Origin: Aquipuribacter sp. SD81
GTDB lineage: Bacteria; Actinomycetota; Actinomycetes; Actinomycetales; JBBAYJ01
Length of the DNA stretch: 64,000 nt
NCBI RefSeq assembly: GCF_037153975.1
Contig: NZ_JBBAYJ010000009.1
Location: 1-64,000, forward strand
Reading direction: 5' to 3'
Shown here: piece after piece, positions 1 to 64,000 of the stretch
How positions within the stretch are numbered: position 1 is the stretch's first letter
Layout of the letters: the number at the start of each line of letters is the position of its first letter
Notes under the pieces: model-generated
Database searches by the model: none
Seen by the model: only the letters and a program-made list of their open reading frames with translations
What the model was told of the DNA's origin: nothing
Made by a program: the position numbers and the translations under genes

Positions 1-2
1 GC

Positions 3-413
3 CGCGCACGCGCCGTGCGCGACGCCGCGGCGGGGCTCGCCGACGGACCGGACGAGGGCCTCGCGGCCGCCGCGGCGGGCCTGGAGCGCCGCGTCCGGCG
101 CTCCCGCCTCCTGCGCTGGTCGCTGCGCGGGCTCGGGCCGGTCGACCCGGGTCCGCAGACGCCGGCGGTGCTCGCCGGGGACGTGCACGACCGGCTCCTC
201 GCCCGCCTGGAGCGGGCGGCGCGCACCCTCGCGGACGCCACGACCGGGGCGCCCGGGCCCGTTGCGGTCGCGGAGGAGCGGGCCGCGCTCGCGCACGTGC
301 CGGCTCTCGTCACCGGGCTCGACCTGGGGGCGGCCCGGCTCGTCGTCGCGTCCCTCGACCCCGACCTGGCCGTCGCGGGCCACCCGCGGGAGGCGGAGGT
401 GACGCGTGCCTGA
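3..413 (+). CDS. NuoD-like subunit of a divergent complex I, C-terminal part (cut by left edge)
   Basis: The reading frame is open to the left edge, so only the last 136 codons are visible. A central stretch (GDVHDRLLARLE, then PGPV) aligns with the canonical NuoD stretch [13 protein letters not shown]...GPGPV seen at 54.6 kb in this same window. The end, VVASLDPDLAVAG, aligns with the canonical C-terminus [16 protein letters not shown]. About 110 residues that separate these two blocks in canonical NuoD are missing here. This removes the conserved C-terminal part that helps form the quinone pocket. The frame overlaps the next gene by 8 bases. The identity rests on this alignment and on the neighbouring Nuo-like genes; a hydrogenase-type large subunit relative is the main alternative. 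Confidence 0.6.
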   Translation, partial: RARAVRDAAAGLADGPDEGLAAAAAGLERRVRRSRLLRWSLRGLGPVDPGPQTPAVLAGDVHDRLLARLERAARTLADATTGAPGPVAVAEERAALAHVPALVTGLDLGAARLVVASLDPDLAVAGHPREAEVTRA

Positions 414-1317
414 GCTGCTCCTGCCGCTCGCCCTCACCGCGGGCCTGCTCGGCCTGGCCGGGCTCGCCGCGGCCGTCGACACCGTGCTGGTGGAGGGGCC
501 GCGCGCGTGGCGGGCGCCGTGGCAGGAGACCGCCCGGCTGCTGCGGCAGCGCCGCCGCACGCTCGCCGCGGCCGACACCCTGCTGTGGCGTCTCGGCGGG
601 GCCGGGCTGCTGCTCGCCGCGCTGCTCATGGCCGCTGTCGTCCCCGTCGGCGGCCGCCCGCTCGCCGACGTCCCGGTCGGCGTCGTGTGGTTCAACGCCA
701 TGGACGTCGTGGTGTGGGCCGCGGTGTGGTGCCTCGGGTGGGGCGCGAACGCCGTGCACGGCCTGGTCGGCGGCTACCGCTTCCTCGCGCAGGCCCTCGC
801 CTACGAGCTGCCGCTCATGTTCGCCCTCACCGCGCCCGTGGTGGCCGCGGCCAGCCTGCGGACGTCCGACGTCGCCGCCGCGCAGGACGGTCGCTGGTTC
901 GTCGTCGAGATGCCCGTCGCCTTCGCCGTCTTCTGCGTCGGTGTTGCCGGCTTCTCCGTGCACGGTCCGCTCGCCCACGCCGCCGGACCCGACGCGCACG
1001 GCGGCGTCCTCGCCGAGCTGTCCGGGGTCGACCGCTGGCTCGTGCAGGCCGGCCGCTACGCACTCCTCGTCGCCGGGGCCGGCTTCGGCGCCGCCCTGTT
1101 CCTCGGCGGCGGCCACGGCCCGTGGCTGCCCGGGTGGGCCTGGTCGCTGCTCACCACGCTCGCCGTCCTCGCCCTGCTCCTGCTCGCCCGTCGCGCCCTG
1201 CCCGTGCTGCGTCCCGACCGGTTCGTCGAGGCCGGCTGGCTCGTCCTGCTGCCCCTCACCCTCGTCCAGCTGCTCGTCGTCGCCGTCGTCGCGGTCCTCC
1301 GCGGCGGCCCGGCGTGA
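406..1317 (+). CDS. NuoH-like membrane subunit, short and divergent
   Basis: 303 residues with about eight hydrophobic segments. The fold-level match is to NuoH, the membrane subunit that carries the quinone tunnel of complex I. Conserved landmarks of the true NuoH at 59.7 kb are eroded. The [14 protein letters not shown] loop is replaced by WRAPWQETARLLRQ. The acidic [15 protein letters not shown] loop is replaced by HGPLAHAAGPDAHGG. Length is about 170 residues below the canonical copy. The GTG start at 406 overlaps the upstream gene by 8 bases, so translation is probably coupled. The next gene is NuoJ-like after 27 bases; no NuoI ferredoxin subunit lies between them. Confidence 0.75.
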   Translation: MPELLLPLALTAGLLGLAGLAAAVDTVLVEGPRAWRAPWQETARLLRQRRRTLAAADTLLWRLGGAGLLLAALLMAAVVPVGGRPLADVPVGVVWFNAMDVVVWAAVWCLGWGANAVHGLVGGYRFLAQALAYELPLMFALTAPVVAAASLRTSDVAAAQDGRWFVVEMPVAFAVFCVGVAGFSVHGPLAHAAGPDAHGGVLAELSGVDRWLVQAGRYALLVAGAGFGAALFLGGGHGPWLPGWAWSLLTTLAVLALLLLARRALPVLRPDRFVEAGWLVLLPLTLVQLLVVAVVAVLRGGPA

Positions 1318-1344
1318 GCCCGTCCCCGACCCCGAGGAGGTCCC

Positions 1345-1929
1345 GTGCCCGAGGCCCTGCACCCGCTGGAGGTGGCCGCCTTCTGGGCGCTCGCCGCGCT
1401 CGCCGTCGCCGCGGGCGTCGTCGTCTTCCGCTGGGACTCCATGGCCCGCGTGACGTACGCGCTCGCGACGTCGTTCGTGGCGGTCGGGCTCATGCTCGTC
1501 GTCGTCGACCTGCACTACGTCGGCGTCGTCGTGGTCCTCATGATGGTGATGGAGATGGCCGTCATGGCCGTCTTCATGATCATGTTCATGGGCATGAACC
1601 CGGCCCTCATGCCGATGGACATGACGCACCGGAAGCGGCCCGCCGCCGTCGCCGCGGTCGCGACGTTCGTCGTCCTGGCCGGTGGCGCGCTCCTCGTGCC
1701 GTGGGAGCAGGTGGCCGCCCGCGGCCCCGGTGCGGGCAGCGCCCGGGAGCTCGGTGAGGCCGTCATGGGCGACAAGATGCTCGTGATGATGACGGTGAGC
1801 CCCCTGCTGTTCGCCACGCTCGTCGCCGCCGTCGTCCTCGCCTCGCACCGGACGCGCTACGACCGTCTCGGCGACGACCTGCGCCGCCGGCCCGCGGCGG
1901 ACCCGCAGCCGGGTGGGGTGGGCCGGTGA
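1345..1929 (+). CDS. NuoJ-like membrane subunit, methionine-rich
   Basis: 194 residues, about five transmembrane segments, matching NuoJ, an antiporter-adjacent membrane subunit of complex I. The conserved TM3 region (YVGVVVVLMMVMEMAV) is recognisable. Residues about 66-95 are unusually rich in methionine and are followed by MPMDMTHRKR. The GTG start is preceded by GAGGAGG at a normal distance. The gene overlaps the NuoK-like gene by 4 bases (GTGA). Confidence 0.85.
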   Translation: MPEALHPLEVAAFWALAALAVAAGVVVFRWDSMARVTYALATSFVAVGLMLVVVDLHYVGVVVVLMMVMEMAVMAVFMIMFMGMNPALMPMDMTHRKRPAAVAAVATFVVLAGGALLVPWEQVAARGPGAGSARELGEAVMGDKMLVMMTVSPLLFATLVAAVVLASHRTRYDRLGDDLRRRPAADPQPGGVGR

Positions 1930-2228
1930 GCCTCGAGGCCGTCCTCGTCGTCGCGGCTGCCCTCCTGAGCGTGGGGCTGTACGGTGCGCTCACCCAGCAG
2001 GTCGTCGTCATGGTGATGATGGGCCTGGAGCTCATGCTCAACGGGGTCGTCCTCGCCGCGGCGGCGTTCTGGTGGTTCCTCGCGCCCGACCCGTCGGGGC
2101 AGGTCCTGCTGCTCGTCGTCATCGCCGCGATGACGGTCGAGATGGCGATGGGCTTCGCCGTCGCGACCGCGCTGCACCGCGCCTCGGGCGCCGACATGGT
2201 CGACATGGCGACGGAGCTGTCGGGGTGA
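1926..2228 (+). CDS. NuoK-like membrane subunit
   Basis: 100 residues and three transmembrane segments, the normal size for NuoK. Both membrane glutamates typical of the family can be placed: one in GLELMLNGV (TM2) and one in MTVEMAMGF (TM3). This subunit therefore looks able to take part in proton translocation even though the quinone-side subunits of this operon are degenerate. The GTG start overlaps the upstream stop by 4 bases, and the stop overlaps the next GTG by 4 bases. Confidence 0.9.
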   Translation: MSLEAVLVVAAALLSVGLYGALTQQVVVMVMMGLELMLNGVVLAAAAFWWFLAPDPSGQVLLLVVIAAMTVEMAMGFAVATALHRASGADMVDMATELSG

Positions 2229-4201
2229 GCGCGCTCGGTCCCGCGCTGCTGTGGGCGCTCGTGCTCGCGCCCGCCGCGGTGGGCGGCGGACTCGCCGTCG
2301 GGGGTCGGCGGGCCGACCGGGTCGCTGCACCCGTCTCCGCCGGGACGGCGCTGGTCGTCCTCGGGTGCGCGTGCGCTGTCGCCGTCGAGCGGCCGCAGGT
2401 CGGCGCGCCGTTCGTCGTCGCCGACCTCGCCCTCGCCGTCGACGGCCTCGGCGCGCTCGTCGTGCCCGCCGTCGCGCTCGTCACGCTCCTCGTCGTCGGG
2501 TGGACCGTCGCCGGGGGCCGGGACGAGGAACGGGTCGCCGCCGCCCCCGGCCGCGTCCACGGGTTCCTGCTCCTCTTCTCCGCCGCCGTGCTCCTCACCG
2601 CGACCGCGACGACGCTGCCCGCGCTCCTGCTCGGCTGGGAGGTGATGGGCGCGATGTCGTACGCGCTCATCGGCGCCCCGTGGCGCGAGCACGAGCCCGT
2701 CGACGCGGGCCTCACCGCGTTCCTCACCACCCGGGCCGCCGACCTCGGGCTGTACGCCGCGGTCGCGGCCGCGGTCGCCGGTGGCGCGGGCCTCGCGCTC
2801 GCCGACCTGCCCGCGGCGGGCGGTCCGTGGCTGCACGTGGCCGCCGCGGGGGTCCTCGTCGCGGCGCTCGGCAAGGCCGCCCAGCTGCCGTTCTCGTTCT
2901 GGCTGTCGCGGGCCATGGAGGGCCCGAGCCCCGTCAGCGCGCTCCTGCACTCCGCCGCGATGGTCGCCATGGGGGCCTACCTGCTCCTGCGCACCGCCGA
3001 CCTGCTCGCAGTGAGCGGCTGGGCGGCACCAGCGGCCGCGTGGGTGGGCGCGCTGACCGCGCTCGTCCTGGGTGTCGTCGCGGTGCTCCAGAGCGACCTC
3101 AAGCAGGCGCTCGCCGCCTCGACCGCCTCGCAGCTCGGGTTCGTCGTGCTCGCGGCGGGCTCGGTCGGCGCCGCGGGGGCGGGCGCCGTCACGGGCGGCG
3201 CCGTCCACCTCGTCGCGCACGCCTCGACAAAGGCCGCGCTGTTCCTCGCCGCGGGGGTGTGGCTGCAGGTCCTCGGCACCCGGGCGCTCGCGTCGCTCCG
3301 CGGTGCCGCACGGCGCACGCCCGCGGTCGGCGCGGCCGCGGTCGTCGCCGCGCTCGCGCTCGCGGGCGTCGCGCCGCTCAGCCTGTGGGCGACGAAGGAC
3401 GTCGTCCTCGCGGCCGCGGGCGAGGTGTCGCCGTGGCTGGAGGTCGTCGGCCTCGCCGCGGCCGTCGCGGCCGCCGCCTACGCGGGACGCATCGCCGTCA
3501 CGGTCCTCGTCCGCGAGCCGTCGGGGGCGGGGGAGCGGCGCGGCACCGGCCGGGTGCGCGTGCCGGCCGGCCAGTCGGTCGCCGTCGGCGTGCTCGCGGC
3601 CGGGTCCGTCGTGCTCGGGGTCCTGGCCGTTACCGCCGTCCTCGAGCCGCTGTCGCGGGCCGTCGCCGGGGCGGCGCCACCGGAGCCCGCGACCGTGCAG
3701 CTCGTGCTCACGGCCGGGCTCGCCGTCCTCGTCGTGGCGGTGCTCGTCCCCCTCGTGCGCCGCGACGCGGTGCCCTCGCCCGCGTGGGCCACGTCGTGGC
3801 TCGGGCTCGGCGACCTCGCGCACCGCGGTGTGGTCCGGCCCGTGCTCGCCCTGGCCCAGGGGTGCGCCCGGGTCGACGACCGTGTCCTCGACCGGGGCGT
3901 CACCGCCCTCGCGCTCGCGGTGACCGGCGGGGCCGGCCGGGCCGCCCGCGCCGACGACCGCGTCGTCGACGGTGCCGTGGAGGCGGCGGCGACCGGTGCC
4001 ACCGGTGCCGCGGGCTGGTCGTCCGGCGTCGACCTCGGGGTCGTCGACCGGGCGGTCGAGCGTGTCGGTGAGGACGCCCGGCGGCTCGGCCGGGCGGCGC
4101 TGCGGCCGCAGGGCGGACGGGTCGACTCCTACTACGTCCAGCTCGTCGTCGCGCTCGCCGTCCTCCTCGCCCTGTCCGTCCTCGCCCTGGTGGTGGTGTG
4201 A
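2225..4201 (+). CDS. NuoL-like antiporter subunit
   Basis: 658 residues from the GTG at 2225; the open frame extends further upstream, but that part lies inside the NuoK-like gene. It is a proton-pumping, Mrp-antiporter-like subunit. Family landmarks are present: the glutamate in LLGWEVMGAMSYALIG, TRAADLGLY, and the lysine/proline segment GKAAQLPFSFWLSRAMEGPSPVSA shortened here to its key residues K, P and H. The C-terminal part (about residues 540-635) is alanine- and aspartate-rich and ends in a last transmembrane helix, the usual place of the lateral helix. The start overlaps the upstream stop by 4 bases. Confidence 0.88.
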   Translation: MSALGPALLWALVLAPAAVGGGLAVGGRRADRVAAPVSAGTALVVLGCACAVAVERPQVGAPFVVADLALAVDGLGALVVPAVALVTLLVVGWTVAGGRDEERVAAAPGRVHGFLLLFSAAVLLTATATTLPALLLGWEVMGAMSYALIGAPWREHEPVDAGLTAFLTTRAADLGLYAAVAAAVAGGAGLALADLPAAGGPWLHVAAAGVLVAALGKAAQLPFSFWLSRAMEGPSPVSALLHSAAMVAMGAYLLLRTADLLAVSGWAAPAAAWVGALTALVLGVVAVLQSDLKQALAASTASQLGFVVLAAGSVGAAGAGAVTGGAVHLVAHASTKAALFLAAGVWLQVLGTRALASLRGAARRTPAVGAAAVVAALALAGVAPLSLWATKDVVLAAAGEVSPWLEVVGLAAAVAAAAYAGRIAVTVLVREPSGAGERRGTGRVRVPAGQSVAVGVLAAGSVVLGVLAVTAVLEPLSRAVAGAAPPEPATVQLVLTAGLAVLVVAVLVPLVRRDAVPSPAWATSWLGLGDLAHRGVVRPVLALAQGCARVDDRVLDRGVTALALAVTGGAGRAARADDRVVDGAVEAAATGATGAAGWSSGVDLGVVDRAVERVGEDARRLGRAALRPQGGRVDSYYVQLVVALAVLLALSVLALVVV

Positions 4202-4202
4202 G

Positions 4203-5714
4203 GTGCTGAGCCTCGTCGTGTTCCTGCCGGTCCTCGCCGGTGCCGTCCTCGCGCTCGCGCGGGGCCTGCCCGACCGGGCCGCGCGCTGGGCCTGGGTCGC
4301 GGTGAGCGCCGTCGAGACCCTCCTCGTCCTCGGGCTGTGGGTCGCCTACGACGACCCGGGCCGCGGCGCGCTGGCGTTCGAGGAGCAGGTCCGGTGGATC
4401 CCGTCGCTCGGCAGCAGCTACCACGTGGGCCTGGACGGGCTGAGCCTCCCGCTCGTGCTGCTCACGTGCGTGGTGTTCCTCGCGTGCGCCGTCCACGCCC
4501 TCGCCGAGCAGCAGCGCCCGCGAGCGCAGGCGGCGCTCTTCCTGTTCCTTCAGACCACGTGCCTCGGCGTCTTCGCCGCGGCCGACCTCCTCGTCTTCTT
4601 CGTGTTCTTCGACCTGTCGATCGTCGGGATGTACTTCGTCGTCGCCGGCTGGGGCCACCACGACGCCGCCCGGTCGGCGCTGAAGTTCTTCCTCTACACC
4701 TTCCTCGGCAGCCTCGCGCTGCTGCTCGGCTTCATCGGCCTGCACCTCGGCTCCGGCGGCGACGGGCGGGCGCGGACCTTCGACATGCTGGCCCTGGCGG
4801 CCGACCCGCCGTTCACCGACCGGCCCGTCGCGGGCGTCCTCGTCGCGGTCGCCGTCCTCGTCGGGCTCGCCGTCAAGGTGCCGACGGTCCCGTTCCACAC
4901 CTGGCTGCCGCCCGCGCACACCGACGCCCCGGCCGTCGGCTCCGCCGTGCTCGCGGGGGTCCTGCTCAAGCTCGGCACGTACGGCCTCGTCCGCATCAGC
5001 CTGCCGATGCTGCCGCAGGCGTGGCAGGCGATCGCGTGGGTGGTCGTCGTGGTCGGTGTCGTGTCGGTGCTGTGGGGTGCGCTCGTCGCTCTCGCCCAGA
5101 CCGACGTCAAGCGGATGGTCGCGTACACGTCGGTCAACCACATGGGCTACGTCGTGCTCGGCCTGGGCGTGGCCGGCGTGGCGGTCGGCGACGCTGGGCT
5201 GCGGGAGGCGCGGGAGCTCGCGGTCGCCGGCGCCGTCACACAGATGGTGAGCCACGGCCTCGTCACCGCGGCGCTGTTCCTCCTGCTCGACCTGCTGTGG
5301 CAGCGGCGCGAGGAGTACTCCCTCGACGCGTGGGGCGGCCTGGTCCGCGTCGCGCCCGTCTTCTCGGGGCTGCTCGCGGTCGGCGCGTTCGCCTCGCTCG
5401 GGCTGCCGGGTCTCAGCGGGTTCGTCGCCGAGCTGCAGGTGTTCGCGGGCAGCATCCCGCTCGCCCCCGTCACCGCGGTCGCCCTCCTCGGCATCCTCCT
5501 CACCGCGGCGCTGTACCTGCGCGCGCTGCAGCGCCTCGTCGTGGGTCCGGTCCGGGGCCGCTCGAGCGGCATGGTCGACCTCGACCGGCACGCGGCCGTC
5601 GCCGTCGCGGGGCTGCTCGCGCTGTCGCTGCTCGTGGGGCTGCTGCCGTGGGTGCTGCTCGACGTCGTCGCGCCCGCGGCCTCGGACGTCGTCACGGCGC
5701 TCACGGCCGGCTGA
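4203..5714 (+). CDS. NuoM-like antiporter subunit
   Basis: 503 residues, about 14 transmembrane segments, matching NuoM. The family segment KVPTVPFHTWLPPAHTDAP is intact, as is the downstream histidine region (VNHMGYVVLG). In the TM5 position where NuoM normally has FFE, this protein reads FFDLSIVGMYF, an Asp in place of the conserved Glu. The GTG at 4203 is chosen because it follows the upstream stop directly and begins the first hydrophobic segment; upstream codons in this frame belong to the previous gene. Confidence 0.9.
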   Translation: MLSLVVFLPVLAGAVLALARGLPDRAARWAWVAVSAVETLLVLGLWVAYDDPGRGALAFEEQVRWIPSLGSSYHVGLDGLSLPLVLLTCVVFLACAVHALAEQQRPRAQAALFLFLQTTCLGVFAAADLLVFFVFFDLSIVGMYFVVAGWGHHDAARSALKFFLYTFLGSLALLLGFIGLHLGSGGDGRARTFDMLALAADPPFTDRPVAGVLVAVAVLVGLAVKVPTVPFHTWLPPAHTDAPAVGSAVLAGVLLKLGTYGLVRISLPMLPQAWQAIAWVVVVVGVVSVLWGALVALAQTDVKRMVAYTSVNHMGYVVLGLGVAGVAVGDAGLREARELAVAGAVTQMVSHGLVTAALFLLLDLLWQRREEYSLDAWGGLVRVAPVFSGLLAVGAFASLGLPGLSGFVAELQVFAGSIPLAPVTAVALLGILLTAALYLRALQRLVVGPVRGRSSGMVDLDRHAAVAVAGLLALSLLVGLLPWVLLDVVAPAASDVVTALTAG

Positions 5715-5717
5715 GCC

Positions 5718-7178
5718 GTGGGTGGCAGCGACGGCATGGCCGGCATGCACGCGGCGAGCACCCTGCTCGTGCTGCCCGAGCTCGCCGTGCTCGTCGGCGC
5801 GGTGGTGACGCTGCTGCTCGGCTCGTTCCTGCCCCGGCAGCGGCAGTGGGTCTCGCGTCTGCTCGCCGTCACCGCGCTGCTCGCCGCCACCGTGCTCGCG
5901 CTCGTGGGCGCCACCCGGGACGCGACGACCGCCTTCGACGGCACCTTCGCCGTCGACACCGCGACCGCGGTCGTCCGGGTGGTGGTGTGCGCGGGGACCC
6001 TGCTCGTCGTCGGCCTCGGGGTCGACGAGCTGGGCGGCAGCCCCCGCGAGTCCGACACGTACGCGCTGCTGCTGCTCGGCACCCTCGGCGCGCTCGTCGT
6101 CGCCTCGGCCGACGACCTGCTCGTGCTCGCCGTCGGGTTCCTGCTCTCGAGCATCCCGCTGTACGCCCTGGTGGGCCTGCCCGGCACCGCGCGCTCCGCG
6201 GAGGCGGCGCTCAAGACCTACCTGCTCGGTGCCCTGCTCGGCATCGTCATGCTGCTCGGCGTCACCGTGCTCTTCGCCGTCACCGGGGGCACGACGTACG
6301 CGGAGCTGGCCGCCGCGCTGCCCGGGGCCCCGCCCGGCGCCGTCGGCTTCGGCCTCGTCGCCGTGCTCGCCGGGCTCATGTTCAAGGCCGGCGGCGTGCC
6401 GGGGCACTTCTGGGTGCCCGACGCGGCGCAGGGTGCGTCGGTCACCGTGGCCGCGTACCTCACGACGGTGCCGAAGGTGGGCGCCCTGCTCGCCACCTAC
6501 CGGCTCGTGGAGGCGGCGAGCGACGGGGGCGCGGCCGCGGGCACGTCCCGGCTCGTGCTCGTGACGGTCGGGGTGCTCGCGGTGGCGTCGATGACGCTGG
6601 GCAACCTCGCCGCCTTCACCCAGACCGACCCCCGCCGCCTGCTCGGCTGGTCGACCGTCAGCCAGGTCGGCTACGTCCTGCTGCCCGTCGCGGTCGTCGA
6701 CGGCACGCTCGCCCTGCCGAGCCTGCTGCTCTACCTCGCCGGCTACACCGTCACCAACCTCGCGGCCTTCGCGGTCGTCGCCGCCCACCCCGGCCGCGGG
6801 GCGCTGGAGGAGTGGCGCGGCCTCGCCCGCGCGCACCCGTGGACCGCGGGCGCGCTCGTCGTCGCGCTGCTCGGTCTCGTCGGGACCCCGCCGACGGCGG
6901 TCTTCGCCGGCAAGCTCGCGACCTTCGCCGCCGCGTGGGACGGCGGGGCGGCGTGGCTGGCCGTCGTCGCCGCCGTCAACACCGTCGCCTCGCTCTTCTA
7001 CTACCTGCGCTGGGTCGCGCCCGTGTTCCGCGCGGGGCCGCTCCGCACCGACGCGGGCGTCGCCGAGCCGCGGCCGTGGGCGGGGGCGGCGGCCCTGGCG
7101 GGTGCCGTCGGCGTCCTCGCCGTCGGCCTCCTCGCGGGCGTCGTCGTCGGGGCCGGGAGCGCCGGCGTCGTCCGGTGA
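5718..7178 (+). CDS. NuoN-like antiporter subunit, last gene of the divergent complex I operon
   Basis: 486 residues and about 13-14 transmembrane segments, matching NuoN. The lysine of the central half-channel is visible in LMFKAGGVPGHFWVPDA. The TM5 glutamate usual in NuoN is not obvious: the aligned stretch reads AVGFLLSSIPLYALVG. The GTG start lies 3 bases after the NuoM-like stop. The next gene (ettA) is unrelated, so the operon ends here. Confidence 0.88.
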   Translation: MGGSDGMAGMHAASTLLVLPELAVLVGAVVTLLLGSFLPRQRQWVSRLLAVTALLAATVLALVGATRDATTAFDGTFAVDTATAVVRVVVCAGTLLVVGLGVDELGGSPRESDTYALLLLGTLGALVVASADDLLVLAVGFLLSSIPLYALVGLPGTARSAEAALKTYLLGALLGIVMLLGVTVLFAVTGGTTYAELAAALPGAPPGAVGFGLVAVLAGLMFKAGGVPGHFWVPDAAQGASVTVAAYLTTVPKVGALLATYRLVEAASDGGAAAGTSRLVLVTVGVLAVASMTLGNLAAFTQTDPRRLLGWSTVSQVGYVLLPVAVVDGTLALPSLLLYLAGYTVTNLAAFAVVAAHPGRGALEEWRGLARAHPWTAGALVVALLGLVGTPPTAVFAGKLATFAAAWDGGAAWLAVVAAVNTVASLFYYLRWVAPVFRAGPLRTDAGVAEPRPWAGAAALAGAVGVLAVGLLAGVVVGAGSAGVVR

Positions 7179-7215
7179 GCGCCGCCGGGCCGACCCGGCG
7201 TTAGCCTTGACGGTC

Positions 7216-8901
7216 GTGGCGGAATTCATCTACACGATGTACAAGGCCCGCAAGGCCCACGGCGACAAGGTCATCCTCGACGACGTCACGATGTCGTTCT
7301 ACCCCGGCGCCAAGATCGGCGTCGTGGGCCCGAACGGCGCCGGCAAGTCGACGATCCTCAAGATCATGGCGGGGCTCGACCAGCCGTCGAACGGCGAGGC
7401 CCGGCTGTCGCCCGGCTACAGCGTGGGCATCCTCCTGCAGGAGCCGCCGCTCAACGAGGAGAAGACCGTCCTCGGCAACGTCGAGGAGGGCCTCGGCGAG
7501 ATCAAGCAGAAGCTCGACCGCTTCAACGAGATCAGCGCGGCCATGGGCGAGCCGGACGCCGACTTCGACGCGCTCATGGCGGAGATGGGCGAGCTCCAGG
7601 AGGCGCTGGACCACGCCGACGCGTGGGACCTCGACAGCCAGCTCGAGCAGGCGATGGACGCGCTGCAGTGCCCGCCGCCGGACGCCGACGTGTCCGTGCT
7701 GTCCGGCGGTGAGCGCCGCCGGGTCGCGCTGTGCAAGCTGCTGCTGAGCAAGCCCGACCTGCTCCTGCTCGACGAGCCGACCAACCACCTCGACGCCGAG
7801 AGCGTGAACTGGCTCGAGCAGCACCTGGCCTCCTACGCCGGGGCCGTGCTCGCCGTCACGCACGACCGGTACTTCCTCGACAACGTCGCGCAGTGGATCG
7901 CCGAGGTCGACCGAGGCCGGCTGTACCCCTACGAGGGCAACTACTCGACCTACCTGGAGAAGAAGCAGGAGCGCCTGCAGGTCCAGGGCAAGAAGGACGC
8001 CAAGCTCGCCAAGCGCCTGAAGGACGAGCTCGAGTGGGTCCGGATGAACGCCAAGGGCCGCCAGACCAAGTCCAAGTCGCGCCTGGCCCGCTACGAGGAG
8101 ATGGCGACGGAGGCCGAGCGCACCCGCAAGCTCGACTTCGAGGAGATCCAGATCCCGCCCGGCCCGCGCCTGGGCAGCACCGTCATCGAGGTGCAGGACC
8201 TGCACAAGGGCTTCGACGAGCGCGGGGAGCTCATCTCCGGGCTGTCTTTCACGCTGCCCCGCAACGGCATCGTCGGCGTCATCGGGCCCAACGGCGTCGG
8301 CAAGACCACGCTGTTCAAGACCATCGTGGGCCTGGAGGAGCCGGACGCCGGCACCGTCAAGGTCGGCGAGACGGTCAAGATCAGCTACGTCGACCAGACC
8401 CGCGGCGGCATCGACCCGAAGAAGTCGCTGTGGGAGGTCGTGTCCGACGGGCTCGACTACATCCAGGTCGGCAACGTCGAGATGCCGTCGCGGGCGTACG
8501 TGTCGGCGTTCGGCTTCAAGGGCCCGGACCAGCAGAAGGCCGCCGGGGTCCTGTCCGGCGGGGAGCGCAACCGCCTCAACCTGGCCCTCACCCTCAAGGA
8601 GGGCGGCAACCTGCTGCTGCTCGACGAGCCGACGAACGACCTCGACGTCGAGACGCTCGGCAGCCTGGAGAACGCGCTGCTCGACTTCCCCGGCTGCGCG
8701 GTCGTGATCAGCCACGACCGCTGGTTCCTCGACCGGGTGTGCACGCACATCCTCGCCTACGAGGGCGACGAGAAGGAGCCGGCGAAGTGGTTCTGGTTCG
8801 AGGGCAACTTCGCCAGCTACGAGGCCAACAAGATCGAGCGGATGGGCCCGGACGCCGCCCGGCCGCACCGCGTCACCCACCGCAAGCTCACGCGCGACTG
8901 A
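7216..8901 (+). CDS. ettA: Energy-dependent translational throttle protein EttA (ABC-F ATPase)
   Basis: 561 residues, the normal EttA length. ABC-F proteins bind the ribosomal E site and link translation to the ATP/ADP ratio. Two ABC domains are visible. The first has Walker A GPNGAGKST (about residue 36), signature LSGGE, and Walker B LLLLDEPTNHLD. The second has GPNGVGKTT, LSGGE and LLLLDEPTNDLD. Between them lies a charged linker (about residues 245-300, KKQERLQVQGKKDAK) and the residues EFIYTMYKARKAHGDK at the N-terminus are typical of EttA rather than other ABC-F types. The GTG at 7216 is chosen because the protein then begins as EttA does; TAGCCT lies 8 bases before it. Confidence 0.97.
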   Translation: MAEFIYTMYKARKAHGDKVILDDVTMSFYPGAKIGVVGPNGAGKSTILKIMAGLDQPSNGEARLSPGYSVGILLQEPPLNEEKTVLGNVEEGLGEIKQKLDRFNEISAAMGEPDADFDALMAEMGELQEALDHADAWDLDSQLEQAMDALQCPPPDADVSVLSGGERRRVALCKLLLSKPDLLLLDEPTNHLDAESVNWLEQHLASYAGAVLAVTHDRYFLDNVAQWIAEVDRGRLYPYEGNYSTYLEKKQERLQVQGKKDAKLAKRLKDELEWVRMNAKGRQTKSKSRLARYEEMATEAERTRKLDFEEIQIPPGPRLGSTVIEVQDLHKGFDERGELISGLSFTLPRNGIVGVIGPNGVGKTTLFKTIVGLEEPDAGTVKVGETVKISYVDQTRGGIDPKKSLWEVVSDGLDYIQVGNVEMPSRAYVSAFGFKGPDQQKAAGVLSGGERNRLNLALTLKEGGNLLLLDEPTNDLDVETLGSLENALLDFPGCAVVISHDRWFLDRVCTHILAYEGDEKEPAKWFWFEGNFASYEANKIERMGPDAARPHRVTHRKLTRD

Positions 8902-8929
8902 CGCGGACCCGCCCCCTCGCGGGTGCGGC

Positions 8930-8958
8930 CCCCGGGGCGGGTCGCCCCCGCCCCGGGG
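8930..8958. terminator. Strong GC hairpin after ettA
   Basis: A perfect inverted repeat with 12-base arms (CCCCGGGGCGGG and CCCGCCCCGGGG) and a 5-base loop sits 28 bases after the ettA stop. There is no T tract, which is usual for GC-rich actinobacteria. It most likely ends the ettA transcript before the DUF2254 gene. Confidence 0.6.
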
Positions 8959-8982
8959 CGCGCGTGACGCCACCATGGGGCG

Positions 8983-10305
8983 GTGACGTTCCTGACGCGC
9001 ATGCGCGAGTCCTTCTGGGTGCTGCCGGCCGCCCTCTGCCTCCTCGCCGCGGCGGCTGCCCAGGGCCTCATCGAGGTCGACCGGTCGCTCGTGGGCACGT
9101 CGACCGAGCCACTGGTCGGGGTCGACGTGCTCTACCGCGTGGGCGCCGACGGCAGCCGGACGCTGCTGTCGGCCATAGCCGGCTCCGTGCTCGGGGTCGC
9201 GTCCACGACCTTCTCCATCACGATCGCGGTCATGGCCCTGACCTCGTCGTCGTTCGGGCCCCGCCTCGTGCGCAACTTCATGGCCGACCGGGGCAACCAG
9301 GTGGTGCTCGGCACCTACCTCGCCACCTTCCTGTACTCCCTGCTCGTCCTGCGGGCGATCCGCACCCTCGACGGCACCGCCGCCGAGGAGCCCTTCGTGC
9401 CGCACCTCGCGGTAAACGGAGCCGTCGTGCTCGCGGTCGCCAGCATCGGCCTGCTCGTGTGGTTCATCCACCACATCAGCGACTCGATCCAGGTGTGGAC
9501 GCTCGCCCGGCGGGTCCGGGAGGACCTGCGGCACGCGGTCGACGACCTGTACCCCGCCCGCAGCGGCGCCGGGCCGGCCCCGCGGGCGGCGGAGGGTCCC
9601 GAAGGACCGGTCTCGCTCAAGGTGCGTGCGGCGGGGACCGGCTACGTCGTCGGCGTCGACGTCGACGACCTCGTCGCGACGGCGGCGGAGCTCGACCTCG
9701 TGATGGTGCTCCGCGTCCGCCCCGGTGACTTCGTCGCGGAGGAGGGGGTCGTCGCCGACGTCCACGGCGACGTGCCGGACGCCGCCGCGCTCGCCGCGCG
9801 CATCCGCCGCCAGCTGTCGCTGTCCGCGGTGCGCAGCCCCGCGCAGGACGTCGGCTTCTCGGTGCAGCTGCTCCTCGACATGCTCGCGCGGGCGCTGTCG
9901 CCGGGGACCAACGACCCCTACACCGCGCGCACGGCGCTCGACGACCTCAGCGACGGGCTCGCGGCCCTCGCGCGGCGCGACCACCCGGAGGAGCGGCGGG
10001 TCGACGAGGACGGCGTGCTGCGGGTCGTCGCGCCGTCCGTCGGTCTCATCGAGCTCGTCGACACGGTCGTCGACACGGTGCGCGCGTACGGCCTCGACCA
10101 CCCGGACGTCGTCGTCCGGGCCGTCCGGCTGCTCGGGCAGGTGGCCGAGGACGCCCGCCCCGAGCAGGTGACGGCCCTCGTCGACCAGCTCGACACGCTC
10201 CTCGCGCACCACGCGACGACCGACCCGTTCCCGCGCGACCGGGAGCGCGTGCTCGCGGCCGCCGACGCGGTCCGTCCGGTGCTGCCCGCCCCGCCCGCCC
10301 TCTGA
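8983..10305 (+). CDS. DUF2254 family membrane protein
   Basis: 440 residues. Four transmembrane segments lie in the first half (about residues 11-30, 60-90, 105-125 and 138-162). A soluble part of about 270 residues follows. The TTFSITIAVMALTSSSFGPRLV and LSPGTNDPYTART type motifs (here seen around residues 75-90 and 305-318) are hallmarks of DUF2254 proteins, whose function is not known. The GTG start has CACCAT exactly 6 bases upstream, consistent with a leaderless transcript. It converges with the AlkB-like gene, 15 bases apart. Confidence 0.85.
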   Translation: MTFLTRMRESFWVLPAALCLLAAAAAQGLIEVDRSLVGTSTEPLVGVDVLYRVGADGSRTLLSAIAGSVLGVASTTFSITIAVMALTSSSFGPRLVRNFMADRGNQVVLGTYLATFLYSLLVLRAIRTLDGTAAEEPFVPHLAVNGAVVLAVASIGLLVWFIHHISDSIQVWTLARRVREDLRHAVDDLYPARSGAGPAPRAAEGPEGPVSLKVRAAGTGYVVGVDVDDLVATAAELDLVMVLRVRPGDFVAEEGVVADVHGDVPDAAALAARIRRQLSLSAVRSPAQDVGFSVQLLLDMLARALSPGTNDPYTARTALDDLSDGLAALARRDHPEERRVDEDGVLRVVAPSVGLIELVDTVVDTVRAYGLDHPDVVVRAVRLLGQVAEDARPEQVTALVDQLDTLLAHHATTDPFPRDRERVLAAADAVRPVLPAPPAL

Positions 10306-10320
10306 CGCCGGTGGGTGCCC

Positions 10321-10986
10321 TCAGGCGACGCCGCGGGGGCGCAGCTGCACGCTGATGCGGGGCCCCACGGCCCGCGTCGTCTTGGGCACGCAGTGGTCCC
10401 ACGTGCGCTGGCACGACCCGCCCATGACGAGCAGGTCGCCGTGCCCGAGCTGGAAGCGGTGGGTCGCACCGCCACCGGCCGGGCGCAGCGCGAGGGTTCG
10501 AGGCGCGCCGAGGGACAGGATCGCGACCATCACGTCGTGGTGCCGGCTCCGGCCGATGCGGTCGCCGTGCCAGGCGACGCTGTCGCGGCCGTCGCGGTAC
10601 CAGCACAGGCCCGCGGTGGCGAAGCGGTCCGGGGCCGCGAGGCCGTAGTGGGTGTCGAGGGCGTCCCGGGCGGCGACGAGCGCCGGGTGGGGCCACGCCT
10701 GGTGCTCGCCGAACCACGACAGCAGACGGGGCACCGCGACGACCCGGTCATACATCTGCCGCTCGTCGGCCCGCCAGGTCACGCCGGAGACGAGTGAGTC
10801 GAAGACCCCGGCCGAGCCCTGCAGCCACCCGGGCCGCACGTCGAGCCACGCGCCGTGGGCCAGAGGCACCCGCTCGACGGTGGCACCGAGCGGGCCGAGG
10901 GCCCAATGGGTCCCGACGCCGGCCTCCTGTTCGCCCGCCGCGTCGAACACGCTGTCGAAGAGCGAGGCCTGCAGGACCGGTGCCAT
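10321..10986 (-). CDS. AlkB-like 2-oxoglutarate/Fe(II) dioxygenase
   Basis: 221 residues. AlkB-family enzymes remove methyl or alkyl groups from DNA or RNA bases by oxidation. The metal site is visible: H and D in VAWHGDRIG, and the second H in [10 protein letters not shown]. Downstream, R residues in [12 protein letters not shown] match the 2-oxoglutarate binding arginines. The fold signature [13 protein letters not shown] is also typical. The gene is a single unit. TACGGT lies 8 bases before the ATG. Its exact substrate cannot be told from sequence. Confidence 0.9.
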
Positions 10987-11117
10987 GCCACGACACCGTA
11001 CACGTGTTCGACCCGCCCGGCCAGGATGACCTCGCGCATCTCGGGCCCGTCCAGTGCTCAGGCGGGTCCCGCGGCTGCCGATACCCCTGTCACCGACCCG
11101 ACCGGAGGACCGCTCCC

Positions 11118-12683
11118 ATGCCGCTGTTCGCCCAGCGCCGCACCACGACCGCTCCGACGCACCCCGTCCCCCGCGACGTGGAGGCGCTCGAGGCCGTCCT
11201 GCGCGCCTTCGACGACGGCGTCCGCGACGAGCAGGAGGCCCGCGTCAAGATGACGGACCTGCTCGTGGACTGCCTCGGCCTCGACTACGGGGCGCGGTGG
11301 GTCCGCCGCTCCGACGGTCGGTTCGAGCTCCGCTACGAGACCGGCGCGCTCGCCGGAACCCTGCCCGCCTCCACCGACGCCGTCCGGGTGGAGGACGTCC
11401 CGGACGCCCTCATCGCGCGCGCGGTGCTCGGCCGCCGCGCCGTCGTCGAACGGCTGGAGCCGGGCGAGTCCGTGCCCGCGTCCCACGGCTGCCTGCGCTG
11501 GCGCGCGGCCAGCCAGGGCCCCGCCCGCTCGGCCGCCGCCGTCCCGATCTTCGACCCCGGGGGCGCCGTCTCCGCGGTCATGGAGTTCTACGGCCCGCAG
11601 TGCATGCCCCGGTTCGACGACGAGAAGTGGGCCGCGATCGCCCGCATCGCGAGCCTGGCCAAGCGGCAGGCCCTCGCCTCCCGCCAGCTCGAGGAGACGC
11701 TCAACGACCGCAAGGCCGTCACCACGGTGGTCGGTGACGTGTCCGACGCGGTGGACGAGACCTCCGCGCTGCGCGTCGCCCTCGACACCGTCCGCCGGAC
11801 CTTCGGCTGGGCGTACGGCTCGTTCTGGGCGCTCGACGAGGCCGCGGGCGTGCTGCGCTTCGCGCAGGAGTCGGGCTCCGCGGGCGAGGAGTTCCGCCAG
11901 GTCACGATGGGCGCGAGCTTCGCCGAGGGCGTCGGCCTGTCCGGGCGGGCGTGGCGGGCGCGCGACCTCGTCTTCGTGCAGGACCTCGCCGAGCTCACCG
12001 ACTGCGTGCGGGCGCCCGCCGCCGGCCGGGCCGGTGTCCGCTCGGGTGTGTGCTTCCCGATCACGGACGGCGACCGCGTCATCGGCACCATGGACTTCTT
12101 CGTCACCGAGACCATCGAGCTGTCGGAGTCCCGTGCGGCCGCGCTGCGCAACGTGCAGCAGCTGGTCTCGCAGCGGGTCGGCGTGCTGCGCCGCGCCGCC
12201 GCGGACGCCGAGAACTCCCGGCGGCTGCTCGACACCGTCGAGCGCCTGCAGCGGGCCGCGAGCGACGCGGGCCAGGTCGCGGGGGAGGCGGTGGCCCGCT
12301 CGGCGGCCATGCGCGAGGACGTCGCCGCCCTCGCGGCCGCCTCCGCGGAGATCGACGAGGTCATCAAGATCATCGGCCGGATCGCCGACCAGACCAACCT
12401 CCTCGCCCTCAACGCCACCATCGAGGCGGCACGCGTCGGGGAGGCGGGCAAGGGGTTCGCCGTCGTCGCGGGCGAGGTCAAGGACCTCGCCCGGGAGACA
12501 GCCGTGGCGACGCAGAAGGTGTCCGACCACGTGGGGGCGCTGCAGCGCAGCAGCCGCAGCGTCGAGGCGGGCATCCACGCGACCAGCGGCACGGTGGAGC
12601 AGATGGGCACGGTCCAGGCCCGCATCACCGAGGTGCTGGGGGACCAGGTCGCGATGGCCTCGGCGCTGCGCGAGCACCCCTGA
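11118..12683 (+). CDS. Soluble GAF-domain methyl-accepting chemotaxis-type protein
   Basis: 521 residues without a signal peptide or transmembrane segment. Two GAF-like sensory domains can be placed at about residues 20-190 and 200-370. A coiled-coil signalling domain follows and contains the conserved receptor tip: [18 protein letters not shown] and [15 protein letters not shown] at about residues 420-460. Such cytoplasmic receptors act on CheA/CheW arrays. No che gene lies nearby, so the partner is unknown or elsewhere. The ATG at 11118 is preceded by CCGGAGGAC; upstream codons are not part of the conserved protein. Confidence 0.85.
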
Positions 12684-12759
12684 CCGCGCGCCGCGGGGCA
12701 ATCGGGACGGGGGGCGACCGGGCCACGGGGTCGACGGGCCACCGGGACACCGGGCCACC

Positions 12760-12807
12760 GGGCTACTGCAGGTCCGGGCTACTGCAGGTCCGGGCTACTG
12801 CAGGTCC
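12760..12807. repeat. Three tandem 16-base repeats at the 3' end of the matrixin-like gene
   Basis: The unit GGGCTACTGCAGGTCC occurs three times head to tail. On the minus strand each unit reads ...GGACCTGCAGTAG, that is, the last codons (PDLQ) plus stop of the neighbouring protease gene. Only the innermost copy is used; the other two lie past the stop. Imperfect relatives (GGGCCACCGGGACACC) continue to the left to about 12720. Confidence 0.9.
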
Positions 12808-13676
12808 GGCACGCCCTGCGGCGGGCTCAGGCAGCCGTGCGCGGACCCGACCCACTCCAGCGCCTCCAGGTCGCCGTCGGCGAAGCCGTCGGGGGTACCG
12901 GCGTGCAGCCGCGGGTGCATGAGCTGCGTGGGGTCCTCGGCGTGACCGACCCCGACCGCGTGGGCGAGCTCGTGGAGCAGCGTGTTGCGCCGTGACGTGC
13001 CGGGGCCGGCGGCCGGCTTGCCCTCGGCCAGCAGCTGCGGGGCGTCCAGCACCACGTAGCCGCGGAGGATGACGTGGCCGAGCTCGGTGGCGCCGGGCTC
13101 CCACGTCACGTCGTCGCTCACCCGGCTCGTGAGCATGCCGCGTGCGCCGGCCCGCCCGGCGGTGCCGCCGGACAGGTCGACGTCGGCCTGGTCCGGGCGG
13201 ACCCACGCCACGAGCAGGTCCGCCGACTGGTCGAACGGGTCGCGGGGCCGGGTGAGCGGCACCTCGCCGCTCACCCCCCGGTACACCAGACGCAGCCCCG
13301 TCCGCTGTGCCACCTCGGCGACGGCGTCCTGCGTCTCGGCGAGCACCTGGGCCCGCAGGCGCGTGGGCACCCCGGTCAGCGTCACCCGGTACGTGACCGT
13401 GCTGCAGGGGTCCCACCGCAGCCACGTCGTGCGGCCGTCGGGCAGCGTGCCCTCGTACAGCGCCCACCTCGGGCTGCCGGCCGGATGCTCAGGGGCGGCG
13501 GCCGCCGCCGGCGCGAGCGTCGTCGCCTCGTCGACGCGGGGCCCGGCGCCGCCCACGTGCGGGGCGAGGAGCGCGAGGAGGACGAGCGCCCCGGCGACGA
13601 GGTGCCGGCGGGCGTGGCGCGGGCGCCCCGGCGGGACGGGTACGCCCGCGTCGCGCCCGGCGCCCTCACCGTCCAT
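12795..13676 (-). CDS. Secreted or anchored matrixin-like zinc metalloprotease
   Basis: 293 residues from the ATG at 13676. The N-terminus has arginines followed by a hydrophobic stretch (about residues 25-45, HLVAGALVLLALLAPHV), a signal peptide or anchor. The zinc motif HELAHAVGVGH (HExxHxxGxxH) lies near residue 245, followed by the Met-turn LMHP. These features define the metzincin/matrixin class (M10A-like). The DPCSTVTYRVTLTG stretch is typical of actinobacterial matrixin-like proteins. GACACT lies 6 bases before the ATG. The 3' end is tandemly triplicated (see repeat). Confidence 0.82.
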   Translation of the reverse strand: MDGEGAGRDAGVPVPPGRPRHARRHLVAGALVLLALLAPHVGGAGPRVDEATTLAPAAAAAPEHPAGSPRWALYEGTLPDGRTTWLRWDPCSTVTYRVTLTGVPTRLRAQVLAETQDAVAEVAQRTGLRLVYRGVSGEVPLTRPRDPFDQSADLLVAWVRPDQADVDLSGGTAGRAGARGMLTSRVSDDVTWEPGATELGHVILRGYVVLDAPQLLAEGKPAAGPGTSRRNTLLHELAHAVGVGHAEDPTQLMHPRLHAGTPDGFADGDLEALEWVGSAHGCLSPPQGVPDLQ

Positions 13677-13735
13677 GCCCCCAGTGTCGGCGACGGCGGC
13701 TGCGGGCCGCAGGCGGGGTCGGCCGCGACACCCGG

Positions 13736-14611
13736 TCAGCCCCGCGGCACCCGCACCATGCCCTCCTGGGCGACGGTCGCGACGAGCCGTCCTCGGCGGT
13801 CGTGCATGTGCCCCTGCACGAGCCCGCGCGCGTTGGAGGCGGACGGGCTGCGGTGGGTGTAGAGGAGCCAGTCGTCGGCGCGGCCGGTCCGGTGGAACCA
13901 CATCGCGTGGTCGAGGCTCGCGATCTTCAGCCCCGGCGTCGACCAGGCGACCCCGTGACGGCGCAGCACCGCCTCCAGCAGCGAGTAGTCGCTCGCGAAG
14001 GCCATGACGGCCGCGTGCAGCAGCGGCTCGTCGGGCAGCGCGGCGGTCGTGCGCAGCCAGACCGCGCTGTCGCTGCGGCGCGCGGTCGCAGGCCGGAGGA
14101 AGATCGGCTCGTCGACGTTGCGGATGTCCATGGGCCGCTCGAACGACCAGTACTCCGCGACGGGGTGCTCGACGCCCGCGAGCACGTCGGCGGTGGTCGG
14201 CAGCGACTCCGGCTGCGGGGCGTCCGGCACCGGCTCGCCGTGCTCGAGGCCCTCGTCGGCGGTCTGGAACGAGGCGATCATCGACAGGATCGGGCGGCCG
14301 TGCTGCAGCGCGTGCGTGCGCCGGGCGCTGAAGGACCGCCCGTCGCGCAGCCGCTCGACCGAGAAGTCGATCGGCACGCTCGGGTCGCCCGGTCGCAGGA
14401 AGTACGCGTGGAGGCTGTGGGGGAGGCGGTCGGCGTCGACCGTCCGCCCGGCCGCCATGAGGGACTGCCCGAGCACCTGCCCGCCGAAGACGCGGCCTGA
14501 GGGGTGGTGCACGTTCTGCCCGGTGAAGCGGTCCGGGTCCTCCGTCGCCTCCAGCCGGAGGTCGGAGACGAGCTGGTCCCGCAGGGCTTCCGGTGTGGGG
14601 CGCGTGCTCAC
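13736..14611 (-). CDS. tesB: Acyl-CoA thioesterase II (TesB-type double hotdog)
   Basis: 291 residues, the normal length of TesB. It hydrolyses acyl-CoA to free fatty acid and CoA in the cytosol. Family motifs: VFGGQVLGQSL near the N-terminus, HSLHAYFLRPGDPS, RSFSARRTHALQ, and the C-terminal SLDHAMWFHR with the catalytic Asp, then LVQGHMHDRRG. The GTG start has TAGGTT exactly 6 bases upstream, consistent with a leaderless transcript. The gene stands alone between the protease and the acidic protein operon. Confidence 0.95.
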   Translation of the reverse strand: MSTRPTPEALRDQLVSDLRLEATEDPDRFTGQNVHHPSGRVFGGQVLGQSLMAAGRTVDADRLPHSLHAYFLRPGDPSVPIDFSVERLRDGRSFSARRTHALQHGRPILSMIASFQTADEGLEHGEPVPDAPQPESLPTTADVLAGVEHPVAEYWSFERPMDIRNVDEPIFLRPATARRSDSAVWLRTTAALPDEPLLHAAVMAFASDYSLLEAVLRRHGVAWSTPGLKIASLDHAMWFHRTGRADDWLLYTHRSPSASNARGLVQGHMHDRRGRLVATVAQEGMVRVPRG

Positions 14612-14649
14612 GCCCGGAACCTACCGGCTGCCCCGCGGGACCCTGCTGC

Positions 14650-14799
14650 TCACGCCCGGGCGGGCCCGGCGTCCCCGGTCCCCTCGCCGGCGTCCGGCTC
14701 GGGGTCGTCGCGGTGGCGGTACATCTCGGGGTCGTCGTGGTCGGTCCGCTCCGCGCCCTCGTCCGGGGAGGGCGCGGCGCCCGTGCTCGGCTCGCTCAT
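14650..14799 (-). CDS. Small acidic protein, third gene of an acidic operon
   Basis: 49 residues, starting MSEPSTGAAPSPDEG. It is acidic and probably disordered, with a DHDDPEMYRHRDDPEPD stretch that echoes the DPEMLNPRDGD repeat of the first gene of the operon. The ATG overlaps the DUF5709 stop by 4 bases (ATGA), which is the main support that this is a real gene. Function unknown. Confidence 0.6.
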   Translation of the reverse strand: MSEPSTGAAPSPDEGAERTDHDDPEMYRHRDDPEPDAGEGTGDAGPARA

Positions 14800-15305
14800 G
14801 CGCGGGGGTCGTCCGTCACGTGCATGGCGGCCTCCTCGGCGCTCGCGGCGCCGGCGTCCACGCCGACGTCATCGGCCACGAGGTCCTTCTCGGTGTCCTC
14901 GCGCACGCCCTCGTCCGGCTCGACGAGCCGGCCGGCGCGCAGGTCCCCGACCTCGGACTCGTCGTCCTCCGTCATGGCGAGGTCCTCCGACGCGACGTCC
15001 TCGCCGAGCGCGTCGGACAGCGGCTGGTCCGTGGGCAGGACCTCCTCGCCGGGACGGTCGCCGAACACCTCGGGCTCCTCCGCGGCGACGCGGTCGTCGA
15101 TCGTGCTGCCCTCGTGCTGCTCGGCGGCCGTCGTGCCGTGCTGGTTCGCCGCGACGGGCCGGTCGTTCGGCACGTAGCTGCGGTCCATGTTGTCGTCGTC
15201 GCCGTCCTCGCCGAAGGCGAGGTCCTGGTCGAAGTCGACCTCGTCGAGGTCCTGGGAGGCCGTGGCCTCCGCGTCGATCCGGTCGACGCCCTCCTGCTCG
15301 CTCAC
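14796..15305 (-). CDS. DUF5709 family acidic protein
   Basis: 169 residues from the GTG at 15305. It is rich in Asp and Glu and has no hydrophobic core. The C-terminal half (VGDLRAGRLVEPDEG, then EDTEKDLVADDVGVDAGAAS, ending near AEEAAMHV) is the DUF5709 signature known from many actinobacteria; function unknown. The start overlaps the upstream stop by 4 bases and its stop overlaps the next ATG by 4 bases, so three genes are translated as one unit. Confidence 0.85.
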   Translation of the reverse strand: MSEQEGVDRIDAEATASQDLDEVDFDQDLAFGEDGDDDNMDRSYVPNDRPVAANQHGTTAAEQHEGSTIDDRVAAEEPEVFGDRPGEEVLPTDQPLSDALGEDVASEDLAMTEDDESEVGDLRAGRLVEPDEGVREDTEKDLVADDVGVDAGAASAEEAAMHVTDDPRA

Positions 15306-15520
15306 GCGTCGCCCTCCCTCGGGTTCATGCTGTCGGGGTCGGAGTCGGGGTCCTCGGTCTGCGAGCCCGCCGCCTCGTCCCCGTCGCGCGGGTTCAGCAT
15401 CTCGGGGTCCGCGTCCGGGTCGCTGTCCGGGTCGTAGCCCGCCCCGGTCTCGTCGCCGGGTGTCCGCAGGTCGTCCGGCTCGCCGGTGGTACCCGTCGGG
15501 TACTCCGTGTTCTCGCTCAT
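15302..15520 (-). CDS. Small acidic repeat protein, first gene of an acidic operon
   Basis: 72 residues from the ATG at 15520. The C-terminal half holds two copies of an acidic repeat: DPDSDPDADPEMLNPRDGDE and DPDSDPDSMNPREGDA. No known domain is recognised. The high Asp content suggests a disordered or divalent-cation-binding protein; this is inference only. TACCGC lies 6 bases before the start. The stop overlaps the GTG of the DUF5709 gene by 4 bases. Confidence 0.7.
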   Translation of the reverse strand: MSENTEYPTGTTGEPDDLRTPGDETGAGYDPDSDPDADPEMLNPRDGDEAAGSQTEDPDSDPDSMNPREGDA

Positions 15521-15630
15521 GCCCCTGCGGTACCCGGACGCGCCTCCGGCCATGCCTGCCCGGCCGGGGCCCGGGAGGCGGGCGGACGCGGGGCGGACGG
15601 CGGGGCGGACCGGGCTGCGACAATCCCGCC

Positions 15631-16062
15631 GTGCCCGCCGTCACCGTGCCCGTCGCCGTGCGCTGGTCCGACATGGACGCCTACGGCCACGTGAACAACA
15701 CCGACTTCCTCCGCTACACCGAGCAGGCGCGCGTCGAGGCGCTCGCGGTCGTCAAGGCGGGCGCCGACACGGGGACCCTCGTCGTGCGGCACGAGATCGA
15801 GTACCGGGTGCCGCTGGAGTACACGGCCGCGGGCGTGCTCGTCGACATCTGGGTGACGCGCCTCGGCGGTGCGGGCTTCGACCTCGGCTACGAGGTCGCG
15901 ACGACGCACACCGGCGAGCGCGTGGTGCACGCCGTGTCGGCCTCGACGATGGTCATGTACTCGTTCTCCCGCGGCGCGCCCCGGCGCATCGACGAGGCGG
16001 AGCGGGCGGTGCTGGGGTCGATGGCGGGACCGCCGGTCGTGTTCCGGCGCGGCGGGCGCTGA
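15631..16062 (+). CDS. YbgC/FadM-type acyl-CoA thioesterase (single hotdog)
   Basis: 143 residues, the usual size. The N-terminal motif RWSDMDAYGHVNNTDFLRY contains the catalytic Asp and matches the 4-hydroxybenzoyl-CoA thioesterase class. HEIEYRVPLEYT and the AxSTMVMYSF stretch complete the hotdog fold. Substrate is likely a short or medium acyl-CoA; it is not fixed by sequence. The GTG start has GACAAT exactly 6 bases upstream. It converges with the phosphatase gene. Confidence 0.9.
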   Translation: MPAVTVPVAVRWSDMDAYGHVNNTDFLRYTEQARVEALAVVKAGADTGTLVVRHEIEYRVPLEYTAAGVLVDIWVTRLGGAGFDLGYEVATTHTGERVVHAVSASTMVMYSFSRGAPRRIDEAERAVLGSMAGPPVVFRRGGR

Positions 16063-16090
16063 CGGCGGCGACGGGTCGTGCGACGACGGT

Positions 16091-16116
16091 CGCCCGCCCG
16101 GGCGCTCAGGCGGGCG
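16091..16116. terminator. Hairpin between convergent genes
   Basis: Arms CGCCCGCC and GGCGGGCG (8 bases, perfect) with a 10-base loop that includes the stop codon of the minus-strand phosphatase gene. It may serve as a two-way terminator for the thioesterase and phosphatase genes. No T tract. Confidence 0.4.
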
Positions 16117-17263
16117 GCACCCGCACGACGAGGACCGCGGTGTCGTCGCTCTGCCGTGTGCTGAAGGCCAGCACCGCCTCCTCCACGGTGCGTGCGGTCT
16201 CCGCCGCCGTCCCGTCGCAGCCGGCGAGCACGTCGACGAGGCGCTCCTCGCCGAACTGCTCGGCCCCGCGCCGGGCCTCGGTGACGCCGTCGGTGTAGAG
16301 CAGGACCCGGTCGCCCGGGTGCAGGAGCGTGCCGTCGTCGGTGAGCGACGGGTCGTCGAAGGCGCCGAGCACCGTCCCGGGCGTGCCGAGGGGCTCGACC
16401 CGGCCGTCGGCGCGCCGGCACAGCGCCGGAGGGTGCCCGCCGAGCGCGATCCGCAGGCGGCAGGCGCCGCTGCCGAGCTCCAGGCCGAGGTACGCCGCCG
16501 TCACGAACCGCTCGGAGTCCGGGTGCTGGCGCCGCATCGCCTCGTTGAGCAGCCGCAGCACCGCCGACGGCGAGCGCCGGGTGACGGCCCCGGCGCGGAT
16601 CGTGTAGCGGGCGAGCGCCGTGACGGTCGCGGCCTCGACCCCCTTGCCGCACACGTCCCCCACGGTCAGCGCCCACTCGTGCTCGCCGGTCTGGAACACG
16701 TCGTAGAAGTCGCCGACGACGTCGACGACCTCCGAGCCCGGCAGGTAGCGCGCCGCGATCTCGGCGCCGGGCACGTCCGGCAGGTGCGGGGGAAGCAGGC
16801 TGTCCTGCAGCGTGCGCGCGAGGCGCCGGAACCGCTCCCCCGCCTCGATCGCCTCCTGCGCGGCGACCCGCTCCCGCGTGACGTCGCGGAAGTACCAGGC
16901 CCAGCCGAGCCGGGTCCCGTCGTCGTCGACCAGCGGGGTGCCCCAGCGGTCCAGGACGCGCCCGTCGCGCAGCAGCAGCTCGTCGCGCGCCGCCCCGCCG
17001 TCACCCGCGTACAGCTCGTGGACGCGGTCCAGGAACGCCTGCGGGTCCACGAGCCGGGTCATCGCGCTGCGCAGGGCGGCCTCGTCGTCTCGCGAGGCGA
17101 CGACGTCCGCGGGGATCGGCCACATGTCGACGAACTGCTGGTTCATCGCGAGCATGCGCCCGTCGTCGCCGACCACGACGACCCCGTCGAGGCCGGACTC
17201 GACCGCCGCCCGCAGGATGGCGGTCTCGCGGCCTGGCGGGACCGCAGGGTCCGTCGACAGCAC
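16106..17263 (-). CDS. PAS domain plus SpoIIE/PP2C-type serine phosphatase
   Basis: 385 residues. A PAS domain covers about residues 10-135 (GLDGVVVVGDDGRMLAMNQQ, then GWAWYFRDVTRER). A SpoIIE-type PP2C domain follows with metal-site aspartates in VVGDFYDVF and VGDVCGKG, then GGHPPAL, LLYTDGVTEAR and SDDTAVLVV. Such proteins dephosphorylate anti-sigma factor antagonists in partner-switching pathways. No anti-sigma gene lies nearby. The GTG at 17263 is preferred because GGAGGT lies 5 bases before it; a TAGCGT -10-like hexamer lies at 17312-17317. An in-frame GTG at 17311 touches that hexamer and is less likely. Confidence 0.88.
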   Translation of the reverse strand: MLSTDPAVPPGRETAILRAAVESGLDGVVVVGDDGRMLAMNQQFVDMWPIPADVVASRDDEAALRSAMTRLVDPQAFLDRVHELYAGDGGAARDELLLRDGRVLDRWGTPLVDDDGTRLGWAWYFRDVTRERVAAQEAIEAGERFRRLARTLQDSLLPPHLPDVPGAEIAARYLPGSEVVDVVGDFYDVFQTGEHEWALTVGDVCGKGVEAATVTALARYTIRAGAVTRRSPSAVLRLLNEAMRRQHPDSERFVTAAYLGLELGSGACRLRIALGGHPPALCRRADGRVEPLGTPGTVLGAFDDPSLTDDGTLLHPGDRVLLYTDGVTEARRGAEQFGEERLVDVLAGCDGTAAETARTVEEAVLAFSTRQSDDTAVLVVRVPPA

Positions 17264-17361
17264 CGCACCTCCGCCGCCGCGGCCGGTCGGGGTGCCGGCC
17301 GGGGCGCGCACACGCTAGTGCGCGGGCGCCGCCCCGGCCAGCGGCCCGACGGGGTCGCCGG

Positions 17362-19026
17362 TCAGGGCGTGCGCAGCCAGACGGTCGTGTCGGACGGCAC
17401 GGTGCCGTCGGCGTCGAGCGGACCGCTCGCGAGCAGCACCCGGCTCCCCGCGGGCAGCGGCAGCGGCTCGTCGAACGCGACGAGCACCGTGACGTCGCCG
17501 TTGCGCAGGCCGAGGGAGGTGGGACCGCAGTGCTCCTCCAGCCAGTGCAGGGCGCCGCGGCCGAGCCCGTGCTCGCGCCGCAGCCGCAGCGCCGCGCGGT
17601 ACGTCTCCAGCGTCGAGCCCTCGACGCCCTCCTGCCGGTCGCGGGCGAGGTCCGCCCACTCCGGCGGCTGCGGGAGCCACGACGCCGCGCCCGGCCCGAA
17701 GCCGTAGGAGGGGGCGTCGGCCTCCCACGGGATCGGGACGCGGCAGCCGTCGCGGCCCACCTGCTCGCCGCCGGTGCGCAGCCACGCCGGGTCCTGCCGG
17801 ACCTCGTCGGGCAGCGTCGTGTGCTCGGGCAGGCCGAGCTCCTCGCCCTGCCACAGGTAGGCCGAGCCCGGCAGCGACAGCATGAGCAGCGTCGCCGCGC
17901 GGGCGCGGCGCAGGCCGAGCCCGCGGTCGGGCTGCTCGTCGCGCGGGCCGATGCCACCCAGACCCCGGGTCGCGGGCGGGTAGCCGAGGCGGGACGCGTG
18001 CCGCACCACGTCGTGGTTGCTCAGCACCCACGTCGTGGGTGCGCCGACCGCCTCGGAGCCGGCGAGGGACGTGCTGATGACCTCCCGCTGGGCCTCGGGC
18101 AGCCACGCGGCCACGCAGTGGTCGAAGTTGAAGGCCTGGTGCAGCTCGTCGGGGCGGGTGTAGCGGGCGAGGCGCTCGTACGGGGTCACCCACGCCTCGG
18201 CGACGAGCATGCGGTCGCCGTCGTAGGAGTCGACGACCTCCCGCCAGCGCCGGTAGATGTCGTGCACGCCCTCCTGGTCCCACATCGGGGGGCGGCGCGT
18301 CTCGCTGATCTCCGCGGTGCCCTGCATCGGCCGGTCGTCCTCGGACCAGTCGGGCAGGCCGGGCTCCTTGACCATGCTGTGCGCGACGTCGATGCGGAAG
18401 CCGTCGACGCCGCGGTCGAGCCAGAACCGCAGGACGTCCTCGAACTCGGCGTGCACCTCGGGGTTTCCCCAGTCGAGGTCGGGCTGCGTGGCGTCGAACA
18501 GGTGCAGGTACCACTGCCCGGGGGACCCGTCGGCCTCGGTGACGCGCGTCCACGCCCGGCCGCCGAACACCGACACCCAGTTGTTGGGCGGGAGCTCGCC
18601 GGCCTCGCCCCGGCCGTCGCGGAACAGGTAGCGGGCCCGCTCGCGCGAGCCGGGCCCGGCGGCGAGGGCCGCGCGGAACCACTCGTGCTCCGAGCTCGTG
18701 TGGTTGGGGACGATGTCGACGACGACCCGCAGGCCGAGCTCGTGCGCGTCGGCGATCATGCGGTCGGCGTCGGCGAGCGTGCCGAACAGGGGCTCGACGT
18801 CGCGGTAGTCGGAGACGTCGTAGCCCGCGTCGTTCTGCGGCGAGGGGTAGAAGGGGGACAGCCAGACGGCGTCGACCCCGAGCTCGGCGAGCCTCGGCAG
18901 GCGCGCGGTGATGCCGGGAAGGTCGCCGATGCCGTCGCCGTCACCGTCCGCGAACGAGCGCGGGTAGACCTGGTAGATGACGGCGTCGCGCCACCACGGG
19001 GAGGACTGCAGGGACGAGGAGGTCAC
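17362..19026 (-). CDS. Alpha-glucosidase / oligo-1,6-glucosidase (GH13)
   Basis: 554 residues, cytosolic, no signal peptide. It cleaves terminal alpha-glucosidic bonds of malto- or isomalto-oligosaccharides. The four GH13 regions are present: VVDIVPNHTS, GFRIDVAHS (nucleophile Asp), LVAEAWV (acid/base Glu), and LSNHDVVRH (third Asp). The N-terminal WWRDAVIYQVYPRSFADGDG is typical of alpha-glucosidases. It is a lone gene, about 10 kb from the mal operon. Whether it prefers alpha-1,4 or alpha-1,6 bonds cannot be settled here: the residue after the VVDIVPNH region suggests a general alpha-glucosidase. Confidence 0.93.
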   Translation of the reverse strand: MTSSSLQSSPWWRDAVIYQVYPRSFADGDGDGIGDLPGITARLPRLAELGVDAVWLSPFYPSPQNDAGYDVSDYRDVEPLFGTLADADRMIADAHELGLRVVVDIVPNHTSSEHEWFRAALAAGPGSRERARYLFRDGRGEAGELPPNNWVSVFGGRAWTRVTEADGSPGQWYLHLFDATQPDLDWGNPEVHAEFEDVLRFWLDRGVDGFRIDVAHSMVKEPGLPDWSEDDRPMQGTAEISETRRPPMWDQEGVHDIYRRWREVVDSYDGDRMLVAEAWVTPYERLARYTRPDELHQAFNFDHCVAAWLPEAQREVISTSLAGSEAVGAPTTWVLSNHDVVRHASRLGYPPATRGLGGIGPRDEQPDRGLGLRRARAATLLMLSLPGSAYLWQGEELGLPEHTTLPDEVRQDPAWLRTGGEQVGRDGCRVPIPWEADAPSYGFGPGAASWLPQPPEWADLARDRQEGVEGSTLETYRAALRLRREHGLGRGALHWLEEHCGPTSLGLRNGDVTVLVAFDEPLPLPAGSRVLLASGPLDADGTVPSDTTVWLRTP

Positions 19027-19070
19027 GTGTCACAAGGGTGGCACAGCGCCGCGCGCGCCCCGTTCCCCGC

Positions 19071-19511
19071 TCAGCCGGCCGGCGGGCGGGCGGGCGGGGC
19101 GTCGGGGGCGTTGACGAGGGAGTGCGCGGCGCGCTCGAGGTAGTCCCACAGGACGGCCTCGTGCATGGGGGACAGGTCGATGCTCGCCACGGCGCGGCGC
19201 ATGTGCGTGAGCCACCGGTCGCGGGCGTCGGGGTCGACGTGGAACGGCGCGTGGCGCATGCGCAGTCGCGGGTGCCCCCGCTGCTCGCTGTAGGTGGTGG
19301 GGCCGCCCCAGTACTGCTCGAGGAACATCCGCAGCCGCTGCGCGGCGGCGCCGTGGGGGCCGAGGTCCTCCTGCGGGTACATGGCCGACAGCACCGGGTC
19401 CTCGCCGACCCCGCGGTAGAACTCCGCGACGAGCCGCTCGAACGTGTCGGTCCCGCCGACCGCCTCCCAGAAGCTGTCGGCGCGTCGCAGGTCGGGCGCG
19501 TCCTGGCTCAT
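19071..19511 (-). CDS. glbO: Group II truncated hemoglobin
   Basis: 146 residues. Group II truncated hemoglobins bind O2 and are linked to aerobic respiration or peroxide handling in actinobacteria. The signature [13 protein letters not shown] contains the proximal histidine, and the group II tryptophan is in [11 protein letters not shown]. The ATG overlaps the DUF4229 stop by 4 bases, so the two genes form one unit. Confidence 0.95.
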
Positions 19512-19864
19512 GCGCGGTCCGCCCGGCCCGCGGCCGGGTCGTCCGGCCGTGGCTCGCGCGCGTCGAGCAGGGCGTCCTCCGCGGCCGCGTCGGAGTCCAG
19601 CCGCTGCGACAGCGTCCGGCGTGTCCGCGCGGGCCGGGCCTGCGGGCCGTCGGTCCTCGCCTGCCGGCGGCGCTCCTGGGAGCCGATGAGGGCGAGGGTG
19701 ACCGCGTCGCGCTGGCGGCGCAGGACGACGAACGACAGCAGCATGGAGATGACGAGCGCGACGACGAGCGACAGGATCCCGCCCACCCCGACGAGGCGGA
19801 GCACGAGGAACACCGCGAGGAACATGCCCAGGCGGAGGGCGGAGTAGACGGCGACCGGGCGCAT
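19508..19864 (-). CDS. DUF4229 family two-helix membrane protein
   Basis: 118 residues from the ATG at 19864. Two transmembrane segments lie in the first 50 residues ([16 protein letters not shown] and [19 protein letters not shown]), followed by a charged cytoplasmic tail beginning RRQRDAV. This matches DUF4229, found next to glbO or men genes in many actinobacteria; function unknown. TACCCT lies exactly 6 bases before the ATG, which supports this start over the longer open frame. Confidence 0.8.
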
Positions 19865-19927
19865 GCCTCCAGGGTAGGCGCCGCGCTCCGCGGGCCCCGC
19901 CCCCGAGCGCCGACCTATCCTGCGGGG

Positions 19928-20137
19928 GTGCTGCGCCTCCTCCTCGTGCTCGTCGTGGTGGGCCTGCACGTGTACGCGCTCGTCGACTGCATGCGCACCT
20001 CGCCCTCGCAGGTGCGCGGCCTGCCGTTCGCGGCGTGGGTCGTCGTCGTCATCTTCCTGCCCGTCGTCGGGCCGCTGCTGTGGCTGTGGAGCGGGCGGCC
20101 GGAGGCCTTCGACCCGGTGGGGCGACGCCGCCGCTGA
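19928..20137 (+). CDS. PLDc_N domain small membrane protein
   Basis: 69 residues with two transmembrane helices around a short loop ([21 protein letters not shown], ending in [10 protein letters not shown]). This is the phospholipase D N-terminal (PLDc_N) fold found alone in many actinobacterial membrane proteins; no catalytic domain follows. The GTG start has TATCCT exactly 6 bases upstream. A second PLDc_N protein lies at 22.2 kb in the menaquinone operon. Confidence 0.8.
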
Positions 20138-20140
20138 GGC

Positions 20141-20635
20141 TCACGCCGCGACGGCCGCGCGGAACCCGGCGAGGGCCCGTCGCGCGCGCCACGCCGTCAC
20201 GACGCCCGCGGGCGCCGCGGCGCCGAGGAACCAGCCGACGTCGGTGACGAGCCCGAGGACGAGCGTCGCGGCGGTGACCGCGACGGCCGGCGCGAGCCAG
20301 GCCGCGCAGGACGCGGGCCAGCTGCGGGGGTCGAGACGGACGACGACCCCGAGGACGACGAGGACGCAGACCGCGCCGGCCAGGCCCAGCCCCGTGCCCA
20401 CCGCGGCCGCCACGGCGACGACCAGGAGGACGTAGCCCGGCTCGAGGCCCGCCTCGCGCGCGCCGCCGGGTGCCAGGGCGAGCCCGGCGAGCAGCGGCGC
20501 CAGCAGGACTGCGGCCCCCAGCACGGCGCCCGCGGCCATCCCCTCCAGCAGCGCGCGGCCGACGAGGCGGAGGCCGGCGTCGGTGCGCCGCTGCTCGCGG
20601 ACCCAGGGCCACGGGCCCGCCGCGTCGGTGCTCAC
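20141..20635 (-). CDS. Hypothetical membrane protein (four helices)
   Basis: 164 residues with about four hydrophobic segments (near residues 30-55, 65-100 and 110-140). No known family was recognised. Its GTG overlaps the stop of the TetR gene by 4 bases, so it is probably co-regulated with it and may be its target. Last gene of the leftward men operon. Confidence 0.7.
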   Translation of the reverse strand: MSTDAAGPWPWVREQRRTDAGLRLVGRALLEGMAAGAVLGAAVLLAPLLAGLALAPGGAREAGLEPGYVLLVVAVAAAVGTGLGLAGAVCVLVVLGVVVRLDPRSWPASCAAWLAPAVAVTAATLVLGLVTDVGWFLGAAAPAGVVTAWRARRALAGFRAAVAA

Positions 20636-21312
20636 GTCACCTCGTCGACGAGGTCGAGGACGTCCTGGACCGTGCCGCGGAGCACGGGCAGGCGGCTGAG
20701 CCGCACGAGGCGCGCGACGAGCGGCACGCTCCGCTCGACCAGGCGACGCGAGCGGGCGGCGTCAGGGGACCCGTCGTGGACCCAGAACAGGGTGACGCCG
20801 AGCCACGCGAGCCACAGCAGCTCCGGCAGCCGCTCGGCCGCCGGGCCCTGCACGGGCGGGCGCGCGCCCTCGACCACCTCGGTGAGCAGGTCGACGGCGA
20901 GGCGCCGGGCCTCGGCGCTGGCCTCGCTGAACGGGCTCGCACCGTCGCCGGGGCGCAGCGCGACCTGCACGAAACCCGTCCCGAAGGAGCGGTACGGCGC
21001 GAAGACCTCGAGCCCGGCGAGCCACGTCCCGCGCAGGCGCTGCTCGAGCGTGCCGCCGAGGGGCAGCCGGTCGGCGACCGCCGCGCGGTGCTCGACCTGC
21101 AGCCGGCGGTACAGCTCCTGCACGAGGTGGTCCTTGCCGGGGAACCAGTAGTAGGCGTTGCCGACGGACACGCCGGCCTCCGACGCGATGAGCCGCATCG
21201 TCGTCCTGTCGTAGCCGCGCTCGCGGAACAGCCGCAGGCCGGTCTCCACCAGCAGGGTCCGGGTGTCCGGCTGGTCGGGTCGTCGCCGGGGTGCCACGAC
21301 GACAGTGAACAC
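20632..21312 (-). CDS. TetR family transcriptional regulator
   Basis: 226 residues. The N-terminal helix-turn-helix is clear: LLVETGLRLFRERGYDRTTM, then IASEAGVSVGNAYYWFPGKD. The C-terminal ligand domain is not assignable. It sits 24 bases after menA and overlaps the next membrane protein gene. The GTG start lies inside one arm of an inverted repeat, which suggests self-regulation. Confidence 0.92.
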   Translation of the reverse strand: MFTVVVAPRRRPDQPDTRTLLVETGLRLFRERGYDRTTMRLIASEAGVSVGNAYYWFPGKDHLVQELYRRLQVEHRAAVADRLPLGGTLEQRLRGTWLAGLEVFAPYRSFGTGFVQVALRPGDGASPFSEASAEARRLAVDLLTEVVEGARPPVQGPAAERLPELLWLAWLGVTLFWVHDGSPDAARSRRLVERSVPLVARLVRLSRLPVLRGTVQDVLDLVDEVT

Positions 21313-21331
21313 GGCGGACTGAACGTGTTCA
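21306..21331. promoter_or_regulatory. Candidate TetR operator
   Basis: Inverted repeat TGAACAC (21306-21312) and GTGTTCA (21325-21331) with a 12-base spacer. The inner half also contains GAACGTGTTC. It covers the TetR start codon and the 24-base gap after menA, the usual place for an autoregulatory operator. Confidence 0.4.
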
Positions 21332-21336
21332 AGACG

Positions 21337-22233
21337 TCAGGGGACGATCGCGAGCCCCACGCCCAGGAGGAGGCCCAGCACGAGCTGCAGGCGCCCCGTG
21401 GCGCCGAGCACCGGGACGAGCCCCAGACCCCGGGCACCGTCGGCGACGGTCCGCAACGGCCCGGCGGCCAGGGGCAGCGCGAGCAGGGCGAGCAGCGCCC
21501 AGGGCCGGCCGGAGGCCACCAGGGCGAGGACCGCGACCGCGGGCACCCCGGCGACGAGGACGCCGTACAGCGCGCGGGTGCGCGCGTCACCGAGTCGAAC
21601 GGCGAGGGTGCGCTTGCCGGCGACGCGGTCGGTCGGGATGTCGCGGAGGTTGTTGACCACGAGGAGCGCGCACGCCACGGACCCGATCGCGACGGCCGCG
21701 AGCACGGCCCCGGCGTCGACGGCCAGGGCCTGGGTCCACGTGGTGCCGAGCACGGCGACGAGCCCGAAGAACACGAACACGACGACCTCGCCCAGCCCGG
21801 CGTAGCCGTAGGGGCGCGGACCGCCGGTGTACGTCCACGCGGCCACCACGCACAGCACGCCCACGAGGAGCAGCCACCACGCGCCGCTGAGCACCACGAG
21901 CGCGACCCCCGCGAGACCCGCGACCGCGAACGCCACCGCGGTGGCGACGAGCACCGCCCGCGGGCTCGCTGCGCCCGAGGCGACGAGCCGCATCGGCCCG
22001 ACCCGGTCGGCGTCGGTGCCGCGGACGCCGTCGGAGTAGTCGTTGGCGTAGTTGACGGCCACCTGCAGCCCGAGCGCGACGACGAGCGCGAGCACGGCGC
22101 GGACGGGCTCGGTGGCCCCGAGGCCGACCGCGGCCCCGGTGCCCGCGGCGACGGGCGCGACGGCCGCCGGGAGGGTGCGCGGGCGCGCGCCGGCGACCCA
22201 CTGGGCAGGGGTGGTCACGGCAGGGGTGGTCAC
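21337..22233 (-). CDS. menA: 1,4-dihydroxy-2-naphthoate polyprenyltransferase
   Basis: 298 residues with about eight to nine transmembrane segments. MenA prenylates 1,4-dihydroxy-2-naphthoate to demethylmenaquinone at the membrane. The prenyl-diphosphate metal motif NYANDYSDGVRGTD is clear, and the second aspartate region NNLRDIPTDRVAGKRTLAVR is present. Two GTG starts lie 15 bases apart (22233 and 22218) because of a perfect 15-base tandem duplication, giving VTTPAVTTPA at the N-terminus. The gene follows the PLDc_N gene by 11 bases. Confidence 0.96.
   Translation of the reverse strand: MTTPAVTTPAQWVAGARPRTLPAAVAPVAAGTGAAVGLGATEPVRAVLALVVALGLQVAVNYANDYSDGVRGTDADRVGPMRLVASGAASPRAVLVATAVAFAVAGLAGVALVVLSGAWWLLLVGVLCVVAAWTYTGGPRPYGYAGLGEVVVFVFFGLVAVLGTTWTQALAVDAGAVLAAVAIGSVACALLVVNNLRDIPTDRVAGKRTLAVRLGDARTRALYGVLVAGVPAVAVLALVASGRPWALLALLALPLAAGPLRTVADGARGLGLVPVLGATGRLQLVLGLLLGVGLAIVP
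22204..22233. repeat. 15-base tandem duplication over the menA start
   Basis: GGCAGGGGTGGTCAC occurs twice, perfect and adjacent. On the minus strand it duplicates GTG and the codons for TTPA, so menA has two equivalent start codons in frame. Confidence 0.95.
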
Positions 22234-22244
22234 GGCGCGGTGGG

Positions 22245-22583
22245 TCAGCTGCGCGACGCGCCGGGCGGACGCGTGTCGTCGCCCTCGTCGTCGGAGGCGT
22301 CCGGCGGGCGCCGGTCCAGCCCGCGCAGGAAGTCGGGGTCGTCGTCGGGGCCGAGCACCCGCGGCCTGGGCCGGCCGAGCCGCTCCGTGCCGGGCAGCCG
22401 GGAGGCGCGCGGGCGGCCCGCGACGAACCACGCGACACCTCCCGCGAGCGGGAAGAGCAGGACCAGGAGCACCCACACGAGCTTCGGCAGGCCGCGGACG
22501 TCGGAGTCCTCGGAGCGGATGACGTCGATCAGGCAGTAGATCGTGAAGGCCAGGAGCAGGCCCGGGATGATGAGCGCCCTCAC
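22245..22583 (-). CDS. PLDc_N domain membrane protein
   Basis: 112 residues from the GTG at 22583. Two transmembrane helices with the PLDc_N pattern (LIDVIRSEDSDVRGLPKLVW, then WFVAGRPR) and a polar C-terminal tail with GPDDDPDFLRGLDRR. This protein sits between menE and menA, a common arrangement in actinobacteria. Function unknown. The GTG overlaps the menE stop by 4 bases. Confidence 0.82.
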   Translation of the reverse strand: MRALIIPGLLLAFTIYCLIDVIRSEDSDVRGLPKLVWVLLVLLFPLAGGVAWFVAGRPRASRLPGTERLGRPRPRVLGPDDDPDFLRGLDRRPPDASDDEGDDTRPPGASRS

Positions 22584-23944
22584 GGCTGACGTCCCTCCGT
22601 CGCGACCCCGGCCGGGACCGTCCCGACCGTCGACCCATGGTCCCCCATGGCCCGCGGCGCCGTCTCGTCGGCCGGGGCGTCGAGCAGGAGCCCGAGCGCG
22701 GCGGCGCGGTCCGGCTTCCCCACGCCCGCCAGCGGGAGGGCACCGGCGACGAGCACCCGTCGCGGCGTCGCCGCGCGTCCGACCTCGTGACGCACCGTCT
22801 CCGCGACCGCGGCCCGCAGCCCCGCCCCGCGGTCGTGTCCCTCCGCCGCGGCCACGACGAGACCGACCACGGTGCCCCACTCCTCGTCGGGCACGCCGAC
22901 GGCCACGGCGTCGGTGACACCCGCCACCCCCCGGGCCGCACGGGCCACCGCGTCGAGCGACACGTTGGTGCCGCCGCACACCACGACGTCGTCGAGCCGG
23001 CCGAGCACGTGCAGCCGCCCGTCGACCCACCGGCCGCGGTCGCCGGTGCGGAAGCGTCGCGGGCCGCCGGCGAAGCCGTCCCCGCGGTCCGCGGTCGCGC
23101 CGGCGGGGTCTGTCGGCTGCCGGTAGCCGCGGGCCACGACCGTCCCGGACACCACGACCCGGCCGCCGTCCCCGGGCCCGGGCTCCAGCGCGACGTCGAC
23201 CCCGGTGAGGGGGCGGCCGTCGTACACGCAGCCGCCGCACGTCTCCGTCATGCCGTACGTCTCGACCACGCGCACCCCGGCGTCGACGGCGCGCTCGCGC
23301 GTCAGCCCGTCGAGGGCGGCGCCGCCCACGAGGACCGCGTCGAGCCGGGAGAGCACCTCGCGCGCCGCGAGGCCGTCCTCGCCGGTGGCGTCGAGCAGCC
23401 GTCGCAGCTGGGTGGGCACGAGCGAGGTGAGCACCGCGCCGGCGCTGCGGCGGAGCACGCGCCGACCGGCGGCGGCGAACGCCGCGGGGCGGAAGCCGCC
23501 GTCGAGGTCGACGACCTCCGGCTCGGTGCCCGCGAGCAGGGACCGGACGCACACCATGACGCCCGCCACCGTGTGCGCGGGTACGGCGAGGAGCCACGTG
23601 CCGCTCGTGCCGAGCCGCTCGGCCGTCGCGGTCGCCGACGCGCGCACGGCGGAGGCCGGCAGGAGGACGGCCCGCGGCGCACCCGTCGACCCGGTCGTGC
23701 CGACGACCGCGACGGTCGGGTCGGTGGGGTCGTCCTCCGCCGCCGTGAGGTCCGCGGTGAGCAGCGGCTGCGGCGGGGAGCCGGCCGGGTGCGGCGCGAC
23801 GGCGGGCCCGGTGCCCGTGAGGGCGGTGCGGAGCGGGGCCAGCAGCGGCCGGCCGTCCGCGGCGCGGACCGGGACGGCGAGGACGGGCCGCGGCCGCAGC
23901 CGCCCGGCGCCCGCCGTCAGACCCGGGCCGCCTGCAGCGGGCAC
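22580..23944 (-). CDS. menE: o-succinylbenzoate-CoA ligase
   Basis: About 454 residues. MenE activates o-succinylbenzoate to its CoA ester. The adenylation-family P-loop TTGSTGAPRAVLL, the central motif ETYGMTETCGGCVYDG, the FRTGDRGRW segment, GRLDDVVVCGGTNVS, and the C-terminal lysine context LPLAGVGKPDRAA are all present. Context (menA, menB, menC, menD nearby) supports this over other acyl-CoA ligases. The start is uncertain: the GTG at 23944 overlaps the upstream gene by 28 bases; 23953 is an alternative, and the first conserved segment begins about 20 codons later. Confidence 0.9.
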   Translation of the reverse strand: MPAAGGPGLTAGAGRLRPRPVLAVPVRAADGRPLLAPLRTALTGTGPAVAPHPAGSPPQPLLTADLTAAEDDPTDPTVAVVGTTGSTGAPRAVLLPASAVRASATATAERLGTSGTWLLAVPAHTVAGVMVCVRSLLAGTEPEVVDLDGGFRPAAFAAAGRRVLRRSAGAVLTSLVPTQLRRLLDATGEDGLAAREVLSRLDAVLVGGAALDGLTRERAVDAGVRVVETYGMTETCGGCVYDGRPLTGVDVALEPGPGDGGRVVVSGTVVARGYRQPTDPAGATADRGDGFAGGPRRFRTGDRGRWVDGRLHVLGRLDDVVVCGGTNVSLDAVARAARGVAGVTDAVAVGVPDEEWGTVVGLVVAAAEGHDRGAGLRAAVAETVRHEVGRAATPRRVLVAGALPLAGVGKPDRAAALGLLLDAPADETAPRAMGDHGSTVGTVPAGVATEGRQP

Positions 23945-24783
23945 GTGGTGCACGCGCTCGTGCCGTGGTGGGCGCACGACGAGCCGCACGCGTGGGCGGC
24001 GGCCGGGGTCACGGCCCCGGCGCCAGGGGCGTCGACCCGCTCGTGCCCGGCCGGGACGGCCGTCCCGGGCACGACGTCCGAGGTCGTCGTGGCGGCGTCG
24101 TGGTCGTGCTCCTGCCCGCACGCGCAGCCGCCCGCACGAGCCGGGTCCGGCAGGGTGCGCAGCAGGCCGAGCACCGCGACGCCCACGTGGAGCGCGGCCG
24201 CGGCGACGACGCTGCCGGTGAGCAGCACGACGAGGCCGAGCGCGAAGCCGAGGGCGCTGCCGAGCACGAAGGCCGTGGCGCGGGTCCCGCGGCGGGAGCG
24301 CCACGCCTGCAGCCCGCCCGTGGCGGCGGCGGCGACGAGCACGGACACGGTGACGGGGGAGCCGGCCGCCTCGAGGACCGACAGCCCGAAGCCGCGCAGG
24401 ACCACCTCGGTGCCGACGGCCGTCGCGACGGTCGCGGCGAGGGCGCGGCGGTCGCGCGCGAGGGGGCGGCGCCGCGCCACCCACGCGACGAGGCCGGCGG
24501 CGCCGAGTCCGAGCGCGCCGCCCGCGACCCAGCCGAGCGCCGGTGCGGCGACGCCGACCGGGCTCCACCACAGGGCGAGGCCGGTGAGCGCGGCGGCGGC
24601 GGTCGTCACGACCACGACGGCGAGCTGGCCGACCACCGTGAGGCGCTGGGCGCCCGCGACGGCCGCGTTGCGCGCGACGAGCGGGCGACGGTCGCGCCGC
24701 AGCCGGGCGGCCATGACCGACTCCCACGCCGTCCACGCCACGAGGGCGCAGACGACGACGGCGCCGGCGAGCAGGAGGTCCAC
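23917..24783 (-). CDS. CPBP-like intramembrane protein with Cys/His-rich tail
   Basis: 288 residues. About eight hydrophobic segments cover residues 1-210. A TEVVLRGFG stretch resembles motif 1 (ExxxR) of CPBP/CAAX intramembrane proteases, and AALHVGVAVLG resembles the later histidine motif; the usual double Glu is reduced to one, so activity is doubtful. The last 75 residues hold 8 Cys and several His: CACGQEHDHD and HACGSSCAHHG, then SACTTCP, a likely metal-binding tail. First gene of the leftward men operon; TACCCT lies exactly 6 bases before the GTG start. Confidence 0.6.
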   Translation of the reverse strand: MDLLLAGAVVVCALVAWTAWESVMAARLRRDRRPLVARNAAVAGAQRLTVVGQLAVVVVTTAAAALTGLALWWSPVGVAAPALGWVAGGALGLGAAGLVAWVARRRPLARDRRALAATVATAVGTEVVLRGFGLSVLEAAGSPVTVSVLVAAAATGGLQAWRSRRGTRATAFVLGSALGFALGLVVLLTGSVVAAAALHVGVAVLGLLRTLPDPARAGGCACGQEHDHDAATTTSDVVPGTAVPAGHERVDAPGAGAVTPAAAHACGSSCAHHGTSACTTCPLQAARV

Positions 24784-24910
24784 GGAGCCAGGGTAGGAAG
24801 CCGTCGCGGGTGCTACGAGCCCGGGAGGCGTCGGCGAGATAACGGTTCGCTCCCGATGCGGTAACGGAGCGGGGTGTCGGCGCGCCGCGGTGTGACCGTC
24901 CGCGGTGTGC

Positions 24911-25405
24911 TCAGCCCGCGGGAGCCTGCCCGGCGAGCCAGCCGGCCAGCCACTCGGGGTGGACGGTGTCGGTCGTCGCGCTGAGCTCCGCCGCGCTCCA
25001 CCAGCGCCAGCCGAGCATCGAGCGGACCTCGAGCTCGGTGTGGGCGGCGGGGGCGACGACGAGGTCGGTCCCGCCCACCCGGACGACGAAGAACTGCTCG
25101 TGCTGCCGGTAGTCGACGCCCTCGAACGTGAACTCCGCCTCGCGCTCCGCCACCGGGCCCGCCAGCGGCAGGTCGCGCAGGCCCGTCTCCTCCCACAGCT
25201 CGCGGGCGGCCGCCTGCACCGGTGTCTCGCCGGGCTCGAGGCCGCCGCCGGGCGTGAACCACCACGAGCCGGCCTCGGGCGCGCTCGCGTCGTGGCCCTG
25301 CAGGAGGAGCACCCGACCCGTGCCGTCGAGCACGAGGACGCGTCCGGAGCGGCGCTCGACCCGGTCGCCGGCCACCGGCTGCCGGCCCGCGCCCTCGCTG
25401 CTCAT
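24911..25405 (-). CDS. Nudix hydrolase
   Basis: 164 residues. The Nudix box is complete: [20 protein letters not shown] followed by ETGL, with the REUxEExGU metal-binding glutamates. Nudix enzymes cleave nucleoside diphosphates linked to another group; the substrate here is unknown. The ATG lies 5 bases after the menB stop, so the two genes form one unit. Confidence 0.93.
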
Positions 25406-25410
25406 CCCGG

Positions 25411-26361
25411 TCAGTAGTACCAGGGGAACGGCGACCAGTCCGGGTCACGCTTGCCGAGGAAGGCGTCGCGGCCCTCGAGCGCCTCGTCGGTCATGTACGC
25501 CAGGCGGGTCGCCTCGCCGGCGAACACCTGCTGTCCCATGAGGCCGTCGTCGGTGAGGTTGAACGCGAACTTCAGCATCCGCTGCGCGGTGGGCGACTTG
25601 CCGTTGACCTCCGCGGCGACCTGCAGCGCCTCGGCCTCCAGCTCGGCGTGGTCGGCGACGACGTTGACCGCGCCCATCCGCTGCATGGTCTCCGCGTCGT
25701 ACGTGCGGCCGAGGAAGAAGATCTCCCGTGCGTTCTTCTGCCCCACCATCTTCGCGAGGTACGCGCTGCCGTAGCCGGCGTCGAAGGAGCCGACATCGGC
25801 GTCGGTCTGCTTGAAGCGGGCGTGCTCGCGGCTGGCGACGGTCAGGTCGCACACGACGTGCAGCGAGTGCCCGCCGCCCGCGGCCCAGCCGCCGACGACC
25901 GCGACGACGACCTTCGGCATCGTCCGGATGAGCCGCTGCACCTCCAGGACGTGCAGCCGCCCGCCCTCGGCCCGGGTGCGCCTCTTGTCGACGGTGTCCG
26001 CGGTGTCACCCGCGGCGTACTGGTAGCCCGTGCGGCCGCGGATGCGCTGGTCGCCGCCGGAGCAGAACGCCCAGCCACCGTCCCTCGGGCTCGGACCGTT
26101 GCCCGTGAGCAGCACGCAGCCGACGTCGGGGGTGCGGCGGGCGTGGTCGAGGACGGCGTACAGCTCGTCGACGGTGTGCGGGCGGAACGCGTTGCGCACC
26201 TCGGGTCGGTCGAAGGCGACCCGGACGGTGCCGCCGGCCGGGCCGTCGAGGACGCAGCGGTGGTACGTGACGTCGGTGAGCTCGCGTCCCAGGTCGGCCG
26301 CGTCGACCTCCCGCCACGAGGCGGGGTCGAAGGTGTCGGACACGTGAGGGAGCGCAGGCAC
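25411..26361 (-). CDS. menB: 1,4-dihydroxy-2-naphthoyl-CoA synthase
   Basis: 316 residues, crotonase fold. MenB closes the naphthoate ring from o-succinylbenzoyl-CoA. Typical segments: [50 protein letters not shown], and the C-terminal [16 protein letters not shown], which is diagnostic for MenB. The GTG at 26361 has TACGCT exactly 6 bases upstream; an in-frame GTG at 26343 is an alternative. It is divergent from menC with only 29 bases between starts. Confidence 0.97.
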
Positions 26362-26390
26362 GGCGCGAGCGTACGGGCGAGGATGACGGC

Positions 26391-27410
26391 GTGCTCCAGG
26401 TGCCGGACCCGCCTGCCCCGGGTGACGTCCACGTCGTGGCGCTGCCGCTCACGACCCGCTTCCGCGGCCTGACGGTGCGGGAGACGCTGCTCGTGCGCGG
26501 GCCGTCGGGGTGGGGGGAGTGGGCGGCCTTCGCCGAGTACGACGACGCGGAGGCCACCCGCTGGCTCGCCGCCTGCTACGAGGCGTCGCACGGTGCGTGG
26601 TCGTCGGTGCCGGCCGGCACCCGGGTGCCGGTGAACGCGACGGTCCCCGCCGTCCCGGCCGCCGACGTGCCGGGCGTGCTCGCGCGCTTCCCCGGGTGCA
26701 CCACCGCGAAGGTCAAGGTCGCCGAGCCCGGGCAGAGCCTCGCCGACGACGTCGCGCGGGTCGCGGCGGTGCGGGACGCGCTCGGGCCGTCGGGGTCGGT
26801 CCGCGTCGACGCGAACGCGGGCTGGTCCGACGAGCAGGCGGTCGACGCGCTGCGGGCGCTCGCGGCCTTCGGGCTGGAGTACGCCGAGCAGCCCGTGGCG
26901 GGCGTCGACGGTCTCGCGCGGTTGCGCGTCGCCCTCGCCCGGGCCGGGGTCGACGTGCCGGTCGCGGCGGACGAGGTGGTCCGGCGGGCGTCGGACCCTC
27001 TCGCGGTGGCGCGGGCGGGGGCGGCCGACGTCGTCGTGGTGAAGGCCGCGCCGCTCGGGGGAGTGGCCGCGCTCGTGGCCCTCGCCCGCGAGCTGCGCGA
27101 CGCGTACGGCGTGCTCGTCACGGTGTCCTCGGCGCTGGAGTCCTCGGTCGGCCTCGCGGCCGGTGCGGTGGCCGCCGCGGCGCTCGGCGACGGCCGGGCC
27201 GCTGGGCTCGGAACCGCGGCGCTGCTCGCCGGCGACGTCACGGGCTCCCCGCTGCTGCCGCGCGACGGTGCGGTCGACGTGCGCCGCGTGACGCCGGACG
27301 CCGCGCTGCTCGAGGACCGGGCGGCGCCGCCGGAGCGGCAGGCGTGGTGGCGCGAGCGGCTCGCCCGCGTGCACGGCCTGCTGGCCGCCCAGGGAGGATC
27401 GTCGTCGTGA
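26391..27410 (+). CDS. menC: o-succinylbenzoate synthase
   Basis: 339 residues, enolase superfamily. MenC dehydrates SHCHC to o-succinylbenzoate. The catalytic lysine pair is in TTAKVKVAEPG; metal ligands are Asp in VRVDANAGW, Glu in YAEQPV and Asp in VAADEVV; the second lysine is in VVVKAAPLGG. The GTG start has GAGGAT exactly 6 bases upstream. The stop overlaps menD by 4 bases. Confidence 0.96.
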   Translation: MLQVPDPPAPGDVHVVALPLTTRFRGLTVRETLLVRGPSGWGEWAAFAEYDDAEATRWLAACYEASHGAWSSVPAGTRVPVNATVPAVPAADVPGVLARFPGCTTAKVKVAEPGQSLADDVARVAAVRDALGPSGSVRVDANAGWSDEQAVDALRALAAFGLEYAEQPVAGVDGLARLRVALARAGVDVPVAADEVVRRASDPLAVARAGAADVVVVKAAPLGGVAALVALARELRDAYGVLVTVSSALESSVGLAAGAVAAAALGDGRAAGLGTAALLAGDVTGSPLLPRDGAVDVRRVTPDAALLEDRAAPPERQAWWRERLARVHGLLAAQGGSSS

Positions 27411-29044
27411 GCACCGCGACCGACGCCGCCCGCAGCATCGTGCAGGGGCTCGTCGACGCCGGCGTCGAGCACGTCGTGCTGTGCCCGGGCTCCCGCTCTG
27501 CACCGCTCGCGTACGCGCTCGCCGCCGCCGACGAGGCCGGGCTGGTGCAGGTGCACGTGCGCATCGACGAGCGCTCGGCCGGCTTCACCGCGCTCGGCGT
27601 CGGCAAGGCCAGCGGCATCGCGGCGGTCGTGACCACGTCGGGGACGGCGGTGGCGAACCTGCTCCCCGCGGTGTGGGAGGCGCACCACTCCCAGGTCCCG
27701 CTCCTGCTGCTCACCGCCGACCGGCCGCGCCGCCTGCGCGGCACGTGGGCGAACCAGACGACGCCGCTGCAGGCAGGCGTGTTCGCCGAGGCGGCGCTCG
27801 AGGCACTCGACGTGGAGGCGTCGGAGGGCGTGGACCTGCGGGCGGTGGTCGTCCGGCTCGTGGGGGCAGCCTGGGGGCATACCGGCGTGAGCGGACCCGT
27901 CCACCTCGACGTCGGGTTCGACGACCCGCTCGTGCCGGAGGAGACGACGTGGGCGCCGCACGAGCCCCGCAGCGGGCCCGGGTCGCCGTGGCGACCCGTC
28001 GAGACGACTGCGGTGCCCGGCGAGGGGACGCTGCTCGTCGCGGGGGACGGGGCCGGGACCTTGGCGCCCCTCGTGGAAGCGGCCGGGACCCCGTGGTGCG
28101 TGGAGCCGTCCGCGGGACTCGCCCCCCTGCCGGGGGCGGTGGCCGCCGGGCGGGTCCTGCTCGGGCTGGACGCCCTCGGCGGCCGGGTCCGACGCGTCCT
28201 GGTCGCCGGGCGGCCCTCCCTCACGCGACCAGTCAGCCGTCTGCTCGCCCGGGAGGACGTCGAGGTCGTGCTCGTCGGCCGCCACGCGGCCCTGCCCGGG
28301 CCGGGGCGTGAGGTGCAGCGCCTCGACGCCGTCGCCGTCGCCACGGCCGGCGGTTGGCGTGAGGGGTGGCAGCGGGCCGGCCGGGCGGCGCTCGGCGCCG
28401 TCCACGCTGTGCTCGACCGGAGCCCGGCGCTGGCCGGTCCGCACGTCGCCCGGACCGTCGCGGCCGCCCGGTCCGCCTGGTCGCCGGCGGAACCGTGGCT
28501 CTTCGTCGGGGCGAGCAGCATCGTCCGGGACCTCGACCTCGTGCTCGACCACACCGTCCCGGCACCGCGCGTACACGCGTCCCGAGGCCTCGCGGGCATC
28601 GACGGGTCGCTGTCGACCGCCGGCGGCCTCGCGCTCGGGGGTGGCGCACCGGTCCGCGCCCTCGTCGGGGACCTCACCTTCCTGCACGACACGAACGGCC
28701 TGCTCGTCGGTCCGACCGAGGCGCGTCCGCCCGTCCAGGTGGTCGTGGCCAACGACGACGGCGGCAGCATCTTCGGGCTGCTCGAGCACGGCGAGGACCG
28801 CTACGCCGGCGTCCACGAGCGGTACTTCGCGACCCCGCACGGCGTGGACCTCGCCGCGCTCTGCCGTGCGCACGGCGTGCCGCACCGGCTCGTCACGACC
28901 GAGGCCGAGCTGGGCGACGCGCTCGCGGCGTGGGACGGCGGCGCCATGGAGGTCGTCGAGGCGCGCACCGCCCGTCGCGGCGCCCGCGCGCTGCAGGCCG
29001 AGGTCGCGCGTGCCGCCCGAGAGGCCGCGCTCGCGGCGCTCTGA
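27407..29044 (+). CDS. menD: SEPHCHC synthase (2-succinyl-5-enolpyruvyl-6-hydroxy-3-cyclohexene-1-carboxylate synthase)
   Basis: 545 residues. MenD is a thiamine diphosphate enzyme that joins isochorismate and 2-oxoglutarate. Visible landmarks: HVVLCPGSRSAPLAYAL near the N-terminus, IDERSAGFTALG with the catalytic Glu, TTSGTAVANLLPAV, LTADRPRRLRGTWANQT, and the C-terminal diphosphate-binding segment VVANDDGGSIFGLLEHG. The GTG at 27407 overlaps the menC stop by 4 bases; longer upstream frame belongs to menC. Confidence 0.97.
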   Translation: MSTATDAARSIVQGLVDAGVEHVVLCPGSRSAPLAYALAAADEAGLVQVHVRIDERSAGFTALGVGKASGIAAVVTTSGTAVANLLPAVWEAHHSQVPLLLLTADRPRRLRGTWANQTTPLQAGVFAEAALEALDVEASEGVDLRAVVVRLVGAAWGHTGVSGPVHLDVGFDDPLVPEETTWAPHEPRSGPGSPWRPVETTAVPGEGTLLVAGDGAGTLAPLVEAAGTPWCVEPSAGLAPLPGAVAAGRVLLGLDALGGRVRRVLVAGRPSLTRPVSRLLAREDVEVVLVGRHAALPGPGREVQRLDAVAVATAGGWREGWQRAGRAALGAVHAVLDRSPALAGPHVARTVAAARSAWSPAEPWLFVGASSIVRDLDLVLDHTVPAPRVHASRGLAGIDGSLSTAGGLALGGGAPVRALVGDLTFLHDTNGLLVGPTEARPPVQVVVANDDGGSIFGLLEHGEDRYAGVHERYFATPHGVDLAALCRAHGVPHRLVTTEAELGDALAAWDGGAMEVVEARTARRGARALQAEVARAAREAALAAL

Positions 29045-29145
29045 GCGGCCACGACGACACACCGGAGGCCCCTGAGCGCACGCAAGGCCGACGAGAGGCG
29101 CTCGCTTGTGTGGCTGTGGCCGAGGCGGGGCCGGCCGACCTGGCC

Positions 29146-30159
29146 TCAGCGGGACGGGGCGGGCCCCGTCGTGCCGCGGACGATGAGCTCCGGGGCGAAC
29201 AGGTACTCCGTCGTCGGGTGCTGCCCGGTCCGCAGCTGCTCGACGAGCGCCGTGATCGCGACCGAGGCCATGTCGCTCACCGGCTGGCGCAGCGACGTGA
29301 GCGGGGGGTCCATGAACGCGTTGACCGGGGAGTCGTCGAAACCGATGACGGACACGTCGTCCGGGATGGACAGCCCCATCGCGCGGGCCGCGCGGATCAC
29401 GCCGAGCGCCATGGGGTCCGACGCGCACACGATCCCCGTCGCGCCCGCCTCGATGAGCCGCCGGCCCGTCGCCTGCCCGCCCTCGATGGTGAAGAGAGAG
29501 TGCTCGACGAGGCCGGTCACCTCGCCGTCGCGACCGCGGCGGTCCTCCACCAGCCGCTGCATCGCCTCGACCTTGCGCACCACCGGGGTGTACCGCTCGG
29601 GGCCGACCGCCAGCCCGATCGTCCGGTGCCCGAGCGTCACGAGGTGCTGCACCGCCATCTCGACAGCGCTCGCGTCGTCGACGGCGAGGAAGGTCGCGTC
29701 GAGGTCCGGCACGAACCCGTTGACGAGCACGAGCGGCACCCCGAGGCGGCGCAGCCGCAGGTAGCGGTCCGGCGAGGACTTCGTGTCCGCGTGCATGCCG
29801 TTGACCACGACGAGCCCGGCCATCTGGCGCCCCAGCATGAGCTCGATCCACTCGTCCTCGCTCACGCCGGGGGTGAACTGCGAGCCGACGATCGGCGTGT
29901 AGCCCTGCTGCACGAGCAGCGTCTGCATGCGCTGCACGAAGGCCGGGAAGACGGGGTTGTCGAGCTCCGGCACGACGAGGCCGACCACGTCGGTGTCGAT
30001 GCCGGTGCTGCGCCGGCTCGCGACGTAGCCGGCGGCCTCCGCGGCGGCCAGGACGCGCTGCCGGACGGCGTCGCTCACGCCGTTCTTGCCCCGCAGGGCG
30101 CGGCTCACGGTCGCCGGGCTCACCCCCACCTCGGCTGCGAGGACGTCCAGCGTGGTCAT
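29146..30159 (-). CDS. LacI family transcriptional regulator (likely of the mal operon)
   Basis: 337 residues from the ATG at 30159. The N-terminal DNA-binding helix-turn-helix reads TLDVLAAEVGVSPATVSRAL, followed by the hinge region GYVASRRS. A periplasmic-binding-type sugar domain follows. It is divergent from malE, and the shared 176-base gap holds several CTTGC/GCAAG half-sites, so it probably represses the maltodextrin operon. CAGGCT lies 6 bases before the ATG. The longer open frame upstream of 30159 has no HTH-like content and lies in the control region. Confidence 0.94.
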   Translation of the reverse strand: MTTLDVLAAEVGVSPATVSRALRGKNGVSDAVRQRVLAAAEAAGYVASRRSTGIDTDVVGLVVPELDNPVFPAFVQRMQTLLVQQGYTPIVGSQFTPGVSEDEWIELMLGRQMAGLVVVNGMHADTKSSPDRYLRLRRLGVPLVLVNGFVPDLDATFLAVDDASAVEMAVQHLVTLGHRTIGLAVGPERYTPVVRKVEAMQRLVEDRRGRDGEVTGLVEHSLFTIEGGQATGRRLIEAGATGIVCASDPMALGVIRAARAMGLSIPDDVSVIGFDDSPVNAFMDPPLTSLRQPVSDMASVAITALVEQLRTGQHPTTEYLFAPELIVRGTTGPAPSR

Positions 30160-30244
30160 AAGGCGAGCCTGGCACCGAATGCAACACGGCCGCAAGGACT
30201 TGAGTGACGATCGTAAAGAAGGGGTAACGAGTCGCAACGAGTCT

Positions 30245-30285
30245 CGCAAGAAGTCTTCCGATCTTGCGCAAGGCCTTGCTACTGT
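30245..30285 (+). promoter_or_regulatory. malE promoter with overlapping LacI-type operators
   Basis: CTTGCGCAAG (30263-30272) and GCAAGGCCTTGC (30268-30279) are perfect palindromes that overlap. A further CGCAAG lies at 30245-30250 and another at 30191-30196. A TACTGT hexamer (30280-30285) can act as -10, with a weak -35 TTCCGA at 30256-30261. The operators would lie between -35 and -10, a repressing position. Confidence 0.55.
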
Positions 30286-30335
30286 CCGCGCCAGCCGCTC
30301 GAGCGACGGGCGGGCCGACAGAAGGAGAGACACCG

Positions 30336-31673
30336 ATGCGACGACGCATCTCCATCGCCGCGATGGTGGCCGGTCTCGCGCTCGTGGCTACCGCCTGCGG
30401 CGGCGGCGACGGCAGCGACGAGGCGACGGCCGCGGCGCCCGAGCCCACCACCGAGGACAGCGCCGCGCCGAGCGAGGCGGCGAGCGAGCCGGCGGCCGAG
30501 CCGTCCGCCGAGGGCAGCGAGGCGCCGATCGAGCGCGCCGACGCCGACCTCGTCATCTGGACCGACGACACCCGCGCCCCGATCCTGCAGGAGATCGGCG
30601 ACGACTTCGGCGCCGCCGAGGGCCTCACGGTCGCCGTGCAGCAGCTCGACTTCGGCGCCATCCGCGACAACCTCATCTCGCGCGGTCCCGTCGGCGAGGG
30701 CCCCGACATCATCGTCGGCGCCCACGACTGGCTCGGTCAGCTCGTCACCAACGGCGCGGTCGCGCCGCTGGAGCTCGGCGACGCCGAGGGCGACTTCCAG
30801 GACGTCGCCGTCGAGGCGCTGTCCTACGAGGGCGTGACGTACGGCCTGCCCTACGCCGTGGAGAACGTCGCCCTGTTCCGGAACACCGAGCTCGCCCCCG
30901 AGGCGCCGGCCGACTTCCAGGCGATGCTCGACGAGGGCCAGGCGCTCGTCGACGCCGGCGAGGCGGACCTGCCGCTCGCGCTGCAGGTCGGCGACGCGGG
31001 CGACGTCTACCACTTCTACCCGATCCAGACCTCGTTCGGCTCGCAGATCTTCGGCCAGAACGACGACGGCTCGTACAACGCCGACGACCTGCAGATCGAC
31101 AACGAGGGCGGCATCGCCTTCGCCGAGCAGCTGGCCGAGTGGGGGCAGTCCGGCGTGCTGAACGCCGACGTCACCTTCGACATCGCGCAGGAGGCCTTCG
31201 CCAACGGCCGCGCCCCGTACGCGATCAGCGGCCCGTGGAACGTCGAGCCCTTCCAGGCCGGCGGCGTCGACTTCGTCGTCGAGGAGATCCCGTCCGCGGG
31301 CGGCGAGCCGGCCGTGCCGTTCGTCGGCGTCCAGGGCTTCATGGTGTCGGCCTACGCCGAGAACCCCCTCGTCGCCAACGACTTCGTCCTCAACTACCTC
31401 GGTACCGAGGACGTCGCCCGTGAGCTCTACGAGACCGGCCAGCGCCCGCCCGCCTACCAGTCGGTCTTCGACGAGGTGTCCTCGGACCCGATCATCGCCG
31501 GGTTCGGCGAGTACGGCGCCACCGGCCAGCCGCTGCCCAACATCCCCGCGATGGACAGCGTCTGGGGCGACTACGGCAACGCCCAGCGCGACATCCTGCT
31601 CGGCAACGGCGAGCCGGCCACGCTCGTGACGGACGCCGCCGAGCGCATCCGCGCGGCCATCTCCGCCCGCTGA
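30336..31673 (+). CDS. malE: Maltodextrin-type ABC transporter substrate-binding lipoprotein
   Basis: 445 residues. A lipoprotein signal peptide ends in the lipobox LVATAC. A low-complexity acidic linker (about residues 30-70, rich in A, E, S, P) tethers the binding domain. The domain matches family 1 sugar-binding proteins (DLVIWTDD, GPDIIVGAHDWLG, YGLPYAVENVALFRN, AYAISGPWNV). The operon context (two MalFG-type permeases and an amylase) points to maltose or maltodextrins. The ATG is preceded by GAAGGAGAG. No ATPase gene is present; a shared MsiK-type ATPase elsewhere is expected. Confidence 0.92.
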   Translation: MRRRISIAAMVAGLALVATACGGGDGSDEATAAAPEPTTEDSAAPSEAASEPAAEPSAEGSEAPIERADADLVIWTDDTRAPILQEIGDDFGAAEGLTVAVQQLDFGAIRDNLISRGPVGEGPDIIVGAHDWLGQLVTNGAVAPLELGDAEGDFQDVAVEALSYEGVTYGLPYAVENVALFRNTELAPEAPADFQAMLDEGQALVDAGEADLPLALQVGDAGDVYHFYPIQTSFGSQIFGQNDDGSYNADDLQIDNEGGIAFAEQLAEWGQSGVLNADVTFDIAQEAFANGRAPYAISGPWNVEPFQAGGVDFVVEEIPSAGGEPAVPFVGVQGFMVSAYAENPLVANDFVLNYLGTEDVARELYETGQRPPAYQSVFDEVSSDPIIAGFGEYGATGQPLPNIPAMDSVWGDYGNAQRDILLGNGEPATLVTDAAERIRAAISAR

Positions 31674-31684
31674 GCCGCTGCGGT

Positions 31685-31706
31685 GCGGCGCCCGCCCGGG
31701 CGCCGC
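31685..31706 (+). promoter_or_regulatory. First intercistronic hairpin, malE-malF
   Basis: GCGGCGCCCG and CGGGCGCCGC form a perfect inverted repeat only 11 bases after the malE stop. It probably protects or ends most malE transcripts, so that the binding protein is made in excess of the permeases. Confidence 0.5.
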
Positions 31707-31723
31707 GCCGCACGTCCCACGCT

Positions 31724-31755
31724 CCCCGGGGCCGGGCCCGCGCCCGGCCCCGGGG
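31724..31755 (+). promoter_or_regulatory. Second intercistronic hairpin, malE-malF
   Basis: Arms CCCCGGGGCCGGGC and GCCCGGCCCCGGGG, 14 bases, perfect, with a 4-base loop CCGC. It is the strongest hairpin in the operon and lies 55 bases before malF. Attenuation or mRNA stabilisation is the likely role. Confidence 0.55.
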
Positions 31756-31810
31756 CACCACCCGCCCGGAACCACCAGGACCGACCCCCCTCGACGACGC
31801 GGAGGCCGCG

Positions 31811-33559
31811 GTGTCCAGCACGCTCACGTCCGACCGGCTGCAGGGCGACCCGCCCGGCGCGCCCCCTCCAGCCGAGCCCCCCGTGCCCGCGGGCCGCCCC
31901 CGGCGCACGCCCGGGTTCCTCGCGGCGCTGCTGCTCAAGACGCTGTTCATGGCCGTGCTCAACGCGGTCGGCGTCTTCGCGCTCTTCGTGAGCTTCGGGG
32001 CGCAGAACTGGGGCTTCTTCGTCTTCCTGCTGGTCTCGCTCGTCGCCGCCGACGTCGTGTACTTCAGCAGGCGGCTCGTGCCCGCGAAGTACCTGTTCCC
32101 CGGGCTGTTCTTCCTGCTCGTCTTCCAGATCTTCGTCGTCGCCTACACGGTGTTCATCAGCTTCACGAACTTCGGCGACGCCCACACCATCAACCAGACG
32201 CAGGCGCGCGAGCAGATCCTCGCCGTGTCCGAGCAGCGCGTCCCCGACAGCGCCGCCTACGACCTCACCGTGGTGGCCCGGGAGGGCCGGGCGGCGCCGC
32301 CGGTCGAGGAGGGCGCCGGGGACGACCCGGCCGCCCAGCCGGGGGTGGACGAGGGGGATCAGGCGGTCGAGGAGGACGCGGCGCCCGAGGAGGAGCTCGC
32401 CTTCCTGCTGACCGGGCCGGACGGGGTCGTCAGCCTCGGCACCAGCGAGGGCCTGCAGGAGGTCGACCCCGACGCCGTCACGCTCGAGGGCGACGTCGCC
32501 ACCGCGCTGGAGGGGTGGGAGTCGCTCGCCCTGGGCGACCTCGCGGACCGGCAGCAGGCCGTCGTCGGCTTCCGCGTGCCGCTCGCCGACGAGGAGAACC
32601 CGGACGCCGGGAGTCTGCGCACGCAGGACGGCCGGGTCGCGTACGTCTTCCGCCCGCTCCTGGAGTGGGACGAGACGCGCGACGTGCTCGTCGACACGCG
32701 GGACGGCACCGAGTACGCCGCCGACCAGTCCGTGGGCTTCTACGTCGCCGAGGACGGCACGGAGCTGGCGCCCGGCTGGCGCGTCGGCGTGGGCCTCGAC
32801 AACTACTCGCGCGTCTTCAACGACGACCGGCTGTCGACCCTGCTGCTGGGGACGGCGGTGTGGTCCTTCGCCTTCGCCGGCATCTCGGTCGCCTCGACGT
32901 TCTTCCTCGGGGTGCTGCTCGCCATCATCTTCGACAACCCGCGGATGCGCGGCCGCAGGCTCTACCGCTCGCTGTTCATCCTCCCGTACGCGGCACCGAG
33001 CTTCATGTCGATGCTGCTGTGGGCGGGCTTCCTCAACCCGAGCTTCGGCTACGTCAACCAGGTGCTCCTGGGCGGGGCCGAGATCGGCTGGCTCACCGAC
33101 CCGTGGCTCGCGCGCTTCAGCGTCCTGCTCGTCAACCTGTGGCTCGGCTTCCCCTACATGTTCCTCGTGTGCACCGGGGCGCTGCAGAGCATCCCGGGCG
33201 ACGTGAAGGAGGCGGCGCGCGTCGACGGCGCCGGTGCCTTCCGCATCTTCCGCAGCATCACGCTGCCGCTGCTCATGGTGAGCGTCGCACCGCTGCTCAT
33301 CGCGAGCTTCGCCTTCAACTTCAACAACTTCACGCTCATCTACTTCGTCACCGGCGGCGGGCCGAACATCCCCGAGGCGCCCATCAGCCTCGGCTCCACC
33401 GACCTGCTCATCCACGTCGTCTACACGCTCGGCTTCGAGAGCGGTGGCGGCCAGCAGTGGGGCTTCGCCACCGCCTTGAGCGTGCTCATCTTCTTCGTCG
33501 TCGCGGGGATCTCCGCCGTCAGCTTCCGGCAGACCCGCGCCCTCGAGGACATCAACTGA
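31811..33559 (+). CDS. malF: Maltodextrin ABC transporter permease MalF
   Basis: 582 residues. About eight transmembrane segments. After the third to fourth segment comes a large periplasmic loop (about residues 120-340), as in MalF, but here it carries an acidic insertion (about residues 165-195, many E and D). The permease EAA motif is KEAARVDGAGAFRIFRSITL near residue 465, where it contacts the ATPase. The GTG at 31811 follows GGAGGCCGCG. The next gene malG starts 11 bases after the stop. Confidence 0.94.
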   Translation: MSSTLTSDRLQGDPPGAPPPAEPPVPAGRPRRTPGFLAALLLKTLFMAVLNAVGVFALFVSFGAQNWGFFVFLLVSLVAADVVYFSRRLVPAKYLFPGLFFLLVFQIFVVAYTVFISFTNFGDAHTINQTQAREQILAVSEQRVPDSAAYDLTVVAREGRAAPPVEEGAGDDPAAQPGVDEGDQAVEEDAAPEEELAFLLTGPDGVVSLGTSEGLQEVDPDAVTLEGDVATALEGWESLALGDLADRQQAVVGFRVPLADEENPDAGSLRTQDGRVAYVFRPLLEWDETRDVLVDTRDGTEYAADQSVGFYVAEDGTELAPGWRVGVGLDNYSRVFNDDRLSTLLLGTAVWSFAFAGISVASTFFLGVLLAIIFDNPRMRGRRLYRSLFILPYAAPSFMSMLLWAGFLNPSFGYVNQVLLGGAEIGWLTDPWLARFSVLLVNLWLGFPYMFLVCTGALQSIPGDVKEAARVDGAGAFRIFRSITLPLLMVSVAPLLIASFAFNFNNFTLIYFVTGGGPNIPEAPISLGSTDLLIHVVYTLGFESGGGQQWGFATALSVLIFFVVAGISAVSFRQTRALEDIN

Positions 33560-33570
33560 GGAGCGAGGAC

Positions 33571-34419
33571 ATGACCAAGTGGTTCACCGACACCGGCTGG
33601 CGGCACCTCGTCGCCCTCGCCGTGCTCGTCTTCGCGCTCTTCCCGATCGTCTTCGTCATCAGCGCGTCGTTCAACCCCGTCGGCACGCTGACGGCGAGCA
33701 ACGACCTGTTCAGCGAGCTCAGCACCGAGAACTACGTCGCGCTGTTCAACACGCCCGTGTACCCGTTCCCCAGCTGGTTCCTCAACACGATGTTCGTCGC
33801 GGTCGCGACCGCCGTGCTGCAGGTCTTCGTCGCGTGCCTCGCCGCGTACGCCTTCAGCCGGTTCCGCTTCGCCGGGCGCCGCATCGGCCTGCTCGGCCTG
33901 CTCCTCATCCAGATGTTCCCGCAGATCCTCGCGGCGGTCGCGATCTTCCTGCTCGTCTTCGAGATCGGGCAGCTGTTCCCCGCCCTCGGGCTCGGCTCGA
34001 CCCTCGGGCTCGTGCTCGTGTACATGGGCGGCGCGCTCGGCGTCTCGACGTTCCTCATCAAGGGCTTCTTCGACACCGTGCCCAAGGAGCTCGACGAGGC
34101 GATGAAGGTCGACGGCGCGAGCCACGCGCGCGTGTTCTTCGGCATGATCCTGCCGCTGTCCGCGCCCGTGCTGGCCGTCGTCGTGCTGCTCGCGTTCATC
34201 ACGACGCTCAACGAGTTCCTCGTCGCGAGCATCATCCTCACCGCCCCGCGCGACCAGACCCTCGCCGTCGGCCTCTACCAGCTCGTCTCGAGCCAGCTGA
34301 ACGCGCAGTGGGGCTTCTTCGCCGCCGGCTCGCTGCTCGGCGCCATCCCCGCGGTGCTGCTGTTCCTGTGGCTGCAGAAGTACGTCGTCTCCGGGCTGAC
34401 GGCCGGGTCGGTCAAGTGA
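33571..34419 (+). CDS. malG: Maltodextrin ABC transporter permease MalG
   Basis: 282 residues and six transmembrane segments. The EAA motif PKELDEAMKVDGASHARVFF lies near residue 175. The C-terminal ATPase-facing end LFLWLQKYVVSGLTAGSVK is typical of MalG. The ATG is preceded by GAGGAGCGAGGAC. The stop overlaps the amylase GTG by 4 bases. Confidence 0.96.
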   Translation: MTKWFTDTGWRHLVALAVLVFALFPIVFVISASFNPVGTLTASNDLFSELSTENYVALFNTPVYPFPSWFLNTMFVAVATAVLQVFVACLAAYAFSRFRFAGRRIGLLGLLLIQMFPQILAAVAIFLLVFEIGQLFPALGLGSTLGLVLVYMGGALGVSTFLIKGFFDTVPKELDEAMKVDGASHARVFFGMILPLSAPVLAVVVLLAFITTLNEFLVASIILTAPRDQTLAVGLYQLVSSQLNAQWGFFAAGSLLGAIPAVLLFLWLQKYVVSGLTAGSVK

Positions 34420-36281
34420 GCGTGCTGTGGTCCGAGCCGCACCACGACGGCTCACCGGTCCACGGGCCGCGGCTCGCGGCCGCGGCGCTCGGCGACGAGG
34501 TCGACGTGCTGCTCCGCGTGCCGCACGGCGGCACCCGCACCTCGCCGGTGCGATCGGTCCACGTGCGCCAGGTGCACGACGGCGAGCCGGCCTACGTGGG
34601 CGCCCGCGTGGTCCGCACCGACGACCACGACGTGTGGTTCAGCGCCCGCATCACGGTCCACAACCGGCTCGCGCGCTACCGGTGGCTGCTGGAGGACGAG
34701 CCGACCGGCCCGCGGGCCACGGGCACCGGCTACCGGTGGGTGAACGCGGCCGGCGTGCACGGCCACGACGTCACCGACGCGTCGGACTTCGTGGTGAGCA
34801 CGTACCCGACCGCGCCCGACTGGGCCGTCGACGGCGTCATGTACCAGGTGTTCCCCGACCGCTTCGCGCGCTCCGGCGCCGACCACGGGCCGCTGCCGGA
34901 CTGGGCCGTCGCCGCGGACTGGGACACCACCCCGGTCGAGCACACCGGACCGGACACGCCCCGCCAGCTGTACGGCGGCGACCTCGCCGGCATCGAGCAG
35001 CACCTCGACCACCTCCTCGACCTCGGCGTCGACGTGCTGTACCTGACCCCGTTCTTCCCGGCCGAGAGCAACCACCGCTACAACGCGTCGTCCTTCGACG
35101 AGGTCGACCCGCTGCTCGGCGGCGACCCCGCGCTGTCGACGCTCGTCGCGGCCGCGCACGCCGCCGGCATCCGGGTCATGGGCGACCTCACGACCAACCA
35201 CACCGGCGACACGCACGACTGGTTCCTGGCCGCGCAGGCCGACCCGGACTGCGAGGAGGCCGGCTACTACTACTTCCACGCCCACCCGGACCGCTACGAG
35301 GCGTGGTTCGGCATCCCGTCGCTGCCCAAGCTCAACTACCGCTCCGAGGCGCTGCGGCGGCGCATCGTCGAGGGGCCGACGAGCGTTGCCGCGCGCTGGC
35401 TCGAGGGGCCCGACGGCCTCGACGGCTGGCGCATCGACGTCGCCAACATGACGGGACGCAACCGGGACGACGACCACAACCACGACGTCGCGCGCCTCGT
35501 GCGGCGGACCATGGACGCCGTCAAGCCGGGGTCGTTCCTGCTGGCGGAGCACTTCCACGACACCTCCGACGACGTGACGACGGGCGCCGGCGGCTGGGAC
35601 GCCGTCATGAACTACGCGGCGTTCACCCGGCCGGTGTGGGAGTGGCTCGCCGAGCCCGGCAGCCGCTTCGGCTTCCTCGGCATGCCGGTGCGCGTGCCCC
35701 GCAAGCCGACCCGGGACGTGGTCGCCGCGATGCGGCTGTTCGCCGCCGCCGTGCCGTGGCAGCAGACGCTGCAGAACGTCAACATGCTCGGCTCCCACGA
35801 CACCCCGCGCGCCCGCAGCGTCGTCGGCTCGGACGAGGCTCTCGTCGCCGCGCTCGCGGTCCTCGTCGGCTACCCCGGCGTGCCGATGGTCTTCGCGGGC
35901 GACGAGCTCGGCCTCACCGGCGAGGACGGCGAGCACGCCCGCACGCCGATGCCGTGGTCGGACGCCAGCCGCTTCGGGACGCCCCTGCACCGCGCCTACC
36001 GCGAGCTGCTGCGGCTGCGGCACGGCAGCGAGACGCTGCGACGCGGGGGGCTGCGCTGGCTGTGCGCGGGCGAGGACGACATGGCGTGGCTGCGCGAGAC
36101 GCCCGAGGAGCGCGTCGCGGTCGTCGTCGCACGCGACGCGAGCACCGTCGACCTGCCGGTGTCGCTGCTCGGCGAGCCCGACGTGCTGTGGGCCTCGTCC
36201 GGCGCGTCGGTCGAGGCGGGCTCGCGGGTCGTGCAGGTCGCGCTGCCGGCGGCCGGGGCGGTGCTCCTGCGCTGCGGCTGA
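34416..36281 (+). CDS. Cytosolic GH13 alpha-amylase / cyclomaltodextrinase-like enzyme
   Basis: 621 residues, no signal peptide. An N-terminal beta-sandwich (about residues 1-125) precedes the catalytic barrel, the layout of neopullulanase and cyclomaltodextrinase (GH13_20) enzymes. GH13 regions: VMGDLTTNHTGD, GWRIDVANMTG (nucleophile Asp), FLLAEHFHD (acid/base Glu), and LGSHDTPR (third Asp). It would break imported maltodextrins. The GTG at 34416 overlaps the malG stop by 4 bases, so it is the last gene of the mal operon. Confidence 0.92.
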   Translation: MSVLWSEPHHDGSPVHGPRLAAAALGDEVDVLLRVPHGGTRTSPVRSVHVRQVHDGEPAYVGARVVRTDDHDVWFSARITVHNRLARYRWLLEDEPTGPRATGTGYRWVNAAGVHGHDVTDASDFVVSTYPTAPDWAVDGVMYQVFPDRFARSGADHGPLPDWAVAADWDTTPVEHTGPDTPRQLYGGDLAGIEQHLDHLLDLGVDVLYLTPFFPAESNHRYNASSFDEVDPLLGGDPALSTLVAAAHAAGIRVMGDLTTNHTGDTHDWFLAAQADPDCEEAGYYYFHAHPDRYEAWFGIPSLPKLNYRSEALRRRIVEGPTSVAARWLEGPDGLDGWRIDVANMTGRNRDDDHNHDVARLVRRTMDAVKPGSFLLAEHFHDTSDDVTTGAGGWDAVMNYAAFTRPVWEWLAEPGSRFGFLGMPVRVPRKPTRDVVAAMRLFAAAVPWQQTLQNVNMLGSHDTPRARSVVGSDEALVAALAVLVGYPGVPMVFAGDELGLTGEDGEHARTPMPWSDASRFGTPLHRAYRELLRLRHGSETLRRGGLRWLCAGEDDMAWLRETPEERVAVVVARDASTVDLPVSLLGEPDVLWASSGASVEAGSRVVQVALPAAGAVLLRCG

Positions 36282-36347
36282 GGGACCGCGCGACCGGGAC
36301 CGCCGGACGGCACCACCCGGGTGGGGGAACGGGCGCGTCACCCGGCT

Positions 36348-36366
36348 GCGTCCTGCAGCGGGACGC
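36348..36366 (+). terminator. Weak hairpin after the mal operon
   Basis: GCGTCC and GGACGC with a 7-base loop lie 67 bases after the amylase stop. Further upstream CCACCCGGGTGG (36313-36324) is a perfect palindrome. Either may end the mal transcript; support is only the pairing and position. Confidence 0.3.
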
Positions 36367-36414
36367 GGCGCGCGCCGAGGACCAGGGCGTCCCGTCCTCG
36401 ACGAATGGTCCGAG

Positions 36415-38133
36415 ATGTCGCGCCTGCACCGTCCCGCCCCGTCCACCCCCCGCACCTGCGACCCCAACGTCCGGGCCGGCCGCGAGCTGCCGGTCGCCCT
36501 GCTGCTCGTCCTGGCCCCGCTCGTGCTCAGCCTGCTCCTCGGCACGCTGCCGGCCACCGCCGCGACCACGCCCACCGGGACCGTCGCCCACGGTTTCGAG
36601 ACGGGTCGGGAGGGCTGGTCCGGCGACGGCGCCGCCCACAGCGCGACGGTCGCGGCCGCCGGCACGGGGTCGCTGCGGCTCGGGCGCACGTTCACGGGCG
36701 GCTGGGGCGGGCTGCGGGCCGACGACGGGCGGGGCGCCCTGCGGGACGTCCGCGCAGGCGGGGCCACCCTCACGGCCCGCGTGCTCCTGCCGGCCGGCGC
36801 CCCCGGCGCGTGGCGCGCACGGCTGGAGGTCCAGGACCCGGCCTGGCGCTACGTCGCCGGACCGAAGGTCCGCCTGACCGCCGGGACGTGGGTCCCCGTG
36901 ACGTTCACCGTCCCGGACGCGCTCGCGGCGGGCATGCGCGCCGTGGCCGTCCAGGTCGACTCCGATGCGGCGACGGGCGCCGTCGTCGTCCACGTCGACG
37001 AGGTGCGCCAGCAGGCGCCCACCGCGGCGCCCACCACGGCGCCCACCACGGCGCCCACCACGGCGCCCACCACGGCGCCCACCACGGGCGCCCCGCGCGG
37101 CCTTCGGGCCGTCGGCAGCCGCGTGGTCGACGAGACCGGCCGCACCGTCCGCCTGCTCGGGGTCAGCACCGCCGGCACCGAGTACGCCTGCGCCCAGGGG
37201 TGGGGGTTCTTCGACGGTCCGGACCCGGAGCGCCCGAGCAGCGTCCCGCTCGCCGGGGCGCGGGCGTGGGGGGCGACCGCCGTTCGCGTGCCGCTCAACG
37301 AGCACTGCTGGCTCGACGTCGACTCCGGCATCCCCGCCTCCCGGCGCGGCAGCGAGTACCGCGCCGCCGTCACCGCGCAGGTGGCCGCCGTCAACGCCCG
37401 GGGCATGGTCGCGGTGCTCGACCTGCACTGGCACGCCCCCGGCACCCGACGCACCGACAACAACCCCATGCCGAACCGCGACCACTCCCCGGCCTTCTGG
37501 GCGTCGGTCGCCTCCCACTTCCGCGACAACCCGTCCGTCGTGTTCGAGCTCGTCAACGAGCCGCACCCCGACGGTGGCAGCACGAGCGCCGAGGCGTGGC
37601 GCTGCTGGCGCGACGGCGGCACGTGCGCCCGCACGACCGACCACGCCACGGGCGCCCCGTACCAGGCGGCCGGGGTGCAGGAGCTCCTCGACGCCGTGCG
37701 CTCCACCGGGGCGCGCCAGCTCGTGCTCGTCGGCGGCGTGCAGTGGAGCAACCGGCTCGACGGCTGGCTCGCGCACCGCCCGCACGACCCGGCCGCCAAC
37801 CTCGGGGCGGCCTGGCACGCGTACGACTTCAACGCGTGCCGCACCGCGGAGTGCTTCGCCGCGGAGGTCGCGCCCGTCGCCGCCCGGTACCCGCTCATGG
37901 CGACTGAGGTCGGGCCCGACCAGGCCTGCCTCGGCTGCCCGCCGTCGCCCACGGGCTTCTCCGAGCGCACGCTCGACCTCCTCGACGGCGCCGGTGCCGG
38001 CTGGACGGCGTGGACGTGGAACCTGTGGCCCGGCGACGCCCACGTGCTCGTGCAGGACTGGGCGGGCACGCGGCCGACACCCTGGGGAGAGCAGGTGCGG
38101 GCGAGGCTGCAGCGCGCGGCGGCGGCCGGGTAG
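36415..38133 (+). CDS. Secreted GH5 glycoside hydrolase (cellulase-like) with N-terminal binding module
   Basis: 572 residues. A signal peptide (hydrophobic about residues 27-47, ending near TAAT) is followed by a beta-sandwich carbohydrate-binding-like module (about 50-200, HGFETGREGWSGDGA). A PTTA repeat linker (about 202-224) leads to a GH5 domain. Catalytic residues: acid/base Glu in VFELVNEPHP and nucleophile Glu in PLMATEVGPD. LDLHWHAPG and the AWHAYDFNAC segment fit GH5 cellulases. It may act on beta-1,4-glucans outside the cell or on the polymer made by the next operon. ACGAAT lies 8 bases before the ATG. Confidence 0.88.
   Translation: MSRLHRPAPSTPRTCDPNVRAGRELPVALLLVLAPLVLSLLLGTLPATAATTPTGTVAHGFETGREGWSGDGAAHSATVAAAGTGSLRLGRTFTGGWGGLRADDGRGALRDVRAGGATLTARVLLPAGAPGAWRARLEVQDPAWRYVAGPKVRLTAGTWVPVTFTVPDALAAGMRAVAVQVDSDAATGAVVVHVDEVRQQAPTAAPTTAPTTAPTTAPTTAPTTGAPRGLRAVGSRVVDETGRTVRLLGVSTAGTEYACAQGWGFFDGPDPERPSSVPLAGARAWGATAVRVPLNEHCWLDVDSGIPASRRGSEYRAAVTAQVAAVNARGMVAVLDLHWHAPGTRRTDNNPMPNRDHSPAFWASVASHFRDNPSVVFELVNEPHPDGGSTSAEAWRCWRDGGTCARTTDHATGAPYQAAGVQELLDAVRSTGARQLVLVGGVQWSNRLDGWLAHRPHDPAANLGAAWHAYDFNACRTAECFAAEVAPVAARYPLMATEVGPDQACLGCPPSPTGFSERTLDLLDGAGAGWTAWTWNLWPGDAHVLVQDWAGTRPTPWGEQVRARLQRAAAAG
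37015..37086 (+). repeat. Six 12-base tandem repeats coding the GH5 linker
   Basis: The unit GCGCCCACCACG occurs six times; the first copy differs by one base (GCG for ACG). It encodes a Pro-Thr linker. Unit length is a multiple of three, so copy number can change without a frameshift. Confidence 0.95.
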
Positions 38134-38157
38134 GACCCCGGATCCGTCACCCCGGGT

Positions 38158-38255
38158 TAGGGTCGAGGAGCAGGGGGTAGTACCCCGTGACGCCGAGTTG
38201 CCATCCCGGGACGGGGTCCCCCAGGGTGGAGCGCGGCCTGCACGTCCGGCGACTC
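38158..38255 (+). promoter_or_regulatory. Putative promoter and structured leader of the glycosyltransferase operon
   Basis: TAGGGT (38158-38163) can be a -10 hexamer. Just downstream, GGGGTA-G-TACCCC (38174-38186) is a perfect hairpin or palindrome. Next, GAGTTG (38195-38200) pairs with CGACTC (38250-38255), enclosing CCATCC with GGGTGG (38201-38206 and 38224-38229) and GGGAC with GTCCC (38208-38212 and 38216-38220). The nested pairing suggests a folded RNA leader. No Rfam family was recognised with confidence. Confidence 0.4.
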
Positions 38256-38301
38256 ACCTGCCCCGCCGGCACGCTGCCCGACCGAACGCCCACCCCCAGG
38301 T

Positions 38302-39690
38302 GTGTCCCTCGACGTCGAGATCACCACTGCTGATCCCGCACGGAGCGACCCCTTGATCGTCTCGACCCTGCTCGTCCTCGTCGCGCTCGCCCTCACCGCC
38401 GTCGCCGTCACCACGCTGTGGTGGCAGATGCACGCGTGGTGGCTGCCCGGGCACGACGACCGCGCCCGCTACCCCGCGGCCCAGGACTCCTACCTCGACC
38501 TCACGTCGGACCCGCCCGCCCGGCGACCGGTGGTCCGGCACTCCTTCTCGCTGGTCATGCCGTGCCGCGAGGAGGAGGAGCCCGTCATGCGCGCGACGCT
38601 CGACGCGCTGCTCGCCCAGTCGCACCCGCACGTCGAGGTCATCATCTCCGTGGGGCACGACGACGACGCGACGGTCGAGACCGCGCACCGGCTCGCCGCG
38701 GGCGACGACCGGGTCCGCGTCTCGGTGAACCACGACCCCGTCGGGACCAAGAACAAGCCGAAGCAGCTGAACGACGCGCTGCTCATGTGCCGCAACGAGG
38801 TCGTCGGCATCTTCGACGCCGAGTCGCTCGCCGCGCCCGACCTGCTCCTCAACGTCGACCGCGTCCTCACCGAGCGCCACGCGGACGTCGTGCAGGGCGC
38901 CGTCCACCTCATGAACTACCGCGACTCGTGGTTCAGCCTGCGCAACTGCATGGAGTACCGGATCTGGTTCCGCAGCCGGCTGCACGGGCACGCGCTGTCC
39001 GGCTTCATCCCCCTCGGCGGCAACACCGTCTTCGTCCGCCGCGAGCTCCTGCTCGAGGTCGGCGGCTGGGACGGTGAGTGCCTCGCGGAGGACTGCGACC
39101 TCGGGGTGCGGCTGTCCACCCGCGGCCGCCGGATCGAGGTCGCCTACGACCCCACGCTCGTCACGCGCGAGGAGACCCCGGAGCGCATCCCGCAGCTGGT
39201 CAAGCAGCGCACCCGCTGGGCGCTCGGCTTCATGCAGGTGCTCGCGAAGGGCGAGTGGAAGCAGCTGCCGACCCGCTCGCGGCGCCTGCACGCGTGGTGG
39301 ACGCTCGTGCAGCAGCACGCGGTCGCCTTCGCCGGCATCGTCCTGCCGCTCGCCGTCCTCACGGCCTTCCTCGTCGAGGTGCCGCCGCTCGTCGTGCTCG
39401 TCACGCTGCTCCCGCTCGTGCCGACGCTCGCGATGCTCGCCTTCGAGGTCCTCATCCTGCGCGAGTGGGACGAGGAGATGGCGCTGGGCGTCCGGTGGCG
39501 CGACTACGTCCGCCTCGTGGTCTCGATGCCCTTCTACCAGGTGCTGCTCGGGGTCGCGGTGCTGCGCGCCCTCGTCAAGTACGTGACGGGCGACTTCGCG
39601 TGGGAGAAGACCGCGCACGTCGGGTCCCACCTCACGCCGCACGCCGTCGACGACGGCACGGCCCGCGACCGGGTGGAGGTGGCCGCGTGA
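38302..39690 (+). CDS. Processive membrane glycosyltransferase (GT2, cellulose-synthase-like)
   Basis: 462 residues. One N-terminal transmembrane segment (about residues 20-45) precedes the GT2 domain, and about three follow it (about 335-440). Catalytic motifs: SVGHDDDATV, GIFDAESLA, CLAEDCDLG (the TED-type base), and KQRTRWALGF (Q-x-x-RW), the hallmark of processive synthases such as cellulose or hyaluronan synthase. No BcsB, PilZ or other synthase partner is seen. Sugar and linkage are unknown. The GTG at 38302 lacks a clear ribosome binding site; the first conserved part begins about residue 75. Confidence 0.88.
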   Translation: MSLDVEITTADPARSDPLIVSTLLVLVALALTAVAVTTLWWQMHAWWLPGHDDRARYPAAQDSYLDLTSDPPARRPVVRHSFSLVMPCREEEEPVMRATLDALLAQSHPHVEVIISVGHDDDATVETAHRLAAGDDRVRVSVNHDPVGTKNKPKQLNDALLMCRNEVVGIFDAESLAAPDLLLNVDRVLTERHADVVQGAVHLMNYRDSWFSLRNCMEYRIWFRSRLHGHALSGFIPLGGNTVFVRRELLLEVGGWDGECLAEDCDLGVRLSTRGRRIEVAYDPTLVTREETPERIPQLVKQRTRWALGFMQVLAKGEWKQLPTRSRRLHAWWTLVQQHAVAFAGIVLPLAVLTAFLVEVPPLVVLVTLLPLVPTLAMLAFEVLILREWDEEMALGVRWRDYVRLVVSMPFYQVLLGVAVLRALVKYVTGDFAWEKTAHVGSHLTPHAVDDGTARDRVEVAA

Positions 39691-41558
39691 GCGCCCCCAC
39701 CCTGGAGCGGGCCCCGGCGCCGACCGCGCCGCTGCTGCCCGCCGACCCGTTCCCGCGCCGCGGGCGCAGGCCGGGACCGGCCGTCCGCGCCGCCGGGGCC
39801 GCCCGTCACGCCCGCGCCGGCCGCACGTGGCTGTCGGAGGCCGGGCCCGGTGCGGTCCGTGTCGTCGTCGCGCTCGCGCTGGCGGTCGTCGGGCTGGCCC
39901 ACTCGGTCAACCTCGCCGGCTGGCCCCGCTTCTCCGACGACGAGGGCACGTACTTCTCCCAGGCGTGGGCCCTGCAGGAGCTCGGCACGCTCGCGCCCTA
40001 CACGTACTGGTACGACCACCCGCCCGTCGGCTGGCTGCAGCTGGCCGGGCTCACGTGGCTGCCGGACCTGCTGCTGGACGGCGGACCCGCCCTGCTCGCC
40101 GGGCGGGCCGTCATGGTCGGCTACGTCGTCGTCTCCACGCTGCTGCTCCTGCTGCTCGCGCGCCGGGTCGGCATGTCGCGCGGCTGGGCGCTCACGACCG
40201 CCCTCGTGTGGGCGCTCAACCCGCTCACGCTGTTCTGGGGCCGGCAGGTCCTCCTCGACAACGTCGCGATGCCGTGGCTGCTCGGGGCCTTCGTCCTCGC
40301 GCTCAACCGGCGCCGGCACCTCGGGCTGCACATGCTCGCCGGGCTCGCCTTCGGCGTGGCGGTGCTCACCAAGGAGACCGTCCTCGTCCTGGCCCCCGCC
40401 CTCCTCCTGGCGGTCTGGCAGGCGTCCTACCCCCGCACGCGGCGCTTCGCCGTGGTCGGGCTGTCGGTGCTGACGGCGCTCACCGGGGCGCTCTACCTCA
40501 CGTACGCCGCCATCCGCAGCGAGCTCCTGCCGAGCAGCGAGCGGGTGTCGGTGTGGGCGGCCGTGGAGTTCCAGCTGTCCTCGCGGGAGGGCTCCGGCTC
40601 GATCCTCGACCCCTCGGGGGCGGACGGGGGCGCCTACGGGACGGTCATGGGCTGGCTCGACCAGGACCCGTACCTGCTGCTGCTCGGCATCGTGCTCGCG
40701 CTGCCGGCCCTGCTCGTGCGCCGCCTGCGGCCCGCGGCGCTCGCCGTCCTCATCGCGACCGTCGTCGCGCTGCGCCCGGGCGGCTACCTGCCCGCCATGT
40801 ACGTGATCGCGGTGCTGCCCTTCTGCGCGCTCGTGCTCGTCGGCCTCGTCGACGTCCTGTGGCAGCGCCTGCGGACCGGCCGGCAGGGGTGGGCGCTCGT
40901 CCCGTCGTACCTGCTCGTCGTCACCGTCGCGCTCGTCGCGTGGCAGCCGGTGAGCGACGCGCGCGAGCGGTACCGGGTGGCGTACGCCGCCGACGCCAAC
41001 GCCGTCCACGCCCGCGCCCTCGAGGCCGTCGAGGCGGAGGTGCCGGCCGACGCGGTCGTCGTCGTCGACAACACGTTCTGGAACGACCTCGTCGACGCCG
41101 GCCGCGACCGCGAGGACGTCGTGTGGTTCTACAAGGTCGACTCCGACCCCGCGGTCGCCGAGGAGGTCGTGCCGACGTACGAGAGCATCGACTACCTCGT
41201 GTGGTCCCGGGACTCCATGGGCGACATGGCCCCGGTGGTGAAGGAGGCCTACGACAACAGCGAGGTCGTGTGGGCCGGCGGGCAGGGCGTGCGCCGCGTC
41301 GAGCTGCGCGACGTCCTCACGCAGGCCGAGATCGCCGACCGTGAGGCCCGCGAGGCCTCCCGGGTGCGGCAGGAGCTCGCGCTCGAGCGGCGTGCCCTCG
41401 AGCTGCGGCTCGCCGCCCCCAGCCCCTTCGCCGGCCTGACGAACGGCCAGGTCGACGCCATCCGGGCCGAGTCGGCCGACTACACCCCGGCCCAGCTCGC
41501 CGACCGCTACGGCACCACGACCGACGTCGTCACCGACGTGCTGGAGGACGCCCCGTGA
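39687..41558 (+). CDS. Membrane glycosyltransferase, GT39/ArnT-like
   Basis: 623 residues. About eleven transmembrane segments cover residues 50-430, with the first loop motif RFSDDEGTYFSQAWALQ, where the acidic pair is the catalytic hallmark of lipid-linked sugar transferases. YWYDHPPVGWLQLAG follows. A soluble C-terminal domain (about 430-623) ends in a helical, charged tail. Such enzymes use polyprenyl-phosphate sugars, which the next gene may supply. The GTG at 39687 overlaps the previous stop by 4 bases. Confidence 0.88.
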   Translation: MSAPTLERAPAPTAPLLPADPFPRRGRRPGPAVRAAGAARHARAGRTWLSEAGPGAVRVVVALALAVVGLAHSVNLAGWPRFSDDEGTYFSQAWALQELGTLAPYTYWYDHPPVGWLQLAGLTWLPDLLLDGGPALLAGRAVMVGYVVVSTLLLLLLARRVGMSRGWALTTALVWALNPLTLFWGRQVLLDNVAMPWLLGAFVLALNRRRHLGLHMLAGLAFGVAVLTKETVLVLAPALLLAVWQASYPRTRRFAVVGLSVLTALTGALYLTYAAIRSELLPSSERVSVWAAVEFQLSSREGSGSILDPSGADGGAYGTVMGWLDQDPYLLLLGIVLALPALLVRRLRPAALAVLIATVVALRPGGYLPAMYVIAVLPFCALVLVGLVDVLWQRLRTGRQGWALVPSYLLVVTVALVAWQPVSDARERYRVAYAADANAVHARALEAVEAEVPADAVVVVDNTFWNDLVDAGRDREDVVWFYKVDSDPAVAEEVVPTYESIDYLVWSRDSMGDMAPVVKEAYDNSEVVWAGGQGVRRVELRDVLTQAEIADREAREASRVRQELALERRALELRLAAPSPFAGLTNGQVDAIRAESADYTPAQLADRYGTTTDVVTDVLEDAP

Positions 41559-42754
41559 GCGCACCCGCCCCCGACCTGACCGTCCTGGTCCCCACGTACA
41601 ACGAGGGGGGCAACGTCGAGGCCCTCGTCCGACGCCTCTCCGCCGCCGTCGAGCGCCCCGGGACGGCCGAGGTGCTCTTCGTCGACGACTCCACCGACGA
41701 CACCCCCGACCGGGTCCGCGAGGTGGCCCGGCAGGGCCACCCGCTGCGGGTGCGGCTGCTGCACCGTCCTGCCGGGGAGCGGGTCGGCGGGCTCGCCGGG
41801 GCCGTCACCGCCGGGCTGCGCGACAGCCGGGCCGACTTCGTCGTCGTCATGGACGGCGACCTGCAGCACCCGCCGGAGCTCGTCCCCACGCTGCGGCGCG
41901 CGGCCGAGGACGCCGACCTCGTCGTCGCCAGCCGCTACACCGGCGACGGCGACGCGGGCGGCCTCGCCGGCTCGTGGCGGCGCAGCGTCTCCGGGGTGAG
42001 CACGCTGCTGGCGCGGGCCTGCTTCCCCACCCGCGTCGGCCGGGTGTGCACCGACCCCATGACGGGCTTCTTCTGCCTGCGGCGGGACGCGGTCGACCTC
42101 GACCGGCTGCGCCCGCGCGGGTTCAAGATCCTGCTCGAGGTCCTCGCCCGTCACGACCTGCGGGTGCTCGAGCTGCCCTTCGCCTTCGGCACCCGCCACG
42201 ACGGGGAGAGCAAGGCCTCGTGGCGCAACGGGCTGCACTTCCTCCACCAGCTCGCGAGCCTGCGCATGGGGCGCATGAGCCGGTTCGCGCTCGTCGGCGC
42301 CCTCGGCGCGCTCGTCAACCTCGCCGTCATGTGGGGCCTCGTGGCGCTCGCCACGCCGTACGTGGTGGCGGCCGTGGTGGCGGCGGAGGTGAGCATCCTG
42401 CACAACTTCCTGCTGTCGGAGCGGTTCGTGTTCCGCGACCTGCGCGACGGCGTGCACCCGTGGTGGTCCCGGGCGCTGCAGTTCCTCGCCTTCAACAACG
42501 TGGAGACGGCCCTGCGGCTGCCGGTCCTCGTCGCCCTCGTCTCGTTCACGGCCCTGCACCCGGTCCTCGCCCAGGCGGTGACCATCGCCGTCGCCTTCGT
42601 CCTGCGGTTCCTGTTCGTGTCCCGCGTCGTGTACCGCGGCCGTGCGCCGCGGACCGTGCCGGTCGTGCCGGACGGGGTCGCCCCGGACCCCGTCGCCTCC
42701 GGTGCGGTGGCGTCGGGCGCCGGGCGCTCGCGTGGTGTCCCCGGCGAGCGCTGA
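41555..42754 (+). CDS. GT2 polyprenyl-phosphate sugar synthase fused to GtrA domain
   Basis: 399 residues. The N-terminal GT2 domain (about 1-235) matches dolichol-phosphate mannosyltransferase types: LVPTYNEGGNVEALV, FVDDSTDDTPD, VMDGDLQHPPE, then FKILLEVLARH. A GtrA domain of four transmembrane segments follows (about 240-365, FALVGALGALVNLAVMWGL). Together they would make and flip a polyprenyl-linked sugar for the GT39-like enzyme encoded just upstream. The GTG overlaps the previous stop by 4 bases. Confidence 0.93.
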   Translation: MSAPAPDLTVLVPTYNEGGNVEALVRRLSAAVERPGTAEVLFVDDSTDDTPDRVREVARQGHPLRVRLLHRPAGERVGGLAGAVTAGLRDSRADFVVVMDGDLQHPPELVPTLRRAAEDADLVVASRYTGDGDAGGLAGSWRRSVSGVSTLLARACFPTRVGRVCTDPMTGFFCLRRDAVDLDRLRPRGFKILLEVLARHDLRVLELPFAFGTRHDGESKASWRNGLHFLHQLASLRMGRMSRFALVGALGALVNLAVMWGLVALATPYVVAAVVAAEVSILHNFLLSERFVFRDLRDGVHPWWSRALQFLAFNNVETALRLPVLVALVSFTALHPVLAQAVTIAVAFVLRFLFVSRVVYRGRAPRTVPVVPDGVAPDPVASGAVASGAGRSRGVPGER

Positions 42755-43838
42755 GGCCGGCCGGCCCGGCTCGTTGCCGCGCCGCTCGCTCCTGCGCGGG
42801 GCGGCGGCGCTCGCGGCGGTGCCGGTCGTCGGCGTCGCGGCGCTGACGGCGGGGTGCGGGGCCGGCCGGGACGGACGGGTGGGGCTCAACGTCGCGGGCG
42901 CGGAGTTCGAGGTCGGCGGGCGCGTCGACCCCGACACGACGTTCGCGCTCCTCGCCGACCGCGGCTACGACCTCGTGCGGCTGCCCTTCCTCTGGGAGTC
43001 GGTGCAGCCGGACCTCGGCGGGGCGCTGGACGCGGCGTACGTCGCGGAGCTGCAGGCGGCGGTGCTCCGCTGCACGTCGCGGGGCATGGCGTGCGTGCTC
43101 GACGTCCACAACTACGGCCGCTTCCGCGAGCAGCCCGTCGGCTCGCCGCAGGTGCCCCACGCGGCGTTCGCCGACCTGTGGGGCGGGCTCGCCGGTGCCC
43201 TCGGCACCGACGAGCGGGTCGAGCTCGGCCTCATGAACGAGCCGCACGACATGCCGGACGGGGCGAGGGGCTGGGAGCGGGCCGCCCAGGCCGCGCTCGA
43301 CGCGGTGCGGTCGGCCGGCTCGCGCGCGTGGGTGTGGGTCGCGGGGGAGCGGTGGTCCTCGGCCGCGTCGTGGCCGACCACCCACCCGCGGTGGTGGATC
43401 GAGGACCCCCTCGACCGCAGCGGCCCCGAGGCGCACTACTACTTCGACGTCGACAACTCCCACCGCGGCACGTACCCCGCGACGTACGCCGACGACGACG
43501 CCCGGGCCCGCCGTGACGGCTGGGACTCCCTCGCGGCCAAGGTCGACGCCGAGCTCGGCGGCTTCCTCGCGTGGTGCGGGGAGCAGGACGTGCGCGGGCT
43601 GCTGGGCGAGGTCGGCTGGCCCTCCGGCGAGCCGTCGGCCGCGCACCCGGGCGACTGGCCGCTGTGGAACCGGCTGGGGGCCCGGGCCTACGCGCAGGTC
43701 CTCGAGGGCGGCGTCGACGTCGCGGGCTGGGCCGCCGGCGAGCGCTGGGGCGAGGACTACGCGTTGTCCGTGTACCTGGGCAGCCCGCAGCGCGAGGCGA
43801 CTAGCATCGCCCGGGTCGTGGAGCCGGCGCGGCGCTGA
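42735..43838 (+). CDS. Tat-exported lipoprotein, GH5-like glycoside hydrolase
   Basis: 367 residues. The N-terminus carries a twin-arginine motif (LPRRSLLRGAAALA), a hydrophobic core and a lipobox LTAGC, which suggests a Tat lipoprotein. The catalytic barrel has the GH5 pattern: VRLPFLWESVQPD, CVLDVHNYGRF, GLMNEPHDMP (acid/base Glu) and LLGEVGWPSGE (nucleophile Glu). It overlaps the upstream gene by about 20 bases; GTG codons at 42732 and 42735 are equally possible starts. As last gene of a synthase operon it may trim the polymer. Confidence 0.85.
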   Translation: MSPASAEAGRPGSLPRRSLLRGAAALAAVPVVGVAALTAGCGAGRDGRVGLNVAGAEFEVGGRVDPDTTFALLADRGYDLVRLPFLWESVQPDLGGALDAAYVAELQAAVLRCTSRGMACVLDVHNYGRFREQPVGSPQVPHAAFADLWGGLAGALGTDERVELGLMNEPHDMPDGARGWERAAQAALDAVRSAGSRAWVWVAGERWSSAASWPTTHPRWWIEDPLDRSGPEAHYYFDVDNSHRGTYPATYADDDARARRDGWDSLAAKVDAELGGFLAWCGEQDVRGLLGEVGWPSGEPSAAHPGDWPLWNRLGARAYAQVLEGGVDVAGWAAGERWGEDYALSVYLGSPQREATSIARVVEPARR

Positions 43839-43852
43839 GGCGCCGCGCCGGC
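43823..43852. terminator. Perfect 13-base hairpin over the stop codon
   Basis: GCCGGCGCGGCGC and GCGCCGCGCCGGC flank the loop TGAG, which is the stop codon of the GH5-like gene plus one base. It lies between convergent genes and probably stops transcription from both sides. Confidence 0.65.
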
Positions 43853-43869
43853 CGGGGACCGGACGGTCC

Positions 43870-45027
43870 TCAGCCCGTCGGGGCGAGGACGCCCGCGAGC
43901 TCCTCGGACAGGTCGAGGTGCGCGACCGGGTCGGCGACGCCCGCCGCCTCCGCCTCGAGCTCGCGGACGAGGGGGATCACTTCCCGGCCGAAGGCCTCGA
44001 CCTCCTCGCGCACGTGGAGGAAGCCGAGCAGGAGCAGGTCGACCCCCACGAGCTTGTACGCCAGCGCCCGGCGCGCGACCTGCTCGGGCGTCCCGACGAG
44101 GCCGGTGCGGAAGCCGTCGTTGTACTGCACGAGGTCGCGGAACGTGCTGTCGGACCACATGCCCGTGCCGTCCGCGCTGGAGCGCCCGGCCTGCCGGACG
44201 GCCTCGCGGAAGCCCTCGACCTTCTCGACGTCGGCGTGCGCGACGACGTCCTCCACCACCTGCCGGGCGGCGGCCGCGCTGTCGCGGACGACGGCGAAGC
44301 CGTTGAGCCCGAAGCGCACGCGCCGCCCGGCGGCCGCGGCGTAGCCGCCGACCTGCGCGACCTGCTCCGCGACGCCCTCGGGCGTGCTGCCGTTCATGAA
44401 GTACCAGTCGCTCACCCGGCCGGCCATGTGCCGGGCGTCGGTGGAGTTGCCGCCCTGGAAGATCTCGGGCAGCACGTCCGGCTGGGGGCGGAACGTGAGG
44501 CCGCGCGTGCGGAAGAAGTCCCCGCGGTAGGTGAAGTCGTCGGTGGTCCACGCGCCGCGCAGCACGTCGATGAACTCCTCCGACTGCCGGTAGCGCTCAC
44601 CGTGCTCCAGCCACGTAGCGCCCAGCGACACGGCCTCGTCCTTGAACCAGCCGGAGACGACGTTGAGCGCGAGGCGGCCGCCGGTGAGGGACTGCGCGGT
44701 CGCCGCCCACTTCGCGAGCACCGTCGGCTGCCAGAAGTAGGGGTGGACCGCGGCGATGACCTTGAGGCGCTCGGTGGCGAGCAGCAGCGCGAGGGAGAAC
44801 GACGTCGACTCGTGCTGCTCGTCGGCGCCGTAGCTCGCCGCGTAGCGCACCTGGGTGAGCGCGTAGTCGAACCCGGCGGCCTCGGCGGCCCGGGCCGTGT
44901 CGACGTTGTACCGCGGGGTGTGGTCGGTGCGCTGGGGCAGCGTCGAGACGACGAGGCCGCCGGAGACGTTGGGCACCCAGTACGCGAAGCGCAGCGGAGC
45001 GGGGTGGGTGGGCTGGGGTGTGCTCAT
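43870..45027 (-). CDS. sfnG: Dimethylsulfone monooxygenase (FMNH2-dependent, luciferase-like)
   Basis: 385 residues. SfnG oxidises dimethylsulfone to methanesulfinate and formaldehyde with reduced flavin, freeing sulfur for growth. The N-terminal RFAYWVPNVSGGLVVSTLPQ is characteristic of SfnG. Luciferase-like core motifs follow (AASYGADEQHESTSF, NVVSGWFKDEA, EIFQGGNSTDARHMAG). The partner flavin reductase lies upstream with a 4-base overlap. The riboswitch and leader ahead of the pair fit sulfur control. Confidence 0.92.
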   Translation of the reverse strand: MSTPQPTHPAPLRFAYWVPNVSGGLVVSTLPQRTDHTPRYNVDTARAAEAAGFDYALTQVRYAASYGADEQHESTSFSLALLLATERLKVIAAVHPYFWQPTVLAKWAATAQSLTGGRLALNVVSGWFKDEAVSLGATWLEHGERYRQSEEFIDVLRGAWTTDDFTYRGDFFRTRGLTFRPQPDVLPEIFQGGNSTDARHMAGRVSDWYFMNGSTPEGVAEQVAQVGGYAAAAGRRVRFGLNGFAVVRDSAAAARQVVEDVVAHADVEKVEGFREAVRQAGRSSADGTGMWSDSTFRDLVQYNDGFRTGLVGTPEQVARRALAYKLVGVDLLLLGFLHVREEVEAFGREVIPLVRELEAEAAGVADPVAHLDLSEELAGVLAPTG

Positions 45028-45551
45028 GCGACGGCTCCTGAGAGGACGGCGGGGCGGGTGTACGTGCGGTCGTGGTGCACGAGCGGCTCCGGGGCCCGGT
45101 CCGCGCCGTCGACGAGGCCGTCGACGCCGTGGACCTCGCCGAGGACGAGCAGCGAGTCACCGGCCTCGACGAGCCGCAGGACGGCGCCCGCGACGCGGGT
45201 GACGACCCCGTCGAGGTGCGGCAGTCCGTCCTCCGCCCAGCGCCAGGCGGTGCCGGGTCCGAAGCGGAGCGCGGCGTCGGCGGCGAAGCGCCGGGCGAGG
45301 TCCTCCTGGTCGGCGGCGAGCAGGTGGACGGCGAAGCGGCCGGACTGCACGAGCGCGTGCAGGCTCGACGACGTCCGGGCGACGTTGAACGACAGCAGGG
45401 GCGGGGCCAGCGAGACGCTGGCGACGGACACGGCGGTGAACCCGACGGGCAGGCCCGCGTGCGCGGTGGTGACCGCCCAGACGCTCGAGGCGTCGGAGCG
45501 GAAGGCGCGGCGCAGGTCCACGGCGGGTCCACCCCAGGTGGGGGTGGTCAC
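45024..45551 (-). CDS. Flavin reductase for the sulfone monooxygenase
   Basis: 175 residues, flavin-reductase-like split-barrel domain (FRSDASSVWAVTTAHAGLPV, SLAPPLLSFNVARTSSS, GRFAVHLLAADQEDLARRFA). It would supply FMNH2 to SfnG. The GTG start follows TGAGGAGAACCAC. It lies 72 bases after the stop of the leader peptide. It is SfnF-like by context. Confidence 0.9.
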   Translation of the reverse strand: MTTPTWGGPAVDLRRAFRSDASSVWAVTTAHAGLPVGFTAVSVASVSLAPPLLSFNVARTSSSLHALVQSGRFAVHLLAADQEDLARRFAADAALRFGPGTAWRWAEDGLPHLDGVVTRVAGAVLRLVEAGDSLLVLGEVHGVDGLVDGADRAPEPLVHHDRTYTRPAVLSGAVA

Positions 45552-45623
45552 GTGGTTCTCCTCAGGTGAGGGCGGTCGGCCCGACGGCTCGACCGGGGTG
45601 GGTGGGGGCGGTCGCGACGGCGC

Positions 45624-45713
45624 TCAGGCGCGCGAGGGCCGACAGCGGCCCGAGGCCGTCCGGAGCAGGTCGACGACGCGGCGGCGCACGAGGAGAGGAC
45701 GGGGACGTGTCAC
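45624..45713 (-). CDS. Leader peptide of the sfn operon (29 codons)
   Basis: The GTG at 45713 is preceded by a strong ribosome binding site (GGAGGT, 7 bases away). The 29-residue product is very basic; its core RRRVVDLLRTASGRC resembles short actinobacterial leader peptides found before sulfur genes, which share a pattern like RRxVDLxRxxSxxC. The single Cys near the end would allow cysteine-sensing attenuation. The ribosome binding site overlaps the closing helix of the riboswitch just upstream. Confidence 0.6.
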   Translation of the reverse strand: MTRPRPLLVRRRVVDLLRTASGRCRPSRA

Positions 45714-45724
45714 GAGGTGGACCT

Positions 45725-45812
45725 CCATCGGCCTGGCGGGAGCACCCTCACCCGAGGTTCCGGGGGGTTGCTGCGGCGTCGACGAGCCAGGTCTCTCGGC
45801 CGCTCTGGATGG
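45725..45812 (-). promoter_or_regulatory. SAM-I type (S-box) riboswitch
   Basis: Read on the minus strand, the segment begins CCATCCAGAGCGGCCGAGAG, goes on with ACCTGGCTCG, GACGCCGCAGCAACC and GGTGCTCCCGCCAG, and ends GATGG. These are the conserved S-box blocks (AGAGxGG, GAGRGA, GCAACC, GGTGCT). P1 is formed by CCATC (45812-45808) and GATGG (45729-45725). A separate 8-base hairpin (45812-45831) precedes it. SAM binding would stabilise P1 and cover the ribosome binding site of the leader peptide at 45721-45726. Confidence 0.8.
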
Positions 45813-45831
45813 GCGCCACCACTGTGGCGCC

Positions 45832-45939
45832 GCAGGCGCCGGCTGTCCACCGTCGGGTGCCGTCCGTCCCGCATGCTGGACCAGGGGTCCACCCGTCCGG
45901 GCTAGACGACGGTGACCGGTCCGTGCCGATGACCCGTAG
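45832..45939. other. Divergent control region between sfn operon and GGDEF gene
   Basis: About 108 bases without a gene. It must hold the promoter of the riboswitch transcript (leftward) and that of the MASE1-GGDEF gene (rightward). TGGACCAGGGGTCCA (45881-45895) is a near-perfect palindrome. No clear -35/-10 pair was identified. Confidence 0.4.
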
Positions 45940-47751
45940 GTGCGCCGCTCCCTCCTGCTCCTCGTCGCGTTCACGATCGCGGCGCTGCTGGGGCGCCTCA
46001 CCGCGACCGACGGGCTCGGCGGGCTGGCCCTCGTGTGGCCGGCGGCCGGCGTCGCGGTCCTGTGGGCGGCCGCGGTGCCGGACGTGCGCACCGGCGTGCG
46101 CGACGGCGTGCTCATGGGCGCGGCGACGTTCGCGGTCCACGACGCGACGGGCGTGCCGCTCGCCGACACCGGCTGGTTCGTCGCCGCCAACCTCGTGCAC
46201 GCCGCGGTCGGTGCGACGCTGCTGGCGGCGTTCGGCGCCCGCCGGCGGCGCCTGGACTCCGCGGCGGTCGGCGGGGCGATCGTGGCGGCGTCGTTCGCGG
46301 CCGCGGCGGCCGGCGCGGTCGTGGTGGCCGGGGCGCCGGACTACGTCGGGACGACGACCGGCGCCCTGCTCGTCCTCGTCCGCAACGCCGTCGGCACCGT
46401 CCTCGTGCTCGCGGTCGCACGGACCTGGCCCCCCTCGCGCGACGAGCTGGTGCCCGCGCGCCGCCGGGAGGCGCTGCTGCTGCTCCTCGCCACCCTCGGC
46501 GGCTACGGCCTCGCCTTCGTCGTCGGCGACGGCCTCAACATCGCCTACTCCGTCGTGCCCCTCACGCTGTGGGCCGCGCTGCGGCTCGGGCGCTTCCTCA
46601 CCAGCGCCCACCTCGTCCTCACCGGGGTGCTCACGGTCTGGCTGACCGTCGCCGGCTACGGCCCCTTCGCCGCGTCCGGCACCGACCCCGCCACCCGGGT
46701 CGTGCTCGCGCAGGGCTTCCTCGCGGTGCTCGCGTGCGTGGCCGTCAGCATCGCCGTGAGCCGCCACGAGCGCGACGACCTGCTCGGCGCCGTCCGGGCG
46801 AGCGAGGCGCGCGTGCGGCGCAGCCTCGACACCGCGCTCGCGGGCCACCTGTCGGTGCGGCTGCGTCCCGACGGGCGCACCGCGGTCATCGGCAGCGCCA
46901 ACCCCGCGACGGCCGTGCTGCTGCGGCGGCCGGTCGCCGACCTCCTCGGCGCGGACTGGCTGACGCTGCTCGAGCCGTCGCACGCCGCGGAGGTGACGGC
47001 CGGGCTGGTGTCGGTCGCCGAGGGCCGCGACCCGTCCTGGCAGGGCACCGCCGAGGTCGTGCTGCCGGACGGGGCACCGCGGTGGGTGCAGCTGCTCGTG
47101 GGCCCCGACCTGGTCGGCGAGGCGGGCCACGACGTGCACGGCGCGCGCCTGACGGTGCAGATGCTCGACGCCACCGACCGCGTCGACGTCGAGCGGCGGC
47201 TCACGCTGCTCGCCCTCCACGACGACCTGACGGGCCTGCCGAACCGGACCCTGCTGCTGGACCGGCTCGACCAGCAGCTCGCCGCGTCGGGGCGCGACGG
47301 CACGGCCGTCGGCCTCCTGTTCCTCGACCTCGACCGCTTCAAGGCGGTCAACGACACCCACGGGCACGCGACCGGCGACGAGCTGCTCGTGCTCGTCGCG
47401 CAGCGGCTCCTGGCCTCGGTGCGTCCGCTCGACACCGTGGCGCGGCTCGGTGGCGACGAGTTCGTCGTGTGCTGCCCGGGCCTGGCGTCCGTCGAGGCCG
47501 GTCTGGCCGTGGCCGACCGGCTGCTGGAGGTCATGGCGGAGCCGCTGGTCGTGGGCGGGGAGGCCCTCGACGTCGGGGTCAGCGGCGGCCTCACGCTCTC
47601 CGGCCCGGGTGAGGACGCGCGCGGCCTGCTCGAGCGCGCCGACGCCGCCATGTACCGCGCGAAGCGGTCGGGGCGGGGCCGCATCACGACCGAGGCCGTG
47701 CCGTCGTCCGTGCCGTCGTCCGCGCCGCTGGCGGTCGCCCGCAGCGCGTGA
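45940..47751 (+). CDS. MASE1-PAS-GGDEF diguanylate cyclase
   Basis: 603 residues. The first about 270 residues form eight or so transmembrane segments of MASE1 type (LVWPAAGVAVLWAAAV). A PAS-like domain lies at about 285-415. The GGDEF domain follows (about 430-595) with DDLTGLPNRTLLLDRL, LFLDLDRFKAVNDTHGH, and an intact RLGGDEFVV active site near residue 503. It should make cyclic di-GMP, possibly to control the nearby polysaccharide genes; this link is inference. No EAL domain. Its stop lies 4 bases from that of menF, convergent. Confidence 0.92.
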   Translation: MRRSLLLLVAFTIAALLGRLTATDGLGGLALVWPAAGVAVLWAAAVPDVRTGVRDGVLMGAATFAVHDATGVPLADTGWFVAANLVHAAVGATLLAAFGARRRRLDSAAVGGAIVAASFAAAAAGAVVVAGAPDYVGTTTGALLVLVRNAVGTVLVLAVARTWPPSRDELVPARRREALLLLLATLGGYGLAFVVGDGLNIAYSVVPLTLWAALRLGRFLTSAHLVLTGVLTVWLTVAGYGPFAASGTDPATRVVLAQGFLAVLACVAVSIAVSRHERDDLLGAVRASEARVRRSLDTALAGHLSVRLRPDGRTAVIGSANPATAVLLRRPVADLLGADWLTLLEPSHAAEVTAGLVSVAEGRDPSWQGTAEVVLPDGAPRWVQLLVGPDLVGEAGHDVHGARLTVQMLDATDRVDVERRLTLLALHDDLTGLPNRTLLLDRLDQQLAASGRDGTAVGLLFLDLDRFKAVNDTHGHATGDELLVLVAQRLLASVRPLDTVARLGGDEFVVCCPGLASVEAGLAVADRLLEVMAEPLVVGGEALDVGVSGGLTLSGPGEDARGLLERADAAMYRAKRSGRGRITTEAVPSSVPSSAPLAVARSA

Positions 47752-47755
47752 GGCC

Positions 47756-49072
47756 TCAGCCGCCGAGCGCGTCGCGCATGGGGACGAGCTTCGCCGTCGA
47801 CTCGGCGAGCTCGGCCGCCGGGTCCGACCCCTCGACGATGCCGCAGCCGGCGAAGAGCCGGACCTCGTGGGCGTCCTCGGCGACGCGCCCGCACCGCAGG
47901 GCGATGCCCCACTCGCCGTCGCCGGAGGCGTCGAGCCAGCCCACCGGCCCCGCGTAGCGACCCCGGTCCATGCCCTCCAGCTCCGTGATGAGGTCGGCCG
48001 CCGCCTCGGTCGGGGTGCCGCACACCGCCGCGGAGGGGTGCAGGGCCGCCGCGAGGCGGAGGCTCGAGGCGCCGTCGCGCAGCACCCCCGTCACGTCCGT
48101 CGCGAGGTGCATGACGTTGGCCAGGTGCAGCACGTACGGCGACTCCGGCACGTTGGTGCCGGCGCAGAACGGCGCGAGCGCCTCCACGACGCTGCGGACG
48201 GCGTACTCGTGCTCGCCGAGGTCCTTGCTGGAGCGCGCGAGCGACGCGGCGAGCGCGAGGTCGTGCTCGTCGTCGCCGCTGCGGCGGATGGTCCCGGCGA
48301 GCACCCTCGACGCGACGAGCCCGACCTGCGTGCGGACCAGCACCTCGGGGGTCGCGCCGACCAGCCCGGCGACGTGGAACGTCCACGTGGCCGGGTAGGC
48401 GCCCGCGAGGCGGCCGAGCACCGCCCGGACGTCCAGCGGCGCCTCGGCCCGGGCCAGCAGGTCGCGCGCGAGGACGACCTTGTCCAGCGCGCCGTCGGCG
48501 ATGCGCCGGACCGCCTCGGCGACCAGCAGCTCCCACGCGGTGCTCGTCACCGACCCGTCGGCGAAGGACACGCCCGTGGGTGCGGGGGGCTCCGCCTGCG
48601 GGCGCGGGGTGCGGTGCGGACCGGGCAGCACGGCGTCGACGGCCGTCGCGCCGGCAGGCGCGACCGTCGTGCGGGTGACCCACCACCGGCCGTCCCGGTG
48701 CCCGACGACCGTCTCGGGCACGACGAGCACGCTCGCCTCGGCGGAGGTGCCGGCGAAGGCGAAGGACCCGAACGCGACCGGTCCCGTCCCGCGGCCGCGG
48801 ACCTCGTCCCGGACGACGGCGCCGGCGAGCAGGCCGCGCCAGCGGCGCTCGGCCTCGCCGAAGCGGTCGGGCCCGCGCGTCTCGAGCCGGGCCGCCTCGC
48901 CCCACCCGACGAGACCCTCGCCGCGGCGCACCCACGCGAGCGGCTCGCCGACCCGCGCCGGGTCGGGCAGCAGCGACAGCAGCGGTCCGGGGTCGTCGAC
49001 CTCGACGGTGCGGGACACGAGCCGCCGGGACGCCGACGGCGGGTGCTGCGGGGTCGGCAGGGGGGCGGACAT
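47756..49072 (-). CDS. menF: Isochorismate synthase
   Basis: 438 residues, chorismate-binding family. It converts chorismate to isochorismate, the first step of menaquinone synthesis. Landmarks: [12 protein letters not shown] with the general base Lys, [24 protein letters not shown] with the metal Glu, and [30 protein letters not shown]. No salicylate gene lies nearby, and men genes are present, so MenF rather than a siderophore enzyme. The ATG has GGGAG upstream and TACCCT 9 bases before it. Divergent from menG. Confidence 0.94.
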
Positions 49073-49131
49073 GGTGCTCCCAGGGTAGGTCCGCCCCCGG
49101 GGGCCCCGCGCACCGCACCTACGCTGGACGG

Positions 49132-49830
49132 GTGGTGCAGCGTGCGGACCTCGACAAGCGCCCGGTCGACGTCTCGTCGATGTTCGACGGCGTCGCGGAG
49201 CGGTACGACCTCACGAACACGCTGCTGTCCCTCGGCTCGGACCGGCGGTGGCGCCGCCTCGTCACGCGCGCCCTCGACCTGCGCCGCGGCGACCGCGTGC
49301 TCGACCTGGCGGCCGGGACCGGCACCTCGACGGAGCCCTTCGCCGACCTCGGGGCCCGGGCCGTGGCGTGCGACTTCTCCCTCGGCATGCTCCACGTCGG
49401 CCGCCGCCGCCGCCCCGACCTGCCGTTCCTCGCCGGCGACGCGACGCGCCTGCCCTTCGCCGACGCGACGTTCGACGCCGTCACGATCTCCTTCGGGCTG
49501 CGCAACGTCGTGGACCCCGACGCGGGCCTGCGCGAGCTGCTCCGTGTCACCCGGCCCGGCGGGCGGCTCGTGGTGTGCGAGTTCTCCCACCCCACGTGGT
49601 CGCCGTTCCGGCACGTGTACGACCGGTACCTGCTGAGCGTCCTGCCCGCGGTCGCGCGGCGGGCCTCGTCCAACCCCGAGGCCTACGACTACCTCGCGGA
49701 GTCCATCCAGGCGTGGCCGGACCAGGCGGCGCTCGCCGAGCGGCTCCGGGCCGCCGGCTGGGACCGGGTGACGTGGCAGGACGCGAGCGGCGGCATCGTC
49801 GCGCTGCACTCCGCCGTCCGGCCGGGCTGA
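49132..49830 (+). CDS. menG: Demethylmenaquinone methyltransferase
   Basis: 232 residues. It methylates demethylmenaquinone with SAM. UbiE/MenG motifs: [20 protein letters not shown], the SAM site [15 protein letters not shown], then [16 protein letters not shown] and [14 protein letters not shown]. The GTG start has TACGCT exactly 6 bases upstream, a leaderless arrangement. Confidence 0.96.
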
Positions 49831-49836
49831 GCCGCC

Positions 49837-50037
49837 GTGGTCGAGGCACAGGTGTGCGCCCGGTGCGGGGCCGACTTCACCTCCTCGCGGCCACGGGCGT
49901 GGTGCTCGCAGGCGTGCGCGCGCGGTGCGTGGGCGGACACGCACCCCAACGTGCCGGTGCGCCGACCGGGACGGCACCGTGGCCACGCCGACCAGCTGCG
50001 TCCCGAGGAGCAGGGTCGAGGAGGGCAGGACGCGTAG
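49837..50037 (+). CDS. Small zinc-ribbon-like hypothetical protein
   Basis: 66 residues, starting 6 bases after menG. It carries CARCGADFTSSRPRAWCSQAC, a Cys4 pattern (CxxC...CxxxC) that suggests one zinc ion; the rest is basic. No family recognised and no clear ribosome binding site, so it may be translated by coupling to menG or not at all. Confidence 0.45.
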   Translation: MVEAQVCARCGADFTSSRPRAWCSQACARGAWADTHPNVPVRRPGRHRGHADQLRPEEQGRGGQDA

Positions 50038-50076
50038 GTGCGGGGGAGCGGGGCGGCGACCGTCGGTGCGGCGACG

Positions 50077-50112
50077 TACGCTGGTGCCTTCGGCTTGTGA
50101 AGCCGTGCACAA
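50077..50112 (+). promoter_or_regulatory. Promoter with Rex-type redox operator ahead of menJ-nuo
   Basis: TTGTGAAGCCGTGCACAA (50095-50112) matches the Rex operator pattern TTGTGAA-N4-TTCACAA with one mismatch. A TACGCT hexamer (50077-50082) can be the -10, so the operator would cover the first transcribed bases. Rex senses NADH/NAD+ and is known to control nuo and cyd genes in Streptomyces. Confidence 0.55.
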
Positions 50113-50145
50113 AGCCTCGAGCCCAGCCCCGTGGAGGTGGCCAGC

Positions 50146-51456
50146 GTGAGCAGCGAGCCCGGAGGAGTCCCCGCCGAGGCGGACGTCGTCGTCGTCGGGG
50201 CGGGCCCCGCGGGCTCGACCGTCGCGGCGTACCTCGCGCGCGCCGGCCTCGACGTCGTGCTGCTGGAGAAGACGTCCTTCCCGCGCGAGAAGGTGTGCGG
50301 CGACGGCCTCACCCCGCGCGGGGTGAAGGAGCTCGTCGCCCTCGGCGTCCCCCACCGCGAGGAGGACGGCTGGATCCGCAACAAGGGCCTGCGGATCATC
50401 GGCGGCGGCCAGCGCCTGGAGCTCGAGTGGCCAGAGCTCACCGGCGTGCCGTCGTACGGCCTCGTCCGGCCCCGGGCCGACCTCGACGAGGTGCTGGCGC
50501 GCACCGCCGAGCGCGACGGGGCCCGGCTGCTGGAGCGCACGAGCGCGACTGCGCCGGTCCTCGACGCCACCGGGACCATCACGGGCGTCGAGTGGGCGCG
50601 TCACGACGAGCGCGGGCGGCGCACGGGCGAGACCGGGACGCTGCGGGCCGGCCTCGTGGTCGCGGCGGACGGCAACTCCAGCCGGCTCAGCCTCGCCATG
50701 GGCATCGCCAAGCGCGAGGACCGTCCGCTCGGCGTCGCCGTCCGCACGTACTTCACGAGCCCCCGCACCGACGACGACTTCCTCGAGTCGTGGCTGGAGC
50801 TGTGGGACGGCCCGCCCGGGCAGAGCACCCTGCTGCCCGGCTACGGCTGGGTGTTCGGCGTCGGTGACGGCACGAGCAACGTCGGGCTCGGCATCCTCAG
50901 CAGCTCCAGCGCCTTCGGCAACGTCGACTACAAGGAGCTGCTGCACCGCTGGGTCGCCACCATGCCGGCGGACTGGGGCTTCACGCCGGAGAACCAGGTC
51001 GGCCCCGTCCGCGGCGCCGCCCTGCCGATGGGCTTCAACCGCACCCCGCACTACAGCCGGGGGCTGCTGCTCGTCGGCGACGCCGGCGGCATGGTCAACC
51101 CGTTCAACGGCGAGGGCATCGCCTACGCGATGGCCTCCAGCCGCATCGCGGCGGGCGTCGTCGCGGAGGCGATGGCGGCGCCGGGCCTGCAGCGCGAGCG
51201 CGCGCTGCGCGCCTACCCGAAGGCGGTCGAGGCGGAGATGGGCGACTACTACGCCCTCGGCCGGGTCTTCGTGAAGATCATCGGCAACCCGTGGGTCATG
51301 CGGACGGCGACGCGCTACGGCCTGCCGCGCCCCCTCCTCATGCAGTTCGTGCTCAAGCTCCTCGCCAACCTCTACGAGGACCGCGGCGGCGACGGCGTCG
51401 ACCGGGTCATCCAGACCATGGAGCGGCTGTCGCCGGTCGCCTCGAGGATCGCGTGA
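50146..51456 (+). CDS. Geranylgeranyl reductase family protein, MenJ-like
   Basis: 436 residues. FAD-dependent reductase of the geranylgeranyl reductase family; the mycobacterial relative MenJ reduces one isoprene unit of menaquinone. The N-terminal dinucleotide fold is VVVVGAGPAGSTVAAYLARAG, followed by the PxxKxCGDG pattern (FPREKVCGDGLTPRG) and the FAD segment LLLVGDAGGMVNPFNGEGI. The GTG at 50146 is preferred to 50131 because GGAGGTGG lies 5 bases upstream of it. It lies just before nuoA. Confidence 0.9.
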   Translation: MSSEPGGVPAEADVVVVGAGPAGSTVAAYLARAGLDVVLLEKTSFPREKVCGDGLTPRGVKELVALGVPHREEDGWIRNKGLRIIGGGQRLELEWPELTGVPSYGLVRPRADLDEVLARTAERDGARLLERTSATAPVLDATGTITGVEWARHDERGRRTGETGTLRAGLVVAADGNSSRLSLAMGIAKREDRPLGVAVRTYFTSPRTDDDFLESWLELWDGPPGQSTLLPGYGWVFGVGDGTSNVGLGILSSSSAFGNVDYKELLHRWVATMPADWGFTPENQVGPVRGAALPMGFNRTPHYSRGLLLVGDAGGMVNPFNGEGIAYAMASSRIAAGVVAEAMAAPGLQRERALRAYPKAVEAEMGDYYALGRVFVKIIGNPWVMRTATRYGLPRPLLMQFVLKLLANLYEDRGGDGVDRVIQTMERLSPVASRIA

Positions 51457-51512
51457 GGGGCGCACGGGAGCCGGGTCACGGTTGCATTTCGTCAGCCGTG
51501 GATGACCTAAAC

Positions 51513-51533
51513 GTGCAGGTAGACGGCCTGCAC
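51513..51533. promoter_or_regulatory. Inverted repeat in the nuo leader
   Basis: GTGCAGG and CCTGCAC, perfect 7-base arms with a 7-base spacer, lie about 100 bases before nuoA. TTGCAT (51482-51487) and TAGGAT (51563-51568) nearby are possible promoter elements. It may be an operator or an RNA hairpin after menJ. Confidence 0.4.
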
Positions 51534-51631
51534 CCGCGTCCCGGCGCGGCTGCGCCCGCCCCTAGGATGACGCCGACCCTGCGAGTGCAGACCCGCCCCG
51601 CCGCGGGCGGGCCCCGACGAGGAGCAGTCCT

Positions 51632-51991
51632 GTGAGCCCCTACCTCCCGCTGGTGATCATGCTGGCGATCGGAGCCGGCTTCGCCGCGTTCTCGGTCATC
51701 GCCACCTCGCTCACGGGGCCGGCGCGCTACAACCGCGCGAAGCTCGAGGCCTACGAGTGCGGGATCGAGCCCTCGCCGCAGGCCGTGGGCGGCGGCAAGG
51801 TGCCCGTGAAGTTCTACCTGATCGCGATGCTCTTCATCGTGTTCGACATCGAGACGGTGTTCCTCGTCCCGTGGGCCATCGCCTTCAACCAGCTCGGCCT
51901 GTTCGCCCTCGTCCAGGTGCTGCTCTTCGTCGGCGCGATCCTCATCGCGTACGCCTACGTGTGGCGCCGCGGCGGGCTCGAGTGGGACTGA
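51632..51991 (+). CDS. nuoA: NADH-quinone oxidoreductase subunit A
   Basis: 119 residues, three transmembrane segments. The conserved loop KLEAYECGIEPSPQAVG and the acidic FIVFDIETVFLVPWA are typical of NuoA, which holds the quinone-site end of the membrane arm. The GTG start follows GAGGAGCAGTCCT. First gene of the canonical complex I operon. Confidence 0.97.
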   Translation: MSPYLPLVIMLAIGAGFAAFSVIATSLTGPARYNRAKLEAYECGIEPSPQAVGGGKVPVKFYLIAMLFIVFDIETVFLVPWAIAFNQLGLFALVQVLLFVGAILIAYAYVWRRGGLEWD

Positions 51992-52078
51992 CGGCCGGCC
52001 GCACCACCCGCTGACCGCTCGACCACGGCACAGCACAGCACAGCACGGCACGAACCGACTCTCCGACAGGAGCGCACA

Positions 52079-52633
52079 ATGGGAATCGAGGAGAAGCTCC
52101 CCGCAGGGATCCTCCTGGGGCAGGTGGAGCAGCTCGTCGGCCTCGTCCGAAAGGCCTCCGTGTGGCCGGCGACGTTCGGCCTCGCCTGCTGCGCCATCGA
52201 GATGATGGCCGTGGGCGGGCCGAAGTACGACATCGCGCGCTTCGGCATGGAGCGCTTCAGCGCCTCGCCGCGCCAGGCCGACCTCATGATCGTCGCCGGC
52301 CGGGTCAGCCAGAAGATGGCCCCGGTCGTGCGCCAGGTCTACGACCAGATGCCCAACCCCAAGTGGGTCATCGCGATGGGTGTCTGCGCCTCCTCCGGCG
52401 GCATGTTCAACAACTACGCGATCGTCCAGGGCGTCGACCACATCGTGCCGGTCGACGTGTACCTGCCCGGCTGCCCGCCGCGCCCCGAGATGCTGCTCGA
52501 CGCGATCCTCAAGCTCCACGAGCAGATCAAGGGCGAGAAGATGGGCGCCCACCGCGTCAAGGCGGACGCCGAGGCCGAGGAGCGCGCGCTCGCCGCCACC
52601 CCGACCATCGAGATGAAGGGCCTGCTGCGGTGA
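52079..52633 (+). CDS. nuoB: NADH-quinone oxidoreductase subunit B
   Basis: 184 residues. NuoB carries the last iron-sulfur cluster N2. The ligands are visible: the tandem Cys in [20 protein letters not shown], and LPGCPPRPE. The ATG follows GACAGGAGCGCACA. The 87-base gap before it holds a short CAGCA/CGGCA repeat run (52024-52052) of no clear role. Stop overlaps nuoC by 4 bases. Confidence 0.98.
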
Positions 52634-53679
52634 GCCCCCGCGAGGACGACGGCACGCCCGAGGACACGACCGGCACCCCCGGCGAGGGCGACGAGGCGGC
52701 GGCGCAGGGCCCCGACGGTGCGCCCGCGGGCGGCACCAACCCCTCCGGCGCCGACGACGTCACGACCGAGGAGGTCGAGGACGAGGCGCTCGACCCGGCG
52801 ACCAAGCTGTCGACCGACCCCGCGGTCGAGGAGGCCACCGAGGCGGCCGACGACCCGGGCCCCGACCCCGAGGGCGCCGGTCCGACCGGGCCGACGACGC
52901 GGCCCACCGGGGCGACCACCGGCGGCGGCACCGGCGGCACGAGCACGGCAGGCGACGCCGACCCGGCCGTCGTGGCGCGCGACCTCGCGACCGCGCCCGA
53001 GGTCGCCTCCTCGACGCCGGTCACCACGCGCCACGGCATGTTCGGCGTGTGGGGGCCCGGCGACACCTCCGGCTACTCCGGGCTCGTCACCACCTCGATG
53101 GTGGCGCTGCCGGCGCAGCGGCCCTACGGCGGCTGGTTCGACGAGCTCGCCGACCACCTGACCGACTCCCTGGCCGACGCGGGCCTCGGGTTCGACGGCC
53201 CGGGCGGCGCGGTCGAGAAGGTCGTCGTCGAGCACGGCGAGATCACGCTGCACGTGCGTCGTGAGCACCTCGTCGAGGTGTGCCGCCGCCTGCGCGACGA
53301 GCCCGACCTCCGCTTCGAGCTGAGCCTGGGCGTGTCGGGCGTGCACTACCCGGAGGACACGGGGCGCGAGCTGCACGCCGTCTACCACCTCAAGTCGATG
53401 ACGCACCGGCGCCGCGTGCGCCTGGAGGTGTCGGTGCCCGACGGCGACCCGCGGGTCCCGTCGACCGTCGCGGTGTACCCCACGCACGACTGGCACGAGC
53501 GCGAGACGTGGGACTTCTTCGGCATCGTGTTCGAGGGCCACCCCGCCCTCACCCGGATCCACATGCCCGACGACTGGCCGGGCCACCCGCAGCGCAAGGA
53601 CTACCCCCTCGGCGGCATCCCGGTGGAGTACAAGGGCGCCACCGTGCCGCCGCCGGACGAGCGGAGGCTCTACACGTGA
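52630..53679 (+). CDS. nuoC: NADH-quinone oxidoreductase subunit C with long acidic N-terminus
   Basis: 349 residues. The conserved NuoC domain (about 150-345) ends with the signature [20 protein letters not shown] and RKDYPLGG. The first about 115 residues are unlike canonical NuoC: rich in D, E, G, P and T, with no hydrophobic core, probably disordered. The GTG at 52630 overlaps the nuoB stop by 4 bases, so this extension is translated if that start is right; no shorter start near the domain has a ribosome binding site. Confidence 0.94.
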
Positions 53680-55058
53680 GCACCGAGACGAACACCGCAC
53701 GCGAGCAGCAGGGCCGGGCGGCCGGCGCGGACGACCCCTACGGCGCGACCGACCCCGACGTGCTCGAGGGCTCGGTCGTCACCGTGGGCGGCGGCGACTG
53801 GGACGACGTCGTCGACACCGCGCGCCTGGGCGAGGAGCGCATCGTCGTCAACATGGGTCCGCAGCACCCGTCCACCCACGGCGTGCTCCGGCTCATCCTC
53901 GAGGTCGAGGGCGAGACCGTCACCGAGGCCCGCGCCGGCATCGGCTACCTCCACACCGGCATCGAGAAGAACATGGAGGTGCGCTCCTGGACCCAGGGCG
54001 TCACCTTCTGCACGCGCATGGACTACCTGTCGCCGATCTTCAACGAGACGGCGTACTGCCTCGGCGTCGAGAAGCTGCTCGGCATCACCGAGCAGGTGCC
54101 CGAGCGGGCGAGCGTGCTGCGCGTCATGACGATGGAGCTCAACCGCATCGGCTCGCACGCCGTCGCGCTCGCGACCGGCGGCATGGAGCTCGGCTCCACG
54201 ACGATGATGACCGACGGGTTCCGCGAGCGGGACAAGGCGCTCGACATCCTCGAGGAGATCACCGGGCTGCGCATGAACCACGCGTTCGTGCGCCCCGGCG
54301 GCGTCGCGCAGGACATCCCGCCCGGCGCGCTCGACAGCATCCGGGAGTTCGTGCCGAGCATCCGCAAGGGCATCAAGGAGCTCGAGCTGCTGAGCGCGCA
54401 GAACCCCACGCTGCGCCCGCGCCTGGTCGGCACCGGCTACCTCAACCTCGCCGGCTGCATCGCGCTCGGCATCACCGGACCCGTCCTGCGCTCGACGGGC
54501 CTGCCCGCCGACCTGCGCAAGGACGAGCCGTACTGCGGCTACGAGAACTACGACTTCGACGTCGTCACCCGGACCGAGGCCGACAACTACTCGCGCCTGC
54601 GCATCCGCCTCGACGAGATGTACGAGTCGGTCAAGATCGTCGAGCAGTGCATGCACCGGCTGTCCGAGCTCGGCCCCGGCCCCGTCATGGTCGACGACCC
54701 GAAGATCAAGTGGCCGTCGCAGCTCGCGCTCGGCGGCGACGGGCTCGGCAACTCCCTCGACCACATCCGCACGATCATGGGCACCTCGATGGAGGCGCTC
54801 ATCCACCACTTCAAGCTCGTCACCGAGGGCTTCCGGGTGCCGGCCGGCCAGGTCTACACCGCGGTGGAGTCCCCGCGCGGGGAGCTCGGCGTGCACGTGG
54901 TCTCCGACGGCGGCACGAAGCCGTACCGGGCCCACTTCCGTGACCCGTCCTTCACCAACCTGCAGGGTGTCTCCGTGATGTGCGAGGGCGCCCAGGTCGC
55001 CGACGTCGTCGCGTCCGTGGCCGCCCTCGACCCCGTCATGGGAGGCGTCGACCGCTGA
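53676..55058 (+). CDS. nuoD: NADH-quinone oxidoreductase subunit D
   Basis: 460 residues. NuoD forms the quinone pocket with NuoB and NuoH. The key segments [14 protein letters not shown] (pocket His), [16 protein letters not shown] and the C-terminal [12 protein letters not shown] type end (here [16 protein letters not shown]) are intact, in contrast to the degenerate copy at the left edge. The GTG at 53676 overlaps nuoC by 4 bases. The stop shares one base with nuoE. Confidence 0.98.
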
Positions 55059-55756
55059 TGGCCTACGACACCGCCACGCTCGAGCAGCTGCGCACCGACG
55101 CCGCCGCCGTCGTCGCCCGCTACCCGCAGGAGCGCTCCGCCCTGCTGCCGCTGCTGCACCTCGTGCAGTCGGTCGACGGCTTCGTGAGCCCCGACGGCAT
55201 CGCGTTCTGCGCCGAGACGCTGGGGCTCTCCAACGCCGAGGTCAGCGCGGTCGCGACCTTCTACACGCAGTACAAGCGCCACCCCAACGGCCGGTACACC
55301 GTCGGGGTGTGCACGAACACCCTGTGCGCCGTCATGGGCGGGGACGAGATCTTCGCCGCGGTGAGCAACCACCTCGACGTCGGCCACGACGAGACGACGG
55401 ACGACGGCGTCGTCACGCTCGAGCGCGTCGAGTGCAACGCGGCGTGCGACTACGCGCCCGTCGTGATGGTCAACTGGGAGTTCTTCGACGAGCAGACGCC
55501 GCGGTCGGCGTGCGAGCTCGTCGACCGGCTCCGCCGCGGGGAGAAGGTCCGTCCCACCCGCGGGGCCGACGAGGTCGTGGAGTTCAAGCCGATGTCGCGC
55601 GTGCTCGCCGGGTTCCCCGACGGCCGCGCCGACGAGGGCCCCAGCGCGGGCCCGGCCACGCTGCGCGGGCTGCGGCTCGCGCGCGAGAAGGGCTGGCGCG
55701 CGCCGGAGCCGGACCGCTCCGCCGGCGCGACCGGCGACGAGGAGAAGGGGGCCTGA
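55058..55756 (+). CDS. nuoE: NADH-quinone oxidoreductase subunit E
   Basis: 232 residues. [2Fe-2S] thioredoxin-like subunit. Ligands: VCTNTLCAVMGG and VECNAACDYAP. The N-terminal helical bundle (YPQERSALLPLLHLVQ) is typical. The ATG shares a base with the nuoD stop (TGATG). The C-terminal about 50 residues are an extension seen in actinobacterial NuoE. Confidence 0.97.
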   Translation: MAYDTATLEQLRTDAAAVVARYPQERSALLPLLHLVQSVDGFVSPDGIAFCAETLGLSNAEVSAVATFYTQYKRHPNGRYTVGVCTNTLCAVMGGDEIFAAVSNHLDVGHDETTDDGVVTLERVECNAACDYAPVVMVNWEFFDEQTPRSACELVDRLRRGEKVRPTRGADEVVEFKPMSRVLAGFPDGRADEGPSAGPATLRGLRLAREKGWRAPEPDRSAGATGDEEKGA

Positions 55757-55757
55757 C

Positions 55758-57119
55758 GTGACCGATACCCTCACCCCGGTGCTGTCGGCGTTCTGGGACG
55801 CCGACCGCAGCTGGACGATGGAGACGTACCGCGCCAACCGAGGCTACGAGGCGCTGCGCTCCGCGCTCGCGCTCGCCCCGGGCGACCTCGTCGAGGCCGT
55901 CAAGAAGTCGGGCCTGCGCGGGCGCGGGGGAGCGGGCTTCCCCACCGGGATGAAGTGGGGCTTCCTGCCGCCGGACGACGGCAAGCCGCGCTACCTCGTG
56001 GTGAACGCCGACGAGTCCGAGCCGGGCACGTGCAAGGACACCCCGCTCATGCTCGCCAACCCGCACGTCCTCGTCGAGGGCGTCGTCATCTCCAGCTACG
56101 CGATCGGCGCGAACCGCGCGTTCATCTACCTGCGCGGCGAGGAGCTCCACGTGTACCGCCGCCTGCTGCAGGCGGTCGAGGAGGCCCGCGCCGAGGGCTT
56201 CGTCGGCACCGACGTGCTCGGCAGCGGCTTCGACCTCGACATCGTCGTGCACGCCGGTGCGGGCGCCTACATCTGCGGGGAGGAGACGGCGCTGCTGGAC
56301 TCCCTCGAGGGCCGGCGGGGCCAGCCCCGGCTCAAGCCCCCGTTCCCGGCCGTCGCCGGGCTGTACGCGCGCCCGACCGTCGTCAACAACGTCGAGTCGA
56401 TCGCGAGCGTCCCCTCGATCGTGCTGAACGGCGCCGACTGGTTCGCCGGGCTCGGCACCGAGAAGTCGACGGGCTACGGGCTCTTCAGCGTGTCCGGGCA
56501 CGTGCGTCACCCCGGCCAGTACGAGGCCCCGCTCGGCATCACGATGCGCGAGCTGCTCGACCTCGCCGGCGGCATGCGCCTGGACGAGAAGGGCGAGCCG
56601 CGGAAGCTGAAGTTCTGGACCCCGGGCGGGTCCTCCACGCCGCTGTTCACCGACGAGCACCTCGACGTGCCGCTCGACTTCGAGTCGACGATGTCGGCCG
56701 GGTCCATGCTCGGCACGCGCGCGCTGCAGATGTTCGACGACACGACGTCGGTCGTGCGGGCCGTGCTGCGCTGGACGGAGTTCTACGCCCACGAGTCGTG
56801 CGGCAAGTGCACGCCGTGCCGCGAGGGCACGTACTGGCTCGTGCAGGTGCTGCGGCGCATCGAGGCCGGCAAGGGCACCGAGGAGGACGTCCAGACCCTC
56901 CTCGACACGTGCGACAACATCCTCGGCCGGTCCTTCTGTGCGCTCGGCGACGGCGCCACGAGCCCCATCACGAGCGCCATCAAGTACTTCCGCGAGGAGT
57001 TCGTCGCCGGCACCCGTACGCCGGCGTGGGAGCTGTTCCCCTACGAGCGGACGAGCGTCTTCTCCGACGCCGACCGCGTGCCCACCGTCACCCACGCAGA
57101 ACCCGCAGGTATGGCATGA
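55758..57119 (+). CDS. nuoF: NADH-quinone oxidoreductase subunit F (NADH-binding)
   Basis: 453 residues. Binds NADH and [19 protein letters not shown] and [13 protein letters not shown] line the NADH/FMN site; [20 protein letters not shown] is the FMN segment; the N3 cluster is [15 protein letters not shown] with the fourth Cys in SFCALGDG. The GTG follows GGAGAAGGGGGCC. Stop overlaps nuoG by 4 bases. Confidence 0.98.
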
Positions 57120-59677
57120 GCCTCTCCACCGGTCACGACACGAGCGTCGCCCGCGCGGGCGCGGTCGCGCCCGACGCCCCCGCCGAGGACCTGGTGACCC
57201 TCACCATCGACGGCATCGAGGTGCAGGCGCCCAAGGGCGCGCTGCTCATCCGCGTCGCGGAGGAGCTGGGCATCGCGATCCCGCGCTTCTGCGACCACCC
57301 GCTGCTGGAGCCCGCGGGGGCGTGCCGGCAGTGCCTCGTCGAGGTCTCGATGCCCGACCGCGAGGGCAACGTCCGCAAGATGCCGAAGCCGCAGGCCAGC
57401 TGCACGATGACGGTCGCGCCCGGCATGGTCGTGGAGACCCAGAACACCTCCGAGGTCGCGGGCCGGGCGCAGCACGGCGTCATGGAGCTGCTGCTCGTCA
57501 ACCACCCGCTCGACTGCCCGATCTGCGACAAGGGCGGCGAGTGCCCGCTGCAGAACCAGGCGATGAGCAACGGCCGCGGCACGTCGCGCTTCGTCGACGT
57601 CAAGCGCACGTTCCCCAAGCCCATCAAGATCTCCACGCAGGTCCTGCTCGACCGCGAGCGCTGCATCCTGTGCCAGCGCTGCACGCGCTTCAGCAAGGAG
57701 ATCGCGGGCGACACCTTCATCGACCTGCAGAAGCGCGGCGCCAACCAGCAGATCGGCACCTTCGACACCCAGGTGCTCGGCTTCGCGGGCGAGCGCCTCA
57801 CCGAGGGCGCCGCCGAGCTCGACGAGGCCGGTGCGCCGTTCGCGTCGTACTTCTCCGGCAACACGATCCAGATCTGCCCCGTGGGCGCGCTCACCGGCGC
57901 GGCCTACCGCTTCCGCGCCCGCCCGTTCGACCTCGTGTCCAACCCGACGGTGTGCGAGCACTGCAGCTCCGGCTGCGCCGTGCGCGCCGACCACCGCCGC
58001 GGCGTCGTGCTGCGCCGGCTCGCGGGGGAGGACCCTGCGGTCAACGAGGAGTGGAACTGCGACAAGGGCCGCTGGGCGTTCACGTACGCCTCGCTGCCCG
58101 ACCGCCTCGAGGTGCCGCTCGTACGCGACGAGACCACCGGCGAGCTCGTCGAGACGTCGTGGCCCGACGCGCTCGACGTCGCCGCCCGCGGTCTCGCCGC
58201 CGCCCGCGACGGCTCGGGGGTCGGCACGCTCGTCGGCGGCCGCGCGACCGTCGAGGACGCGTACGCCTACGCGAAGTTCGCCCGGGTCGTGCTCGGCAGC
58301 AACGACGTCGACCTGCGCGCCCGCCCGCACTCCGCGGAGGAGGAGGCCTTCCTCGCCTCCCGCGTGGCCGGGACCGGCATCGGCGTCACGTACGCCGACC
58401 TCGAGCGCGCCCGCGCGGTGGTCCTCGTCGGGTTCGAGCCCGAGGAGGAGTCGCCGATCGTCTTCCTGCGCCTGCGCAAGGCCGTGCGCGCCGGCGGGCT
58501 CACCGTCACCTCGGTCGCGCCGTTCCGCAGCCGCGGGGTCGAGAAGCTGTCCGGCGTGCTCGTGCCGACCGCTCCCGGGGCCGAGGCGCAGGTGCTGCAG
58601 GCCGCGACCCGGGCCACCGACGCCGGCCCGGTCGCGACCGCGCTGCGCCTGGACGGCGCGATCCTGCTCGTCGGCGAGCGCCTGGCGACGGTCCCCGGGG
58701 CGCTGAGCGCCGCGGCGGCCGCCGCCGACGCGACCGGCGCCCGCCTCGCGTGGGTGCCGCGGCGCGCGGGCGAGCGCGGGGCCGTCGAGGCCGGTGCGCT
58801 GCCCACGACCCTGCCGGGCGGGCGGCCGCTGTCGCCCGACGCCCTCGTCGACCTCGCCGCCGCCTGGGGCGTGCCGCGGCTGCCCGCCGCGCCCGGGCGC
58901 GACACCACCGGCATCCTCGCGGCGGCCGCCGCGGGCGCGGGCCTGCTCGTCGGCGGCGTCGACGTCGACGACCTGCCCGACCCCGCCGCCGCACGCGCGG
59001 CGCTGACAGGGGCCTCGTTCGTCGTCAGCCTCGAGGTCCGGCGCAGCAGCGTCACCGAGCACGCCGACGTCGTGCTTCCCGTCGCTCCCGTCGCGGAGAA
59101 GGCCGGGTCGTTCCTGGACTGGGAGGGGCGGCTGCGGCCGTTCGAGGCCGTCCTGCCGACCGACGCGGTCGCCGACCACGGCGTCCTCGACGAGCTGGCC
59201 CGGGCCCTCGGCGTGGAGCTCGGCGCCGCCAAGGCGCTGCAGCTGCGCGACGAGCTCGCGGGCGTCGGCGCGTGGGACGGCGACCGGGCGAGCACCCCGA
59301 CCGTCGCCCCCGGCGAGGTCACCCCGCCCGTGCAGGGCCAGGCCGTCCTCGCCACGTGGCACCTGCTGCTGGACGCCGGCCGCCTGCAGGACGGCGAGGC
59401 GTACCTCGCCGGCACCGCCCACCGCGCGCACGCGCGGGTGTCGCCCACCACCGCCGACGTGCACGGCCTGCGGGCCGGGGCCTCGGTCACCGTCACGGGC
59501 GCGGCCGGCTCGCTCACCCTGCCCGTGGTCGTCGACCGCACCGTGGTCGACGGCGTCGTGTGGCTGCCGACGCGCTCGCGCGGCAGCGAGGTGCGGACGC
59601 GGCTGGGATTGGGGGCCGGTGACCTGGTAGGAATTGCCGCCGGACCGGACCAGCTCGGAACAGGAGTCCAGGCGTGA
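57116..59677 (+). CDS. nuoG: NADH-quinone oxidoreductase subunit G
   Basis: 853 residues. Iron-sulfur subunit with an inactive molybdopterin-type domain. Clusters: N1b ([16 protein letters not shown]), N5/N4 region ([33 protein letters not shown]), and the extra N7 cluster motif (CEHCSSGC and, about 27 residues on, NCDKGRW), which is absent from many bacteria. The rest (about 300-853) is the Ala-rich molybdopterin-like domain. The ATG overlaps nuoF by 4 bases and the stop overlaps nuoH by 4. Confidence 0.97.
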
Positions 59678-61086
59678 GCCTCCCCGTCGCGCTCCCGGCC
59701 CTCGGCGGACTCGAGGGCCCCGCCGCCGACTTCAGCAACGACACGTGGTGGATCGCCCTCATCAAGGCGGTCCTCGTCTTCGCGTTCCTCGTCGTCAACG
59801 TCCTCGTCGCCATCTGGGCCGAGCGCCGGATCCTCGGCCGCATGCAGCAGCGGCCCGGGCCGAACCGGCACGGTCCCTTCGGCCTGCTGCAGTCCCTGGC
59901 CGACGGCGTCAAGCTCGCGCTCAAGGAGGACATCGTCCCCGCGGGCGCGGACAAGATCACCTACGTCCTCGCCCCGGCGATCTCCGCGGCGCCGGCGTTC
60001 CTCGCCTTCGCCGTCATCCCGCTCGGGCCCGAGGTGACCCTGTTCGGCGTCACGACGCCGCTGCAGGTGACCGACGTGCCCGTCTCGGTGCTGTTCGTGC
60101 TCGCGGCGGCGAGCGTCGGCGTCTACGGCCTCATCCTCGCCGGGTGGGCGTCGGGGTCGACGTACCCGCTGCTCGGCGGGCTGCGCTCGACGGCGCAGGT
60201 CATCAGCTACGAGCTGATCATGGGTCTCGCCCTCGTCGGGGTGTTCATCTACACGGGCTCGATGTCGACGTCGCGGATCGTCGAGCAGCAGGAGGGCCTG
60301 TGGCTGTTCCTGCCGCTGTTCCCCAGCTTCGTGTTCTTCCTCGTCGCGATCGTCGGCGAGACCAACCGCGCGCCGTTCGACCTGCCCGAGGGCGAGGGCG
60401 AGCTGGTCGGCGGCTTCCACACCGAGTACTCCTCGCTGAAGTTCGCCCTGTTCTTCCTCGCCGAGTACGTCGCGATGTTCACGGTCTCCGCGCTCGCCGT
60501 CACGCTGTTCCTCGGCGGCTGGCTCGCGCCGTGGCCGCTGGCCCCGCTCACGCTGGGCGGCATCGGGCCGATCCCGGCCTATGAGGTGCCCTTCATCGGC
60601 AACGGCTGGTTCGGCGCCGAGCTCGGCACGAGCTGGTTCAACACCGGCTTCTGGCCCGTGCTGTGGTTCACGATCAAGATGTGGGTCATCGTGTTCGGGT
60701 TCTTCTGGCTCCGCGGCGCCCTCCCGCGCCTGCGCTACGACCAGTTCATGAACCTCGGCTGGAAGGTCCTCATCGAGGCCGCCTTCGCCTGGGTCGTGCT
60801 GCTCGGCATCGTCCGCGGCCTGCAGGTGTACGGCTTCGCCAGCCAGCAGCAGGTGCTCGTCGGCGTGCTCGTGCTCGGCGTCCTCGTCGTCGGCATCACC
60901 TTCCTGCTCAGCGCACGCGCCGTGGAGGAGACGCGGGAGGAGCCAGCGGAGGTCGACCCCTTCGCGGACGGCTTCCCCGTGCCGCCGCTGCCCGGCCAGA
61001 CCGTCGCCCGCTCGCGCGGCTCGCTCGAGCGGACCGCGGTCGGCGCCCGCACCGACACCACCGACCCGGAGGAGCCCCGTGGCTGA
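59674..61086 (+). CDS. nuoH: NADH-quinone oxidoreductase subunit H
   Basis: 470 residues, about eight or nine transmembrane segments. The conserved loops [20 protein letters not shown] and [20 protein letters not shown] are complete, as needed for quinone access. A polar tail of about 60 residues follows the last helix. Overlaps nuoI by 8 bases. Confidence 0.98.
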
Positions 61087-61876
61087 CCGGCCCGAGACGC
61101 CCAGCAGCAACCCCGACCCCGAGGCCCGTTCGGCCGCCGACCCCACGGCGGGGCGGACGGTCGAGCGGACCGGCGGGGTGGGTGGCGGCGACGTCCGCTC
61201 CATCGACGGCTCCACCGCGGGCACCGACGAGGACCGCTCCGGGCGGCCGAGGAGCTCCCGCCTCGGCAAGGCCTTCGCACCCGTCGCCGGCTTCGGCGTC
61301 ACCTTCTCGACCATGTTCCGCAAGGTGCTGAGCGAGGAGTACCCGGAGGGCCCGCGCAAGAAGGGTCCCGCCCCGACCGCGCCGCGCTACCACGGGCGGC
61401 ACCAGCTCAACCGCTGGGCGGACGGGCTGGAGAAGTGCATCGGCTGCGAGCTGTGCGCGTGGGCGTGCCCCGCCGACGCGATCTACGTCGAGGGCGCGCA
61501 GAACACCGAGGAGGAGCGGTTCAGCCCCGGTGAGCGCTACGGCCGCGTCTACCAGATCAACTACCTGCGCTGCATCTTCTGCGGGCTGTGCATCGAGGCG
61601 TGCCCGACGCGCGCGCTCACGATGACCAACGAGTACGAGCTCGCCGACCACACCCGCGAGGCGACGATCTTCACCAAGGACCAGCTGCTCGCGCCGCTGC
61701 GCGAGGGCATGCTCCCCGCGCCCCACCCGATGGTCGACGGGACGACGGAGAAGGACTACTACCGCAACGAGGTCACGGGCCCGACCGAGGCGCAGCGCCG
61801 CTGGGTCGACGAGCGCCGGGCCGCCGAGGCGCAGCCCGGCGGCACGGAGCACGACGAGCCCGGGGTCCGCGCGTGA
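61079..61876 (+). CDS. nuoI: NADH-quinone oxidoreductase subunit I with extended N-terminus
   Basis: 265 residues. Two [4Fe-4S] motifs: [15 protein letters not shown] and [15 protein letters not shown], near residues 120 and 164. The first about 65 residues are polar and disordered-looking (many D, P, R), longer than usual. The start GTG overlaps nuoH by 8 bases; GGAGGAGCCCC lies just before it. Confidence 0.97.
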
Positions 61877-62820
61877 GCGGCGTCGCCCTCAGCGCGGCCG
61901 GCGCCGAGGTGGGCGCCTCGGTCGGCGACGGGTTCCTGTTCTGGACCCTCGGCCCGCTCATGGTCCTCGCCGCGCTCGGGCTGCTGTTCGCCCGCAAGGC
62001 GGTGCACGCGGCGCTGTCGATGGCCGTCGTCATGGTGAGCCTGGGCGGGGTGTACGTCGGCCTCGAGGCGCCGTTCCTCGGCGTCGTGCAGGTCTTCGTC
62101 TACACCGGCGCCGTCATGATGCTGTTCCTCTTCGTGCTCATGCTCGTGGGCGTCGACTCCTCCGACTCCCTCGTGGAGACCCTCAAGGGCCAGCGCCTCG
62201 CCGCGGCCCTCGCCGCCGGCGGCTTCACGCTGCTCCTGCTCGTCGCGCTCGGACGGACCGCCTGGCCCGAGCCGGTCGGCCTCACCGAGGTCAACGCCGC
62301 CGGCAACATCACCGGCATCGCCGCGCTCATCTTCAGCCGCTACGTGTGGGCCTTCGAGCTGACGGCGGGACTGCTCGTCATCGCCTCGATCGGCGCGATG
62401 GTGCTCGCGCACCGGGAGCGGACGGGGGAGCGGCCCACGCAGCGGTCGATCTCCGAGACCCGGCTGCGCCGCGGGCAGCGCATCACCCCGCTGCCCCCGC
62501 CCGGCACCTTCGCCCGGCACAACGCCGTCGACACCCCGGCGCTGCTGCCCGATGGCACCCCCAGCGAGCTGTCGGTCTCGCGCGTCCTCACCGCCCGCGG
62601 GCAGAACCTGTCGACGACGACGCTCGTCGACGACGTTCCCGCGATCGTCGAGGACGTCGACCCGGACGGGCGCGGCAGCCGCACGGGCGGCGCGCGCGTC
62701 GGCGGGCACCCGGTCGACCCGGACCGTCCGCGCCACGGGGACGGCCCGCTCGGCGAGGACGCCTCGACCGCGGACTCCTCCGACGGCACGTCGGACTCGG
62801 CCACGACCAGGAGGGCGTGA
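61873..62820 (+). CDS. nuoJ: NADH-quinone oxidoreductase subunit J with long C-terminal tail
   Basis: 315 residues. Five transmembrane segments in about 20-190, with [20 protein letters not shown], the TM3 signature of NuoJ. The last about 125 residues are a polar tail ([14 protein letters not shown]..., ending in many D, S, T), absent from canonical NuoJ. The GTG at 61873 overlaps nuoI by 4 bases. Confidence 0.95.
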
Positions 62821-62823
62821 GGC

Positions 62824-63123
62824 ATGGACCTGACGTACTGGGTCTACCTCTCGGTGGTCCTCTTCGCGATCGGTGGCGCCACCGTGCTGCTGCGACGCAA
62901 CGCCATCGTCGTGTTCATGGGCGTCGAGCTCATGCTCAACGCCGCGAACCTCGCCTTCGTCGCCTTCGCGCGCATGCACGGGCAGCTCGAGGGCCAGACC
63001 ATCGCGCTGTTCGTCATGCTCGTGGCCGCCGCGGAGGTCGTCGTCGGCCTCGCGATCATCATGGCCATCTTCCGAACCCGCCGGTCCGCGTCGGTCGACG
63101 ACGCGAACCTGCTGAAGTACTGA
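62824..63123 (+). CDS. nuoK: NADH-quinone oxidoreductase subunit K
   Basis: 99 residues, three transmembrane segments. Conserved glutamates lie in [12 protein letters not shown] and [12 protein letters not shown]. The ATG follows the nuoJ stop by 3 bases. Confidence 0.98.
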
Positions 63124-63133
63124 GAGGACGGCT

Positions 63134-64000
63134 GTGCTGCTGTCGCCTGTCCCGACGCAGGGGCTCACCGCCGTGCCCGCGACCGGTGCCGAGCCGCTCG
63201 CGTGGCTGCTCGTCGTCATCCCGCTGGTCAGCGCGGGCGTGCTGCTGCTCGCCGGCCGCGCCGCCGACCGCTGGGGCCACTGGCTCGGTGTGCTCGCCTC
63301 CGCCTCGGCCTTCGTCGTCGGCGCGGTCGTGTTCTTCTCGGTCCTCGGCCACGGCGCGGAGGAGCGGGCGCGCTCCGTCGCGGGCTTCTCGTGGGTGCCC
63401 GCGGGCGACTTCCAGGTCGACGCCGGCCTGCTCGTCGACCCGCTGAGCCTGTCGTTCGTCCTGCTCATCACGTTCGTCGGCACGCTCATCCACCTGTACT
63501 CGGTGGCGTACATGGAGCACGACGCGGGGCGTCGGCGCTTCTTCGCCTACCTCAACCTCTTCGTCGCGGCGATGCTCCTGCTCGTCCTCGCGGACAGCTA
63601 CCTGCTGCTGTACGTCGGCTGGGAGGGCGTCGGCCTCGCCTCGTACCTGCTCATCGGGTTCTGGAACTCGCGGCTGGAGTACGCCGTCGCCGCGAAGAAG
63701 GCGTTCGTCGTCAACCGCGTCGGCGACCTCGGCCTGTCGCTGGCGATCATGGCCATGTTCGTGTCCTTCGGGTCGGTGTCCTACACCGACGTGCTCGGCG
63801 GTGCCGCCGGCGCGAGCGAGGGCTGGCTCACCGCCATCGGCCTGCTCCTGCTGCTGGCCGCGTGCGGCAAGTCGGCGCAGTTCCCGCTGCAGTCGTGGCT
63901 CGGCGACGCGATGGCCGGTCCCACGCCGGTCTCGGCGCTCATCCACGCCGCGACCATGGTCACCGCCGGCGTCTACCTCGTCGTGCGCTCCGGTCCCATC
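63134..64000 (+). CDS. nuoL: NADH-quinone oxidoreductase subunit L, N-terminal part (cut by right edge)
   Basis: 289 codons visible and open to the edge. Landmarks: [20 protein letters not shown] with the TM5 Glu, [11 protein letters not shown], and [20 protein letters not shown] with the central Lys, then [10 protein letters not shown]. The GTG at 63134 is chosen because AGAGGACG lies just upstream and the nuoK stop ends at 63123. Confidence 0.95.

Follow-up and report, generated by a model that had tools for sequence, protein, structure and literature searches.

Mycobacterial cysteine-responsive leaders were reportedly the subject of Canestrari 2020, and by the title of that work they are leaderless and polycysteine. 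Candidate cysteine leaders are presented in parts of PMC1262725, and passages of PMC9094748 and PMC13236596 cite the cysteine-responsive leaders of mycobacteria. With the leader studied here they share a short ORF, cysteine near its end and a position before sulfur genes; by that title, the mycobacterial ones are leaderless and polycysteine, whereas ours holds a single UGU codon, carries a Shine-Dalgarno (SD) sequence and has a riboswitch in front. At the level of protein families, NF042934 ("putative leader peptide"), an actinobacterial family spread over the class, has the same motif, R..VDL.R.....C, with a fixed position of the cysteine. It differs in that the copy discussed here falls below its cut-off, and its one-line family description names neither a riboswitch nor a codon.

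For a riboswitch that controls a uORF, one studied bacterial example was found, the B12 riboswitch of ppe2 in M. tuberculosis. The relevant passages of PMC11260477 propose that this translational off-riboswitch masks the SD of the short uORF uPPE2, and reporters showed that the downstream gene depends on uPPE2 translation. Our locus is alike in that, judged by its anatomy, a putative translational off-riboswitch overlaps the SD of a uORF. As portrayed in those passages, the ppe2 relay differs in its ligand, which is B12 and not SAM, and in its coupling, which works mainly by stop/start overlap and re-initiation, and nothing there presents uPPE2 as sensing an amino acid; a closer match to it than the leader of the sfnG operon is given by the metF uORFs of our order (see below). 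Sequestration of an SD by a SAM riboswitch is likewise reported in parts of PMC9373788 for the SAM-II element of Sinorhizobium metA, where the SD serves translation at a distance; that system, as presented there, has another aptamer and an in-frame second AUG, and no leader-peptide sensor.

The riboswitch families RF00162 and RF00634 are represented here by a SAM-I aptamer above the gathering score and, in five loci, by SAM-IV elements ahead of leaders of this kind. They differ from our case in that the start that would be controlled here is that of the leader ORF and not of an enzyme gene, and no terminator was seen. All parts are of known kinds, and their combination, together with the UGU codon rule, was not found in searches of an open-access library; as covered by titles, the beginnings of abstracts and some passages, its papers described no SAM riboswitch on a cysteine leader, subscription papers being mostly outside its scope. 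If our reading is true, dozens of operons of one order carry a metabolite switch that gates a ribosome-based sensor of the precursor. Since a SAM gate on a cysteine sensor would recur that often, its logic would be directly testable.

SAM switch, leader and operon of the window

The window is the whole stretch of 64,000 nucleotides that was analyzed. Its features at this locus are the following:

45722 to 45815, minus strand: SAM (S-box, SAM-I) riboswitch aptamer (RF00162, 52.2 bits, E 4e-9)
45808 to 45812, minus strand: 5' strand of P1, CCATC, from sequence and pairing
45725 to 45729, minus strand: 3' strand of P1, GATGG, whose final GG also opens the SD, from the sequence
45722 to 45726, minus strand: SD of the leader ORF, GGAGG, from the sequence; an SD-like string stands before 16/16 leaders behind SAM or SAM-IV switches
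45714 to 45725, minus strand: small inverted repeat GAGG-TCCA-CCTC over the SD and spacer, from the sequence
45624 to 45713, minus strand: leader ORF of 29 codons plus stop, GTG start at 45713, TGA stop, from the sequence and an NF042934 match below cut-off, with a motif common to 35 other SAM-linked leaders
45690 to 45696, minus strand: TCTCCTC in the leader, 7-nt complement of the reductase SD region GAGGAGA (45563-45557), possibly by chance
45642 to 45644, minus strand: conserved Cys codon UGU (residue 24, nine after Asp15), UGU in 31/33 order-level and 30/30 class-level leaders
45568 to 45623, minus strand: C-rich, G-poor spacer, candidate Rho loading region, C-G skew 0.32
45558 to 45563, minus strand: SD of the flavin reductase gene, GAGGAG, from the sequence
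45024 to 45551, minus strand: flavin reductase gene (PF01613 Flavin_Reduct, E 1.3e-29)
43870 to 45027, minus strand: sfnG, dimethylsulfone monooxygenase (TIGR04021, 564 bits, above cut-off)

The covariance-model search placed RF00162 at 45815-45722 on the minus strand over model positions 1-108 of 108; its 52.2 bits exceed the gathering score of 44.4, and E is 4e-9 when the entire window is compared with 4227 families. No other Rfam match at the gathering threshold was listed for the window, in a display that omits overlaps within a clan and thus SAM-I/IV. The S-box that the original prediction placed on the minus strand was thereby borne out over the full length of the model, and the Infernal comparison with the SAM model that it called for came out above the gathering score. 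The P1 helix comprises 5 bp, formed by CCATC (45812-45808) and GATGG (45729-45725), and the overlap with GGAGG (45726-45722) was predicted to the exact base: two SD bases of the leader are at the same time P1 bases, an anatomy that fits an occlusion of the ppe2 type. SAM very probably gates the translation of the leader at this locus, as far as the sequence tells. A hairpin from GAGG-TCCA-CCTC had also been anticipated; its letters are present at 45725-45714, but the ortholog L004 lacks it in this form, and the spacer there can pair with GATGG in place of the GAGG/CCTC hairpin.

The leader ORF encodes MTRPRPLLVRRRVVDLLRTASGRCRPSRA. Compared with NF042934 (cis_reg_atten), it reached 18.8 bits (E 9e-4), under the cut-off of 27 bits, and is therefore filed as an apparent relative, not a member, of this family, which it resembles. 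It carries R..VDL.R.....C, a Cys nine residues after the Asp, UGU as the codon of this Cys and a short ORF, features that were derived here and are not the definition of NF042934 itself.

The reductase gene starts at 45551, 72 nt past the leader stop, and overlaps sfnG by 4 nt; with the 72-nt gap, the uORF stop does not overlap the gene start as it does in the ppe2 type. With regard to the predicted target sfnFG, TIGR04021 names sfnG, while PF01613 places the reductase in the Flavin_Reduct family and gives no assignment as sfnF. At the SD of the reductase, GAGG (45563-45560) can also pair with CCTC at 45571-45568. The divergent neighbor of the locus (window 45940-47751, plus strand) encodes a MASE1-GGDEF protein, probably a membrane diguanylate cyclase.

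The source genome holds three SAM switches, each opening onto a short ORF with UGU at most seven codons from the stop, and one additional leader of the NF042934 type without a switch (L139). Within the genus, a reductase was found behind a SAM-linked leader in only two of three genomes (G000, G002).

SAM switches and first reading frames in the order

For comparison, 138 SAM switches of the order were examined, composed of 38 loci from searches and 100 more taken down the E-value ranking; this set favors high scores, and outside it lie a number of listed matches, partly near-duplicates from sister genomes, and all weaker unlisted ones, so that the following fractions are not order-wide rates. 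P1 was exactly 5 bp long in 120/138 switches, and two SD bases lay within it in 108/138. By these two counts, direct SD occlusion by P1 is apparently the common arrangement for SAM switches in the order, and with 108 of the 138 sharing it, the P1/SD overlap was rejected as a novelty of the window locus.

Taking the first start within 25 nt that has an SD, a short ORF (at most 60 aa) followed 67 switches and a longer ORF 61, with none found in the remaining 10. More than half of the short first ORFs (36 of 67, or 36/138 switches) were leaders with VDL.R or a close variant, and of 1856 short ORFs read from the other strand of these regions, 1 had the motif. These 36 leaders came from 20 genomes, with 23 of them belonging to one family. 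The earlier claim that the switch acts on the leader and not directly on the reductase is supported by this comparative anatomy, the same wiring recurring in six families of the order. For a downstream gene, the start was set at the first SD-preceded one that opens at least 90 aa, a rule that may misplace some of these starts.

Of the genes behind leaders, eight were classified, several of them fragments. Four belong to sulfur-enzyme families, namely one of the O-acetylhomoserine sulfhydrylase type (L003, whose leader is without the VDL motif), one with a nitrite/sulfite reductase domain (L067) and two of the sulfurtransferase/rhodanese kind (L093, L138); L001 contributes an ABC ATPase closest to those of sulfonate transport, and three are generic (two solute-binding proteins and one FAD-NAD(P) protein). 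NCBIfam cut-offs were passed by none of the four genes compared. Two other arrangements were seen behind SAM switches: L032 (1501-1590) has a Cys-rich leader, MPPTYRPCEVEFHGVAAASCCPAPTLTCRCCL, followed by an apparent ABC transporter ATPase, and L048, L060 and L061 have an 8-residue uORF, VS(A/S)CMxxR, followed by an apparent lipoprotein gene.

At metF, short first ORFs of 11-22 codons followed the SD of the SAM switch, and in all 20 such loci, which belong to genomes other than the source, the uORF stop overlapped the metF start by exactly 4 nt (L020, L021, L024, L037, L040, L042, L044, L050, L054, L063, L074, L076, L083, L085, L096, L110, L113, L115, L117 and L130). The sequences of these uORFs were alike among sister genomes and widely different between families; six other metF loci start directly. 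The metF uORFs look like a translational relay resembling that of M. tuberculosis ppe2. Taken with the leaders, this suggests that the SAM switches of the order may act through uORFs in two ways, by bare coupling and through a sensing leader.

Conservation of the leader and its UGU codon

Outside the motif, the leaders were conserved in frame only, with a mean BLOSUM62 score of 1.96 versus 0.67 and 0.69. Among the 36 SAM-linked leaders, an Arg stands four residues before the Asp in 35 and a Cys nine residues after it in 33. The exceptions to the latter are L017 and L018, which keep the HVDL motif and have no Cys at all, and L007, where the Cys is one residue off. Three leaders without the HVDL motif (L003, L005, L008) nevertheless have UGU as the third codon before the stop.

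The Cys at Asp+9 was encoded by UGU in 31/33 order-level leaders (L081 and L108 use UGC), whereas the remaining Cys codons in these leaders were UGC in 28/31 cases (Fisher P 2e-12 for this within-leader contrast). Cys codons were UGC in 85/88 cases in genes behind short first ORFs; in genes directly under a SAM switch UGU was less rare (13/78, with UGC in 65/78). At the level of the class, the peptide model found a match in 89/118 genomes. The 30 loci examined (L179-L208) are its best-scoring matches and include some close relatives, L194-L196 being near-identical; all 30 had UGU at Asp+9, and 49/63 of their other Cys codons were UGC (P 5e-14). Pooled over both sets, UGU occupies the conserved Cys in 61/63 leaders from genomes that mostly use UGC, which raises the question why a cysteine sensor keeps the little-used codon where UGC is the usual spelling.

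The bases flanking the conserved UGU vary among leaders, which points to the codon itself as what is conserved. Short stems near UGU exceeded those at random places, the best geometry occurring in 12/36 loci (at least 3 pairs) versus 2.0, and with these stems the U may be conserved for a reason at the RNA level; a conserved hairpin was not accepted as this reason, as no single geometry was common to the 36 loci. The last Cys lies at most three codons from the stop in 22/34 leaders, so that stalled and terminating ribosomes would cover nearly identical RNA.

From this coding pattern, the leader is likely to sense the supply of cysteine. It could instead be an arrest peptide: RxHVDLxR, while UGU occupies the decoding site, would halt the ribosome in answer to a ligand, be it cysteine or the modification state of tRNA-Cys, and not to a shortage of cysteinyl-tRNA. 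The nearly invariant Arg at -4, the exact spacing of nine from Asp to Cys and the restriction of UGU to this codon, amid varying flanking bases and not at Cys codons generally, would suit such a peptide; we consider it somewhat unlikely, as a model of amino-acid supply explains the Cys codon more simply.

Spacers, direction of control and the two proposed inputs

Spacers were compared in 32 loci (gaps of 30-210 nt), four of the 36 leaders being left out for want of a gene (L023, L127) or for a gap above 210 nt (L081, L122). In all 32, the spacer between leader and gene was more C-skewed than the gene itself. The mean C-G skew was 0.30 in the last 70 nt of leader spacers versus 0.05 in 75 control spacers taken from a rough gene caller, and a skew of at least 0.2 was reached by 81% versus 13% of them. 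An intrinsic terminator was sought in the 32 gaps, where TTTT was absent and TTT present in four; with TTTT lacking throughout, it was rejected as the effector. The gap from leader stop to gene was at least 41 nt wherever a gene was found.

Pairing of the leader with the downstream SD was another candidate. A 7-nt complement of the reductase SD is present in the leaders of the window locus (L002) and of L004, at different places, and L015 has no such complement of 4 nt or more. Over the 32 loci there was no enrichment, since runs of at least 6 occurred in 8/32 own pairs versus 8.1 expected from other loci, and the mean run was 4.16 for own pairs versus 4.12 for other loci. This pairing was not accepted as a general effector, own pairs being equal to those of other loci.

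C-rich, G-poor spacers without a terminator suit Rho, and composition is not proof of its action. Rho was suggested for mycobacterial cysteine leaders with a pyrimidine-rich spacer in passages of PMC1262725, which call their own prediction rather weak. Our confidence was lowered because parts of PMC13236596 cite the cysteine leaders of M. smegmatis as translation attenuation, and Rho is put forward only tentatively as the effector.

The direction of control was approached through loci in which the same enzymes stand directly under a SAM switch, namely L052 and L119 with a flavin reductase and L057 with SfnG, all identified by eye from the N-terminus. L052 departs from the usual overlap, its P1 containing no SD base. 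From this direct arrangement, high SAM should mean off in the version with a leader too, and we infer that the untranslated leader must then be the off state.

Two inputs, and not the simple relay of the first reading, are probable because the leader is of the cysteine-sensor type with a single, codon-conserved UGU. When SAM is plentiful in vivo, the aptamer would close P1 and take the first two SD bases, leaving the leader untranslated, and at low SAM ribosomes would enter it. Given enough cysteine, they would pass the single UGU, finish a few codons later and leave; given too little, they would stall on this codon. A leader that is untranslated or has been vacated would switch the operon off, either via Rho on the C-rich spacer or by a masked reductase start, and a ribosome parked near the end of the leader would keep it on. 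The flavin reductase and SfnG, which serve sulfur release from dimethylsulfone, would be made only under a joint shortage of SAM and cysteine. Whichever effector applies, a sulfur gate with SAM and cysteine as its two inputs is, on balance, the reading we favor.

If SAM controlled only whether the leader is translated, translation itself could block Rho or open the reductase start, with neither stalling nor a cysteine input. Such a relay would agree with the anatomy of SD gating and with the C-rich spacers, the 4-nt stop/start overlap of 20/20 metF uORFs looks like a pure form of it, and the 2/36 leaders without Cys would not disturb it. We judge it unlikely at the sfnG operon, as conservation of the peptide and of one Cys codon throughout the class sample is more than a mere relay would need, and as gaps of at least 41 nt are too long for stop/start coupling.

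In 15 genomes chosen mostly for having SAM-linked leaders, the peptide model gave 37 matches, four of them lacking a locus; of the 33 with known surroundings, 14 lay just behind a SAM and four just behind a SAM-IV switch, and these 18/33 are not an unbiased rate. Source-genome matches of the model (L142-L151, E 0.3 to 8.7) were left out. In the class sample, one leader of 30 stood behind a switch (L183, SAM-IV), from which it follows that the pairing is concentrated in certain families. SAM-IV immediately preceded leaders in five loci altogether (L156, L163, L166, L177, L183).

Among 59 leaders found by the peptide model, an SD-like string was present in 16/16 with a switch versus 6/43 without (P 7e-10), with every such string ahead of an in-frame start within 40 codons counted and L173 left out as a chance match in a 994-aa open frame. 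The SD lay in or directly after the GATGG of P1 in 11/11 SAM-I-linked leaders; the SAM-IV-linked ones (n=5) also have an SD, and the geometry was measured for SAM-I only. By sequence, the stand-alone form of the leader seems to start without an SD, and the switch-linked form is one with its SD in or beside the riboswitch. That the SAM switch governs the reductase otherwise, by RNA decay or termination, with the leader an independent cysteine attenuator adjoining by chance, would fit the 29/30 class-level loci without a SAM or SAM-IV match and is very unlikely in view of the 11/11 placement at P1 and the scarcity of SD-like strings in stand-alone leaders (6/43).

For the two-input gate, a wider account would be that a class-wide UGU cysteine leader runs sulfur genes and that SAM-I and SAM-IV were separately installed before it in several families, SD-less starts being replaced by an SD in or beside the riboswitch; this would amount to an AND gate for SAM and cysteine, or for the decoding state of tRNA-Cys at UGU. 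We regard the chances of this account as evenly balanced. Two loci have a double set of switches: L183 carries two SAM-IV elements on opposite strands, and in L172 a SAM and a SAM-IV element stand back to back.
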